From assembly GCA_009694135.1 (NCBI GenBank), contig SHVS01000003.1, forward strand, positions 1 through 64,000: a stretch of DNA of 64,000 bases, read 5' to 3'. This DNA comes from Alphaproteobacteria bacterium. GTDB taxonomy: Bacteria; Pseudomonadota; Alphaproteobacteria; UBA6615. The translations under genes and the position numbers were made by a program. The notes under the pieces are model-generated. The model was given only the letters and a program-made list of their open reading frames with translations. It ran no database searches and was not told the origin of the DNA. Below are positions 1 to 64,000 of the stretch, one piece after another (the stretch's first letter is position 1; the number at the start of each line of letters is the position of its first letter).

Positions 1-74
1 ATGGCGCACCCGTCCATATAACTCCACGCCCTTCATCCCTCCGCCCCCGGCCCACCGGGCAAAAGGCTTTCTGC

Positions 75-147
75 TGCCGGATTTTTACTCCGGCGCAACC
101 GGACTCCCCGGCCGCTTCAGTGAGGGATTTTTACTCCGGCGCTTACA
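75..147. repeat. Two copies of ATTTTTACTCCGGCG (81-95, 127-141), possible IS21-like element end upstream of nadD
   Basis: Exact 15-bp repeat 46 bp apart; second copy followed by CTTACA. Same motif recurs at 8178-8216. Confidence 0.6.
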
Positions 148-192
148 GGGCGGCTTGCGCCCCCGTCAGGCGTCGCGCAGAATCCGCGACGC

Positions 193-822
193 ATGGCCCC
201 TCCGGCAGTCCACCGCCCCTTTCTCGGAAAGCGTTCCGGCTCGCGTGTTGGGCTGCTGGGCGGCTCGTTCAACCCGGCGCATGAAGGACATCTCTATATC
301 AGCCGGGAGGCGCTCAGGCGGCTGGGGCTCGACCAAGTCTGGTGGCTGGTCGCCCCGCAAAATCCGCTGAAGTCGGCGTCCGGGATGGCGCCTTATGCCG
401 AGCGGCTGGCGAGCGCGCAAGAACACGCGCGCGCCCCGCGCCTCATGGTCAGCGACCTCGAGGCGCGGCTCGGGACGCGCTATACCGCCGACACCCTCGC
501 CCGGCTGACCCGCCGGCAACCAGGGGCCCAGTTCGTGTGGCTCATGGGCGCGGACAGCTTCGCCGAGCTTGACCGCTGGAAGCGCTGGCCGCGGATCTTT
601 TACCGAGTCGTTATTGCCGTGTTCGCCCGCGCTCCCTATGATTCAAAGGCGTTGGCTGGCAAGGTCGCCCGACGCTTCCGCCACGCCCGGCGCAAACCGG
701 GGCAGGCGCGAGCTTTGGCGGGGCATCGGCCACCGGCCTGGGTGTTTCTGCCGCTGCGGCGACACCCGGCCTCGGCCAGCGCGATCCGCGCCGCGGCAGG
801 AAGTGCCGGCGGCGCTCATTGA
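193..822 (+). CDS. nadD: Nicotinate-nucleotide adenylyltransferase
   Basis: GLLGGSFNPAHEGHLYISREALRRLGLDQVWWLVAPQNPLK motif; followed by rsfS/rlmH as usual in alphaproteobacteria. Confidence 0.93.
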   Translation: MAPPAVHRPFLGKRSGSRVGLLGGSFNPAHEGHLYISREALRRLGLDQVWWLVAPQNPLKSASGMAPYAERLASAQEHARAPRLMVSDLEARLGTRYTADTLARLTRRQPGAQFVWLMGADSFAELDRWKRWPRIFYRVVIAVFARAPYDSKALAGKVARRFRHARRKPGQARALAGHRPPAWVFLPLRRHPASASAIRAAAGSAGGAH

Positions 823-858
823 GTGCCCTTTGGGGGCTAAAATAGGGAGGTTGGACCC

Positions 859-1272
859 ATACTAAAGTCACGTAAGCGCAAACCCGCCGCGAAGGAGACG
901 CCGCAGGCTGAGCTTAAAGCAGCCGAGACAATCGTCACCGTCGCAGCGCGGTCCCTCGAAGATGACCTGGCCGAGGACGTCCGGGTCATCCCCCTCGCCG
1001 GCAAGGCGGATTATGCCGAACATCTGATCGTCGCCAGCGCCGCTTCCGCCCGCCGCGTCACCAGCATGGCCGAACATCTGGTCGAAAAATTCAAGGCCGC
1101 GGGCCTGCGCCCGCATGTCGAAGGCCTCGCCCACAGTAGTTGGGTGTTGATCGACGCCGGCGAGCTGGTCGTGCATTTGTTCAAGCCAGAGGCCCGCAGC
1201 TACTACAATCTGGAGAAGCTGTGGGAAGCCGAATTCCCATTAGCGGCGGCCGAAAGCGCGGCTTTAGTGTAG
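859..1272 (+). CDS. rsfS: Ribosome silencing factor RsfS; no canonical start codon at the expected 5' end (ATA at 859)
   Basis: Frame open from the TAA at 838; DVRVIPLAGKADYAEHLIVASAASARRVTSMAEHLVEK...SSWVLIDAGELVVHLFKPEARSYYNLEKLW. First ATG is internal at 1066. Confidence 0.85.
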   Translation: MLKSRKRKPAAKETPQAELKAAETIVTVAARSLEDDLAEDVRVIPLAGKADYAEHLIVASAASARRVTSMAEHLVEKFKAAGLRPHVEGLAHSSWVLIDAGELVVHLFKPEARSYYNLEKLWEAEFPLAAAESAALV

Positions 1273-1278
1273 CGTCTG

Positions 1279-1782
1279 GTGGCTTCGCGTCAGCGCCCGG
1301 GAACGCGTAGCGGCGCACAGCAAGGGCGCATTCTGATCGCCGCCATCGGCCGCGCCCGCGCCGATCCGGCGGCGGCGCTCTACCGCCACTATGCCGAGCG
1401 CGTGACCTTGTGGCAGCTCGAACTGATGGAAATCGAGCTGCGCCAGAAACTCCCGCCGGCTCGCCTTAAAGCCGAAGAAACCGCTCGGCTCCTGGCCGCG
1501 ATGCCGGAGGGGGCCGCCATCGTCGCGCTCGACGAAAGCGGCGAGCAGGCGACCAGCCGTGCCCTAGCCACGCGCCTGGCCGAATGGCGCGATGCCAGCC
1601 GCCCCGTGGGCTTTCTCATCGGTGGCGCCGATGGGCTCGACCAGGCAGCGCGTACGCGCGCCGACTGGCGGCTCGCCTTCGGCCGCGTAACCTGGCCGCA
1701 TCTTTTGGTACGCGGCCTGCTCGCCGAGCAGCTGTATCGCGCTCAGCAAATCCTCGCATCGCACCCATACCATCGCGATTAG
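1279..1782 (+). CDS. rlmH: 23S rRNA (pseudouridine1915-N3)-methyltransferase RlmH
   Basis: ILIAAIGRAR...FLIGGADGLDQAAR...LAFGRVTWPHLLVRGLLAEQLYRAQQILASHPYHRD. Confidence 0.92.
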   Translation: MASRQRPGTRSGAQQGRILIAAIGRARADPAAALYRHYAERVTLWQLELMEIELRQKLPPARLKAEETARLLAAMPEGAAIVALDESGEQATSRALATRLAEWRDASRPVGFLIGGADGLDQAARTRADWRLAFGRVTWPHLLVRGLLAEQLYRAQQILASHPYHRD

Positions 1783-1800
1783 AGTGGTTAGCATATTTGG

Positions 1801-3281
1801 TTGCGAATTCACCTCAGCTTAACAATTTTACGCCCTATGATTCGGTTGGGATTCGGTGTAAAAATACCATCCCGCCAACGACTGCAGCGAGCCGTGCCAA
1901 ACAGACCCGCTTGCGCCTTCACTTCGCCCCTAAAAGCGGCGCTTCGCCGGCGGCTGTGCTATGCGCTGATCGCTTGCGGCCTCGGCGCGAATGGCGCCGC
2001 GCTTGCGGTCGACGCCGACGGCGCGCGCGCAACTTTGGGGCGGATCACCAACGAAATCGCGGCGCAGGAGGCCGAGGTGCGCGCCCGCCAAGCGGATGCC
2101 GCTCGGCTGACCGACGAGTTGGCGCAGCTGCGCGCCGAACAGATCGCCGTCGCGCGCTCCGCGCAGGAGCAGGAAGCGGACATCGCCGCCATCGAGCAAA
2201 CCCTCGGCAAGCTCGCCGTCGAAGCGGCCATCGGCCGCGCCGCGCTCGAATCGCGCATCGCCGCGACCAGCGGCGCCGCCACGGCGCTCGTCCGCCTGGC
2301 GCGGCGTCCCGCCTATGCGGCGCTGGTGATGCCGGGCGAACCGACTGACCTTTTGCGCGGCGGCTTGCTTTTGCGCGCCGCTCTGCCGCAACTCGAATCC
2401 CAGGCGGCGCAGTTACGCGGCGCGATCGCCAAGCTCGCCACCAATTAACATGTGCAGGCCGAGCGCCGCGTCGCGCTGGCGGCGGCCCGCGCGCAACTCG
2501 AACGCAAGCGTACGCGTCTGGCCGAGCTTGCCCCGCGCAAGGTGCTGCTCTTGGGCGAAACGCGCGCGGCGCAATATACCGCCAAGCAACGCGTCGAAGC
2601 ACTGGTCGGCGAAGCCCGCGACCTCAACGACCTGCTCGGCCGCCTTGAAACGCTCGACCGCGAACGCCAGGAAGCCGAAGGCGATCTCAATCTGCGCCCC
2701 GACGAGCAGTTCGCCGCGCAACGGGCCGAGGATTTAGCGCGCGAAAGGCGGCCGCCGAGGCAGCCGAGCGTCGTCAGGAGCGGCTGGCCGCCATCCGGCC
2801 CTTGCCGCGAGCGACGCCGCAGCCGGAGAACCGCCCCATCAGCCAGGCGCAGGGCGAGCTGGCCGCGCCGGCGCATGGCCGCTTGCTGGTCGCTTACGGC
2901 GAACGTACCGGCTTCGGCGCGTCAAAGGGCATAACGCTCGAGACTCTGCCGCACGCACAGGTGGTTGCACCTTACGCCAGCCGTGTGGTGTTCTCAGGGC
3001 CGTTTCGTCAATTCGGGCTCATCTTGATCATTGCGCACGGAGAGGGGTATCATTCGCTGTTGGCCGGCTTGGCGCGCGTCGACGCCGCGGTCGGGCAGTG
3101 GGTTTTGACCGGGGAGCCTGTCGGCGTCACCGGTGAGACCGATGAAGAGACGATCGGCGGCCGCCCGCCCGAGGGTGGGGTCGCCGGAGCGCCGACGCTC
3201 TACGTCGAATTACGACGTAAGGGACAGCCCATTGACCCGCGACCCTGGCTCGCGGGCAACAACGACAAGGTGCGTGGATGA
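1801..3281 (+). pseudogene. envC: Murein hydrolase activator EnvC-like (coiled coil + LytM domain), interrupted by an in-frame TAA (2446-2448) and a -1 frameshift (~2735-2750)
   Basis: ORFs 1801-2448 and 2452-2934 are in the same frame separated by TAA; the LytM part (VVAPYASRVVFSGPFRQFGLILIIAHGEGYHSLLAGL) continues in ORF 2802-3281. Confidence 0.8.
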
Positions 3282-4588
3282 TGACGCGGAATCTGACCAA
3301 GCTTCTGACAACCACTGCGCTCGTGTTCGCGCTCACCCTGCCCTTGCAGGCGGCGAACGACGAGACGTTCAAGCAGCTCGAACTGTTCGGCGACGTGTTC
3401 GAGCGCGTGCGCGCCGATTATGTCGACGTGGTGAAGGACGACGCCCTGATCGAGAACGCGATCAACGGCATGCTCAGCCAGCTCGACCCGCATTCGAACT
3501 ACATGAACGAAAAAGCCTATCGCGACATGCAGGTGCAGACGCGCGGCGAGTTCGGTGGCATCGGCGCGGAAGTGACGATGGAAGAGGGCTTCGTCAAGAT
3601 CGTCTCGCCGATCGATGAAACCCCCGCGGCGCGCGCCGGCCTCAAGCCTGGCGATCTCATCACCCATCTTGACGGCGAAACCGTTCAGGGCCTCACCCTG
3701 GCGCAAGCGGTCGACAAGATGCGCGGTCGGGTCAACAGCGAAGTCAAACTGACCATCCGCCGCGAAGGCTTCGATCCGTTCGACGTATCGCTGACCCGCG
3801 CGGTCGTGCGCATCCAGTCGGTGCGCAGCCGGATCGAAGCGAATGATATCGGCTATATCCGCATCACGACCTTCAACGAGCAGACCGACAACGGGCTCAA
3901 GGCGGCGCTCGAATCGATCAAGAAGCAGCTCGGCGACAAGGTCGCCGGCTACATCATCGATCTGCGCAACAACCCGGGCGGATTGCTCGATCAGTCGATC
4001 AAGGTGGTCGACGACTTCATCGAACGCGGTGAAATCGTTTCCACGCGCGGCCGCAATGTCGATGAGGCGTCGCGCGCCAATGCCACGCCCGGCGACCTGA
4101 CCAATGGCAAGCCCATCGTGGTGCTGATCAACGAGGGCTCGGCTTCGGCGTCGGAAATCGTTGCCGGCGCGCTGCAGGACCACCAGCGTGCGGTGATCAT
4201 GGGCACGCGCTCCTTCGGCAAGGGTTCGGTGCAGACCATCATCCCGATCCAAGGGCATGGCGCGATGCGCCTCACGACCGCGCGCTATTTCACCCCGTCG
4301 GGCCGCTCGATCCAGCAGCTCGGCATCGTTCCGGACATCCTGGTCGAGCAGTTGGCGACGAATACGGCCGATGGCCGTCAGCGCCTGCGCGAAGCCGATC
4401 TGCGTAACGCGCTTGCCAACCCGCAAGGACAGACCGCGCCAGCACAGCCGGCCGATCCGGCCGGCCCGGCGGCGCCCGCGGCACCGGCCGTGGCGCAAGC
4501 CGCTCCGGCAACGCCGCCGACCGACTTCCAGTTGGCGCGGGCGATCGATCAGCTGCACGAGCTTGCGACCACCGGTCGGCGTAACTAG
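3278..4588 (+). CDS. ctpA: S41 family C-terminal processing peptidase
   Basis: PDZ domain and S41 core (GYIIDLRNNPGGLLDQSIKVVDDFI, GSASASEIVAGALQDHQRAVIMGTRSFGKGSVQTIIPI). Confidence 0.95.
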   Translation: MMTRNLTKLLTTTALVFALTLPLQAANDETFKQLELFGDVFERVRADYVDVVKDDALIENAINGMLSQLDPHSNYMNEKAYRDMQVQTRGEFGGIGAEVTMEEGFVKIVSPIDETPAARAGLKPGDLITHLDGETVQGLTLAQAVDKMRGRVNSEVKLTIRREGFDPFDVSLTRAVVRIQSVRSRIEANDIGYIRITTFNEQTDNGLKAALESIKKQLGDKVAGYIIDLRNNPGGLLDQSIKVVDDFIERGEIVSTRGRNVDEASRANATPGDLTNGKPIVVLINEGSASASEIVAGALQDHQRAVIMGTRSFGKGSVQTIIPIQGHGAMRLTTARYFTPSGRSIQQLGIVPDILVEQLATNTADGRQRLREADLRNALANPQGQTAPAQPADPAGPAAPAAPAVAQAAPATPPTDFQLARAIDQLHELATTGRRN

Positions 4589-4651
4589 GCGCGCATGGCC
4601 GGCGGGACAGCGGGTGGCGCATAGGCCCGTGGCCCAGCCGGGCAGGAAACC

Positions 4652-5760
4652 GTGAAGCTCGATCTGAACTGGTTAGGGGACGGGGGGCGCTTGCGCCTTT
4701 CGTCTTTGCTTAACAGCCTGGGCGTTTACGCCCAGGCGCTCGGGGCGCGCGCAGCCCCCTTGCTCTCGCCCCTGCTTGCGCCATTAGTCGCAAAACTGCA
4801 GCGTATTCCGACGCCAGGCTTGGGCCTGCCGCGTCTGGCCTTGCCCAGCCCGCTCATGGTGGCTTGGGTGCTTCTCGCGGCCGGCGTGCTGCTGGCCGTC
4901 GTCGCGCTTGCGACCTTCGACCACGACGAATCCGACGCGGTTTCGCTGGCCGCGGTCGCCGCCCTGCCCGCCCCCGATCCCGCCGCAGCGGCGCCTGAGC
5001 CCGAGCCGGCCCCCCCGACCTGGCGCCTGAACGCGCGTCCGATTGCCGCCGTCGACAGCCGCCCGCGCTTGGCGGTGATGTCGGTCTGGGGCTTGCGGTC
5101 GAAACCACCCAGGCGGCCATCCGCCTGCCGCCGGACATCACGCTCGCCTTCGTTTCCTATGGCCGCAATGTGAAACACTGGATCGAGGAAGCGCGCGCCG
5201 CTGGCCATGAGGTTTTGCTCGAGGTGCCGATGGAGCCGATCGGCTATCCAGCCAATGACCCTGGCCCGCGGCCCCTGCTGACTTCGTTGTCGGCCGAGGC
5301 AAACGCCAAGCGCATCGCGGACGTGCTTCCGCTGGCCGAGATGGCGGTCGGACTCACGAACCATATGGGCGGGCGTTTCCTGGCCGTTCCGGAACAGGCT
5401 GAAAAACTGCTCGCCGTCGTGGCCGAGTGAGGGCTGCTGTTTGTCGAACAAAACGCCGCGCCCGACTCGCCGGCGGCGCGAATCGCGGCCGAACGCCGCT
5501 GGCCGTTTATTACTGCGGCGCCTCTCTTGAACGGCGAAGAGATCGGCGTGCGGGCTTTCACCGCGCGTCTTGCCAACGCCATGGAACGCGTGCGCAAGGA
5601 GCCTGTTGGCGCGCTGACGGTCGAGCCGCAACCTTATGTGCTGGAGATGCTCGCCACGCTGCCGACGCGGCTCAACAAGGACGGGATCATGCTCGCGCCG
5701 CTGTCCGCGCTGGTGCCACGCGCGCCCCGAACCGAGCGCGCCGCCCTACCCCTTCCATGA
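4652..5760 (+). pseudogene. Divergent polysaccharide deacetylase (YibQ-like), interrupted by a -1 frameshift (~5075-5092) and an in-frame TGA (5428-5430)
   Basis: Continuity across frames: RPRLAVM / VGLGLAVETTQAAIRLPPDITLAFVSYGRNVKHWIEEARAAGHEVLLEVPMEPIGYPANDPGPRPLLTSL...VVAE* GLLFVEQ... Confidence 0.78.
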
Positions 5761-6248
5761 GCGGTTTAACAGCGGCCCAAACCTTGCCCTACCGTCAAGG
5801 CGTCGGGATCATGTTGATCGACGCGGCGGCGCGCGTCTGGGTCGGCGAACGGATTTCCGCGCCCGGCGCCTGGCAGATGCCGCAGGGCGGGATCGACCGC
5901 GGCGAGAGCGCGCGCACGGCCGCGTTGCGTGAATTGAAAGAAGAGATCGGAACCAATGCGGCCGAGGTCATGGCCGAAAGCCGCGGCTGGTTCAGTTACG
6001 ACCTGCCGCCAGACTTGCGCACCAAGACTTGGGGCGGGCGCTATCGCGGCCAGCGCCAGCGCTGGTTCCTGTGCCGCTTTCGCGGGCAAGATAGCGACAT
6101 CGATCTTGCCCACCCAGAGCATCCGGAGTTTTCCGCCTGGCGCTGGGTTCCGATCGACGAACTCGTCGCTCTGGTCGTGCCGTTCAAGCGCGCGCTCTAT
6201 GCCGAAGTCGTGGCCGAGTTCCGCAAGCTGGCGGTGCCCGCCGTCTAG
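5757..6248 (+). CDS. rppH: RNA pyrophosphohydrolase (Nudix)
   Basis: LPYRQGVGIMLID...GAWQMPQGGIDRGESARTAALRELKEEIGTN Nudix box. Confidence 0.93.
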   Translation: MSGLTAAQTLPYRQGVGIMLIDAAARVWVGERISAPGAWQMPQGGIDRGESARTAALRELKEEIGTNAAEVMAESRGWFSYDLPPDLRTKTWGGRYRGQRQRWFLCRFRGQDSDIDLAHPEHPEFSAWRWVPIDELVALVVPFKRALYAEVVAEFRKLAVPAV

Positions 6249-6319
6249 CAAGAGCATAGCGTGGCGTTTCCGGCCCGTGATAGTCTTCGCAGCGGACTGC
6301 GGCGCGCGGAGGTTCGACC

Positions 6320-6553
6320 ATGCCCTACATCAACCAACGCGCGCCAAGCGGCGGCGGCGACCTGACCGCGGCGGTGTTTCTGGCGCAGTTGCTGAAGACA
6401 CAGGATCCGGTCGCGGCCCTGTCCGCCACGGCGGGCGCCGTCTACGCCGTCTTCGCCGCCACGCTGCCGGGCGAGAGCGAGCTGGCGCTGATCACGGCGC
6501 AGAACGCGCTCGTCACGCCGCCGACCAGTTTTCCGGTCGAGAAATTTAACTGA
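6320..6553 (+). CDS. Hypothetical 77-aa protein
   Basis: ATG preceded by a GGAGG-like ribosome binding site; no family recognised. Confidence 0.5.
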   Translation: MPYINQRAPSGGGDLTAAVFLAQLLKTQDPVAALSATAGAVYAVFAATLPGESELALITAQNALVTPPTSFPVEKFN

Positions 6554-6561
6554 CGGATCGG

Positions 6562-6786
6562 CTACTTTTCGATCATATCGATGACGTAGCCCGCGCCGGC
6601 GCCAATTACGCCGCCGACGACCGCTCCGCAAGCGATGCAGCCGCCGGTAATCAGGGTTACGCCCACACCGGCGCCGGTGCCGATTGCGCCGCCCGAGAGC
6701 AGGCGCTGTTGGGACGGACTCATGTTGGCGCAGCCGCCAAGCGTCAGCGCACAGAGCGCGCTGCCGACCACAGCAGATATACGCAT
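6562..6786 (-). CDS. Small glycine-zipper lipoprotein
   Basis: MRISAVVGSALCALTLGGC lipobox, then Gly-rich GGAIGTGAGVGVTLITGG...GGVIGAGAGYVID. Confidence 0.75.
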   Translation of the reverse strand: MRISAVVGSALCALTLGGCANMSPSQQRLLSGGAIGTGAGVGVTLITGGCIACGAVVGGVIGAGAGYVIDMIEK

Positions 6787-6927
6787 GGATAGCCCCCTTC
6801 GCTGCTGCGCCGCCGCAAGGCCCCCGCCCGGCGCAAGCTTCTTAGAGCTGGGTTGTAGCAGAAGCGCGCCGAACCGGTAGGGTTTTTTTCCCGAAGCCTG
6901 TGTCAATTTGTGAGCGAGCGCGAGACC

Positions 6928-7956
6928 TTAGGCGGTGGACTTGGCAAGATACCTGCGATCAAGCAGCTCGGCGATCTGCACCGCGTTCAGAGCCGCGCCC
7001 TTGCGCAGATTATCGCCCACGACCCACAGCGACAGGCCGTTTTCGACCGTCGAGTCCTCGCGAATGCGGCTGACGAAGACATTATCCTCGCCGGCCACTT
7101 CGACCGGCGTCACATAGCCTTCGTCGGCACGGTGATCGATCACCGTTACGCCACGCGCGACCTTGAGCGCGGCGCGCGCCGCGGCGGCGCTGATCGGCAG
7201 CTCACACTCGATATTGATCGCCTCGGAATGGCAGATGAACACCGGCACGCGCACGCAGGTGGCCACCAACTTAATCGCCGGGTCGAGGATCTTCTTAGTC
7301 TCGACCATCATCTTCCATTCCTCCTTGGTCGAGCCGCTATCCATGAACACGTCGATATGCGGGATGACGTTGAAGGCGATCTGCTTGGTGAAAAGCTGCT
7401 TGACCACGGCCTGGTTGGTGAAGATGCCTTTGGTCTGGTTGAACAATTCGTCCATCGCGTCCTTGCCGGCGCCAGACACGGATTGATAGGTCGAAACCAC
7501 CACGCGCTTGATCTTGAACAGATCATGCAGCGGCTTGAGCGCGACCACCATCTGGATGGTAGAGCAATTGGGATTGGCGATGATATTGCGCTTGGTATAG
7601 CCGGCGAGCGCCTCCGGGTTCACTTCCGGCACGATCAACGGAATATCCGGGTCCATGCGGAACTGCGAGGTGTTGTCGATCACGATCGCTCCGGCCGCCG
7701 CCGCCCTGGGCGCAAATGCCGCCGATACCTTGGAGCCGGGCGACGACAGGACGATATCGACCCCCTTGAAGTCGAATTTAGCGAGATCCTGGACCTTGAG
7801 GACGTCGTCCTCGCCAAAGGAGATCTTGGTGCCGGCCGAGCGCTCCGAGGCCAGCGCCACCACCTCGCTGACCGGGAACTCGCGTTCGGCGAGCGTCGTC
7901 AACATTTCGCGCCCGACATTGCCGGTGGCGCCGACGACCGCGACCTTATAGGCCAT
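6928..7956 (-). CDS. asd: Aspartate-semialdehyde dehydrogenase
   Basis: YKVAVVGATGNVGREMLTTLAEREFPVSEVVALASERSAG; NPNCSTIQMVVALKPLHD. Confidence 0.96.
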   Translation of the reverse strand: MAYKVAVVGATGNVGREMLTTLAEREFPVSEVVALASERSAGTKISFGEDDVLKVQDLAKFDFKGVDIVLSSPGSKVSAAFAPRAAAAGAIVIDNTSQFRMDPDIPLIVPEVNPEALAGYTKRNIIANPNCSTIQMVVALKPLHDLFKIKRVVVSTYQSVSGAGKDAMDELFNQTKGIFTNQAVVKQLFTKQIAFNVIPHIDVFMDSGSTKEEWKMMVETKKILDPAIKLVATCVRVPVFICHSEAINIECELPISAAAARAALKVARGVTVIDHRADEGYVTPVEVAGEDNVFVSRIREDSTVENGLSLWVVGDNLRKGAALNAVQIAELLDRRYLAKSTA

Positions 7957-8062
7957 GCCTTGGTCCTAACCCTGCTAATATGAGGGGCAACAGAATAAGC
8001 CGCGCCCGCGCCCTTGGCAAGGAGCCCGTCGCGGATCAAAGGACCTGGCTGGGGTCACCTGA

Positions 8063-8626
8063 ATGGCGCCAAAGGACAAGATTGCGGGCAGATCGGTTAC
8101 CCTTCGTCCGGCCCGGCCTGAATGCGGCCAGCACAAAGGGCCCCCGCGGGGGCCCTATGTGCTACCCCGTCTGATGCATTTTTGCTCCGGCCCACCGACG
8201 CATTTTTACTCCGGCGTTGACATCGCCCGGAGGCTGTATTGCATCACCCATCGACCGATCGTCGAGCGGCTGTTCGGCTGGGACGCCGCCCGCGAGGGGG
8301 CGCGTTTCGACCGAGAATTCACGGTCGAGGAGGCGCAGATCATCGAGATCGGCAGCAATGCGATCGGCTGGCTGCAAGCCGGAGAAGACGAAGGCATGGT
8401 CCGGCTCAAGCAGATCTGCATCGACCGCGCCTTCCAGCGGCGCGGCATCGGCACGAAGCTGCTGCGGGAGCTGATCGCGTCCGCCGACGCACGGCGGCTC
8501 CCCATGGAGCTGACCGTCGCGCGCATCAACCCTGCGGTCGGTCTCTATGCCCGGCTCGGGTTCAACGTCGTGGATAGCAACGACTACGAATTCACCATGC
8601 GGCGCGAGGCGGCGGCGGGCGGGTAG
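8063..8626 (+). CDS. GNAT family N-acetyltransferase containing an apparent in-frame insertion
   Basis: ICIDRAFQRRGIGTKLLRELIASADARRLPMELTVARINPAVGLYARLGFNVV; upstream SVTLRPARPEC resembles a GNAT N-terminus. Confidence 0.8.
   Translation: MAPKDKIAGRSVTLRPARPECGQHKGPPRGPYVLPRLMHFCSGPPTHFYSGVDIARRLYCITHRPIVERLFGWDAAREGARFDREFTVEEAQIIEIGSNAIGWLQAGEDEGMVRLKQICIDRAFQRRGIGTKLLRELIASADARRLPMELTVARINPAVGLYARLGFNVVDSNDYEFTMRREAAAGG
8130..8163. repeat. 34-nt near-perfect palindrome (16 of 17 pairs) within the GNAT reading frame
   Basis: agcacaaagggcccccgcgggggccctatgtgct. Confidence 0.85.
8172..8222. repeat. Two ATTTTT(G/A)CTCCGGC repeats (8178-8191, 8202-8216), candidate IS21-like element end
   Basis: tgatgcatttttgctccggcccaccgacgcatttttactccggcgttgaca; same repeat as 81-141. 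Confidence 0.6.
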
Positions 8627-8638
8627 AACCCGAAACCG

Positions 8639-9673
<1,035 letters not shown>

Positions 9674-9696
9674 TCACCAGATTCTGCGGCCTCAGC

Positions 9697-9785
9697 CTTC
9701 GTGACGGCCGCTCCCGCGGCCTCCTCAGGATGAGGCGAAACCTTGTCCCTCATGCCGAGGCGCGCCCAATGGGAGCGTCACGAAG
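9697..9785. repeat. Compound palindromic element (REP-like) between ilvC and ilvH
   Basis: Outer arms cttcgtgacg (9697-9706) / cgtcacgaag (9776-9785); inner arms of cctcaggatgagg / cctcatgccgagg type. Confidence 0.7.
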
Positions 9786-9804
9786 CATGCAGTGACCGGC
9801 GGTC

Positions 9805-10320
9805 TTAAATCGCCTTGGCCCCGCGGGCAATGGCGACAACGCCTGACCGGGCCAGCTCGACCTGGCCCAGGGTGCGCATCAGCTCGACGAAACTATCGAG
9901 CTTCTCAGGCGAGCCGGTCAGCGAAAAGACAAAGGATTCGACCGTGGTGTCCGACACCTTGGCGCCGAAGATATCGGCGATGCGCAAGGCTTCCACCCGC
10001 TTGGCGCCCTTGCCGACCACCTTGACCAGCGCCAATTCGCGCTCGATATGCGCGCCTTCGGCGGTCAAATCATGCACGGAATGGATCGGCACCAGGCGCT
10101 GCAACTGCGCCTTGATCTGCTCGATCACCATCGGTGTGCCGCTGGTGACGACATTGATGCGCGATTGGCTGCCATCCTCGGTCACCGACGACACGGTCAG
10201 GCTCTCGATGTTGTAGCCGCGGCCGGAAAACAGCCCGATGACACGTGCCAAAACGCCCGGCTCGTTATCCACGATCACCGCCATGGTGTGGCGTTCGATG
10301 GCTTCCGGCGCCCTAGACAA
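9805..10320 (-). CDS. ilvH: Acetolactate synthase small subunit
   Basis: HTMAVIVDNEPGVLARVIGLFSGRGYNIESLTVSSVTEDGSQSRINVV ACT domain. Confidence 0.96.
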   Translation of the reverse strand: MSRAPEAIERHTMAVIVDNEPGVLARVIGLFSGRGYNIESLTVSSVTEDGSQSRINVVTSGTPMVIEQIKAQLQRLVPIHSVHDLTAEGAHIERELALVKVVGKGAKRVEALRIADIFGAKVSDTTVESFVFSLTGSPEKLDSFVELMRTLGQVELARSGVVAIARGAKAI

Positions 10321-12088
10321 GGACCATGCCCTCTTCCGAAACCTTCTGCTCCTGCTTCTGCGGCGGCCCGAGCAGGATTTCGTTATGCGCCTTGCCGCCG
10401 GGGATCATCGGGTAGCAGTTCTCGTCCTTGGCGACGCGGATGTCGGCGATCACCGCCTTGGGGCAGGCGATCATGTCCTTGATCAGCCCGTCGAGGTCGG
10501 ACGGCTTATCGGCGCGCATGCCGACAGCGCCAAACGCCTCGGCCAGCTTGACGAAATCGGGCAAGGCGGCGGAGTAGCTTTCCGAGTAGCGGCTGCCATG
10601 CAGCAACTCCTGCCACTGGCGCACCATGCCCATGTATTCGTTGTTGAGGATGAAAATCTTCACCGGCAGCCGGTATTGGGCCGCGGTCCCCATTTCCTGG
10701 ATGTTCATCAGGATCGAGGCCTCGCCGGCGACGTCGATCACCAGCGACTTGGGATGCGCGATCTGCACGCCCACCGCCGCCGGCAGCCCATAACCCATGG
10801 TCCCGAGCCCGCCCGAGGTGAGCCAGCGCATCGGCTCCTCGAAACGCAGGAATTGCGCCGCCCACATCTGATGTTGGCCGACTTCGGTGGTGATATAGAC
10901 GTCGCGCCCGCGGATCGCTTCGTACAGCCGTTGCAGCGCGAATTGCGGCTTGATCACGTCGGGTGTGTTCTTGAAGCGCAGGCAATCGACCGCGCGCCAG
11001 CCCTCGATCTGCTGCCACCAGGCGGCGAGCGCCTTTGCGTCCGGCTTCACCTTGATCCGCGCCCATTCCTTGCGGATGTCGCCGATCACCGAGCCGACAT
11101 CGCCGATGATCGGCAGGTCGACGCGCACGCTCTTGTTGATCGAGCTCGGGTCGATGTCGATGTGGATCTTCTTCGACCCGGGCGAGAAAGCATCCAGCCG
11201 TCCGGTCACGCGGTCGTCGAAGCGCGCGCCGACCGCCACCATCAAATCGCAGCCATGCATGGCGAGATTGGATTCATAGGTGCCGTGCATCCCGACCATG
11301 CCGAGCGACTGCTTGTCGGAGGCGGGAAACGCGCCGAGCCCCATCAGGGTCATGGTCGCCGGGTAGCCGGTCGTACGCACCAGCTTGGTCACCAGCTTGC
11401 AGGCGTCCACGCCCGAATTCACCGCCCCGCCGCCGATGTAGAACAGCGGCCGCTTGGCGGCGGCCAGCATCGCCACGGCCGCCTTGATCCGCTCCGGATC
11501 GCCCTTGAGCTGGGGCCGGTAGTTCTTGAGCGTGACATCCTCGCGCAGCGTGTAATCGCCGGTCGCGAATTGCAGGTCCTTGGGGATGTCGACCACCACC
11601 GGGCCAGGCCGGCCACTGCGCGCCACGGCGAAGGCCTCATGCAGTACGCGCGCCAGCTTGTTGACGTCCTTGACCAGGTAATTGTGCTTGGTGCAGGAGC
11701 GCGTGATGCCGGTCGTGTCGCATTCCTGGAACGCGTCATTGCCGATCAGATGCGTCGGCACCTGACCGGTCAGGCAGACGATCGGCACGCTATCCATCAG
11801 CGCATCGGCCAGGCCGGTGACCGAATTAGTCGCGCCCGGGCCGGAGGTCACTAAGACCACGCCGACCTTGCCGGTCGAGCGGGCATAGCCTTCGGCCGCA
11901 TGCACCGCCCCACCCTCCTGGCGCACCAGGATGTGGCGGATCGAGTTCTGCTTGAACAGCGCGTCATAAATCGGCAGCACGGCGCCGCCCGGATAGCCGA
12001 AAATCACATCGACGCCCTGATCGACGAGCGCGCGCAGCACGATGTCCGCGCCAGTCATGCGCGGGGCCGTCTCTTTTGCCGCCGCCAT
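10313..12088 (-). CDS. ilvB: Acetolactate synthase large subunit
   Basis: MTGADIVLRALVDQGVDVIFGYPGGAVLPIYDAL ThDP enzyme; overlaps ilvH. Confidence 0.96.
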   Translation of the reverse strand: MAAAKETAPRMTGADIVLRALVDQGVDVIFGYPGGAVLPIYDALFKQNSIRHILVRQEGGAVHAAEGYARSTGKVGVVLVTSGPGATNSVTGLADALMDSVPIVCLTGQVPTHLIGNDAFQECDTTGITRSCTKHNYLVKDVNKLARVLHEAFAVARSGRPGPVVVDIPKDLQFATGDYTLREDVTLKNYRPQLKGDPERIKAAVAMLAAAKRPLFYIGGGAVNSGVDACKLVTKLVRTTGYPATMTLMGLGAFPASDKQSLGMVGMHGTYESNLAMHGCDLMVAVGARFDDRVTGRLDAFSPGSKKIHIDIDPSSINKSVRVDLPIIGDVGSVIGDIRKEWARIKVKPDAKALAAWWQQIEGWRAVDCLRFKNTPDVIKPQFALQRLYEAIRGRDVYITTEVGQHQMWAAQFLRFEEPMRWLTSGGLGTMGYGLPAAVGVQIAHPKSLVIDVAGEASILMNIQEMGTAAQYRLPVKIFILNNEYMGMVRQWQELLHGSRYSESYSAALPDFVKLAEAFGAVGMRADKPSDLDGLIKDMIACPKAVIADIRVAKDENCYPMIPGGKAHNEILLGPPQKQEQKVSEEGMVLV

Positions 12089-12160
12089 AGTCGCTCCTCG
12101 ATCCAGAACCATTTTGGGCAAATGCGAAGGGCGCGACCTTAGGGACCGCGCCACCGAGCG

Positions 12161-13096
12161 TCAAGTAACTTTCGACAAGATATCCGGCATCATATACGAT
12201 GAATATTGCTCTTCTATGAAGATTGTAGTAATAATGTTGCGCGATCCAGTCTGGATTTGATGCCGAAACCAGGTTGCCTGCCGTTTGGCGTAGCGACGGG
12301 TCGCCGTTGTCGCGGCTGCGAGAGCCCCCGGCAGGTCGCTCTCGCCGCGCAGATAGGCGCCCAGCTCGCGCACCGCCACCGCTTTCATCGCCGGTAGGCG
12401 CGGGTCGAGGCCAAGAGCATAGATCCGCTCGATTTCCGCCAGGGCGCCCTGATCGACCATGCTCGCGAGCCGCGTCGCTATCGACGCATGCAGCTTCGCT
12501 CGTGCTGGAAGCAATACGATGACCTGGACGCCCAGCCCAGGCGCATCGGCCGGCAGCGCCTGCCAATCCGACAGCGGACGCCCGGTCGCTTCCAAGACCT
12601 CCGTGGCGCGCGCGATACGTTGCGGATCGCTAACCCGAATGCGCGCAGCTCCAACCGGATCACGCCCGGCGAGCGCCGCGTGCAGCGCTACTGGCCCCTC
12701 GCGATCGAGGCGTGCGCGCACCGCGCGGCGCACATCGTCGGGCACCGGCGGGATGGGCGCCAAGCCTTCGGTCAACGCCTTAAGATAGAGCCCGGTGCCG
12801 CCGACCAGGATCGGGCGCAAGCCGTCCGCGCGCGCCCGCGCCATCGCGTCCAGAGCCAAAGACCGCCAGATGCCGGCCGAACAGGCCTCGGCCGCGCCCA
12901 GCACGCCATAAAGCCGATGCGGTACCAAGGCCTCATCCTCGGGGCTGGGGCGCGCGGTCACGATCCGCAGCTCGCGATAGACCTGCAGCGCGTCGGCGTT
13001 TATCACCACACCGCCAAGCAAGCGGGCGAGACCCATGGCCAGCGCCGATTTTCCGCTCGCAGTCGGGCCGGCGATGATGATCGCATCGCCGCTCAC
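12161..13096 (-). CDS. miaA: tRNA dimethylallyltransferase
   Basis: IIIAGPTASGKSALAMGLARLLGGVVINADALQVYRELRIVTARP. Confidence 0.94.
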   Translation of the reverse strand: MSGDAIIIAGPTASGKSALAMGLARLLGGVVINADALQVYRELRIVTARPSPEDEALVPHRLYGVLGAAEACSAGIWRSLALDAMARARADGLRPILVGGTGLYLKALTEGLAPIPPVPDDVRRAVRARLDREGPVALHAALAGRDPVGAARIRVSDPQRIARATEVLEATGRPLSDWQALPADAPGLGVQVIVLLPARAKLHASIATRLASMVDQGALAEIERIYALGLDPRLPAMKAVAVRELGAYLRGESDLPGALAAATTATRRYAKRQATWFRHQIQTGSRNIITTIFIEEQYSSYMMPDILSKVT

Positions 13097-13111
13097 GAAA
13101 GGCCTCTGCGC

Positions 13112-14005
13112 TTGAACACCTGTCTGGTCCTTATCGCCCCAAGGGGCGGGCTCGACGAGAGCCGCATCGGGGCGGTGCGCGCGGCGCTCGGCCTCGCGGG
13201 TTGGCGCCCGGGGAACGAGCGCTGGCTATCCCTGGGCGAGGCCTGGGAGGCCGCCGTCGATGCGCCCGACGCGCACGCAATCGAGCAGGCGGCACGGCTG
13301 GCCACCGCCGGGGGGCGGATCGATGTCGCGGTTCTGCCGCAAGCAGGGCGCCGGAAAATGCTGCTCGTGGCCGACATGGAATCCACCATGATCGAGAACG
13401 AGCTGTTGGTCGAGATGGCTGAGCTGGCCGGGCTTGGTTCGGCGATGGCCGAGGAGACCGCCCGCACCATGCGCGGCGAGCTTGATTTCAAGGCGTCGCT
13501 TCGCGCGCGGGTCAAGCGCTTCGCCGGACAAAAGGTCGCACTGTTGGATTTGGCCGCCGCCCGCATCCGTCCGATCGCCGGCGGCCATACTCTGGTCGCG
13601 ACCATGCGCGCGAACGGGGCCGCGACGGCGCTGGTCAGCGGCGGTTTCACGGTTTTCGCCGAGCCCTTCGCCCGCAGCCTCGGCTTCGACCAGGTCGCCG
13701 CCAACCGCCTTGAAGTGGCCGCCGGCACGCTCACCGGCGCGGTGGCCGAGCCAATCCTCGGCGCCGAGGAAAAGCTCCAAGAGCTGGTCAGGCTGGCCGG
13801 CGAGCGCGGCCTCGGGTTGGACGCGGCGCTCAGTGTCGGCGACGGGGCGAATGACGTGCCGATGCTCTCAGCGGCCGGCCTGGGCGTTGCGTTCCACCCC
13901 AAGCCGGTCGCCGCCGCCGCCGCACGCGCGCGCATCGACCATGGCGATCTCAGCGCGCTTCTGTTTCTGCAAGGCTATCGGCGCGACGAATTCGTCGGAG
14001 CGTAA
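13112..14005 (+). CDS. serB: Phosphoserine phosphatase (TTG start)
   Basis: VADMESTMIENELLVEMAELAG... GDGANDVPMLSAAGLGVAFHPKP. Confidence 0.93.
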   Translation: MNTCLVLIAPRGGLDESRIGAVRAALGLAGWRPGNERWLSLGEAWEAAVDAPDAHAIEQAARLATAGGRIDVAVLPQAGRRKMLLVADMESTMIENELLVEMAELAGLGSAMAEETARTMRGELDFKASLRARVKRFAGQKVALLDLAAARIRPIAGGHTLVATMRANGAATALVSGGFTVFAEPFARSLGFDQVAANRLEVAAGTLTGAVAEPILGAEEKLQELVRLAGERGLGLDAALSVGDGANDVPMLSAAGLGVAFHPKPVAAAAARARIDHGDLSALLFLQGYRRDEFVGA

Positions 14006-14018
14006 GCCCGCAAACGCG

Positions 14019-14044
14019 ACGGGCCGCCCAACCGGGCGGCCCGT
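14019..14044. terminator. Hairpin between convergent serB and degP
   Basis: acgggccgccc-aacc-gggcggcccgt, 11-bp perfect stem. Confidence 0.75.
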
Positions 14045-14067
14045 AAGTTTCTCGCGCGTGTGTGGCG

Positions 14068-15576
14068 CTAGCCGCCGACCGGCATGGCGACGAAGCGGTT
14101 TTCGCCGCGGCGATTGACCAGCATCAGCACCGAGCGCCGCCCAGCATCCTTCGCCGCCTTGATCTTCGCCTGGACGCTGGCGGGCGTGGTGACTTCCTGC
14201 TGCGCCACTTCGACAATCACGTCGCCGGGGGCCAGCGACCTATCCGCCGCCGCCCCGCCTTGAGTGACTTCGGTGACGACCACGCCTTTGACGTCCGGAT
14301 TGATCTGGAACTTCTTGCGGAGTTCATCGGTGACGACAGCAAGACCGAGCCCGAGATCGCGCATGGTGCCGGCGCCGGCATCGTCGGGAATCGTGGTCGG
14401 ATTGGCGGCCGCCTGCTGTTGCTCGGCCTCCTCCAGCTCGCCGACATTGACCAGGAGCTTGGTAATGTGACCGCCGCGCCACACTTCCACTGGCACATCG
14501 CGGCCGGGATCGGTATCGGCGACGATGCGCGGCAACTCGCGCATGCTCGGAATCGGACGGTCGTCGAAGGACAGCACTACGTCGCCCGCCTGAATCTTGC
14601 CCTTCTCGGCCGGGCCACCTTCTTTCACGCTCGCGATCAGCGCACCTTGGGTGCGCTCAAGACCGGCGGTCTTGGCCAAGTCTTCGGGCACGGTCTGCAC
14701 ATTGACGCCGATCCAGCCGCGCTTGGTGCGGCCATACTTTTGCAGCTGCGCGATCACGTGCTTGCTGATAGCGGCCGGCACGGCGAAACCGATGCCGACG
14801 CTATTTCCGTTCGGAGAATAGATCGCCGTGTTGATGCCGATCACCTGACCGTCGAGGTTGAACAGCGGGCCGCCCGAGTTGCCGCGATTGATCGAGGCAT
14901 CCGTCTGGATGAAGTTGTCGTACGGTCCTTGGCTGATGTCGCGCGCGCGCGCCGAGATAATTCCAACCGTGACCGTGCCGCCCAGGCCGAAGGGATTGCC
15001 GATCGCCATGACCCAGTCACCCACGCGCGCGGCATCCGAGTCGCCCCAGGTAAGCGCCGGCAGCGGCCGATTGGCCTGAACCTTGAGCAGCGCCAGATCG
15101 GTTTTCTTGTCGACGCCGATCAAAGTGGCCGGAAAGCGCTCTTCATCCTGCAGGATGACCGTGATTTCCGTGGCCCCTTCGATCACATGGTTGTTGGTGA
15201 CGATGTAGCCCGATGCGTCGATGATGAAGCCCGAGCCGAGCGCGGTCGTGCGGCGCTGTTGCGGCTTCGCCTGACGGTTGCGCTCCTCGAAATTGCGAAA
15301 CAGCTCGTCCAGCGGCGTCTGCGGCTGTGCCTGCCCCCCTGGCCCGCGTGGCGTCGGCGCCTGTGCCTGGCCGGGACGCGGGCCACCCTGCGTGGTGGCG
15401 ATATTCACCACCGAGGGCAACACTTTGTCGACCAGATCGGCGAAAGTCTCCGGCGCGCCACGCGCCCAGGCCTCACCGCCAAGGCCGGAGGCTGCAAGAG
15501 TGGCGGCTACCGCAAGGACACGGCCCAACGCCGCCAAGCTGAGGGTCGTGCGACTTGAAATCAGTGCGTCAGGCAT
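14068..15576 (-). CDS. degP: Do/DegP family periplasmic serine endoprotease
   Basis: ALGSGFIIDASGYIVTNNHVIEGA; FIQTDASINRGNSGGPLFNLDGQVIGINTAI; two PDZ domains. Confidence 0.96.
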   Translation of the reverse strand: MPDALISSRTTLSLAALGRVLAVAATLAASGLGGEAWARGAPETFADLVDKVLPSVVNIATTQGGPRPGQAQAPTPRGPGGQAQPQTPLDELFRNFEERNRQAKPQQRRTTALGSGFIIDASGYIVTNNHVIEGATEITVILQDEERFPATLIGVDKKTDLALLKVQANRPLPALTWGDSDAARVGDWVMAIGNPFGLGGTVTVGIISARARDISQGPYDNFIQTDASINRGNSGGPLFNLDGQVIGINTAIYSPNGNSVGIGFAVPAAISKHVIAQLQKYGRTKRGWIGVNVQTVPEDLAKTAGLERTQGALIASVKEGGPAEKGKIQAGDVVLSFDDRPIPSMRELPRIVADTDPGRDVPVEVWRGGHITKLLVNVGELEEAEQQQAAANPTTIPDDAGAGTMRDLGLGLAVVTDELRKKFQINPDVKGVVVTEVTQGGAAADRSLAPGDVIVEVAQQEVTTPASVQAKIKAAKDAGRRSVLMLVNRRGENRFVAMPVGG

Positions 15577-15747
15577 GGTGTCTCACCCTTTGAACGCCGT
15601 GCAAGCCGGCGCGCGCAACTATTAACATCCTACCACTTTCGCCGCCTTGTAAATAGCGGCCTCGGCCGAGCGGGAGAGTGCATCGCCACTGATGTACAAA
15701 GCCTCACCGTCCGTCACGCGCGCCGTCGAGCGTCTCCGTCGAACACT

Positions 15748-16659
15748 TTATCGTTTGGCCGGCGGCGGCGCGGCGACCGGATCGGTTCCGAATTTGCCTT
15801 GCCAGCCAGAGAAGTAGCGGAAGAAGTCGGTGTCCGGCGAGAGCACCAGGGTCGTCCCTTCGGCCAGGAAGGTCGTCTTGTAGGCCTCCAACGAGCGGTA
15901 AAAATCAAAGAAGTCGTGATCCTTGCCATAAGCTTCGCCCAGCACGCGGTTGCGGGTCGCCTCTCCCTCGCCGCGCAGCACCTGAGACTGGCGCTCCGCC
16001 TCGGCCAGTAGAACAGTGCGTTCGCGGTCGGCCGTGGCGCGAATACGGCGAGCGTTTTCCTCGCCCTCGGCGCGCAACAGATTGGCCTCGCGCTCGCGCT
16101 CCGAGCGCATGCGTTGATAGACGTTGGCGAGCACGTCCTCGGGCAACTCGGTCCGACCGATGCGCACGTCGACCAGCAGCACGCCGAACTTCTTAGCCTC
16201 GTCGGTTACGGCTTCCTGCACGCGCCGCATGATTTCGCCGCGCCGTTCCGAAAGGAGTTCAGACAAGTCGGTACGAGCGAGGACGCTGCGCATGGTCGAA
16301 CTTAAGATTCCGCCAAAATTGTTGGCGAAGTTCGATTCACTCGTTACGGACGTATAGAACTCGAGCGGATCGGTGATCCGATACCGCGCAAAGCCATCGA
16401 CGATCACCCGCTTCTGGTCAGACAGAATCATCTGATCGGGCGGAGGATCCAGGCTTAGGACCCGCGAGTCGTAATAGACCACCGACTCCATCAGCGGAAC
16501 CTTGAAATACAGTCCCGGCTCGGAGATCACCCGTACCGGATTCTGGAACCGCAATACCAGCGCCTGGTTCGTCTGGTGGACCACGAAGACCGACGTAAAT
16601 AAGCCGAAGACAGCCATGGCCGACAACGCGCCGACCAGCGTTAGGGCAATGCGGTTCAT
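15748..16659 (-). CDS. hflC: Protease modulator HflC
   Basis: SPFH protein: VFVVHQTNQALVLRFQNPVRVISEPGLYFKVPLMESVVYYDSRVLSLD. Confidence 0.95.
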   Translation of the reverse strand: MNRIALTLVGALSAMAVFGLFTSVFVVHQTNQALVLRFQNPVRVISEPGLYFKVPLMESVVYYDSRVLSLDPPPDQMILSDQKRVIVDGFARYRITDPLEFYTSVTSESNFANNFGGILSSTMRSVLARTDLSELLSERRGEIMRRVQEAVTDEAKKFGVLLVDVRIGRTELPEDVLANVYQRMRSEREREANLLRAEGEENARRIRATADRERTVLLAEAERQSQVLRGEGEATRNRVLGEAYGKDHDFFDFYRSLEAYKTTFLAEGTTLVLSPDTDFFRYFSGWQGKFGTDPVAAPPPAKR

Positions 16660-17813
16660 CGCGGCACCTCCGCGCCACCGGGTCTGACCGCAGGCGCGGC
16701 AGGGGCCGGCACACGCCGCGAAAGGTCATTGAGCGGAAGATAGGGGACAACACCATTGCCGCCCTGCGCCGTGGCGGGATCGATAATAATCTTGTTCGCT
16801 TTGTTGAGAATTTCCGACATCGTATCGAGATACATGCGCCGCCGCGTCACTTCCGGCGCGGTCAGATAGGCGGCATAGATCGACTGGAAACGCTGCGCCT
16901 CGCCCTCGGCCTGCTTCGTGAGCTGCTCCTTGTAGCCGGTCGCATCCTGGACGATGCGCGAAACCTCGCCGCGTGCGGTCGGCACGATGCGGTTCGAGTA
17001 GGCCTCGGCCTCGTTCTGCAACCGGTCGCGATCCTGACGCGCGCGCTGCACTTCATTGAACATATCGATCACCGGAGCCGGGGGTTCGACCTGAAGCAGC
17101 TGCACATTCTGCACTTGCACCCCCGAGCCATAGGAATTGAGCACCTGTTGCAGCAGCTTGCGCGCCTGCGACTCGACCTCCGCGCGGCCGGTCGTAAGGA
17201 TGGCCTGCAATTCGTTGCGACCGATCACCTCGCGCATCGCACTTTCCGACACTGCCTTAACGGTCTGCTCCGGATCGCGCAGACCATACAGATAGCGGCC
17301 GGCATGGCCGATCTTCCAATACACGGTGAAGTCGAGATCGGCGATATTCTGATCGCTGGTCAGCATTAGGCTTTCCTGCGGCACATCATTGCGCCGGCCG
17401 CTTGTCGTGGCCGGAAGCCGCGTCTCCTGAGCGCCCGACGACCGAAAGCCCACATCCGTACGATTGAGCCGCTCGGTGTTGGGCGTGACGACTTCCCCGA
17501 TGGGTGCCGGGGCCCACCAATGCAATCCAGGACCAGTGGTCGCTCCCGTCCAGCGCCCGAACATAAGTTCGACACCCTGCTCGCCGGCGTCGACTTGATA
17601 GAATCCGGTCATGAGCCAGATAAGCCCCACGGCGCCGATGACGATCGCCAAGCCACGGCCGCCGCCCATGCCTCCGGGTAAGACGTTACGGATGCGGTCC
17701 TGACCGCGACGAAGAATCTCTTCGAGGTTGGGAGGCGTTGATCCGTTGCCGGGCTTCGGACCCCAAGGTCCGCCACCCCATGGTCCGCCGCCGCCTTGAT
17801 TCTGCCAGGGCAT
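16656..17813 (-). CDS. hflK: FtsH protease activity modulator HflK
   Basis: MPWQNQGGGGPWGGGPWGPKPGNG... FYQVDAGEQGVELMFGRW. Confidence 0.95.
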   Translation of the reverse strand: MPWQNQGGGGPWGGGPWGPKPGNGSTPPNLEEILRRGQDRIRNVLPGGMGGGRGLAIVIGAVGLIWLMTGFYQVDAGEQGVELMFGRWTGATTGPGLHWWAPAPIGEVVTPNTERLNRTDVGFRSSGAQETRLPATTSGRRNDVPQESLMLTSDQNIADLDFTVYWKIGHAGRYLYGLRDPEQTVKAVSESAMREVIGRNELQAILTTGRAEVESQARKLLQQVLNSYGSGVQVQNVQLLQVEPPAPVIDMFNEVQRARQDRDRLQNEAEAYSNRIVPTARGEVSRIVQDATGYKEQLTKQAEGEAQRFQSIYAAYLTAPEVTRRRMYLDTMSEILNKANKIIIDPATAQGGNGVVPYLPLNDLSRRVPAPAAPAVRPGGAEVPR

Positions 17814-17938
17814 ACTGTGTTCCTGTTGTTTCCGATGGGCTTGGCCGACGCCGACGTCCCGCCCTATATCCAGGGGCGGACACGGCGCGGGCGCGCATGT
17901 CAGCTGAGATATTGACCCGTTGCCCGGAGTTTTCAACC

Positions 17939-19054
17939 ATGAGCCCTCCCGACGATCGCGCGATCGAGCAAGCCGTGCTTGCCGAGCTTGGCCGGGTAAT
18001 CGACCCGCAGAGCGGCCGTGACCTCGTTTCCAGCGGCAAGGTGCAAGGGCTTGCGGTCAAATCCGGGGCGGTTCGTTTCGCGCTTGAAGTCGATCCGGCG
18101 CAGGCGAGCGCCTACGAGCCGGTGCGCCTGGAAGCCGCCCGCAGGGTGGGCAAGCTCGCCGGCGTCGCCTCGGCCAGCGCGGTTTTGACTGCCCATCGCG
18201 CGCCACCGCAGCCGGGACGCAAGCCGGCAGGCCCGCAAGCTTCGCCCAAGGATGCGCCCTCCCTGGTCCCGGGGGCGAAGCATGTGATCGCGGTCGCCAG
18301 CGGCAAGGGCGGCGTCGGCAAATCGACCGTGGCGGTCAATCTGGCTCTGGCGCTGATCCAGCTTGGCTGCCGCGTCGGATTGCTCGATGCCGATGTCTAT
18401 GGCCCGTCGCTGCCGCGGCTGATGGGCATCACCGACAAGCCGCGCGCGCTCGAAGGCAAGCGCCTTGCGCCGCTGGAGCGGCACGGCCTCAAGACCATGT
18501 CGATGGGCTATCTGGTGCCCGAGGATACCCCGGTCATCTGGCGCGGCCCGATGGTCATGGGCGCGATCGAGCAGATGCTGCGCGATGTCGACTGGGGCGA
18601 GCTCGACGTGCTCGTGGTCGATATGCCGCCGGGAACCGGCGACGCCCAGCTTACCCTGTCGCAGCGCGTGGCGTTGGCCGGGGCGGTGATCGTCTCGACG
18701 CCGCAGGACATCGCCCTGATCGACGCGCGCAAGGGACTCAACATGTTCCGCAAGGTGCGCGTGCCAGTGCTCGGCATCGTCGAGAATATGAGCGGCTTCC
18801 AGTGCCCGCATTGCGGCGGCAAGACGGATATCTTCGGCCATGGCGGCGCGGAGGCCGAGGCCAAGCGCATCGGTTGCGATTTCCTCGGCGCGGTGCCGTT
18901 GGTGATGGAAATCCGCGAGACTTCGGATGCCGGCGAGCCGATCACCGTCTCGCGCCCGGACAGCGCGGCGGCCGAGGCGTTCCGCGCCATCGCCCGCCGC
19001 GTGAAGGATAAGCTCGCCGCGCCGGAGGCTCAGCCGACCATCGTCATGGAGTGA
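17939..19054 (+). CDS. Mrp/ApbC family Fe-S cluster carrier P-loop ATPase
   Basis: HVIAVASGKGGVGKSTVAVNLALALIQLGCRVGLLDADVYGPSLPRLMG. Confidence 0.95.
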   Translation: MSPPDDRAIEQAVLAELGRVIDPQSGRDLVSSGKVQGLAVKSGAVRFALEVDPAQASAYEPVRLEAARRVGKLAGVASASAVLTAHRAPPQPGRKPAGPQASPKDAPSLVPGAKHVIAVASGKGGVGKSTVAVNLALALIQLGCRVGLLDADVYGPSLPRLMGITDKPRALEGKRLAPLERHGLKTMSMGYLVPEDTPVIWRGPMVMGAIEQMLRDVDWGELDVLVVDMPPGTGDAQLTLSQRVALAGAVIVSTPQDIALIDARKGLNMFRKVRVPVLGIVENMSGFQCPHCGGKTDIFGHGGAEAEAKRIGCDFLGAVPLVMEIRETSDAGEPITVSRPDSAAAEAFRAIARRVKDKLAAPEAQPTIVME

Positions 19055-19058
19055 CTCG

Positions 19059-19994
19059 TCACGGGGTGACGGGCCGACCGAGCGCCGCCATCAACTCGCG
19101 CCACTCGCGCGGCGACAGGCCAGTCTCGGCTTGTTGAACGTCCTCGCCGGCAAGCAGCTTGCGCGTCACTTCGAGCGCCGACTTCGACAGTTTCGCCCCG
19201 CCGAGCACATATTCCTCGAAAGCAGCAGTTGCCTCCGGCACCCACCGGCGCAGGATGTCGAGCATTACCTCGGCATAGGCGCGGATTTCGTATTGCGCAT
19301 GCGGATCGGCGCGCAGCGACAGGAAATGAAACAAATTGTGCAGGTCGATTTTCCAATACCATTCGGTATAGACGCCGAGCGTCAGGTTCATGCGCGCCAG
19401 CTCGCGCGCCAAGCCCTTGCGCGCGGGGTCGCGCGGATTGCCGGCCGCGTCGCGGTTGAGCATCTCCTGGTAATGCCCGTAGGTGAGCGCCGCGTCGTCG
19501 CGCAGGGTAGCAAGCACGCGCCGCGCCTCCTCCGGTCCGAGCGCCTCGCCCCGCCCCTGGCGATTGTCGGTCGCCTGGGCGGCCAGATGCTCCGCGCGCG
19601 GCAAGTAGAACTCGTCCTCGACGACCGAATAGCGCGCGGAATACTCATTCACGCTCGCGGTGCGGTGACGGATCCACTGCCTGGCGACGAACACCGGCAG
19701 TTTTACATGCAACTTGATCTCGCACATCTCGAAGGGCGAGGTGTGCCGCGCGCGCATGAGGTAGCGGATCAAAGCCCGATCCTCGCGCGCTTGCTTGGTT
19801 CCCTTGCCATAGGAGACGCGCGCCGCCTGCACGATCGCATTGTCGTCGCCCATGTAGTCCACGATGCGGATGAAGCCGTGGTCGAGCACCGGCTGCGGCG
19901 CGAACAGAATCTCCTCCATCGCCGCGACCGTCGCGCGCCGTGTCGGCGCGGCTTCAGGTTTGGCTTCCAGCGGCTTGGTCGGGTCGGTGGGCAT
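19059..19994 (-). CDS. thyX: FAD-dependent thymidylate synthase
   Basis: ThyX motif [15 protein letters not shown]. Confidence 0.96.
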
Positions 19995-20074
19995 GGGCAG
20001 GGATCCTAGAGGGTCACGATTCGGCGACGGCGGTGACAATCCCACGCGCGCGCCATTTCGGCCATAACAGGCCT

Positions 20075-20102
20075 TTGAACCTTAACCGTTTGCGCCTATA
20101 TT
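20075..20102 (+). promoter_or_regulatory. Sigma70-like promoter of ssrA
   Basis: TTGAAC - 16 nt - TATATT just upstream of the tmRNA acceptor piece. Confidence 0.65.
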
Positions 20103-20108
20103 GATGGG

Positions 20109-20425
20109 GTCGGTTGCGACCGACTATGGCGATAAACGCGTGTGGAATAAGCGATGCGGACCCGGGGGCGGTACCCGGCGCCTCCACCAAATTCCCGCTC
20201 ACGGTGCAGCAGCCGCGGGCGGCTCGCATGGGGGCGAAATAGGCTCGACGCGCGTGTAAAGGCATGGCTTTCGCTCGGCATGGTTCCGCCGTTATCGGGC
20301 CAAGTCCACAAGTGCCAACGACAACAATCGTCTGGCTCTCGCTGCCTAAGTGATTAGGTAAGCGCGGTTGATCGGGGGGCCCCGGGCAACAGAATTGCCC
20401 CCCACCTTAAGCAGACGGAGCGGGG
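20109..20425 (+). ncRNA. ssrA: Circularly permuted two-piece tmRNA: acceptor piece (~20109-20189) then coding piece (~20230-20420); ends approximate
   Basis: Acceptor piece ...GGACCCGGGGGCGGTACCCGGCGCCTCCACCA ending CCA at 20189; coding piece starts GGGGGCGAAATAGGCTCGACG; 7-bp acceptor stem with G3-U; tag ORF 20314-20349 encodes ANDNNRLALAA-stop. Confidence 0.95.
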
Positions 20426-20432
20426 CCGCATA

Positions 20433-20915
20433 GTGAGCGACGACCGGCTGGACTACGAGACCTTTGTCGCCGAGGCCCTGCAAGGCGTCGTGCGCCGTGC
20501 GCTCACGCTGGTGACGCGCCGCGGCCTGCCGGGCCAGCATCACTTCTATATCACCTTCAACACCAACGCCCCCGGCATACGGCTGCCCAAGAGTCTGCGC
20601 GCCCAGTTCCCCGAGCAGATGACCATCGTGCTCCAGCACCAGTTCCACGACTTGAATGTCGATGAACAGGGCTTCGCCGTGTCGCTCAGCTTCAACGGCA
20701 AGCTGGAGCGGCTGGCGATCCCCTTCGCCGCCGTGGCCGCTTTTGTCGATCCGTCGGTCGAGTTCGGCTTGCCGATCCCATCCAAACTGGTGGCCGCAGC
20801 CAAATCCTCCGTGGACGCACCGACGGAAGCGATCGCGTCCCCGAGCCAGGCCGGTCCGGCCGAGGATGGCCCGGCGGCAGTGGTGCAGCTCGACAAGTTC
20901 CGCAAGAAAAAATAG
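20433..20915 (+). CDS. sspB: ClpXP adaptor SspB, alphaproteobacterial type
   Basis: HHFYITFNTNAPGIRLPKSLRAQFPEQMTIVLQHQFHDLNVDEQGFAVSLSFNGKLERLAIPFAAVAAFVDPSVEFGL. Confidence 0.93.
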   Translation: MSDDRLDYETFVAEALQGVVRRALTLVTRRGLPGQHHFYITFNTNAPGIRLPKSLRAQFPEQMTIVLQHQFHDLNVDEQGFAVSLSFNGKLERLAIPFAAVAAFVDPSVEFGLPIPSKLVAAAKSSVDAPTEAIASPSQAGPAEDGPAAVVQLDKFRKKK

Positions 20916-20916
20916 C

Positions 20917-21273
20917 ATGCCCGAAGCTGGACTGGTCGCCCATGTGCTCGAATTGCTCGAGCCCTTCGGCGTCCGGGCGCGCCGCATGTTTGGCGGCGTT
21001 GGCCTCTATCGCGGCGAGCTGATGTTCGCCCTGATCTGGCAAGACGCGCTCTATCTCAAGACCGACGACACGAACCGGCCGAGCCTGCTCGCGGCCGGCT
21101 CCGCGCCCTTCGTCTATGTGCAGCGCGGTAAGAAGGTGACCATGTCCTATTACCAAGCGCCGGAGGAAGCGCTGGATTCGGCCGAGGCACTGCGCCCTTG
21201 GGCCAAGGGCGCGCTCGCCGCCGCCCAGCGGGCACGACTAGGGAAAAAGCGCTCCGGCGCCCTTGCGCGGTAA
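20917..21273 (+). CDS. TfoX N-terminal domain-like protein
   Basis: LLEPFGVRARRMFGGVGLYRGELMFALIWQDALYLKTDD...FVYVQRGKKVTMSYYQAPEEALD. Confidence 0.85.
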   Translation: MPEAGLVAHVLELLEPFGVRARRMFGGVGLYRGELMFALIWQDALYLKTDDTNRPSLLAAGSAPFVYVQRGKKVTMSYYQAPEEALDSAEALRPWAKGALAAAQRARLGKKRSGALAR

Positions 21274-21324
21274 CTCGATACCGCTAATATGCGCATCCAG
21301 CATGGCCGGCGCACGGACCCCTTT

Positions 21325-22725
21325 ATGACCGCCCCCACCCGTATAGAGACCGATAGCTTCGGGCCTGTCGCCGTGCCCGCCGACCGTTATTGGGGGGCGC
21401 AGACGCAGCGCAGCCTGGAAAACTTCCCGATCGGCGACGAGCGCATGCCGCCAGCGTTGGTCCTTGCCTTTGCGGTGCAGAAAAAAGCCGCCGCCGAAGC
21501 CAATCGCGCGCTCGGCGAGCTTCAGCCGAAAATCGCCGATGCGATCGCCGCCGCCGCCGATGAGGTGATCGCCGGAAAATTCGACGATCACTTCCCGCTC
21601 AAGCTGTGGCAGACCGGCTCCGGCACCCAGACCAACATGAATCTCAACGAGGTGATCGCGAACCGCGCCAGCGAGATCTTGGGCGGGGCGCTCGGCAGCA
21701 AGGCGCCGGTGCATCCCAATGATCACGTCAATCTCGGCCAATCGTCGAATGATTCCTTTCCTACGGCGATGCATATCGCGGCCGCAACGCTGCTGGCGGA
21801 TGTGACCATTCCTGGCCTGACGCAGCTCAAGAACGCACTCGCCGCCAAAGCCACCGCCTTCGCCACGATCGTCAAGATCGGCCGCACGCATTTGCAGGAC
21901 GCGACGCCGATCACGCTCGGGCAGGAGTTTTCCGGCTATGCGACACAGATCGAGGCGGCCATCGCCGGCATCGCGCGCTCGCTGCCCGCCATGCATGAAT
22001 TGGCGCAGGGGGGAACGGCGGTCGGCACCGGGCTCAACGCCAAACAGGGTTTCGCCGAGGCTTTCGCCGCGCGTGTGGCGGCGCTGACCGGCAAGCCTTT
22101 CGTCACCATGCCGAATAAATTCGCTGGGCTGGCGGCGCATGACGCGCTGGTCGCCGCCTCGGGCGCGCTCAATGTCGCCGCCGTAGCGGCGATGAAGATC
22201 GCCAATGACATTCGCCTGCTCGGCTCCGGTCCGCGCAGCGGCTTGGGTGAGTTGTTGCTGCCGGAAAACGAGCCCGGCTCCTCGATCATGCCCGGCAAGA
22301 TCAATCCGACCCAGGCCGAGGCGCTGACCATGGTCGCGGCGCAAGTAATCGGCAATCACGTGACCGTCACCGTCGGCGGCATGAGCGGGCATCTCGAACT
22401 CAACGTGTTCAAGCCGGTGATCATCAACGCCGTGCTGCAAGCGGGCCGCTTGCTCGGCGACGCGGCGGCGAGTTTCGCCCTGCGTTGCGTGGACGGCATC
22501 GCGCCCAATCAAAAGCGGATCGACGAGCTGATGCGCCAGTCGCTCATGCTGGTGACGGCGCTCAACCGGCACATCGGCTATGACCAGGCGGCCAAGATCG
22601 CCAAAAAGGCGCATGCCGACGGCACATCCCTGCGCGCGGCAGCGCTGGCGCTCGGCCTGGTCACGGCGCAGCAATTCGACGACTGGGTGCGGCCCGAGCA
22701 GATGCTGGGCCCGACCCGGACTTAA
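21325..22725 (+). CDS. fumC: Class II fumarate hydratase
   Basis: [59 protein letters not shown]. Confidence 0.97.
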
Positions 22726-22731
22726 CCCCAG

Positions 22732-22983
22732 ATGGAGACGATAAAAATGAAGCTGATCAGCAAGAAGCGTTCGGTCGTGGTCGCCGGACATCGCACCAGC
22801 GTTTCGCTCGAGCCGGTATTCTGGAGCGAACTCCGCAGCATGGCGGCGGCGCGGCGCATTTCGGTCAATGACATGGTGACGCGCATCGACCGCCAGCGCA
22901 ACGGCAGCCTGTCGAGCGCGATCCGCGTCTATGTGCTGCAGCACATGCGCGGGCTGCAGAAGGACGCGTCGGCCGCCGCATAA
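22732..22983 (+). CDS. Ribbon-helix-helix domain protein
   Basis: RTSVSLEPVFWSELRSMAAARRISVNDMVTRIDRQRNGSLSSAIRVYVLQHMR. Confidence 0.85.
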   Translation: METIKMKLISKKRSVVVAGHRTSVSLEPVFWSELRSMAAARRISVNDMVTRIDRQRNGSLSSAIRVYVLQHMRGLQKDASAAA

Positions 22984-22986
22984 AGC

Positions 22987-25900
22987 CTACGGCCGCAATA
23001 GATTATCGAGCATATTGCGGAATGAATCGACCGGCGGCGTTGCCGGCGGCGGGGTGGGTGTTATCTGCGCTGGCGCCGCCGGCAACGGCGGTGACGTTGG
23101 GCGCAGGGGCGGCCGCGGGCTCACCGCGGCGGGTGGAGTCTGGGTCGGCGGCGTCGGATTGCGCGGCGCAACCGCAGGCGCGGCCGTCGGCGGCGTCGGC
23201 GCTTTTGGAGCCGCCGCTGGCTGCGGGACAGTCGGCGCCGGCGGAGTCAGCCTGGGCGGCGTCGCTTGGGCTGCCGGTGGCGTGGGCGCCGGAGTGGGCC
23301 CAGGCGTTGCGGTCGCCGGGCGCAAGGTAGCGAAATACTTGTTCAACTCGTCCAGATTGGCGACGGCGGTCGTGGGCGCATCGAGCTTCCCGCTTTGGCG
23401 CAGCGTCACGCCGGGAAAGCCGGTGACATCGGAAAGCCGCGCCACGGCGCGCAAATCTTGCGTCCAGCGTCCGAGGTCGATGACTCCGCCCACGGTGATG
23501 TCGCCGCAATCGGCCCCAAGCGACTGGTCGCCGAGCCGCGCGACGCCATTGGCGAGGGTAAAGTCGAGCGCGGCGTCCTTGAGCTTCGTTCCGCCTTGGC
23601 TCGCCTGCGTCAGCAGCGCTTGCGCCGAGTCGGCGGCCTGTGCGGAGCTTATCCCCTGCGCCAGACCGCAGAGATCGAACTGGTCGAGCGTCACGTCGGT
23701 GAAGACGATGCGCGCATCGCCCGACAGTCCGCTCGCAAGCGCGGTCGCTGTTCCGCCTTCCGCCTGCGCCGTAATCTTCGCCGACCAGCGCCCGCTCGCC
23801 AGCGCAGCATCCACCGGATAGACGAGCGTCAGCAAGCCGCCGAGCAGGCCCTCGCCGGCCCCGGCGCGCGCCGCGTCGGCCAGCGCCGGCGCATCGGCGC
23901 CATCGAGCGCAAACTCGACCGCGAGACGCGGCGCTTTCGCCTGGTCGAGCCGCGCGGCGAGTTTCAGCGTTCCGGAATAGGCGTGCCCGTTCAGCTCTTC
24001 GAGCGCTAGGGCGCGATCGCCGAGCGTCACGATCGCGCGCGGCTCATCGATGCTGTATGGGCCGAAACGCACCACCGGGGCAGCCAAAGTCACGCGCGCG
24101 TCGAAACGCGGCAGGCCCAGCAAATCGATCGGCGCGCTGGTCCAATGGCCGCCATCGCCCGTCTCCGCGCGCGGCGCGTTCTGGAAAACAGCGGCGAGAA
24201 GCAGCAAATGCTCAAGCTCCGTCTCGCCGAGTTTCAATCCGGCGACCAGGCGCGGGCGCGCACCGTCCGAAGTCCATTCCGCATCGCCGGCGAGCTTGAT
24301 CGGGCCAAGCTCCCCTTCGATGCCGTTGAGCGTGATCCCTTCGGGTGCGGTCAACAGCCGCCCGGTAAGCCGCACGGCCCCGTCCAGGCCGGTGGTGCCG
24401 CGGCCGGGAGTGAATGCGCCGGCGAGCGCCGCCAAATCCGGATGGCTCACCGCCACCGTGAAGGATCCGGCCGGGGCCGCGCCGCCAAGCCCATCGAAAC
24501 CGCCCTTGATGTCGATCGAACCCGGACCGATGTCGAACGCGGCCTGTATGAGGCTGCGCCGCGCCCCGCCGCTGACCGTCAGATCGAGCCCGACCACGCC
24601 CAATTCGCCCTGGCCGGGAAAGCCGAGCAGCGCCGCCAGCCGCGCATAACTCGGGTGGCGACCGGCGACATGCGACTCGTAGTTCAGCTGACGATCGAGC
24701 CCAGTCGCCGTCCCCTTCACCTGTAGTCTGCCGCCATCGGTATCGAGATCGCCGTCGATCACGAGCCGCTGCCAGCCGCCTTTGGCGCGCAGGCTGATGC
24801 TCGTGTCCCTGAGGCCCGCGGGCAGATCAATGCCGGCCAGCTTGAATAGCGCCGCCGGATCGGGCGCGTGACCCAAGAGCTGCACTTCGATCGCCGGGGT
24901 GGCCGCAACGCCCGTCAGCCGGCCGAACAGATGCAGGTCGCCGCCGGCGATCTGATCGATGCCGGCTTCGCGCACTTCAAGGGTGCCGCCTTGCAGAGTA
25001 CCGTCGAATTTCACGCCGGATGCGGATGCGCCGCGATAGGTCATGGCGCCCACGACCAATTGCAGATTGGCATCCAGAGTGTTGAGTTCCTTGAGTGCGT
25101 CCGGCGTCGGAAATCCTAGCGTCGCATCGGGCGTCAGATAGGCGTCGAGGTCGAGCCGGTCGATGGTGAGTCCGATCCCGAGCGCCAGTCGCCGGCGAAG
25201 TTCAATCGCCACGCCGCCACGCACGCGCGATACATCCAGCCGCAGATCGAGATTGGCGAGCGTCACCGCCGCCGCAGCTTCGGCCCAGGGCAGGCGCAGC
25301 GAGAGCGCCGATTGCGCATCGAGCCGCCGCAACCGGGAGAGCGGCACGGCGCGCAGATCGACGCCGGCCCATTCCAGCAAGCCGCGCAGATTGTCGGAAT
25401 TGGCTTCGACCTGGCCGTCGAATATCGGCATTCCCGAGCGCGCGGCCAGCGCCCCGGTCACGGTCAAGTCGGTGCCGCCAGGCAGCAGCAGCCGCCCTTG
25501 GCTCAGGTTGACACGATCCTTCTCGACCGCGCCGGTAAAGCGCGCCTGGCGGATCACGCCGCCGCGATAAACCAGCGCATCGGCCTTGAGCTCGAAGGCT
25601 CCGGGCAAGAACTCCGGAACGGCAAAGGCCGCTTGCGCGGCAGGCGCCGATGGCCGGCGACGGCGCTCGGCTATCGCCGCGGAGCGCGCCAGCATGGCGT
25701 CCAGATCGATGCGCCCGAACGAGAGGGCAAACTGTCCGCGCCCGCCGGTATCCAGCGGCACTTCGAGCGCGCCGGTGGCCGAAAGATCCGCCCAGCGCAG
25801 CCGCGCGTCGCTGAACGCAAGTCCGCGATCGGTCGCACTAATCGTCGCCTCGAGCTGCGCCTCGCCGGTCAGAAACCCCGTGTCAGCGACTTTGGTGAGC

Positions 25901-26676
25901 ATCGCGACCGAAGCGCCCAGATCGGGCGTCGCAGCCTTGATGCTGCCGCTGAGGCGATTGACCGCCGGGGCGCCGAACAGGCTGGCATTGACCTCGACCC
26001 GGCCCATGCCGCCGCGCAACGTAAGCGTCAGCCCGAGCGGAACGGATCGCCCGCTGCCGATTTCCCCTAGCGAGAGTTCAAAATCGATCGGCACGTCCTG
26101 CGCCACCATGCGCCCGCGCGCGCGATAGGGACCGGCGATCGAGCGCGCCGAGATGGTCGCATCGATGCCCGAGAACCGGTCGACGTGTCCCGTGGCGGCA
26201 TCCATGAACGCGACCGCGCCATTGCGCACGGTCACTTCGTCGAACTGGACCGCGACCGGCAAGCGATCCTCCGCCGCCGCCGGCGCGGCCAAGCCCTGCC
26301 CGATGGTTTGCAATAGGCTGCCGCTGCGCTCGATCACCAATTCCGGCTCTTCGAGCCGCAGCGAACGCACTTGCAGCCGCCCGCGCAGCAGCGGACCGAA
26401 CGCCACCTCGGCAGCGATCGAGCGCATGCGCAACAGATCGGGCGCCTTGCCCCCGGCCGGGTTGGCGATACGCACGCCCTGCGCCGCCAAGGACGGAGTC
26501 GGGATCAGCCGCAGGCGCAGATCGCCTTCGATGACGAAGTCGCGCCCAGTCGAGGCCTTGAGCTGGCTGGATAGCTCGCCGCGGAAGCCGTTCCAGTCGA
26601 CCAGGCTCGGTCCGACCAGGATGACGGCCAGCGCGACCGCGAGGATTCCTGCTGCGGCGAAAATTACTCTGCGCAC
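22987..26676 (-). CDS. AsmA family protein (1229 aa) with Pro/Ala-rich C-terminus
   Basis: N-terminal TM then VDWNGFRGELSSQLKASTGRDFVIEGDLRLRLIPTPSLAAQGVRIANPAGG, typical AsmA. Confidence 0.9.
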   Translation of the reverse strand: MRRVIFAAAGILAVALAVILVGPSLVDWNGFRGELSSQLKASTGRDFVIEGDLRLRLIPTPSLAAQGVRIANPAGGKAPDLLRMRSIAAEVAFGPLLRGRLQVRSLRLEEPELVIERSGSLLQTIGQGLAAPAAAEDRLPVAVQFDEVTVRNGAVAFMDAATGHVDRFSGIDATISARSIAGPYRARGRMVAQDVPIDFELSLGEIGSGRSVPLGLTLTLRGGMGRVEVNASLFGAPAVNRLSGSIKAATPDLGASVAMLTKVADTGFLTGEAQLEATISATDRGLAFSDARLRWADLSATGALEVPLDTGGRGQFALSFGRIDLDAMLARSAAIAERRRRPSAPAAQAAFAVPEFLPGAFELKADALVYRGGVIRQARFTGAVEKDRVNLSQGRLLLPGGTDLTVTGALAARSGMPIFDGQVEANSDNLRGLLEWAGVDLRAVPLSRLRRLDAQSALSLRLPWAEAAAAVTLANLDLRLDVSRVRGGVAIELRRRLALGIGLTIDRLDLDAYLTPDATLGFPTPDALKELNTLDANLQLVVGAMTYRGASASGVKFDGTLQGGTLEVREAGIDQIAGGDLHLFGRLTGVAATPAIEVQLLGHAPDPAALFKLAGIDLPAGLRDTSISLRAKGGWQRLVIDGDLDTDGGRLQVKGTATGLDRQLNYESHVAGRHPSYARLAALLGFPGQGELGVVGLDLTVSGGARRSLIQAAFDIGPGSIDIKGGFDGLGGAAPAGSFTVAVSHPDLAALAGAFTPGRGTTGLDGAVRLTGRLLTAPEGITLNGIEGELGPIKLAGDAEWTSDGARPRLVAGLKLGETELEHLLLLAAVFQNAPRAETGDGGHWTSAPIDLLGLPRFDARVTLAAPVVRFGPYSIDEPRAIVTLGDRALALEELNGHAYSGTLKLAARLDQAKAPRLAVEFALDGADAPALADAARAGAGEGLLGGLLTLVYPVDAALASGRWSAKITAQAEGGTATALASGLSGDARIVFTDVTLDQFDLCGLAQGISSAQAADSAQALLTQASQGGTKLKDAALDFTLANGVARLGDQSLGADCGDITVGGVIDLGRWTQDLRAVARLSDVTGFPGVTLRQSGKLDAPTTAVANLDELNKYFATLRPATATPGPTPAPTPPAAQATPPRLTPPAPTVPQPAAAPKAPTPPTAAPAVAPRNPTPPTQTPPAAVSPRPPLRPTSPPLPAAPAQITPTPPPATPPVDSFRNMLDNLLRP

Positions 26677-26873
26677 TCAGCTACGCTCCCGTGGGACTTC
26701 CGGCAGGGTGTAGCAACTTTGTCTTGCGCCTCTCGCCCGCGACCCGGTCTAAGGCATAGCGGCGGCGGGAAGGGAAGGCAAGAACCGGCGCACGGCGAAT
26801 CGGCGGAAGCCCGTGCCGGATCATGCTACAAGTCTGCCGGTTTGCAGAGTGTGTACCACGGATGCGGCAGGAC

Positions 26874-29800
26874 ATGACGCACGCTTTCGTCTTCACTGAC
26901 CAGCCGAGCCCGCGCGACGCGCGCCGGAGCGCGCTCACAGACGCCGCCGCCGCGAGCGAAAGCGCGCGTATCGCCACCCTCTTGGCCGAGGCGCGCCTGC
27001 CCGAAGCGGCCACTCGGCGGGTGTATGGCCTGGCGGCCTCTCTGGTCGAAGAGATGCGCCGGCGCAGCCATGCCAGCGGCGGCATCGACGCCTTCCTGCA
27101 TGAATACGAACTCTCCAGCCCGGAAGGCGTCGTGCTCATGTGCCTCGCCGAGGCGCTGCTGCGCGTTCCCGACGCCGCCACGGTCGATCTCCTGATCCGC
27201 GATAAGCTTGGCGGCGCCGACTGGGAGCGGCACGTCGGCCGCTCGGACTCGCTGTTCGTGAATGCCTCGACCTGGGCCCTGCTCCTCTCCGCGCGCGTCG
27301 TGTCGAATCAAGTCGGCGCCGACTGGTCGGGCACGCTCGCCCGGCTGTTCGCCCGCACTGGCGAACCGGTGATCCGCCAAGCCGTCACCCAGGCAATGAA
27401 GATCCTGGGCCGCGCCTTCGTCATGGGGCGAACGATCGGGGAGGCGCTCGCGCGCGCCAAGGACGCGGAGTCGCGCGGCTATCGCCACTCCTTCGACATG
27501 CTCGGCGAGGCGGCGCGCACGCGCACCGATGCGGAGCGCTATTTCGACGCCTATGCCGAGGCGATCCGCGCCATCGGCCGTGCATCCGCTGGGCGCGGGC
27601 CGGAAGTCGGGCCGGGGGTTTCGATCAAGCTCTCGGCCCTCTCGCCGCGCTTCGAGCTAGCCCAGCACCACCGCCTCGCGCATGAGATCCTGCCACGCCT
27701 GATCGCGCTGGCGGAACTCGCCGCCGCAGAGGACATCGGACTCACCGTGGACGCCGAGGAAGCGGAGCGGCTGGAACCGTCGCTCGATGTCATCGCCGCC
27801 GCCGCCGCCGCGCCGTCGCTGGCCGGATGGGACGGGTTCGGCCTCGCCGTCCAGGCCTATCAGAAACGCGCGCCAGCGGTGATCGACTGGGCGGCGGAAT
27901 TGGCGCGCGGCGCCCGCCGCCGGCTCGGCCTCCGGCTGGTCAAAGGCGCCTACTGGGACAGCGAGATCAAGCGCGCGCAGGCGCACGGGCTCGATGCCTA
28001 TCCGGTGTTCACGCGCAAGGCATCGACCGACGTGTCCTATTTGGCTTGCGCCGCCCGCATGTTCGCGGCCGGGAGCGCGCTGCGCCCGGCTTTCGCCACC
28101 CACAACCCGGCAACGCTCGCCTGGATCCTGGAAGCGGCCGGGCCGCGGCGGGACTTTGAGTTCCAGCGCCTACAAGGCATGGGCGAGGCGCTCTACGACC
28201 AGCTCGTGCCCGAGCGCATCGCCTGCCGCATCTATGCCCCGGTCGGCGGCCACGAAGACCTGCTCGCCTATCTTGTGCGGCGGCTGCTGGAAAACGGCGC
28301 CAATACCAGCTTCGTCAACCGCGTCGCCGATGCCACAATGCCGGTCGAGCGTGTCGTGGCCGACCCGGTCGCGCGCATCGCGGCGCTCGATCACAAGCCG
28401 CATCCCTTGATTCCGCTGCCGCGCGACCTTTATGGCGCGGAGCGCCCGAACGCGCGCGGGATCGATCTGTCCGATCCGGCGACGCTGGCCGCGCTCAAGT
28501 TGGGGCTGGAGGCCGTGACCGGCGAATGGGTCGCCGCGCCCCTGATCGGCGGCGACGCAATCGCGGGGAGCGCGCGCGTGGCGCTCGACCCGACCGATCG
28601 CCGCGGCCAGATCGGCACGGTGGTCGAGGCGACGGGCGCGGATCTTGCCCGCGCGCTCGATGTCGCAGCGGCCGCTCAGCCCGATTGGGACCAGCTCGGC
28701 CCGCGGGAACGTGCGCATGTTCTGGAGCGCGCCGCCGACGGGTTCGAGGCCGCCGGCCCGGAGTTGATGGCGCGCATCATCCGCGAAGGCGGCCGCACGA
28801 TCCCGGACGCATTGGCGGAGGTGCGCGAGGCGGTGGATTACCTGCGCTATTACGCGTCGCGGGCGCGCAGCGACGGCGGGCCGATCTCCCTGCCCGGCCC
28901 GACCGGCGAGCGGAACGAGCTTCGGCTGCAGGGGCGCGGCGTGTTCGCCTGCATCAGCCCGTGGAACTTCCCGCTCGCGATCTTCACCGGCCAGGTGGCG
29001 GCCGCGCTCGCCGCCGGCAATACGGTGCTCGCCAAGCCGGCGGCGCAGACCCCGCTCACCGCCGCGCGCGCCATCCGCCTACTGCATGACGCCGGAGTTC
29101 CGCCCGAGGCGCTAGCGTTCCTGCCCGGGCGCGGCGCGGTCCTAGGGCCGGCGCTGGCGGGCGACGCGCGCGTGGCCGGCATCGCGCTCACCGGCGCGAC
29201 CGCCACGGCGCTTTCGATCAACCGCGCACTCGCCGCCCGCATGGGGCCGATCCCGGTCTTGATCGCCGAAACCGGGGGCAAAATGCGATGATCGCGGATT
29301 CAACTGCGCTACCGGAGCAAGTCGTGCGCGACGCGGTGCTCTCCGCCTTCAATTCCGCCGGCCAGCGTTGCTCGGCGTTGCGCGTGCTGTTCCTGCAAAG
29401 CGACATCGCCGACAAGGTCGAGGCGATGCTAATCGGCGCGATGGAGGAGTTGGTCCTCGGCGATCCTGGGCTGATCGCGACCGACATCGGGCCGGTGATC
29501 GACGAAACCGCGCGGGCGACGCTCGAAGCGCATGCCGCGCGCATGCAAAGCGAAGCCCGGCTGCTGGGACAAACACCGATGCCGCAGGGATTGGATCACG
29601 GGGTGTTCTTCGCCCCGCGCACCTTCGCGATCGATGGCATCGCGCGGCTCACCGAGGAGGTGTTCGGCCCGATCCTGCATGTGGTGCGCTATTCCGCCGA
29701 CCGGCTGGATGCCGTGGTCGATGCAATCAACGCCACCGGCTTCTGGCTGACGCTTGGCGTGCATAGCCGCGTCACTACGACGGTCGAGCGGGTGCGGGCA

Positions 29801-30007
29801 CGGGCACGGGTTGGGAATCTATACGTTAACCGCTCCCAGATCGGCGCGGTTGTCGGCGCGCTGCCCTTCGGCGGCGAGGGTCTCAGCGGCACCGGGCCGA
29901 AGGCCGGCGGCCCGCATTATTTGGCCCGCTTCGCCGTCGAGCGCGTGGCCTCGACCGACACCACCGCCGCCGGCGGCAATGCCAGCCTGTTGGCGCTGGA
30001 GGAGTGA
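26874..30007 (+). pseudogene. putA: Bifunctional proline dehydrogenase / L-glutamate gamma-semialdehyde dehydrogenase PutA, split by a -1 frameshift at ~29280
   Basis: ORF 26823-29291 ends ...PVLIAETGGKMR*; ORF 29288-30007 continues MIADSTALPEQVVRDAVLSAFNSAGQRCSALRVLFLQ; conserved ETGG-x-NAMI spans the break. Confidence 0.92.
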
Positions 30008-30016
30008 GAAAACGCA

Positions 30017-30044
30017 ACGGCCCCGCCGGTAAGGGCGGGGCCGT
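30017..30044. terminator. Hairpin between convergent putA and the methyltransferase/ATP-grasp gene
   Basis: acggccccgcc / ggcggggccgt, 11-bp stem. Confidence 0.75.
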
Positions 30045-30068
30045 CCGGTAACAATCAGCAGATCGCGC

Positions 30069-32114
30069 TTACGCGCTGGCGAGGCGCGCCCCCGTGGCCG
30101 TCATCGGCACGACGACCGGAAGCTGGTTGGGCGACGCCGTAACGCGCTTTTCGGCGATGCGCGCCTGCGCCGCGTCGATGATCTGGCGTAGAAGCTCAGC
30201 ATAACGAATGCCGGCGAAACCGGCCATGATGTTGAGCTTCCCGTCCCAGCACCAGCCCGGGTTGGGATTGGCTTCCAGCAGTTTTACCTGCCCATGCGCG
30301 TCGGCGCGGAAGTCGAAGCGGGCGTAGTCGCGGCAGCCGAGCCGCTCGAACAGCAGCATCGACATGTCGATCAACTGACGCCTGGTGTCTTCCTCGATGC
30401 GCGCCTCGTGGTAGCGGATGTCGCTCCAATAGGGCGACTTCGGATCCCACTTCGACTCATAGGCAAGAATCGGCGGCAGGTCGTCGGGCAAACGGCGATA
30501 GTCGACTTCGAGCACCGGCAGAGCCGTCAACCCGAGACCCGGATTGCCGATGATGGAGACCGAATATTCCGGCCCGGTCAGGAATTCCTGGATCAAGACC
30601 GGCCGCCCAGGCAGCAATTCACGCAAGTACGCCAGGTATTCGATCGCCTGGTCGGCGGTCGTCACCACCGCCTTTTGCGTAATGCCGACCGAGCTATCGC
30701 CCCATGCCGGCTTCAAAAGCGCGGGGAACACGGCCGGAATGGTCGCGCCCTGATCGGTCGGGTCGCAATAGGTCTCAAGCGGGACCGAAATATCGAGCGC
30801 CGTCGCGACCGCACGCACCTGGGATTTATTATAGCACAGCGCCAGCGTGGCCGGACCGGAGCCGGTATAGGGAATCCCGAGCATTTCGAGATAGGCCGGG
30901 ATGTGCAGTTCCATCTGCGCGTCGTTGTTGAAGCCCTCGTCGCACAGGTTGAGCACGAACTCGGGCGGGCTCGACCGCATCTGCGTCAGGAACGCCGCAT
31001 GGTTGTCGACGTAGCTGAACTTGTACTCGGTCAGTTCCGCCAGCGCCGTCTTGGTGCGTTGGATCGTCTCCAGATCCTCGGCATTGAAGTGGCCGCCGAA
31101 CTTCACCTGATCGGGCAGCTTCGGGTCGCCCATCACCACGGTGATGCTCGGGAATGGCATGCGCTTGCCCACCACCGGCATCACGGCGCGCGGCGAAGCG
31201 GCGGTGATGAAAATCCGGTTGGCCATCATGCCCAGATCCTGGCCGCGATCCGAGGCCGAGGCGACCGAGCCATGCACGCGCACATTGGTGAAACCGGTGC
31301 GCGCGAGCATTTCCTCGATCCGCGCGCGCGAATAGAGCCGCTCGGCGTAGAACTGGTCGGCGATCACGCCTTTTTCGGCATGCACCACCACTTCGCGCGT
31401 CACCAGCCGCTCGCCGGAGGCGCCAAGCGTACGCTCGCGGCAGACAAAGTGGTTCTCGTCGATCCACTCCCAGGAGCGGCGCTCGAAGTGCTGCCGCATC
31501 CACTCGCCGTCGGTGATGTCCATGGCGAGCGTGCCGCCCGGCTTGAGCACCCGGCGCACCTGGCCGAGCACCGCCAGATCGTCTTCCTCCTGATCGAAAT
31601 AGCCGAAGGAATTGCCGAGAATGGCGACGCAATGGAAGCTCGCATCCGATGCGCGGAAGCGGCGCGCGTCGCCTTCCTTGAAGTCGACGGTCAGGCCTGC
31701 GTCGCGCGCCCGGCGGCGCGCCAGCCGGATCAGATAGCGCGAGCGGTCGATGCCGGTGATGCTGCGAAAGCCGCGCCGCGCCAGCGCCAGCGCATGCCGT
31801 CCCTGGCCGCAGCACAAGTCGAGCACGCGGTCGTTGGCGTCAAGCCCGGCGGTGCGGATCAAGAGGTCGATGTCGGCTTCGGTATTGGTGTTGTTCTCCA
31901 CCACGTCGCCGTCGGTCTTGAGGTAGACCGCATTGAACAGATTACGCCACCAATCGACCGGCAGATGCCGCTCGAGGTCGGAAATCGGCCCGAGCGTGCG
32001 CGCGGTCGCCTGACGGACGCTGCCCTTCCCATTGCCGTTGCCGTTGCCGTTGCCATTGGCGTGCTGACCGTTCTTGCCCGGCTGACCCGGGTGCTGTGTG
32101 CCGTTCTTGCTCAC
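30069..32114 (-). CDS. Fusion: N-terminal class I SAM methyltransferase + C-terminal D-Ala-D-Ala ligase-like ATP-grasp (681 aa)
   Basis: VLDLCCGQGRHALALARRGFRSITGIDRSRYLI (MT motif I); ATP-grasp PALLKPAWGDSSVGI, LIQEFLTGPEYSVSIIG, DYARFDFRADAHGQVKLLEANPNPG. Confidence 0.88.
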   Translation of the reverse strand: MSKNGTQHPGQPGKNGQHANGNGNGNGNGKGSVRQATARTLGPISDLERHLPVDWWRNLFNAVYLKTDGDVVENNTNTEADIDLLIRTAGLDANDRVLDLCCGQGRHALALARRGFRSITGIDRSRYLIRLARRRARDAGLTVDFKEGDARRFRASDASFHCVAILGNSFGYFDQEEDDLAVLGQVRRVLKPGGTLAMDITDGEWMRQHFERRSWEWIDENHFVCRERTLGASGERLVTREVVVHAEKGVIADQFYAERLYSRARIEEMLARTGFTNVRVHGSVASASDRGQDLGMMANRIFITAASPRAVMPVVGKRMPFPSITVVMGDPKLPDQVKFGGHFNAEDLETIQRTKTALAELTEYKFSYVDNHAAFLTQMRSSPPEFVLNLCDEGFNNDAQMELHIPAYLEMLGIPYTGSGPATLALCYNKSQVRAVATALDISVPLETYCDPTDQGATIPAVFPALLKPAWGDSSVGITQKAVVTTADQAIEYLAYLRELLPGRPVLIQEFLTGPEYSVSIIGNPGLGLTALPVLEVDYRRLPDDLPPILAYESKWDPKSPYWSDIRYHEARIEEDTRRQLIDMSMLLFERLGCRDYARFDFRADAHGQVKLLEANPNPGWCWDGKLNIMAGFAGIRYAELLRQIIDAAQARIAEKRVTASPNQLPVVVPMTATGARLASA
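32031..32060 (-). repeat. Hexanucleotide microsatellite encoding (Asn-Gly)n
   Basis: attgcc gttgcc gttgcc gttgcc attggc (plus strand). Confidence 0.85.
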
Positions 32115-32548
32115 CTTTCCAATCCTGTTAAGGCCCTAATCCCGCATGGGCCAGCGTAAGTGAACGCGCGCGCCCCGGCCCAACCCAAACGTCGGACACG
32201 CGCGGCGCCATCAGAACTCAACTGATTCTTAGCCTGAAGAATCGACCGCGAACGGGGCCGACCCACCACCCGAGCCGCGTCGGCACGGAGGAGACTCCGG
32301 CGTCGCCGCCGCTTGCGCGATCTTGTTCCGCCTCGACCCAACCCAACCTCCATGGGACGACCGAGAAACACTCTCGGCCGAAACGGGGAAGCTCCATGCC
32401 GCCGCGCCGAAGTTCTCTGCCGAATTCTCCGGCCGGCCTCGGCGGCGCGACGCTGCATAGATTCAACTCCTTGGTTCCGGGTGCAAGAGGATTCAGCACC
32501 CAAGGCAAAAATTCTTGTGGGCTGAAACCCCGCGGCCGCGGAGAGCCG

Positions 32549-35500
32549 TCAGTCCGCGCGCCCGTAGCCGCCGCCGCCCGGGGTCTTAACCATAAGCGCG
32601 TCGCCGGCGGCGAGCTCACGGCGGGCGGTCGGCCCAAGCGACTCGGTGCGCCCGTCGCGGAAGAGGATCAGGTTCTCGCCGCACAGGCCTTCGCCGCCAC
32701 CGGCAAGCCCGAAGGGCGCGACGCGCCGGCGGTTGGACAAGACCGCGACAGTCATCGGCGCGCGCAAGACCAGAAGACGTTCGACGCCGCAGCCGCCATG
32801 CCAACGCCCCACGCCGCCCGAACCGCGGCGGATCGAAAAACGTTCAAGCAGCACGGGGAAACGCCACTCAAGCACCTCTGGATCGGTCAGCCGCGAATTG
32901 GTCATGTGGCTCTGCACCGCGTCCGCGCCATCGAAACCCGGCCCGGCGCCGGTCCCGCCCGCGAGAGTCTCGTAATACTGATGGCGGGCGTCGCCGAAGG
33001 TGACGTTGTTCATCGTCCCTTGGCTGGCCGCCATCGCCCCGAGCGCGCCCATCAGCGTATCGACGATCACCTGGCTGGTTTCGACATTGCCGGCCACGAC
33101 CGCCGCCGGCGCGACCGGCGACAGCATCGAGCCTTCCGGGATGACGAGATCGAGCGGCTCCAAGCAGCCGTCATTGAGCGGGATGTCGTCGTCGACCAGC
33201 GTGCGGAACACATAGAGCGTGGCGGCGCGCGTCACGGCGCGGGGCGCATTGGTATTGTCCGGCTGCTGCGGCGAAGTGCCGGTGAAATCGATGCGCGCCC
33301 TCCGCGCGGCGCGATCCACCCGGATCGACACGGCGATGGTCGCGCCATTGTCCATAGTGCAGCGGAACGCACCATCCTCCAGCCGGTCGAGCACGCGGCG
33401 CACCTGCTCGGCGGCATTGGCGCGCACATGCCCCATATAGGCGCGCACCGTGTCGAGTCCGAACTCCTCGACCATGCGGCGGAGTTCATTCGCGCCGGTC
33501 TCGTTGGCGGCGATCTGCGCCTTGAGGTCGCCGATATTCTGATCCGGGTTGCGCGCCGGATAGGGCCCGCTCGCCAGCACTTGCAGAAGCTCGGATTCAA
33601 GGAACGCCCCGCGATCCACCAGCTTGAGGTTGTCGAGCAGCACACCTTCTTCTTCGACCGAGCGGCTGTCGGGCGGCATCGAACCGGGCGTGGTGCCGCC
33701 GATATCGGCTTGATGGCCGCGGCTGGCGACGGTGAATAGCACCTCCTTGCCGGCGGCATCGAACACCGGCGTCACCACGGTGACATCGGGCAAATGCGTG
33801 CCGCCGTTATAGGGCGCGTTGAGCACGAACACGTCGCCCGGGCGCATCTCGCGGCCCCAGCGGCGCGTCACCGCGCGCACGGATTCGCCCATCGAGCCGA
33901 GATGCACGGGGATATGCGGCGCGTTGGCGATCAGCCGTCCGTCGTCATCGAACAACGCGCAGGAGAAATCGAGCCGCTCCTTGATATTCACCGACTGGCT
34001 GGTGTTTTGCAGCACCGCGCCCATGCGCTCGGCGATCGACATGAACAGGTTATTGAAGATTTCCAGCATCACCGGATCGACCGCCGTGCCGATCGCCGGG
34101 CGGCGGCGCAACTCCTCCACCCGATCGAGCCACAAAATCCCCTTGGCATCGAGCGTCGCGCGCCAGCCGGCTTCGACCACATTCGTGCCCGTGGGTTCGA
34201 GAATGATCGCCGGGCCGGACACCTGCTGCCCAGGCGCGAGCGATGCGCGCTCATAAACCGGCGCGTCATGCGCATGTCCTTCGCTCCACAGCCGCGCCTG
34301 GGCAAGCGCCCGAGCGGGGGTGCGCGCAGGGGGCGGCGTAAGGTCAACGCGTTCGGCGCGCGCCAGCGCCTCGACCGACACGGCCTCGACGATCAGCGCG
34401 CGCTCCGGGACGGTGAAGCCGAAGCGCCGCCGATGCGCCTCGGAAAACGCCGCCGCCAGCGCCGCGACATCACCATGCGGCACCACCAACGCGGCGTCGG
34501 TGCCGGCATAGCGCAGATGCACGCGGCGGAGGATTTCGACCTGCGTAGGCACGATACCTTGGCGCGCCAGTTCCGCGCTCGCCTCAGCGGAAAGCTCGGC
34601 GAACACCGCATCCAAGCGGGGCGCGAGTTCGGCCGCGAGCTCGGCCTCGATCGCGCGCTCGCGCATCGCCGTCTGGTCGGCCAGCCCCATGCCGAAGGCG
34701 GACAGCACCCCGGCCAGGGGATGCAGGAAAATCCGCTTCATGCCGAGCGCATCCGCCACCCTGCAGGCGTGCTGACCGCCGGCGCCGCCAAACGACACGA
34801 GCGTATAGCGGCTGACGTCATGGCCGCGTTGGATCGAGATTTCCTTGATCGCATTGGCCATGTTTTCGACCGCGATGCGCAGATAGCCTTCGGCCACGGA
34901 TTCCGCGCTCCGCTGCTCGCCGGTCGCGGCTGAAATCTCCCGCGCCCGCCCGGCGAAACGCTCGCGCACGACATCGGCATCGAGCGGCGCATCGCCATCC
35001 GGCCCGAACACGCGCGGAAAATGCTCCGGCGCCAGGCGACCGAGCAGCACATTCGCGTCGGTGACGGTGAGCGGCCCGCCGCGGCAATAGCAGGCCGGGC
35101 CGGGATCCGCGCCGGCCGAATCCGGCCCGACGCGCAGCCGGGCTCCATCGAAATGCAGGATCGAGCCGCCCCCGGCGGCGACCGTGTGCAGCTGCATCAT
35201 CGGCGCGCGCACGCGCACCCCGGCGACCGTGGTTTCAAAAGCGCGCTCGAACTCGCCCGCCCAATGCGACACGTCGGTCGAAGTGCCCCCCATGTCGAAG
35301 CCGATGATGCGCTCGCAGCCGGCGGCGACGGCGGTGCGCACCGCGCCGACCACCCCCGCCGCCGGGCCGGAGAGGATCGCGTCCTTGCCGTGGAAGCGGC
35401 GCGCATCGGCGAGCCCGCCATTCGACTGCATGAACAACAGCCTCACGCCGCCCAGCTCGCCCGCGACTTGTTCGACATAGTGGTGCAGAACCGGCGACAG

Positions 35501-36142
35501 ATAGGCGTCCACGACCGTCGTATCGCCGCGCGCCACCAGCTTCATCAGCGGGCTGGTAGCGTGGCCGGTGGACACCTGGGTAAAGCCGATGTCAAGCGCA
35601 AGCACGGCCAGGCGTCGCTCATGCTCGGGATAGCGCCAGCCATGCAGCAGCACGATCGCCAGCGAGCGTATGCCGCGCGCGTGAGCCTCAACGAAGTCAC
35701 GGCGCGCGGCCGCGAGGTCGAGCACCCGCAAGACTTCGCCTTGGACGGTCACGCGCTCGTCGATCTCGACCACGCTTTCGTGCAGCTGCTCCGGCAGGGT
35801 GATCGCGCGCGCAAACAGTTTCGGCCGGTTCTGATAGGCGATGCGCAGCGCGTCGCCGAATCCGCGGGTGATCGCCAGCAGCGTGCGCGCGCCTTTGCGC
35901 TCCAAAAGCGCGTTGGTCGCGACGGTGGTGCCCATCTTCACGGCGGCGACGCGCTCGGCCGGGATCGGCGCATCGGCCCCCAGGCCAAGCAGCGCGCGGA
36001 TGCCGTGCAGCGCCGCGTCCCGGTAGCGGCCGGGATTTTCCGACAATAGCTTATGGCAGACGATGGCACCGTCCGGCCGGCGCGCCACGATATCGGTGAA
36101 AGTCCCCCCGCGGTCGATCCAGAATTGCCATCGCTCATTCAT
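32549..36142 (-). CDS. 5-oxoprolinase / hydantoinase A-B fused protein (1197 aa)
   Basis: [60 protein letters not shown]; HyuB part [25 protein letters not shown]. Confidence 0.94.
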
Positions 36143-36249
36143 GTGTGCGTGTGCGAAGCACCCGGCGGCGGCGGCGTCAAGCCCGGTGCTGGCGCTGGCA
36201 TCGTCGGGTGGTCTATACCCCTCGCCTCTTTTGCGGTCAGCGAGCAGAC

Positions 36250-36984
36250 GTGAGCATCTGGGGAAAGATCCTGGGCGGTGCCGCCGGCTTCGCGCTTGGC
36301 GGACCCTTGGGCGCGCTGTTCGGCGCGCTCGCCGGCCATGTTTATGATGCCGGGCGCGGCGCGGTGTCCGGCCTCGACACCCGCGATCCGTCGCGTCAGA
36401 TCGCCTTTACCATTGCGGTGATCGCGCTTGGCGCCAAGCTGGCCAAGGCCGATGGTGTCGTGACCCGCGAGGAGGTGCATGCCTTCAAGCGGGCGTTCCA
36501 GGTCGCCGCGGAGGAAGAGTCGGCGGTCGCGCGTTTTTTTGACCAGGCGCGCCGGCTTTCCGGCGGCTTCGAGCCCTATGCGCACCAGATCGCCGGGTTG
36601 TTCCGCGACGATCCGGCGGTTTTGGAACAGCTACTCGGCTGCCTGTTCACCATCGCCCGCGCCGACGGCAAGGTGACCCCGGAGGAAATTGCTTATCTAC
36701 GCGAGGTGGCGCGCATCTTCGGCTTCAGCGCGGCTGATTTCAGCCGCATCAGCAGCGCGATGGCCACGGTCGCCGAGGGCGACCCGTATCAAAGCCTGGG
36801 CATGTCGCCCGACGCCTCGGATGCCAACATCAAGGCAGCCTGGCGCAACCTGGTGCGTGAGCATCACCCCGACCGCGTGATCGCCAAGGGCCTGCCGCCG
36901 GAGTTTATCGCCGTCGCCACCGAAAAATTAGCGGCCATCAACGCCGCCTATGACCACATCCGCAAGGAGCGCGGCATCCCGTGA
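36250..36984 (+). CDS. TerB-like + C-terminal J-domain protein (DjlA-like), GTG start
   Basis: TerB-like region and J domain [39 protein letters not shown]. Confidence 0.88.
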
Positions 36985-38795
36985 GCAGCGCTGGAACCCC
37001 ACCGCTGCTCGCGCTCAGCAACGCGCTGCTATCCTTTGGCGGACGGCCGTTGTTCGTCGGCCTTGATTTCGCGTTGGCGGTCGGCGAACGCGCTTGCCTG
37101 GTCGGGCGCAACGGCGCCGGCAAGACGACGATCCTCAAGCTCCTGGCCGGGGCCTATGAACTCGATGCCGGCGAGCGATTTCTGCAACCGGGCACGCGCA
37201 TCGGCTATCTGCCGCAGCAGATCGAGGCCGGGGATGAAAGCATCGCCGATTATGTCGCCGGTGGCGTGCCGGACGGCGAGCACTACCGCGCCCTGGCCGA
37301 GATCGACCGCCAGGGACTGGATCCCGAAGCGCGCATGCGCTCGCTGTCGGGCGGCGAGCTGCGCCGCGCCGGTCTGGCGCGCGCCTTTGCCGCCCAGCCC
37401 CAGATTCTGCTGCTCGACGAACCAACCAACCACCTCGACCTACCGGCGATCGAGGGGCTGGAAACCCGCCTGCTCGGCTGGCGCGGCGCGCTCTTGCTGG
37501 TCAGCCACGACCGCGCCTTCCTGCGCCGGGTCAGTAATCGCTGCTTCTGGCTCGTCGATGGCAAACTGCGCCGCTTGGAAGCAGGCTATGAGTCGTTCGA
37601 CAGCTACGCCGCCGAGGTGGCGGAAGCCGAGGCCAAGCGTGCCGAGCAGCTGGAAACGCGGCTCAAGATCGAAACACATTGGTTCCAGCGCAGCATCACC
37701 GCCCAGCGCACGCGCGACGAAGGACGCGCCGCGCGCTTGCAGGCGTTGCGGGCCGAGCGGCGCGAGTTGATCGCCGGCGCGGCGCGGCGGATGGAAGTCG
37801 CCGCCACCGAGGCGACTTCGGGCGGCAAGCTGGTGATCGAGGCGACCCATATCACCAAGCTATTCGGCGAGCGGGTGGTGATCGGCGACTTTTCCACGCG
37901 CATTCAGCGCGGCGACCACGTCGGCATCATGGGTCCGAACGGCGCCGGCAAGACCACCCTGGTCAAGCTCTTGATCGGTGTGCTTGCGCCCGACGGCGGC
38001 AAGGTGCGGCATGGGGCGCGCCTCGCGCTTGGCGTGTTCGACCAGGAGCGCGCCTCGCTCGAACCGGAGAAGTCGCTGTGGGACACGCTCACCCCGTCGG
38101 GCGGCGACAGCGTGATGGTCGGAGGCAAACAGATCCACGTGGTCGCCTATCTGCGCCAGTTCCTGTTCTCCGACGCACAGGCGACGGCCAAGGTCTCGAC
38201 CCTGTCCGGCGGCGAGCGCAATCGCCTGCTGCTCGCTCGGGTGTTGGCCCAACCGAGTAATGTATTGGTGCTCGACGAGCCGACCAATGACCTCGACATG
38301 GATACGCTCGACGTGCTGATCGAGGCGCTGGATGCCTATGCCGGCACGCTCATTTTGGTGAGCCACGATCGCGATTTTCTCGACCGGCTGGTCACATCCG
38401 TGATCGTGGTCGAAGGCGATGGACGCACGACCGAATACGCCGGCGGCTATTCCGACATGCTGCGCCAACGTGGCACCGGGCTGCCGCCGCGCGTGGTGGC
38501 AAAGTCGGCACGCGAGCTGGCGACAGCGCGCATTGCCGCCGCGCCCGCGCCCCGCGCCGCCAACAAGCTCAGCTTTCGCGAACAGACCGAACTGAGCGAG
38601 CTGCCGGCCAAGCTCGAACGTCTGGCGGCGGCGCGCGCCGCGCTTGAACGCGCACTGGCCGATCCAGCTCTGGCGCGCCGCGATGCCAAGGGCTTTGCCG
38701 ACACCGCCGCCAAACATGCCGAAGTGCTGCGCGCCATCGCCGCCGCCGAGGAACGCTGGCTCACCCTCGCCGCGCGCGCCGAGGGCGTCACCTAA
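36981..38795 (+). CDS. ABC-F family ATP-binding protein (Uup-like)
   Basis: Two ABC domains: GRNGAGKTTILKLLAG..LSGGELRRAGLARAF and GPNGAGKTTLVKLLIG..LSGGERNRLLLARVL. Confidence 0.95.
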   Translation: MSSAGTPPLLALSNALLSFGGRPLFVGLDFALAVGERACLVGRNGAGKTTILKLLAGAYELDAGERFLQPGTRIGYLPQQIEAGDESIADYVAGGVPDGEHYRALAEIDRQGLDPEARMRSLSGGELRRAGLARAFAAQPQILLLDEPTNHLDLPAIEGLETRLLGWRGALLLVSHDRAFLRRVSNRCFWLVDGKLRRLEAGYESFDSYAAEVAEAEAKRAEQLETRLKIETHWFQRSITAQRTRDEGRAARLQALRAERRELIAGAARRMEVAATEATSGGKLVIEATHITKLFGERVVIGDFSTRIQRGDHVGIMGPNGAGKTTLVKLLIGVLAPDGGKVRHGARLALGVFDQERASLEPEKSLWDTLTPSGGDSVMVGGKQIHVVAYLRQFLFSDAQATAKVSTLSGGERNRLLLARVLAQPSNVLVLDEPTNDLDMDTLDVLIEALDAYAGTLILVSHDRDFLDRLVTSVIVVEGDGRTTEYAGGYSDMLRQRGTGLPPRVVAKSARELATARIAAAPAPRAANKLSFREQTELSELPAKLERLAAARAALERALADPALARRDAKGFADTAAKHAEVLRAIAAAEERWLTLAARAEGVT

Positions 38796-38796
38796 G

Positions 38797-39669
38797 GTGC
38801 GACCGCTCGACTTGCTTGCGGCGATCGCGGTCGCCTTCCTGTGGGGCAGTCACTTCGTCGTGCTCAAAGGCGGCGCATTCAGCGAGTTTCCGCCTTTTCT
38901 GTTCATGACGATCCGCTTCGCCCTGGTCGCGGCGGTGATGCTCCCGTTCGTCAAATGGCCGCGCCGCGACGAGATCGGGCCGATCGTCATTCTTGCGGCG
39001 ATCCTCGGCTTCGGCCATTTCGGGCTGGTCGCGTTTAGCATCGATGGGCTGGATGCGGCGGTGGCGATCATCCTCACCAATACGCACACGGCTTTTTCGG
39101 CGGCGCTCGCCTGGCTGGTGTTCCGCGAGCGACTCGGGCTCGCGCGCGCCGGTGGCATGGCGCTCGCCTTTTCCGGCGTGCTGCTGATCGCCGGCGCGCC
39201 CGGCACACAGCATACGTTCTGGCCGGTCTTGGCGGCGCTGGGCGCTTCAGTGGCCTGGACCCTGGCCAATTTCCACGTCAAGCGCTTGCCGCAGGTCGAC
39301 GGGCCCATGCTCAATGCCTGGACCGCGCTTCTGGCCGTGCCGCAGCTTGCGCTGGCGTCGGTTTTGGTCGAGCGCGATGAATGGAGCCGGCTGGCGGCGA
39401 TCGAGTTCGGCGGCATTGCCTCGATGATCTATTCGGCGCTGTTCGTCTATATAGGCGGCTACGGGCTGTGGTTCTGGCTGTTGCGCCGGCTGCCGGTGAA
39501 TCAGGCGGTTCCGTTCACGCTGCTGGTGCCGGTGTTCGGCATCAGCCTGTCGGCGGCCTTCCTCGACGAGCGCCTGACGCTGGCCTTTCTTGGCGGCGCG
39601 ACGGCGACAATCATCGGCGTGGCGCTGATCGTGCTCTTGCCGGAACCCTCGGCGCGGGCCAAGGTCTAA
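38797..39669 (+). CDS. EamA/DMT family transporter (GTG start)
   Basis: Repeated EamA topology; LLAAIAVAFLWGSHFVVLKGG, NTHTAFSAALAWLVFRERL. Confidence 0.9.
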   Translation: MRPLDLLAAIAVAFLWGSHFVVLKGGAFSEFPPFLFMTIRFALVAAVMLPFVKWPRRDEIGPIVILAAILGFGHFGLVAFSIDGLDAAVAIILTNTHTAFSAALAWLVFRERLGLARAGGMALAFSGVLLIAGAPGTQHTFWPVLAALGASVAWTLANFHVKRLPQVDGPMLNAWTALLAVPQLALASVLVERDEWSRLAAIEFGGIASMIYSALFVYIGGYGLWFWLLRRLPVNQAVPFTLLVPVFGISLSAAFLDERLTLAFLGGATATIIGVALIVLLPEPSARAKV

Positions 39670-39671
39670 CC

Positions 39672-40095
39672 GTCAGGCGGTTGGACGGCTGCGGGCGGCA
39701 TAGGGAAACCCGCCGCTCGAGGAAAGTCCGGGCTCCACGGAAGTAAGGGTGCCGGCTAACGGCCGGCGGGGGCGACCCCAGGGACAGTGCCACAGAAAGC
39801 ATACCACCGGCCGGGCCTTCGGGCCGCCGGCAAGGGTGAAACGGGGCGGTAAGAGCGCACCGCGGGTCCGGCGACGGAGCCGGCATGGAAAACCCCACTC
39901 GGAGCAAGACCGTATAGGGGCGGCATAGGCCGGAGCGACCTTCGGGGCGTTCGCGGCCGGATGGGCTTCCGCATCGCCGCCCGGGTAGGTCGCGCGAGGC
40001 GTCGGGTAACCGGCGTCCCAGAGGAATGGCCGTCCATCGCTCCAGGCTGTTTGCCAGTGGGGCGGGGACAGAACCCGGCTTATAGGCCGCCTGAC
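39672..40095 (+). ncRNA. rnpB: RNase P RNA (bacterial type A)
   Basis: GAGGAAAGTCCGGGCTCCA, AGGGTGAAACGGGGCGGTAAGAGCGCACCG, ACAGAACCCGGCTTATAGG; P1 helix gtcaggcgg/ccgcctgac; T-run after 40095. Confidence 0.96.
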
Positions 40096-40253
40096 ACTTT
40101 TTTTTATCAAACGCACAAGAACACATGAAGAACATACAGCGGGCCTGCCCTCAGACAATCAAGACAAGTCTATGATTTCGCTTGATTAGTTTTCGCGTCT
40201 TGTAGTCGCCAAAGGAAAATATACTAGGCGCACGAGGCTGTTGCGCGGCTGAG

Positions 40254-40292
40254 TTTCCCCATGCTATCCCACGATCTCCCATGAATTCCCAT
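40254..40292 (-). promoter_or_regulatory. MraZ operator: four TGGGN repeats at 10-bp spacing (minus strand)
   Basis: CCC tracts at 40258-40260, 40268-40270, 40278-40280, 40288-40290 upstream of mraZ. Confidence 0.85.
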
Positions 40293-40342
40293 CGATGGCG
40301 GGGGCCGTCGAACAGACGTGATCGGGTGGGCTTGCAGCGCAG

Positions 40343-40804
40343 ATGGCTCTTTTTCTATCCAGTTACCTCAACCACCGCTTGGACAAGAAGGGCCGCGTGT
40401 CGATTCCCGCCCCGTTCCGGGATATCCTTGTATCGCAAGGGCTTAATGGCGTGATCGCGTGCACGTCCTTGCTTGACCCGGCGATTGAATGCTTAGGCAA
40501 CGAATATCTGGAAACGCGCCGAAACGAAATCGACCGACTCGCCCCCGGCTCGGTCGAATTCGAGGACGCAGAATACACTTTTTTCGGCCGAATCAAGGAG
40601 TTGGCTTTCGACCCGGAAGGCCGCGTCACCTTGTCCGAGTCGATGATTTCCCATGCGCGGCTGACCGAACAGGTCGGGTTCGTCGCCCGCGGTCGCACTT
40701 TCGAAATTTGGGAGCCGTCCGCGCTCGAAGCCGCCCAACTCACGCGCAAGCGGCGCGCGGACGCGGCCGCAGCCGCACGCCGTGCAAGCGGGGCGCGTCC
40801 ATGA
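40343..40804 (+). CDS. mraZ: Transcriptional regulator MraZ
   Basis: FLSSYLNHRLDKKGRVSIPAPFRDIL. Confidence 0.95.
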   Translation: MALFLSSYLNHRLDKKGRVSIPAPFRDILVSQGLNGVIACTSLLDPAIECLGNEYLETRRNEIDRLAPGSVEFEDAEYTFFGRIKELAFDPEGRVTLSESMISHARLTEQVGFVARGRTFEIWEPSALEAAQLTRKRRADAAAAARRASGARP

Positions 40805-41766
40805 GCACAACCGTGCACAAACCGGTCATGGTCGTGGAGGTTCTGGCCGCTCTCGCACCGCGCGACGGCGGCGTCTATGTCGATGGGACTTTCGGCGGCG
40901 GCGGATGGAGTCGCGCCATTCTCGCGCAAGCGAATTGTACGGTGTGCGGCCTCGACCGCGATGGCGATGCGATTGCCGCTGGCGCGTCGCTCGCGCGCTC
41001 ATCGGGCGGGCGACTCAAGCTCATTCAGTCGCGCTTTGGCGCCATGCGCGAGGCGCTCGCGGCCGAGGGGATCGCCTCGGTCGATGGCGTCGCGCTGGAT
41101 CTCGGCCTGTCATCGGATCAACTTGGCGCCGCCGAGCGCGGCTTTTCCTTTGCTCAGGACGGGCCGCTCGATATGCGCATGGACCGGCACGGGCCGAGCG
41201 CCGCCGATGTGGTCAATGAGCGCGAGCCGCGCGAACTGGCGCAGATCATCGCCGACCTGGGCGAAGAGCCCAAGGCGCGACGGATCGCGCGCGCAATTGC
41301 GAATGCCCGCGCTCTCGCCCGTATCACGCGCACCGCCGAGTTGGCGGATATCGTGCGCCGCGCGATTGGCGGCACCTGGCGCGCCATCGATCCGGCGACG
41401 CGCACGTTTCAAGCCTTGCGCATTTACGTCAATGACGAGTTGGACGAACTCGATCGCGGGCTGGTCGCCGCCGAGGCCGTGTTGCGGCCGGGCGGACGGC
41501 TTGTGGTCGTTTCGTTCCACTCGCTCGAAGATCGGCGCGTCAAGACATTCTTGCGCGTACGCGCCGAGGCGGGCGCCGCCGGGTCGCGACACCTCCCCGC
41601 GACAGAAGCCAGCCGGCGCCCGTCCTCTTTTCGCCTGCTGACGCGCAAGGCGATCCGGCCCAGTGACGAAGAAATTGCGACCAATCCGCGCGCGCGCTCG
41701 GCCAAGCTGCGCGCCGCGGAGCGCACCACTGCCCCCACCTGGGGCGCAATGGAGGAGGCGGCTTAA
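40801..41766 (+). CDS. rsmH: 16S rRNA (cytosine1402-N4)-methyltransferase
   Basis: HKPVMVVEVLAALAPRDGGVYVDGTFGGGGWSRAIL. Confidence 0.96.
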   Translation: MSTTVHKPVMVVEVLAALAPRDGGVYVDGTFGGGGWSRAILAQANCTVCGLDRDGDAIAAGASLARSSGGRLKLIQSRFGAMREALAAEGIASVDGVALDLGLSSDQLGAAERGFSFAQDGPLDMRMDRHGPSAADVVNEREPRELAQIIADLGEEPKARRIARAIANARALARITRTAELADIVRRAIGGTWRAIDPATRTFQALRIYVNDELDELDRGLVAAEAVLRPGGRLVVVSFHSLEDRRVKTFLRVRAEAGAAGSRHLPATEASRRPSSFRLLTRKAIRPSDEEIATNPRARSAKLRAAERTTAPTWGAMEEAA

Positions 41767-42248
41767 TGCGGCGCAGTCTCACATTGGCGATGTTGGCGCT
41801 GGCCAGCGTTCTGGGCGCGGCGGTGTATCAGGTGTCATATTCGACCATGGCGCTCGAACGCGAATTGGGCCGGCTCACTAACAAAATCCAGGCGACCGAA
41901 AAAGCGAAGCGTGTGCTGGCGGCGGAGTGGAGTTTACTCAATTCCCCGGTGCGGATCGAGGCGCTCGCCCGCCGCCACTTGGGCTTCGCGCCCTTGTCCG
42001 GCGAGCAGTTTGTCGCTCTCTCCGATTTGCCCATGGCGCGGCCGGCTGCCGCGCCGACATTGGTCGCCGAGGGCGTTCGGCCGAAGAGCAAGCCGGCCGA
42101 GCTACGCGCGCAGTCGATAGCGGCGTCTAACGTCTCGGCGCAGTCGCAACTGGCCGCGGCCAACGGCGGCCGTGTCGCGACTTCTTCCCTTGATCTCCCG
42201 TCGGACGACGAAAAGTTTGCCGCCATGATCAGCGGCCTTACGAGATGA
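41766..42248 (+). CDS. ftsL: Cell division protein FtsL
   Basis: Single TM + coiled coil between rsmH and ftsI. Confidence 0.85.
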   Translation: MRRSLTLAMLALASVLGAAVYQVSYSTMALERELGRLTNKIQATEKAKRVLAAEWSLLNSPVRIEALARRHLGFAPLSGEQFVALSDLPMARPAAAPTLVAEGVRPKSKPAELRAQSIAASNVSAQSQLAAANGGRVATSSLDLPSDDEKFAAMISGLTR

Positions 42249-43990
42249 CCCGCGCGTCAGAAAACCTGCGCGAGGGTCGCGCTGCGCTGGATGTGCGGGG
42301 GCAACGGCGCAGCGCCCAATTACGCATCGATGGCGCCGCCGTGCGCGCGCTCAACACCGCCAAATCGCGGTTGGTAGTCGGCGCGCTGCTGTTCGCCGCC
42401 GCCTTCTTTGCGGTTACGGTCCGGCTGGTCGATGTCGGGGTGATGACCTCCACGGCGCCGAGCGCGGGCAGTCCCGCTTCCGGCGCAACTTCGGTCGCGC
42501 TGCGCGGCGATGTTTTCGACCGCAACGGCCTGCTGCTCGCCACCAGCCTGCCGACATGGTCGTTGTTCGCCCGCCCCAAAAATGTCGGCGACATCGACGA
42601 GGCCGTGAACAAGCTCGCTCGGATTCTGCAGGGAGCGACGGCGGCCGATCTTCGCGCCAAGCTTACCAGCAAAAGCCCATTCGTCTGGTTGCGCCGGCAT
42701 CTGTCGCCAAGCGAGCAAGCCGCGGTCCATGGCCTCGGTCTGCCTTGGCTTGATTTCCAGGTCGAGCAGCGCCGCGTCTATCCGCATGGCTCTGCGGCGT
42801 CGCATGTCATCGGTTTCGGCAATATCGACGGCGATGGCTTGGCGGGACTGGAGCTCTCGCTTAACGCGCGCCTCGAGCACGGCGAAGCGGTTACCAGTTC
42901 CATCGATCTGCGGCTGCAAACGATCCTGCGCGAGGAGTTGGCGGCGCAGATCGGGAAATTCCGTGCGCTCGGCGGAGCGGCCGTGGTCATGGACGCGCGC
43001 AATGGCGAAGTCATAGCGATGGTGTCGCTGCCCGATTTCGATGCCAACGATCCGGGCGCGGCGGACGCCAATGCCCGTTTCAGCCGCGCCACGCTTGGCG
43101 TCTATGAACTTGGTTCGGTGTTCAAGGTTTTCACCCTCGCCACCGCGCTGGATGCCGGCACGACGAATTTCCGCCGCTGTTATGACGTCGGCCACCCGCT
43201 GATGTTCGCCGGGAAATCGATCGCCGATTTTCATCCCGGCAAAGGCTGCATGAGCGTCCCCGGGATTTTCGGCGAATCATCCAATATCGGCGCCGCGCGC
43301 ATCGCGCTGGAATACGGGTCCGATGTGCAAAGGCGGTACCTAAAACAGTTCGGACTGCTCAGCGCAACAGGCGTCGAGCTATCGGAAATCGGCCTGCCGA
43401 TGTTCCCGTCCACTTGGCGTGAAGTCAACACGGCAACGGTCGCTTTTGGCCATGGCGTTGCCGTAAGTCCGCTGCAATTCACGGCTTCAGTCGCGGCCAT
43501 TATCAACGGGGGAATTTTGCGCACGCCGACCTTGGTGAAGCAGAACCCGATGGCGCTGCGCCCTGGCGTGCGCGTGATCAGCGAGGACTCGTCCGACAAA
43601 ATGCGCCGGTTGTTCCGCTATGTCGTGACCAACGGCACCGCCAAACTGGCATCGGTGAAGGGCTACGTCGTTGGCGGCAAGACCGGCACGGCCGAAAAAA
43701 TCGAAAACGGGCACTACAAGAAAAACGCGAACATCTCCTCCTTTGTCGGCGCCTTCCCGATCAACGCGCCGCGCTATGTCGTCTATGCGCTGATCGATGA
43801 GCCGAAAGGACTGAAGGAGACTGCCTTTTATGCGACCGGCGGCTGGACCGCGGCGCCGATGGTCGGGCGGGTCATCGCGCGCATCGCTCCCCTGCTCGGC
43901 ATCGCGCCTCAGGACGAGACGGCGCCCGAAGTGCTGCGCGCGCTCGCAATCGATCAGGAAAAGGCGGGCCCGCGCCTTGCGGCTAACTAG
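42245..43990 (+). CDS. ftsI: Peptidoglycan D,D-transpeptidase FtsI
   Basis: GSVFKVFTLATALDAGT; ESSNIGAARIA; GKTGTAEK. Confidence 0.96.
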   Translation: MTRASENLREGRAALDVRGQRRSAQLRIDGAAVRALNTAKSRLVVGALLFAAAFFAVTVRLVDVGVMTSTAPSAGSPASGATSVALRGDVFDRNGLLLATSLPTWSLFARPKNVGDIDEAVNKLARILQGATAADLRAKLTSKSPFVWLRRHLSPSEQAAVHGLGLPWLDFQVEQRRVYPHGSAASHVIGFGNIDGDGLAGLELSLNARLEHGEAVTSSIDLRLQTILREELAAQIGKFRALGGAAVVMDARNGEVIAMVSLPDFDANDPGAADANARFSRATLGVYELGSVFKVFTLATALDAGTTNFRRCYDVGHPLMFAGKSIADFHPGKGCMSVPGIFGESSNIGAARIALEYGSDVQRRYLKQFGLLSATGVELSEIGLPMFPSTWREVNTATVAFGHGVAVSPLQFTASVAAIINGGILRTPTLVKQNPMALRPGVRVISEDSSDKMRRLFRYVVTNGTAKLASVKGYVVGGKTGTAEKIENGHYKKNANISSFVGAFPINAPRYVVYALIDEPKGLKETAFYATGGWTAAPMVGRVIARIAPLLGIAPQDETAPEVLRALAIDQEKAGPRLAAN

Positions 43991-45458
43991 CCTCACCCAG
44001 GGACTCGGCGTATTTTCCGCCGGCGGCGAGCCGGATCCGGAGATTGCGGGACTTGCTGTCGATAGCCGCGCGGTCGCGCCCGGGTTTCTGTTCGCTGCCC
44101 TGCCTGGCGCGCGCGCCGATGGGCGCGCGTTCATCGCCGACGCATTGGCGCGCGGCGCGGTTGCCGTGCTGACCGCCAAGGATCCGCCGCTGGCGCAGCC
44201 AGTAGCACGCACGGGCGCTCCGGTCGCGCTCATCGCGGACGCCAATCCGCGCCGACTGCTGGCGCTGCTCGCGGCGCGGTTTTACGCGTGCCAGCCGAAG
44301 ATCGTCGTCGCCATTACCGGCACCAATGGCAAGTCGAGCGTGGCCGAGTTCACCCGCCAACTTTGGGCGGCGGAGGGGAGCAAGGCCGCCAGCCTCGGGA
44401 CGCTCGGCGTCCGCGCCCCGAATGTCGTGCGCGCCGGCGCGCTCACCACCCCGGATGCGATCGAGCTGCACCGCGTGCTGGCCGAACTTGCCGGCCAAGG
44501 CGTGGAGCGGGTAGCGCTCGAAGCCTCAAGCCATGGGCTGGCCCAGTACCGGCTTGACGGGCTCACGCTGGCCGCCGCCGCCTTTACCAATCTGACGCGC
44601 GATCACCTCGACTATCACGCCGATGTCGGCGCTTATTTCGCCGCCAAGGCACGGCTGTTCGACAGCCTGCTGCCCACCGGCGCCGGCGCCGTGCTCAATG
44701 CCGACGTGGCCGAGTTCACGCATCTGGCGGCGGTCGCCCAGCGGCGCGGCATCGCGGTGCTCGATTACGGGCGCGGCGCGCGCACGCTCAAGCTCGAACG
44801 CCTGGCGCCCGAAGCGCTCGGACAGCGCGTCATCATCTCGCATGCCGGACGTCAGCACGAGGTTTTGCTCCCGCTGGCCGGCGCGTTCCAGGCGATGAAT
44901 GCGCTCGCCGCCCTCGGTCTGGCGCTCGCCACCGGCAGCGCGTTTGCGTCCGCCTTTGCCGCGCTCGGCCGCCTGGCCGGGGTGCGCGGACGGCTGGAGC
45001 TGGTCGCCCGCCACGCCAATGGCGCGCCGATCTATGTCGATTACGCGCACACGCCGGATGCGCTCACAACCGTGCTCGGGGCGCTCCGCCCGCATGTCGG
45101 CGGACGGCTGGTGGCGCTGTTCGGCGCCGGCGGCGATCGCGACCCGGGCAAGCGCCCGCTGATGGGCGCGGCCGTAGCGGCGAGCGCCGATCTGGCGATC
45201 GTCACCGACGATAACCCGCGCAGCGAGGATCCGTCGCGCATCCGCGCAGCCATCATCGCCGCTTGTCCCGGCGCGCGCGAAATTCCCGGCCGCGGAGAAG
45301 CCATCCGCCAGGCGGTGCGCGCGCTGGCGCCCGGCGATGCGCTGCTGCTCGCCGGCAAGGGGCATGAGGACTACCAGATCATCGGCGACCGCACCCTGCC
45401 CTTCGACGACGCCGAAGTGGCGCGCGAAGCCGTAGCCGAGCTGGGAGCCGCCGCATGA
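43977..45458 (+). CDS. murE: UDP-MurNAc-L-Ala-D-Glu:meso-DAP ligase (TTG start)
   Basis: ITGTNGKSSVAEFTRQLW; DDNPR motif indicates meso-DAP specificity. Confidence 0.95.
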   Translation: MRLTSLTQGLGVFSAGGEPDPEIAGLAVDSRAVAPGFLFAALPGARADGRAFIADALARGAVAVLTAKDPPLAQPVARTGAPVALIADANPRRLLALLAARFYACQPKIVVAITGTNGKSSVAEFTRQLWAAEGSKAASLGTLGVRAPNVVRAGALTTPDAIELHRVLAELAGQGVERVALEASSHGLAQYRLDGLTLAAAAFTNLTRDHLDYHADVGAYFAAKARLFDSLLPTGAGAVLNADVAEFTHLAAVAQRRGIAVLDYGRGARTLKLERLAPEALGQRVIISHAGRQHEVLLPLAGAFQAMNALAALGLALATGSAFASAFAALGRLAGVRGRLELVARHANGAPIYVDYAHTPDALTTVLGALRPHVGGRLVALFGAGGDRDPGKRPLMGAAVAASADLAIVTDDNPRSEDPSRIRAAIIAACPGAREIPGRGEAIRQAVRALAPGDALLLAGKGHEDYQIIGDRTLPFDDAEVAREAVAELGAAA

Positions 45459-46918
45459 GCGCCGCAGCGATGAGCCAGGCTCTTTGGGCCGCGGCCGAGG
45501 CGGCCGAGGCGATGGGCGGAACGCTGGTCGGCGCCGGCACGGAGCGCAGCTGGCAGGCAAGCGGGATCTCGATCGACAGCCGCACGACCGCGCCCGGCGA
45601 CTTGTTCATCGCACTCGAGGGGCCGAATAGCGACGGCCATGATTACGTCAAAGCGGCGCTGGCGCGCGGCGCGGTCAGCGCCGTGGTGCATCGCATGGCC
45701 ACCTGCGTGTCCGATGATGCGCCCCTGCTCGTGGTCGACGACACCATGCGGGCGCTTTGGGCGCTGGGCGCCGCTGCCCGTGCGCGCGGATCGGCGCGCA
45801 TTACCTGCATCACCGGCAGCGTCGGCAAGACCGGGACCAAGACGGCGCTCGCCGCCGCGCTCGCGCTCGCCGGGCCGACGCACGCAACCATCGGCAATCT
45901 CAACAACCAGTGGGGCGCACCGCTGTCACTCGCGCGCATGCCACGGGCGACCGCTTACGGCGTCATCGAGCTGGGCATGAATCACGCCGGCGAGATTTCG
46001 CCCCTCGCCCAGCTGGCGCAGCCGGAGGTGGCGGTCATCACCGCCATCGCGCCGGCGCATCTCGAGTTCTTCGACTCCGTGGCGGCGATCGCCGACGCCA
46101 AGGCCGAGATCTTCGACGGGCTGGTCGCGGGCGGGTGCGCGGTGTTGCCGCGCGATAGCGAGTTCTTCGACCGTCTGGCCACGGTGGCGGGCGCGCGTGG
46201 CGCCGGTCGCGTGATCGGATTCGGCGCAGCCGAGACCGCAGAGGCGCGACTCCTGTCTTGTACGGCCACGGACGGCGGCAGCCGGGTGCGCGCCGAAGTG
46301 CTGGGCGCGGCCGTCGATTTTACCTTGCTGCTTCCCGGCCGGCATAACGCGCTCAATGCGCTGGCGGCGCTGGCCGCCGCGCATGCGCTCGGCGTCAAGC
46401 TTTCGCTTGCCGCGAGTGCGCTGGAAAGCCTGCGCCCGCAAAAGGGTCGCGGCCAGATGCACAGCGTGCGCCTGCCCGGTGGCACCTTCGAAGTTATCGA
46501 CGACACCTATAACGCCAGCCCGGCTTCGATGCGCGCGGCGCTGTCCGTACTGGCCGAGCGCAAGCCGCGCGGCCGGCGCATCGCCGCGCTCGGCGATATG
46601 CTCGAGCTTGGCCGCGAGGCCGACGCGATGCACGCGGGGCTGGCGCCGGCGATCGAGGCGGCCGGCGTGGCGCAGGTGTTCTGCGCCGGACCACATATGG
46701 CGGCGCTCTATCGCGCCCTGCCGGCGGCGCTGCATGGCGCCAACGCGCCGAGCGCCAAGGAATTGATGCCGAAGCTGCTCGGCGCCGTGCGGCCCGGTGA
46801 TTCGGTTTTGGTCAAGGGTTCGCATGGCAGCGCCATGGCGCCCATCGTCGAGGCCCTGCTCGCGCTCGGGCAGCGCGCCGGCGGCGATGGCGCGCGCCGC
46901 ATGGCTACGGTCGCATAG
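45455..46918 (+). CDS. murF: UDP-MurNAc-tripeptide:D-Ala-D-Ala ligase
   Basis: ITGSVGKTGTKTALAAAL; NLNNQWGAPLSL; DDTYNASPASMRAAL. Confidence 0.95.
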   Translation: MSAAAMSQALWAAAEAAEAMGGTLVGAGTERSWQASGISIDSRTTAPGDLFIALEGPNSDGHDYVKAALARGAVSAVVHRMATCVSDDAPLLVVDDTMRALWALGAAARARGSARITCITGSVGKTGTKTALAAALALAGPTHATIGNLNNQWGAPLSLARMPRATAYGVIELGMNHAGEISPLAQLAQPEVAVITAIAPAHLEFFDSVAAIADAKAEIFDGLVAGGCAVLPRDSEFFDRLATVAGARGAGRVIGFGAAETAEARLLSCTATDGGSRVRAEVLGAAVDFTLLLPGRHNALNALAALAAAHALGVKLSLAASALESLRPQKGRGQMHSVRLPGGTFEVIDDTYNASPASMRAALSVLAERKPRGRRIAALGDMLELGREADAMHAGLAPAIEAAGVAQVFCAGPHMAALYRALPAALHGANAPSAKELMPKLLGAVRPGDSVLVKGSHGSAMAPIVEALLALGQRAGGDGARRMATVA

Positions 46919-46930
46919 GGCGCGCAGGGC

Positions 46931-48013
46931 ATGTTGTATTTCCTCGGGGGTCTGGGCGACGAGTTCATCGTCTTCAACCTGTTCCGCTATCTGACCTTTC
47001 GCTCGGGGTCGGCGGTGATGACCGCGCTGGCCATCGCCTTTTTCCTGGGCCCGCGACTCATCACCTGGCTTAGGCAACAGCAGCCGGGCGGCCAGCCGAT
47101 CCGCGACGACGGGCCGAAGCAGCATTTCACCAAAGCCGGAACGCCGACCATGGGCGGCTTTCTTATCCTGCTGGCGACGACCGTCTCGGTTTTGCTGTGG
47201 GCCGATTTGAGCAACGGCTATGTCTGGGCCGTGCTTCTGGTCACGATCGGTTTCGGCGCGGTCGGTTTCGCCGACGATTTCCTGAAATTGACCAAGCGCA
47301 ATCCGAAAGGATTGCCGGCGCGCACAAAACTTCTCTGCCAGATCGCGGTCGCTCTGGTCGCGGCGTTGTGGATGACATATCTCACGCGGGCGCCGCTCGA
47401 TTCGAGTCTGGCGATACCGTTCTTCAAGGGCGCTCTCATCAACCTCGGTTGGTTCTTTCCGGTCTTCTCCATGTTCGTAATGATCGGCGCGTCGAACGCC
47501 GTCAATTTGACCGATGGGCTCGACGGCCTGGCGATCGTGCCGGTCATGATCGCCGCCGGCTGCTTTGCGCTGATCGCGTATCTGGTCGGTAATTCGGTGT
47601 TCGCCAATTACCTGCAACTCAACTATGTGCCGGGCACCGGTGAGTTGGCCGTGTTTTGCGGCGCGTTGATCGGCGCGGGCCTCGGCTTCCTTTGGTACAA
47701 TGCGCCGCCGGCGATGGTGTTCATGGGCGACACCGGCTCGCTTGCGATCGGCGGGGCGCTCGGCGGAATCGCGGTCGCCACCAAGCACGAGCTGGTGCTG
47801 GCGATCGTCGGCGGGCTGTTCGTGCTCGAGACCGTTTCGGTCATGGTCCAGATCGCGTCCTTCAAGCTCACCGGCAAGCGCGTGTTCCGCATGGCGCCGC
47901 TGCACCATCACTTTGAGCAGAAGGGCTGGGCCGAACCGACGATCGTCATTCGTTTCTGGATCATCGCCTCGGTTTTGGCGCTGATCGGCCTGTCCACCTT
48001 GAAGCTGCGGTGA
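46931..48013 (+). CDS. mraY: Phospho-MurNAc-pentapeptide transferase
   Basis: [50 protein letters not shown]. Confidence 0.97.
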
Positions 48014-48021
48014 GGTCGGGC

Positions 48022-49443
48022 ATGGGCGCGCACCTCGACCTGTCCTTCCTGCGCGGCCGGCCGGTGGCCGTGCTCGGCCTGGGTAAATCCGGCCTGCCGG
48101 CGGCGCGCGCGCTTGCCGCCAGCGGGGTCGAGACCTGGGCCTGGGACGATATTCCCGCGCGCCGCGCCGAAGCCGCTGCGGTAGGCGCGAAAGAGGTCGA
48201 TCTCGCCGGTTGCGATTGGACGCGGGTCGCGCTGCTCGTGCTCTCGCCCGGCATTCCGCACACCCACCCCTCCCCGCACCAAGTCGCGGCGGCGGCGCGC
48301 GCCGTCGGCTGTCCGATCCTGTGCGATGTGGCGTTGCTGCTGCGCGCCGCGCCCAGCGCGCGCGTGGTCGCGATCACCGGCACCAATGGCAAATCCACGA
48401 CCACGACGCTGATCGCGCATCTGCTTGGCGCGGCCGGGCGGGTCGAAGTCGGCGGCAATCTCGGACCGGCGGCGCTATCGCTGGCCCCGCTTGGGCGCGA
48501 CGGAACCTATGTGCTGGAGCTCTCGTCCTATCAGCTCGAGCTGCTCCCCGACTTCGGCCCGGATGTCGCCGTGCTGATGAACATCACCGACGACCACCTC
48601 GGGCGGCATGGCGGCCTCGACGGCTACATCGCCGCCAAGCGGCGCGTGTTCGCGGGCCAGGGGTCGGGCACGACGGCGATCATCGGCGTCGACGACGACA
48701 TCTGCCGGCGGATCGCCGACGAATTAGCGGCCGAAGGCAAGGCCAAGGTCGTGCGCATTTCCGGCGAGCGCGTGCCGCAGGGCGGCATCGGCGTCGCGGA
48801 TGGATTTCTGGTCGATGCCAGTCGCGACCCGGCGGTAAAGGTCGTGCGCCTGGATACGCTGGCGAGCTTGCCCGGCAGCCATAATGCGCAGAACGCGGCG
48901 GCGGCCACGGCGGCGGCGCGCGCCTGCGGCCTCGATCATGCCGCGATCGCGCGCGGGCTGGTCGAGTTTCCCGGCCTCGCCCACCGCCAGGAGCGCATCG
49001 AATGCGTCGATGGCGTGCTTTACGTCAACGACAGCAAGGCGACCAATGCCGACGCGGCCGCCAAGGCGCTCGCCTGCTACGACCCGATTTACTGGATTGC
49101 CGGCGGGCTGCCGAAGGAAGGCGGGATCGCTTCGCTCGTGCCTTACTTCGCGCGCATCCGCCATGCGTTTTTGATTGGCCAGGCGGCGCAGGACTTCGCT
49201 GCCGTGCTCGCGCCGCGCGTGCCGGCGACGCAATGCGGTACGCTCGACCGCGCCGTGGCGAGCGCCGCCGCAACCGCCGCGCGCGAACAACGCCCGGGCG
49301 CGGTCGTGCTGCTCTCGCCGGCCTGTGCGTCATTCGACCAATTCGAGAACTTCGAGGCGCGCGGCCGCGCGTTTCGTCAGGCGGTCACTGCGCTCCCCGG
49401 CCGGCATGCCAAGCCGGCACCACAGGGAGCGCCCTGTGCATGA
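48022..49443 (+). CDS. murD: UDP-MurNAc-L-Ala:D-Glu ligase
   Basis: VLGLGKSGLPAARAL; ITGTNGKSTTTTLIAHLL; YVNDSKATNADAAAKAL. Confidence 0.96.
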   Translation: MGAHLDLSFLRGRPVAVLGLGKSGLPAARALAASGVETWAWDDIPARRAEAAAVGAKEVDLAGCDWTRVALLVLSPGIPHTHPSPHQVAAAARAVGCPILCDVALLLRAAPSARVVAITGTNGKSTTTTLIAHLLGAAGRVEVGGNLGPAALSLAPLGRDGTYVLELSSYQLELLPDFGPDVAVLMNITDDHLGRHGGLDGYIAAKRRVFAGQGSGTTAIIGVDDDICRRIADELAAEGKAKVVRISGERVPQGGIGVADGFLVDASRDPAVKVVRLDTLASLPGSHNAQNAAAATAAARACGLDHAAIARGLVEFPGLAHRQERIECVDGVLYVNDSKATNADAAAKALACYDPIYWIAGGLPKEGGIASLVPYFARIRHAFLIGQAAQDFAAVLAPRVPATQCGTLDRAVASAAATAAREQRPGAVVLLSPACASFDQFENFEARGRAFRQAVTALPGRHAKPAPQGAPCA

Positions 49444-50564
49444 ATTTCTCGCGTAACGATCAATCACTGATCGCGAGCTGGTGGTGGACAGTCGATCGTT
49501 GGTCGCTGGCGGCGATTCTTGGGCTGATCGCTTTCGGCATGGTGCTGACGCTTGCCTCAAGCCCATCGGTAGCCATCAGACTTGGTGCCGGCGATAGCTT
49601 CTTTTTCGTCAGGCATCAGCTCATGCTGCTGCCATTGGCCGGGCTGAGCATGTTCGGCGCTTCGCTGCTGTCGCCGCGCGATGTGCGCCGCCTGGCGCTC
49701 TTGCTGCTCGTGGCCACCATCGCCATGCTTCTGCTGACGCCGCTTTTTGGCACCGAGATCAAGGGTGCGCGCCGTTGGCTGTCGCTCGGCGGCTTTTCAT
49801 TGCAGCCCTCAGAATTTGTCAAGCCAGCGATCATTATCGTCACCGCCTGGCTGCTGTCGGTCCGCCGTCGCGACCCGAACTTTCCCGGTTATGCGCTGGC
49901 GATCGGTTTGGTTGGGCTGGTTGTCGTGCTGCTGCTGGCGCAACCCGACCTTGGCCAGACGGTTGTGATCAGCTTCATCTGGCTGTGGCAATTATTCCTT
50001 GCCGGCCTGCCGTTGTGGACGCTTCCGGCGCTCGGTGGAATGACAGTCTGCGGAGGGTTCGCGGCGTATTTCACGCTGCCGCATGTAAAAATCCGCATCG
50101 ATAAGTTCCTCGACCCGACGACCGGCGACACTTGGCAGATCGACCGCTCGATCCAGGCCTTCACCCAAGGCGGCCTGTTCGGCAAGGGCCCGGGCGGAGG
50201 CGGCGTCAAGCAGGTGTTACCCGACGCGCATGCCGATTTCGTCTTCGCTGTCGCTGGCGAGGAGCTGGGGATCATCGCTTGTGCCGTGATCGTGCTGTTG
50301 TTCGCGACCATCGTGATGCGTGGCCTCAGCAGCGCGCTCAAGGAGACCAGTCTGTTCGCGCTGCTCGCGACCGCCGGCCTCGCGGCCGAATTCGGCCTGC
50401 AGGCGCTGATCAACATGTCTTCAAGCTTGGCGCTGATCCCGACCAAGGGCATGACGCTGCCGTTCCTGTCCTATGGCGGTTCGTCGCTGCTGGCGATCTC
50501 GCTCTCCGTCGGCTGCCTTTTGGCGCTCACGCGCCGGCGCCCCGGCCCGCCGGAGGAGCCATGA
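49440..50564 (+). CDS. ftsW: Peptidoglycan glycosyltransferase FtsW
   Basis: GARRWLSLGGFSLQPSEFVKPAIIIV; LPFLSYGGSSLLA. Confidence 0.96.
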   Translation: MNFSRNDQSLIASWWWTVDRWSLAAILGLIAFGMVLTLASSPSVAIRLGAGDSFFFVRHQLMLLPLAGLSMFGASLLSPRDVRRLALLLLVATIAMLLLTPLFGTEIKGARRWLSLGGFSLQPSEFVKPAIIIVTAWLLSVRRRDPNFPGYALAIGLVGLVVVLLLAQPDLGQTVVISFIWLWQLFLAGLPLWTLPALGGMTVCGGFAAYFTLPHVKIRIDKFLDPTTGDTWQIDRSIQAFTQGGLFGKGPGGGGVKQVLPDAHADFVFAVAGEELGIIACAVIVLLFATIVMRGLSSALKETSLFALLATAGLAAEFGLQALINMSSSLALIPTKGMTLPFLSYGGSSLLAISLSVGCLLALTRRRPGPPEEP

Positions 50565-51688
50565 GCACGATCCTGCTCGCAACCGGTGGAACCGGCGGGC
50601 ACCTGTTCCCGGCGACCGCGCTCGCTGAAGTGCTGCTGCGGCGCGGTCACACAGTCGCCTTGGCGACCGACGCACGCGGGCGGACGAATGCCAGCTTCGA
50701 CCCGCGCATTCAGGTCGTGACCATCGAATCAATGCGTCCGACGCGCCATCCGCTGCGCGCGCTGGCCGGAATGGCCGCGCTTGCGCGCGGGGCAATGGCC
50801 GCGCACCGGCTGCTGCGTTCGGCGCGACCGCAAGTCGCGGTCGGCTTCGGCGGTCACGCGTCCCTGCCAGCGATGATTCTATCGCTGGCGCATCGCGTGC
50901 CGATCCTGCTGCACGAGCAGAATGCCGTGCTTGGCCGCGCCAATCGTCTTTTGGCGCGCCAGGCGCGCGCGCTGGCGCTGTCCTTCGCCGAGGTCGCGCG
51001 TTTGCGGCCGGAGGATCGCGCCAAGGCGCGGCTGACCGGTAATCCGGTGCGGGCCGCAATCGCCGCCATCGGCGAACGCCCCTACGCTGCCGCCGGCGGC
51101 GGTCGCTTCGGCCTGCTGGTGACCGGCGGCAGCCTGGGCGCGCGCGTGTTCAGCGCGCTGGTCCCGGCCGCAATAGCGCTCCTGCCTGCGACGGTGCGGC
51201 AACGCCTCGCGATCACGCAGCAATGCCGGGCGGAGGATATTGACGCGGCCCGCGCCGCCTATCGCGCCTGCGACATGGAGCCGGAGCTGGCCCCCTTTTT
51301 CAGCGACATGCCGGCGCGTCTGGCCGCTGCGGCGCTGGTTATCTGCCGCTCGGGCGCATCGACCACGGCCGAGCTGCTGGCCGCCGGGCGGCCGGCGCTG
51401 CTCGTCCCCTACCCGCATGCGGCCGACGATCACCAGACGGCCAACGCCCAGGCGCTCGACGCCGCCGGCGCGGGCTGGATTCTGTCGCAGACCGGGTTGA
51501 CGCCCGCAGCGCTCGCCACGCGCCTGGCGACATTGATCGACGCCCCGGCGACGCTTGCGCGCGCGGCGCAATGCGCACGCGCCGCCGCGCGTCCGGATGC
51601 CGCCGAGCGGCTCGCCGATCTGGTCGAGGAACAGCTTGCCGGCGCGAAAGGCGCGCCCGGCCAACCGTTGCGCGAGGCCGCCGAATGA
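50561..51688 (+). CDS. murG: UDP-GlcNAc transferase MurG
   Basis: [39 protein letters not shown]. Confidence 0.96.
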
Positions 51689-53118
51689 CCGCGGCTCTTC
51701 CCCTCGACATCGGCCTCGTGCATTTCGTCGGCATCGGCGGCATCGGCATGAGCGGCATCGCCGAAACCCTGGCGGCGCTCGGCTATCGCGTGCAGGGTTC
51801 CGATGTGGCGGAAAGCGCGAATGTGTTGCGGCTGCGCGCCCAGGGGATCGCGGTCGCCATCGGCCATAAGGCGGAGAATCTGGGCGAGGCGCAGGTCGTG
51901 GTCTATTCCTCGGCCGTCTCCGCCGACAACCCGGAACTCAAGGCTGCGCGCAATCGCCTGATCCCGGTCGTGCGCCGCGCCGAAATGCTCGGCGAGCTGA
52001 TGCGGCTCAAATGGTCGATCGCCGTCGGCGGCACGCATGGCAAGACCACGACCACCTCGCTGGTAGCGGCGCTGCTCGAAGCCGCGGCGCTCGATCCGAC
52101 CGTAATCAACGGCGGGATCATCAATGCCTACGGCACCAACGCGCGTCTCGGCCAGGGCGATTGGATGGTGGTCGAGGCCGATGAATCCGACGGAAGTTTC
52201 CTGAAGCTGCCGGCGACGATCGCGATCGTGACCAATATCGATCCCGAACACATGGATCACTACGGCAGCTTCGACGCCGTGCGCCAGGCCTTCGCGACCT
52301 TCGCCGGCAATATCCCGTTTTATGGCTTCGCCGTGCTGTGTATCGACCATCCGGAGGTCGCGGCGCTGGCGTCCAAACTCGCCGACCGGCGGGTGATCAG
52401 CTATGGCTTCGCGACCAATGCCGAAGTGCGCGGCGAGATCGAACAGCGCGGACCGGACGGCGCCAAGTTTTCGGTCGAGATCGCGATGCAAGGCAGCCCG
52501 AAGCGGCGCATCGATGGCCTCACCCTGCCGATGCATGGCGTGCACAATGTGCAGAACGCGCTGGCGGCGGTCGCCGTCGCGCAAGCGATGGATCTGCCTG
52601 ACGAGGTGTTGCGCAAGGCGCTGGCCGGTTTTGCTGGCGTCAAGCGCCGCTTCACCAAGACCGGCGAATTCGGCGGTGTCACCGTGATCGACGATTACGG
52701 CCACCATCCGGTCGAAATCGAAGCCGTGCTCAAGGCGGCGCGCGGCGTGACCAAGGGGCGCGTGATCGCCGTGGTGCAGCCGCATCGCTACACGCGACTG
52801 GCATCGCTGTTCGACCAGTTCTGCGAAAGCTTCGCCGATGCCGATACGGTCTTGGTCGCCGATGTCTATCCCGCCGGCGAGCAACCGATCCCAGGCGTTT
52901 CGCGCGATGCGCTGGTCGAGGGTCTGGCCAAGCACGGTCATCCCGATGCGCGTCCGCTTGCCGATCCCAAAGCGCTGGCGCGCGAGATCGTAGCGCTGGC
53001 GCGGCCAGGCGACATTGTCGTGTGCCTTGGCGCCGGCTCGATCACCACTTGGGCCAATGCGCTGCCGGGCGAGTTGGCGGCGCTCGGCCCACGCGTCGTC
53101 GCGGGAACGCGCGCATGA
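51685..53118 (+). CDS. murC: UDP-MurNAc:L-Ala ligase
   Basis: [41 protein letters not shown]. Confidence 0.97.
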
Positions 53119-54050
53119 TGGCAGCCCCGGCCTTGGCAGCCCGTCTCATCGATCGCCTGCCCCCGGTGCGCGGACGACTGGTCGCCGACTCGCCCCTGGC
53201 GCCGATCACTTGGTTCCGCGCCGGCGGCAAGGCGGAGGTGATCTTCCGCCCGACCGATCGCGATGACCTGGCACAGTTTCTGGCCACGAAGCCCAAGGGC
53301 ATTCCAGTAACCGTGATCGGCGTCGCGTCGAACCTTCTCGTGCGCGACGGCGGAATCGACGGCGTGGTCGTGCGGCTGTCGCGCGCCTTCGCCGATATCA
53401 GGATTGACGGCGCCGAAGTCACGGCCGGCGCCGCCGCGATGGATGTCACCATCGCGCGCGAGTGCCGCGACGCCAACCTGGCCGGATTCGAGTTCCTGAT
53501 CGGCGTGCCGGGCACGCTCGGCGGCGCGCTGGCCATGAACGCCGGCGCTTACGACCGCGAGCTGAAAGACGTGGTCGTGGAGGTCGAGGCGCTCGACGCC
53601 GGCGGCGAATTGCATCGGCTCACGCTCAAGGATTGGGCGCCGCGCTATCGCGGCTGCGGCGTGCCAGCGGATTGGATTTTCACCGGCGCGCGGCTCAAGG
53701 GCAGCCGCGGCGACGGCGCGACGATCGCCGGGCGCATGGCCGAGATCCAGGCCGAGCGCGCCCGCACGCAGCCGGTCAAGAGCCGCACCGGCGGCTCGAC
53801 CTTCGCCAACCCGCCGGGCGCGAAAGCGTGGGAGCTGATCGACCAGGCCGGATGCCGCGGCCTGCGCATCGGCGGCGCAATGGTCTCCGAGCTGCACACC
53901 AATTTCCTGATCAACACCGGCGGGGCGACGGCCGCCGATCTCGAAGCCCTGGGCGAAGAGGTGCGGCGGCGCGTGAAGGCCAAATCTGGCATCACGCTCG
54001 AATGGGAAATCCGCCGCATCGGAAGTGCCAAGGAGGCCGCGCATGGCTAA
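53115..54050 (+). CDS. murB: UDP-N-acetylmuramate dehydrogenase
   Basis: [66 protein letters not shown]. Confidence 0.96.
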
Positions 54051-54954
54051 GCGGGTCACTGTCCTCATGGGCGGCTGGTCGTCGGAGCGCGAGGTCTCGC
54101 TCGTCTCCGGCCGCGAGAGCGCCAAGGCGCTGCGCGCCGCCGGCTACACGGTCGAGGAATACGACGTGACGCGCGATATCGGCGCACTGGTGAAGGCGCT
54201 GTCGCCCGCGCCGGATGCGGTGTTCAACGCGCTGCACGGCCGCTTCGGCGAAGACGGCACCATCCAGGGCCTGCTTGATCTGCTCGCCATCCCGTACACC
54301 CACTCGGGCGTGCTCGCCTCGGCACTGGCGATGGACAAGGTGGTGACCAAGCGCGTGCTGGCCACGGCCGGCATCCGCGTTCCGGAAGAGGTGGTGACCA
54401 CGCGTGCGCAAGCCATGGCCGGCGATCTGATGCCGCGTCCCTATGTGGCCAAGCCGATCTTCGAGGGATCGAGCGTCGGCGTCGAGATCGTGTTCGAGGG
54501 CGATCCCCTGCCCCGCTTCGCCGACTGGGAAGAGGGCGATGGGGTCATGGTCGAGCGCTACATTCCCGGCCGCGAATTGACCGTAACCGTGATGGGCGAG
54601 CGTCCGTTGGCGGTGACCGAAATCCGCGCCCACAACGGCTTCTATGACTTCACGGCGAAATACACCGAAGGCCGCGCCAGCCACCTGATCCCGGCGCCGA
54701 TCGTGCCGGCCGCCTATCAAGAGGCGCTTGATACCGCCCGGCGCGCGCATGATGCACTTGGTTGCCGCGGCGTTTCACGCGTCGATTTTCGCTACGACGA
54801 CACGGCAGGCGAGCCGGGCGCGCTCTATTTTCTCGAAATCAACACCCAGCCGGGCATGACGCCGCTTTCGCTGGTGCCCGAACAGGCCGCGCATTGCGGC
54901 ATCGACTTTCCGCAGCTGGTCGCATGGATGGTGGAGCACGCACAATGGGGCTGA
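54043..54954 (+). CDS. ddl: D-alanine-D-alanine ligase
   Basis: RVTVLMGGWSSEREVSLVSG; FLEINTQPGMTPLSLVPEQA. Confidence 0.97.
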   Translation: MAKRVTVLMGGWSSEREVSLVSGRESAKALRAAGYTVEEYDVTRDIGALVKALSPAPDAVFNALHGRFGEDGTIQGLLDLLAIPYTHSGVLASALAMDKVVTKRVLATAGIRVPEEVVTTRAQAMAGDLMPRPYVAKPIFEGSSVGVEIVFEGDPLPRFADWEEGDGVMVERYIPGRELTVTVMGERPLAVTEIRAHNGFYDFTAKYTEGRASHLIPAPIVPAAYQEALDTARRAHDALGCRGVSRVDFRYDDTAGEPGALYFLEINTQPGMTPLSLVPEQAAHCGIDFPQLVAWMVEHAQWG

Positions 54955-55790
54955 CAATGACGGCGCGCCGAAGCGGGCTGGCTCGAGCCGTTCGCCGCGA
55001 CGCGCTACTCCGCACACTGGCAGTCGCGGTTTTTGCCATCGCCGCTTTCGTCCTGATCGGGCTTGGCCACCGCGCGATCGCAACCGGAATGCCGGCCAGC
55101 GCGCTGGCCTGGGCGGAGGATCGTTTCTATGCCATGACCGCCTCCGCCGGGCTGGTGCTGCACCGAGTGGAGATCATCGGCAACAATCAGACCGCGCGCG
55201 ATGAGGTCTTGGCTGCTCTCGACGCTGAAATCGGCACGCCGATCCTGGCGATCGATCTGGCGGCGGCGCAGGCGCATTTGTCCGCCGAGGGTTGGATCGC
55301 GCGCGTTGCCATCGAGCGGCGCCTGCCGGATGCGCTCAATGTCACGATCGAGGAACGCATTCCGGCCGCCTTGTGGCAGCAGGATGGGAAGTTCGCGCTG
55401 ATCGATCGCGCGGGGACCGTGATCACCCGCAGCGCGAACACGCTTGGACAGTTCCTCGATTTGCCGCAACTCGTCGGCCCGGACGCGCCGAAGCATGCGG
55501 AGAATTTGCTCGACGCGCTCGACGCCGCGCCCGAGTTGCGCGGCAAGCTGAATGCCGCCGCGCGCGTCGGCGGGCGGCGCTGGTCGCTGTATTTCACCGG
55601 CGGGCTGGAAGTGAGGCTGCCGGAAGAAAATATCGGCGGCGCCATCGAACGGCTTGCCAGCATGGAGCGCACGGGCGCGTTGTTCGCGCGTGACCTCCGA
55701 GTCGTTGATTTGCGCGTCGCCGACCGGATCGTGGTCCGAACGCCGCCGCGCACAATCGTTTCACCGCCGCAAGTCGCCAAACGGCCCTAA
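54945..55790 (+). CDS. ftsQ: Cell division protein FtsQ
   Basis: POTRA-like VEIIGNNQTARDEVLAALDAEIGTPILAIDLAAAQAHLSAEGWIARVAIERRLPDALNVTIEERIPAALWQ. Confidence 0.93.
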   Translation: MGLTMTARRSGLARAVRRDALLRTLAVAVFAIAAFVLIGLGHRAIATGMPASALAWAEDRFYAMTASAGLVLHRVEIIGNNQTARDEVLAALDAEIGTPILAIDLAAAQAHLSAEGWIARVAIERRLPDALNVTIEERIPAALWQQDGKFALIDRAGTVITRSANTLGQFLDLPQLVGPDAPKHAENLLDALDAAPELRGKLNAAARVGGRRWSLYFTGGLEVRLPEENIGGAIERLASMERTGALFARDLRVVDLRVADRIVVRTPPRTIVSPPQVAKRP

Positions 55791-55830
55791 TCGCGAACAG
55801 AGAACAAGGAGCGGAAACGGACCGACGCGC

Positions 55831-57084
55831 ATGCAGAATGGATCGATGACCAAGAACGGACTGGTTGCCGCGCTCGATGTCGGATCGAGCAAGGTGTGCT
55901 GCTTCATCGCGCGTCTGCAGTCGGATGCTCCGCCGCGCGTGATCGGCGTCGGCCATCAGGCGAGCCAAGGCGTGAAAAGCGGCGTGATCACCGATATGGA
56001 AGCGGCCGAGGGAGCGATCCTGCAAGCGGTGCATGACGCCGAGAAAATGGCCGGCGAAACGGTGCGTTCGGTCATCGTCAATCTTTCGGCCGGGCGCCCT
56101 GCCTCGCATGCGATGGACATCGAGGTCTCGATCGCCGGCCATGCCGTCGAAGATGCCGATGTGCGCCGCGCCTTGTCGCAAACGCGCGAAGCCAAGGGAT
56201 TGGCCGACAACGAGCTGATTCATCTTCTGCCGACCGGCTTCGCCATCGACGGCCACGGCGGCATCCGCGATCCGCGCGGCATGTATGGCGACCGGCTGGG
56301 GGTGAGCGTCCACATGATCACCGCCGCCACCGGCGCGGTGCGCAATCTCAAGACCACGATCGAGCGCTGCCATCTGGCGGTGGATTCCTTCGTGGTCAGC
56401 GCCTATGCCGCCGGCCTCGCCACGCTCGTCGAGGACGAGATCGCGCTCGGCGCCACGCTGATCGACATGGGCGGAGGAACCACCTCCATTGCCGTTTTTC
56501 ACGATGGGCAAGTGGTCTTCACCGACAGCATCGCCGTCGGCGGCAAGCATGTGACCTCCGATATCGCTCGCGGATTGTCGACGCCGGTCGCCAGCGCGGA
56601 GCGGATCAAGACGCTCTACGGCTGCGCCATCGCCGTCGAGGAAGACGAGTTGGAAGTCATCGACGTGCCGCAGGTCGGCGAGGACAACCATGAGACGCCC
56701 AACCATGTGCCGAGGTCGATCCTCAACGGCGTAATCCAGCCGCGGCTGGAGGAGACGCTCGAGTTGGTGCGCGGGCGCCTGGAAGCATCGGGTGTGTCCG
56801 CGCTCGCCGGACGACGCGTCGTGCTGACCGGCGGTGCAAGCCAGATACAGGGCGCGCGCGAACTCGCCGCCGCCATATTGGATCGTCACGTCCGGCTTGG
56901 TCGCCCGCAGCGTTTGCGCGGGTTGGCCGAGGCGGTATCCGGCCCGGCCTTCGCCACGGTCGCCGGGCTGATCGCCTTTGCGCAAGGGTCGACGCCTTAT
57001 TGGGCATCGCCATTGCCGATCGAGATCGGGCAACCGGCCAGCATCGTCGGCCGATTGCAGGGGTGGATTCGTGCGCACCTCTAG
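55831..57084 (+). CDS. ftsA: Cell division protein FtsA
   Basis: VAALDVGSSKVCCFIARLQ; GATLIDMGGGTTSIAVFHDGQVVFTDSIAVGGKHVTSDIARGLSTP. Confidence 0.97.
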   Translation: MQNGSMTKNGLVAALDVGSSKVCCFIARLQSDAPPRVIGVGHQASQGVKSGVITDMEAAEGAILQAVHDAEKMAGETVRSVIVNLSAGRPASHAMDIEVSIAGHAVEDADVRRALSQTREAKGLADNELIHLLPTGFAIDGHGGIRDPRGMYGDRLGVSVHMITAATGAVRNLKTTIERCHLAVDSFVVSAYAAGLATLVEDEIALGATLIDMGGGTTSIAVFHDGQVVFTDSIAVGGKHVTSDIARGLSTPVASAERIKTLYGCAIAVEEDELEVIDVPQVGEDNHETPNHVPRSILNGVIQPRLEETLELVRGRLEASGVSALAGRRVVLTGGASQIQGARELAAAILDRHVRLGRPQRLRGLAEAVSGPAFATVAGLIAFAQGSTPYWASPLPIEIGQPASIVGRLQGWIRAHL

Positions 57085-57192
57085 CCCGAACTTCGTTATT
57101 CCCCGCTTCTGGCCTGCTCTAGGGGGGTCTGCGGGAACGCCACGCCGTGCGGCGCTTCGCCACGGCAAGGAGAGGGACGACAGGAGGACTTC

Positions 57193-58767
57193 ATGGGTTT
57201 GATTCTAAGTCTGCCGGGGGCCGAGGCTGAGCTGAAGCCCCGTATCACCGTGATCGGCGTTGGCGGCGCGGGCTGCAATGCCGTGAACAACATGATCCGC
57301 TCCAGCCTTGATGGGGTGGAGTTCGTGGTCGCCAACACCGATGCGCAGGCCTTGCGCCTGTCGCAATGCGAACGGCGCGTTCAGCTGGGAATGAACGTGA
57401 CCAACGGCCTTGGCTCCGGCGCCCGGCCCGATGTGGGTCGCGCCTCGGCCGAGGAATGCTTGGACGTGATCCAGGATCACCTCCAGGGCTCCAATATGGC
57501 GTTCATCACCGCCGGCATGGGCGGCGGCACCGGCACCGGAGCAGCGCCGGTCATCGCCCGCGTCGCGCGCGAGCTTGGCATCCTCACCGTCGGCGTGGTC
57601 ACCAAGCCGTTCCACTTCGAAGGTCAGCACCGCATGGCGCTCGCCGAGGAAGGCCTGCGCGAGCTGCAAGAGTATGTCGACACGCTGATCGTGATCCCGA
57701 ACCAGAATTTGTTCCGGGTCGCGAATGAGAAAACCACCTTCGCCGACGCCTTCAAGATGGCTGACAACGTGCTTTATTCCGGCGTGCGCGGCGTCACCGA
57801 TCTGATGATCATGCCGGGTCTGATCAATCTCGACTTCGCCGATATCCGTACCGTCATGGCCGAGATGGGCAAGGCGATGATGGGCACCGGCGAGGCGTCC
57901 GGCGAGCGCCGTGCGATCGAGGCGGCGGAAGCGGCGATCGCCAACCCGCTGCTCGAAGACGTCTCGATGAAGGGCGCGCGCGGCTTGCTGATCAACATCA
58001 CCGGCGGGCTCGACATGACGCTGTTCGAGGTGGACGAGGCCGCCAACCGCATCCGCGAGGAAGTCGACGAGAAGGCCAACATCATCTTTGGCTCGACCTT
58101 CGACCAGAGCATGGAAGGCGTGATGCGGGTATCGATCGTGGCGACGGGCATCGAAGCCGCTTCGCGCAAGGAAGCCGTGCGCCCGGCGGCGGGGAACACG
58201 GCCAAGACGCCATCGAACCCGCCCGCGGCCAAGAAGCCGGAACCGCAGCCAATCATGGTCACTCCGCCGGCCCCAGCCGAGGCCGAGTTCGAGGTCGAGG
58301 AAATCCCGGAGCCGATCGCGATGCCGATCGCGGCCACCGGAACCGACGGTCCGATGCGGGCCCCGATGGCGATCAACGCCGGCAACGGCGCAACGACTGG
58401 CCGCCCAGCGTCGACCGGCCACCCGCTGCTGCCGCAGGGAGTGAAGCCGGCCCTGCAACCAGCGGGAAGCGTCGTGTCCCAGACCGTTTCCCGCCCGGCG
58501 CCGCGGCCGGTTGCTGAAGCGGCCGCGGAATCGAAGGTGGAACCGCGCAAGTCCGGCTTCGATCTGTTCAAGCGCGTGACCAATGCCGCACGCGGGACCT
58601 TCCCCGGAGCGCGTAACGCGCAACCGACGGCATCGGCCCCCAGCGTCTCCGCTCCGGTCATCCGTACCGCCGCGCCCGCCGGAAATGAAGCGGCGGTATC
58701 CGAGACGCCGCAAGGCCAAGACGGTGTTATGGAAATTCCTTCTTTCCTCCGCCGCCAGGCCAACTAA
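57193..58767 (+). CDS. ftsZ: Cell division protein FtsZ
   Basis: [52 protein letters not shown]-terminal [11 protein letters not shown]. Confidence 0.98.
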
Positions 58768-58809
58768 CTCTGCGACCGGCCAGCGCTCGCTTCGCCGGCT
58801 ACGCCGACA

Positions 58810-58847
58810 GAAAAGGGCCGCCCCGCTCACGTGGGGCGGCCGTTTTC
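58810..58847 (+). terminator. Terminator hairpin after ftsZ
   Basis: gaaaagggccgcccc-gctcacgt-ggggcggccgttttc. Confidence 0.75.
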
Positions 58848-59069
58848 TTGGCGCCCTTCCTGCCCCGTCACAATTGGTAACAATGAGTGACTTGGCGCTG
58901 AGATTCCAAGGCGTTAGACCTTCGCTGTCGATTCACATGCGAGTTTGTCCGCGGCTGATTGAGCGTTCGCAGCCAGGGACGGGGGCGCATGGTGCCGGGA
59001 GCGGCCCGCGGGGGCGGGTCGATGGGGCAGCCGGTAAGCCGGTAAGACGACACATGGGGGGATAGGTCT

Positions 59070-59990
59070 TTGGTCAGGACCGCAAACGCACTTCGGCAAC
59101 AGACGTTAGGCGCGGCCATTGCGTGTCGCGGCGTGGGTTTGCACTCGGGCCGCCCGGTAACGCTGACATTGCGCCCGGCCGCAGCCCGATCCGGCATCCG
59201 CTTTCGCCGGGTCGATCGCGCCGCCGATGGCTTCGAAGTTGCAGCGGACATCGATCATGTCGTCGATAGCCGGATGGCGACGGCGATCGGCGCCGCCTCC
59301 GGTCCGCGCATCGGCACGGTCGAGCATCTGCTGGCCGCCCTGTCGGGTTGCGGCATCGATAACGCTTTGCTGGATCTTGATGGCCCGGAAGTGCCGATCA
59401 TGGATGGCAGCGCCGCGCCCTTCGTGTTTCTGATCGAATGCGCCGGCATCGTGGCCCAAGATGCGCCGCGCCGGGCGATCGAAGTACTCCGCCCCGTGAC
59501 CGTCACGGATGGCGACAAGCGCGCCGAGCTGCTGCCCGGTTCCGGCTGCGCGCTTTCCTTCCAAATCGATTTTCCCAGCGCCGCGATCGGCCGCCAGAAC
59601 GCCGCGATACGTCTTGTGAACGGCACGTTCAAGCACGATATCGCACCGGCGCGCACCTTCGGCTTCGAGCATGAGGTGGCGGCGCTGCGCGCGGCCGGGC
59701 TCGCCGCCGGCGGCAACCTGACCAACGCCATCGTCGTGCGCGGCAATGAGGTGATAAACGACGAAGGCCTGCGCTTCCGGGATGAATTCGTCCGCCACAA
59801 GCTTTTGGACAGCATCGGCGATTTGTACCTCGCCGGCGCCCCGATCGTCGGCCAGTTCCGGGGCCTGCGTTCCGGTCATGCGCTGAATCACGCGCTGGTG
59901 CGCGCCCTGCGCGCCAGCCCGCAGTCCTGGCGCTGGACCGAGGCCGTAGCGGACTCGGAACCAGCCTATCGCGCCCGTTCCTACGCTTAG
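59070..59990 (+). CDS. lpxC: UDP-3-O-acyl-N-acetylglucosamine deacetylase
   Basis: RQQTLGAAIACRGVGLHSGRPVTLTLRPA; TVEHLLAALSGCGIDNALLDLDGPEVPIMDGSAAPFV. Confidence 0.97.
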   Translation: MVRTANALRQQTLGAAIACRGVGLHSGRPVTLTLRPAAARSGIRFRRVDRAADGFEVAADIDHVVDSRMATAIGAASGPRIGTVEHLLAALSGCGIDNALLDLDGPEVPIMDGSAAPFVFLIECAGIVAQDAPRRAIEVLRPVTVTDGDKRAELLPGSGCALSFQIDFPSAAIGRQNAAIRLVNGTFKHDIAPARTFGFEHEVAALRAAGLAAGGNLTNAIVVRGNEVINDEGLRFRDEFVRHKLLDSIGDLYLAGAPIVGQFRGLRSGHALNHALVRALRASPQSWRWTEAVADSEPAYRARSYA

Positions 59991-60083
59991 GGCCCGGTTG
60001 CTACCCAGCACAACCGCTGGAGTCACACGCGAAACCCGCTATAGTCCTCCGCTCGAAGCTTGGCATGCTGGGAGGGCGGCGCT

Positions 60084-60911
60084 ATGCGGCCATGGAATGT
60101 CGGTATGACGCGGGCAGCGCTGGCCGTTACGGTCGTTGCCCTGGCTGGGCTGTTGTCCGGCTGCGCCGCCGATAAGTCGCAGGACTACGTCGAGCGCCCG
60201 GTCGAACAGCTCTATAACGAAGCCGTCGACCTCCTGGCCAAAAACGACCTCAAGGGCGCAGCCAAGGCGTTCGACGAGGTCGAGCGTCAGCACCCCTATT
60301 CCTCCTGGGCGAACAAGGCTCAGGTCATGTCGGCCTTCTCGCATTATCAGGCGGGCGAGTACGACGAGGCGATTCTGGCCGCGGAGCGGTTCATCGAGCT
60401 GCATCCGGGCAGCCCCGACGCGCCCTACGCCTATTATCTAAAGGGGCTTTCCTACTACGAGCAGATCTCCCAGGTTTCGCGCGACCAGAAGATGACGGTC
60501 CGGGCGCAGTCTTCACTGCAAGAGCTGATGCGCCGCTACCCGGAGAGCGAGTACGCGCGCGACGCGCGGATCAAGCTCGACTTGGTCAATGACCACCTGG
60601 CCGGCAAGGAGATGGAGGTCGGCCGCTACTATCTGAAGCGGGGCAATTATATGGCGGCGATCAACCGCTTCCGCGCCGTGCTCGACACCTATCAGACAAC
60701 CTCGCATGCGCCCGAAGCGCTGCACCGCCTGGCCGAGTCCTACACCGCGCTCGGGCTGATCGAAGAAGCGCGACAGGTGGCGACCGTGTTGGGGCATAAT
60801 TTCCCCAATAGCCCCTGGTATCTCGACAGCTATCAGACGGTTCAAGGCGTGCGCCTGGACACTGGCGAGCCGCCGGCGACCGGGTTTTTTGGCCGGCTGT
60901 GGCCGTTCTGA
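60084..60911 (+). CDS. bamD: Outer membrane protein assembly factor BamD
   Basis: Lipobox LLSGC; TPR region DEVERQHPYSSWANKAQVMSAFSHYQAGEYDEAILAAERFIELHP. Confidence 0.95.
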   Translation: MRPWNVGMTRAALAVTVVALAGLLSGCAADKSQDYVERPVEQLYNEAVDLLAKNDLKGAAKAFDEVERQHPYSSWANKAQVMSAFSHYQAGEYDEAILAAERFIELHPGSPDAPYAYYLKGLSYYEQISQVSRDQKMTVRAQSSLQELMRRYPESEYARDARIKLDLVNDHLAGKEMEVGRYYLKRGNYMAAINRFRAVLDTYQTTSHAPEALHRLAESYTALGLIEEARQVATVLGHNFPNSPWYLDSYQTVQGVRLDTGEPPATGFFGRLWPF

Positions 60912-60926
60912 CCGTCTAGCCGCGCG

Positions 60927-64000
<3,074 letters not shown>

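Follow-up and report, generated by a model that had tools for sequence, protein, structure and literature searches.

A 112-bp block lying in frame within a GNAT acetyltransferase gene (8111-8222 of the 64,000-nucleotide window, the whole stretch of DNA analysed here) is very probably the decayed, solitary right end of a multicopy IS21-family insertion sequence (IS), which inserted into the gene and was later removed in large part by deletion. It represents a clean and very recent case of a transposable element leaving an in-frame scar in a gene. The features concerned are as follows.

8063..8626, + strand: GNAT acetyltransferase ORF with the IS remnant in frame, 187 aa, ATG start (ORF call, Pfam, homolog alignment)
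8063..8113, + strand: native N-terminal GNAT part, MAPKDKIAGRSVTLRPA (LRPA-type motif at the equivalent place in six homologs)
8111..8222, + strand: right-end remnant of an IS21-family IS, 112 bp (matches 16 other right ends)
8111..8121, + strand: GCCCGGCCTGA, last 11 nt of istB including the stop, candidate deletion-junction microhomology (C28 copy)
8130..8163, no strand: IS palindrome or hairpin between the istB stop and the terminal repeats (compensatory changes in 24 right ends)
8173..8192, + strand: inner terminal repeat, R2-like, TGATGCATTTTTGCTCCGGC, approximate limits (sequence; matched unit in other right ends)
8196..8222, + strand: outer terminal repeat, R1-like, to the IS terminus ...CGGCGTTGACA with 3' CA, approximate limits (sequence)
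8223..8626, + strand: native rest of the GNAT gene (ORF call, Pfam, homolog alignment)
1..147, - strand: left end belonging to a further copy of this IS, with the istA start and L repeats (contig terminus)

The host gene

The host gene is a GNAT acetyltransferase on both sides of the block. All 187 codons of the ORF are uninterrupted, including those across the atypical block, and from residue ~91 onwards the product matched three Pfam GNAT models above their curated cut-offs, namely PF13673 (43 bits, cut-off 23.6), PF13508 (41.8 bits, cut-off 27) and PF00583 (40.8 bits, cut-off 20.7). The sequence-only reading, which had proposed an in-frame, transposon-derived block in a real GNAT gene, was right on these points. 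In the product, the block is placed between the N-terminal motif SVTLRPA and ARRLYC. An alignment with six GNAT homologs, 28-40% identical to the window protein, showed that the LRPA-like motif and the helix after it are separated by exactly 7 residues in 6/6 homologs and by 37 in the window protein, a net gain of 90 nt (30 codons) that keeps the frame relation. None of the aligned homologs carried the inserted residues, and at this level of identity the native junction DNA and the true length of any microhomology are unreadable. The public genome contigs searched yielded no close homolog showing the empty site in DNA, and other genomes of the order gave no GNAT homolog at a threshold of E=1e-8; the homologs within the class were distant only. 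Neither an empty nor a full-length-IS allele of the site was found among the genomes searched.

The alternative of a true start codon downstream of the block, which would make the element intergenic, does not apply: SVTLRPA precedes the block, so that the start codon lies upstream, and the first in-frame ATG 3' of the block is at about 8396. Inspected as a possible promoter, the TTGACA at the IS terminus had no good -10 at 16-17 bp, and with the late position of that ATG a short alternative start was rejected.

Assignment of the block to the IS21 family

The block contains a 34-nt palindrome at 8130-8163 (2 x 17 nt without a loop, 16/17 pairs), followed by two ATTTTTNCTCCGGC copies and ending with GTTGACA at 8222, in line with the sequence-only reading. 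The limits first proposed, 8120-8222, held on the right, where the IS terminus lies exactly at 8222, and had to be moved on the left, where identity to intact copies begins at 8111 rather than 8120. Gene and element may have an equal claim to positions 8111-8121 (GCCCGGCCTGA).

A search of the genome assembly (1.6 Mb, 30 contigs, 79% complete), which the earlier reading had suggested as a check, returned 16 other sites matching 8111-8222 over 103-112 bp with 98-100% identity, indicating that the block is not a product of chance. Including that of the window, 17 right ends were present, 14 of them at contig ends and three as remnants; the terminal position of the former is expected where a longer multicopy IS breaks the assembly. 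Thirteen of the contig-terminal right ends retained ~145-149 bp of the element, and the one on contig C28 retained 236 bp, continuing into the C-terminus of IstB (PF01695 positions 209-236 of 238, E=2.4e-8), which reads ...AGAAGCCCGGCCTGA. The last 103 bp of the window remnant were identical to this C28 copy, one base (8157) different from 14 other copies and two bases different from the C19 copy. There were also 14 partner left ends (TGTAAGCGCCGGAGTAAAAATCCC...), 13 of which were at contig termini, and these were read as running into the start of istA. The contig of the window itself begins inside such a left end of another copy (window 1-147). No whole IstA was found in the assembly, as expected if the IS body was left unassembled.

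Tandem L1-L2 and R1-R2 repeats together with a terminal CA define the ends of IS21 elements (PMC10122671, PMC11208146). The element here carries two CGCCGGAGTAAAAAT-type repeats at the left end and two related copies at the right end, and its ends read TGT...ACA; the two ATTTTTNCTCCGGC units in the block fit the R2/R1 transposase-binding repeats, as judged from their sequence. A complete related element of 2,500 bp with the same types of left and right end was identified in a public MAG (L111), and its IstA (NF033546, 250 bits) and IstB (NF038214, 271 bits) both scored above the NCBIfam cut-offs. For the parent element, the adjacency of istA and istB was seen through the IstB of the C28 copy, the istA starts at the left ends and the gene pair of the L111 element. 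Because of the tandem repeats and terminal CA, the IstB next to the C28 copy, the left-end partners and the complete relative, the block is assigned to the istB-side, right-hand end of an IS21-family element. In public genome contigs, at least 105 stretches carried the last 23 nt of the IS terminus. Pairing contig ends by a candidate 4-bp target duplication gave three matches, where about 0.8 would be expected by chance on our own estimate; the genes did not continue convincingly from one paired end to the other.

Two further observations were made in this assembly. Another multicopy sequence with a small ORF (MASSNHLAITRHRLASCIIAGDMAAIREIGDQLDGKP...) was located at contig ends C4e, C9s and C25e, and joins the IS21 remnant on C4. 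In the window, ARAGORN predicted a tmRNA of the permuted type with the tag ANDNNRLALAA at 20093-20440.

The hairpin downstream of istB

The palindrome was present in the intact copies, downstream of the istB stop. It is accordingly best described, from the copies compared, as part of the IS21 right end between that stop and the terminal repeats and not as a separate element, which agrees with the first impression of a palindrome plus a transposon end, both now placed within one right end. Across 24 right ends from this and other genomes, 86% of cells were paired in the hairpin and four pairs had changed on both sides; the covariation score was 0.113, shuffles giving 0.026. When the partner was shifted by 1-3 columns, the paired cells fell to 36-57%. 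It is plausible that transcripts end at the hairpin, or that it blocks transcription entering or leaving the IS. A literature search on a hairpin after istB in IS21 elements found no paper that combined all the terms. The conserved hairpin in this IS21 group accounts for the palindrome in the block and warns annotators against calling such remnants MITEs.

The C19 right end (G000:C19:57-90, L016) carried the window palindrome (8130-8163) in inverted orientation, with its reverse complement matching 100%; most other copies were symmetrical at the positions where the C19 palindrome is inverted. Template switching at the hairpin could explain this inversion, as could two changes that arose independently.

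Proposed formation of the scar and rival explanations

In the proposed history, whose order of events is inferred, a complete IS would have transposed into the GNAT gene between the first strand and the first helix, which would have placed its right terminus next to TCGCC at 8223; if a target duplication was made, TCGC would be the copy that survived. The right junction coincides with the exact IS terminus and is thus a transposition junction. A deletion would have followed, running from the GNAT gene into the end of istB and taking the left end, istA, nearly all of istB and about 11-19 native bases; its probable cause is slippage or illegitimate recombination between GCCCGGCCTGA, or part of it, in the gene and the matching bases of istB. 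Since the left junction would have been deleted, no target-site duplication can be expected. The gene and the IS may have had up to 11 bp of microhomology (GCCCGGCCTGA) in common; in frame, this stretch reads A-R-P-E/D, which fits an LRPA followed by residues common in GNATs. The leftover adds a net 30 codons, with the frame open by chance. Stops were found in two of the sense-direction frames through the remnant and the third was open, so an open frame is roughly a 1-in-3 event that does not need selection. In addition, the remnant matches one copy exactly and differs from most others by a single base, indicating that the event was recent and giving no evidence of selection.

These properties bear on the idea that the remnant, of the same origin, has been kept as a tolerated or useful extra loop, such that the 187-residue protein is a working acetyltransferase with a ~30-residue loop from an IS21 right end. 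The open frame, the intact GNAT core and the replacement of only about 3 native residues speak for this; the chance of one frame in three, the recent age of the remnant and a single-sequence structure prediction of the ORF that was uninformative (pLDDT 41) speak against it, and we consider it unlikely. If it were true, the protein would have changed recently through IS decay with the gene still usable. An assembly artefact, in which a full-length IS21 element in the GNAT gene was collapsed by the assembler or joined through a chimeric read, is less likely still. The assembly does break at most IS copies, but the left-junction overlap does not exceed 11-15 nt, below the usual assembly word lengths, and one gene lies on both flanks of a 98.8 kb contig that continues both ways.

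The least probable of the explanations considered, and a very improbable one, is a non-autonomous, MITE-like element that arose from the IS right end and was moved in trans by IstA/IstB. It would be in keeping with the short length (103-112 bp) of a block bearing a palindrome and transposase-binding repeats, with a remnant on contig C4 that starts within about 10 bp of the start of the window remnant, and with the in vitro activity of IstA on right ends alone (PMC10122671). However, both termini around a short interior were not seen: the block holds a single, right terminus, the sequence starting at 8111 belongs to the end of istB, the left terminus (TGTAAGCGCCGG...) is missing, and 8111-8125 does not contain the right terminus in inverted form. 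Nor did several copies have the same limits, as the inner breakpoint differs among all three right-end remnants, those of the window, C4 (103 bp) and C2 (~148 bp), and the C4 and C2 remnants abut unrelated flanks. The initial description as a miniature or solo element therefore stands in its second part, with one IS end present, and falls in its first, given the missing left end and the differing breakpoints.

Remnants of this kind were also encountered elsewhere. One short left-end remnant was found in the same genome, on C4, and of the 30 right ends in the sampled public contigs that extend inward for 260 bp or more, 11 lacked istB; together with the local remnants, this indicates that solo ends are a common decay product. 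The block is ordinary, recent IS21 decay and not a new kind of element. On C4 (G000:C4 bases ~1-197, L013), the left-end remnant of ~40 bp lies beside a right end of this IS, the two being separated by TGTCAAC repeats, possibly through nested or successive insertions.

Comparison with known systems

Rickettsia palindromic elements (RPEs) and other MITEs inserted in frame in genes have been reviewed (PMC10969869). Like RPEs, the window block is short, palindrome-bearing mobile DNA lying in frame in a protein gene. RPEs are discrete repeated units of ~150 bp that form their own families, whereas the block is the end of an identifiable IS, apparently truncated by deletion, in one case and with no sign of mobility. 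The closer likeness is to the IS21 family, with which the window and its parent element share tandem terminal repeats, a 3' CA, an IstB C-terminus beside an intact copy, partner left ends and a 2.5-kb istA-istB relative; the window copy differs in consisting of the last 112 bp only, with neither transposase genes nor a left end.
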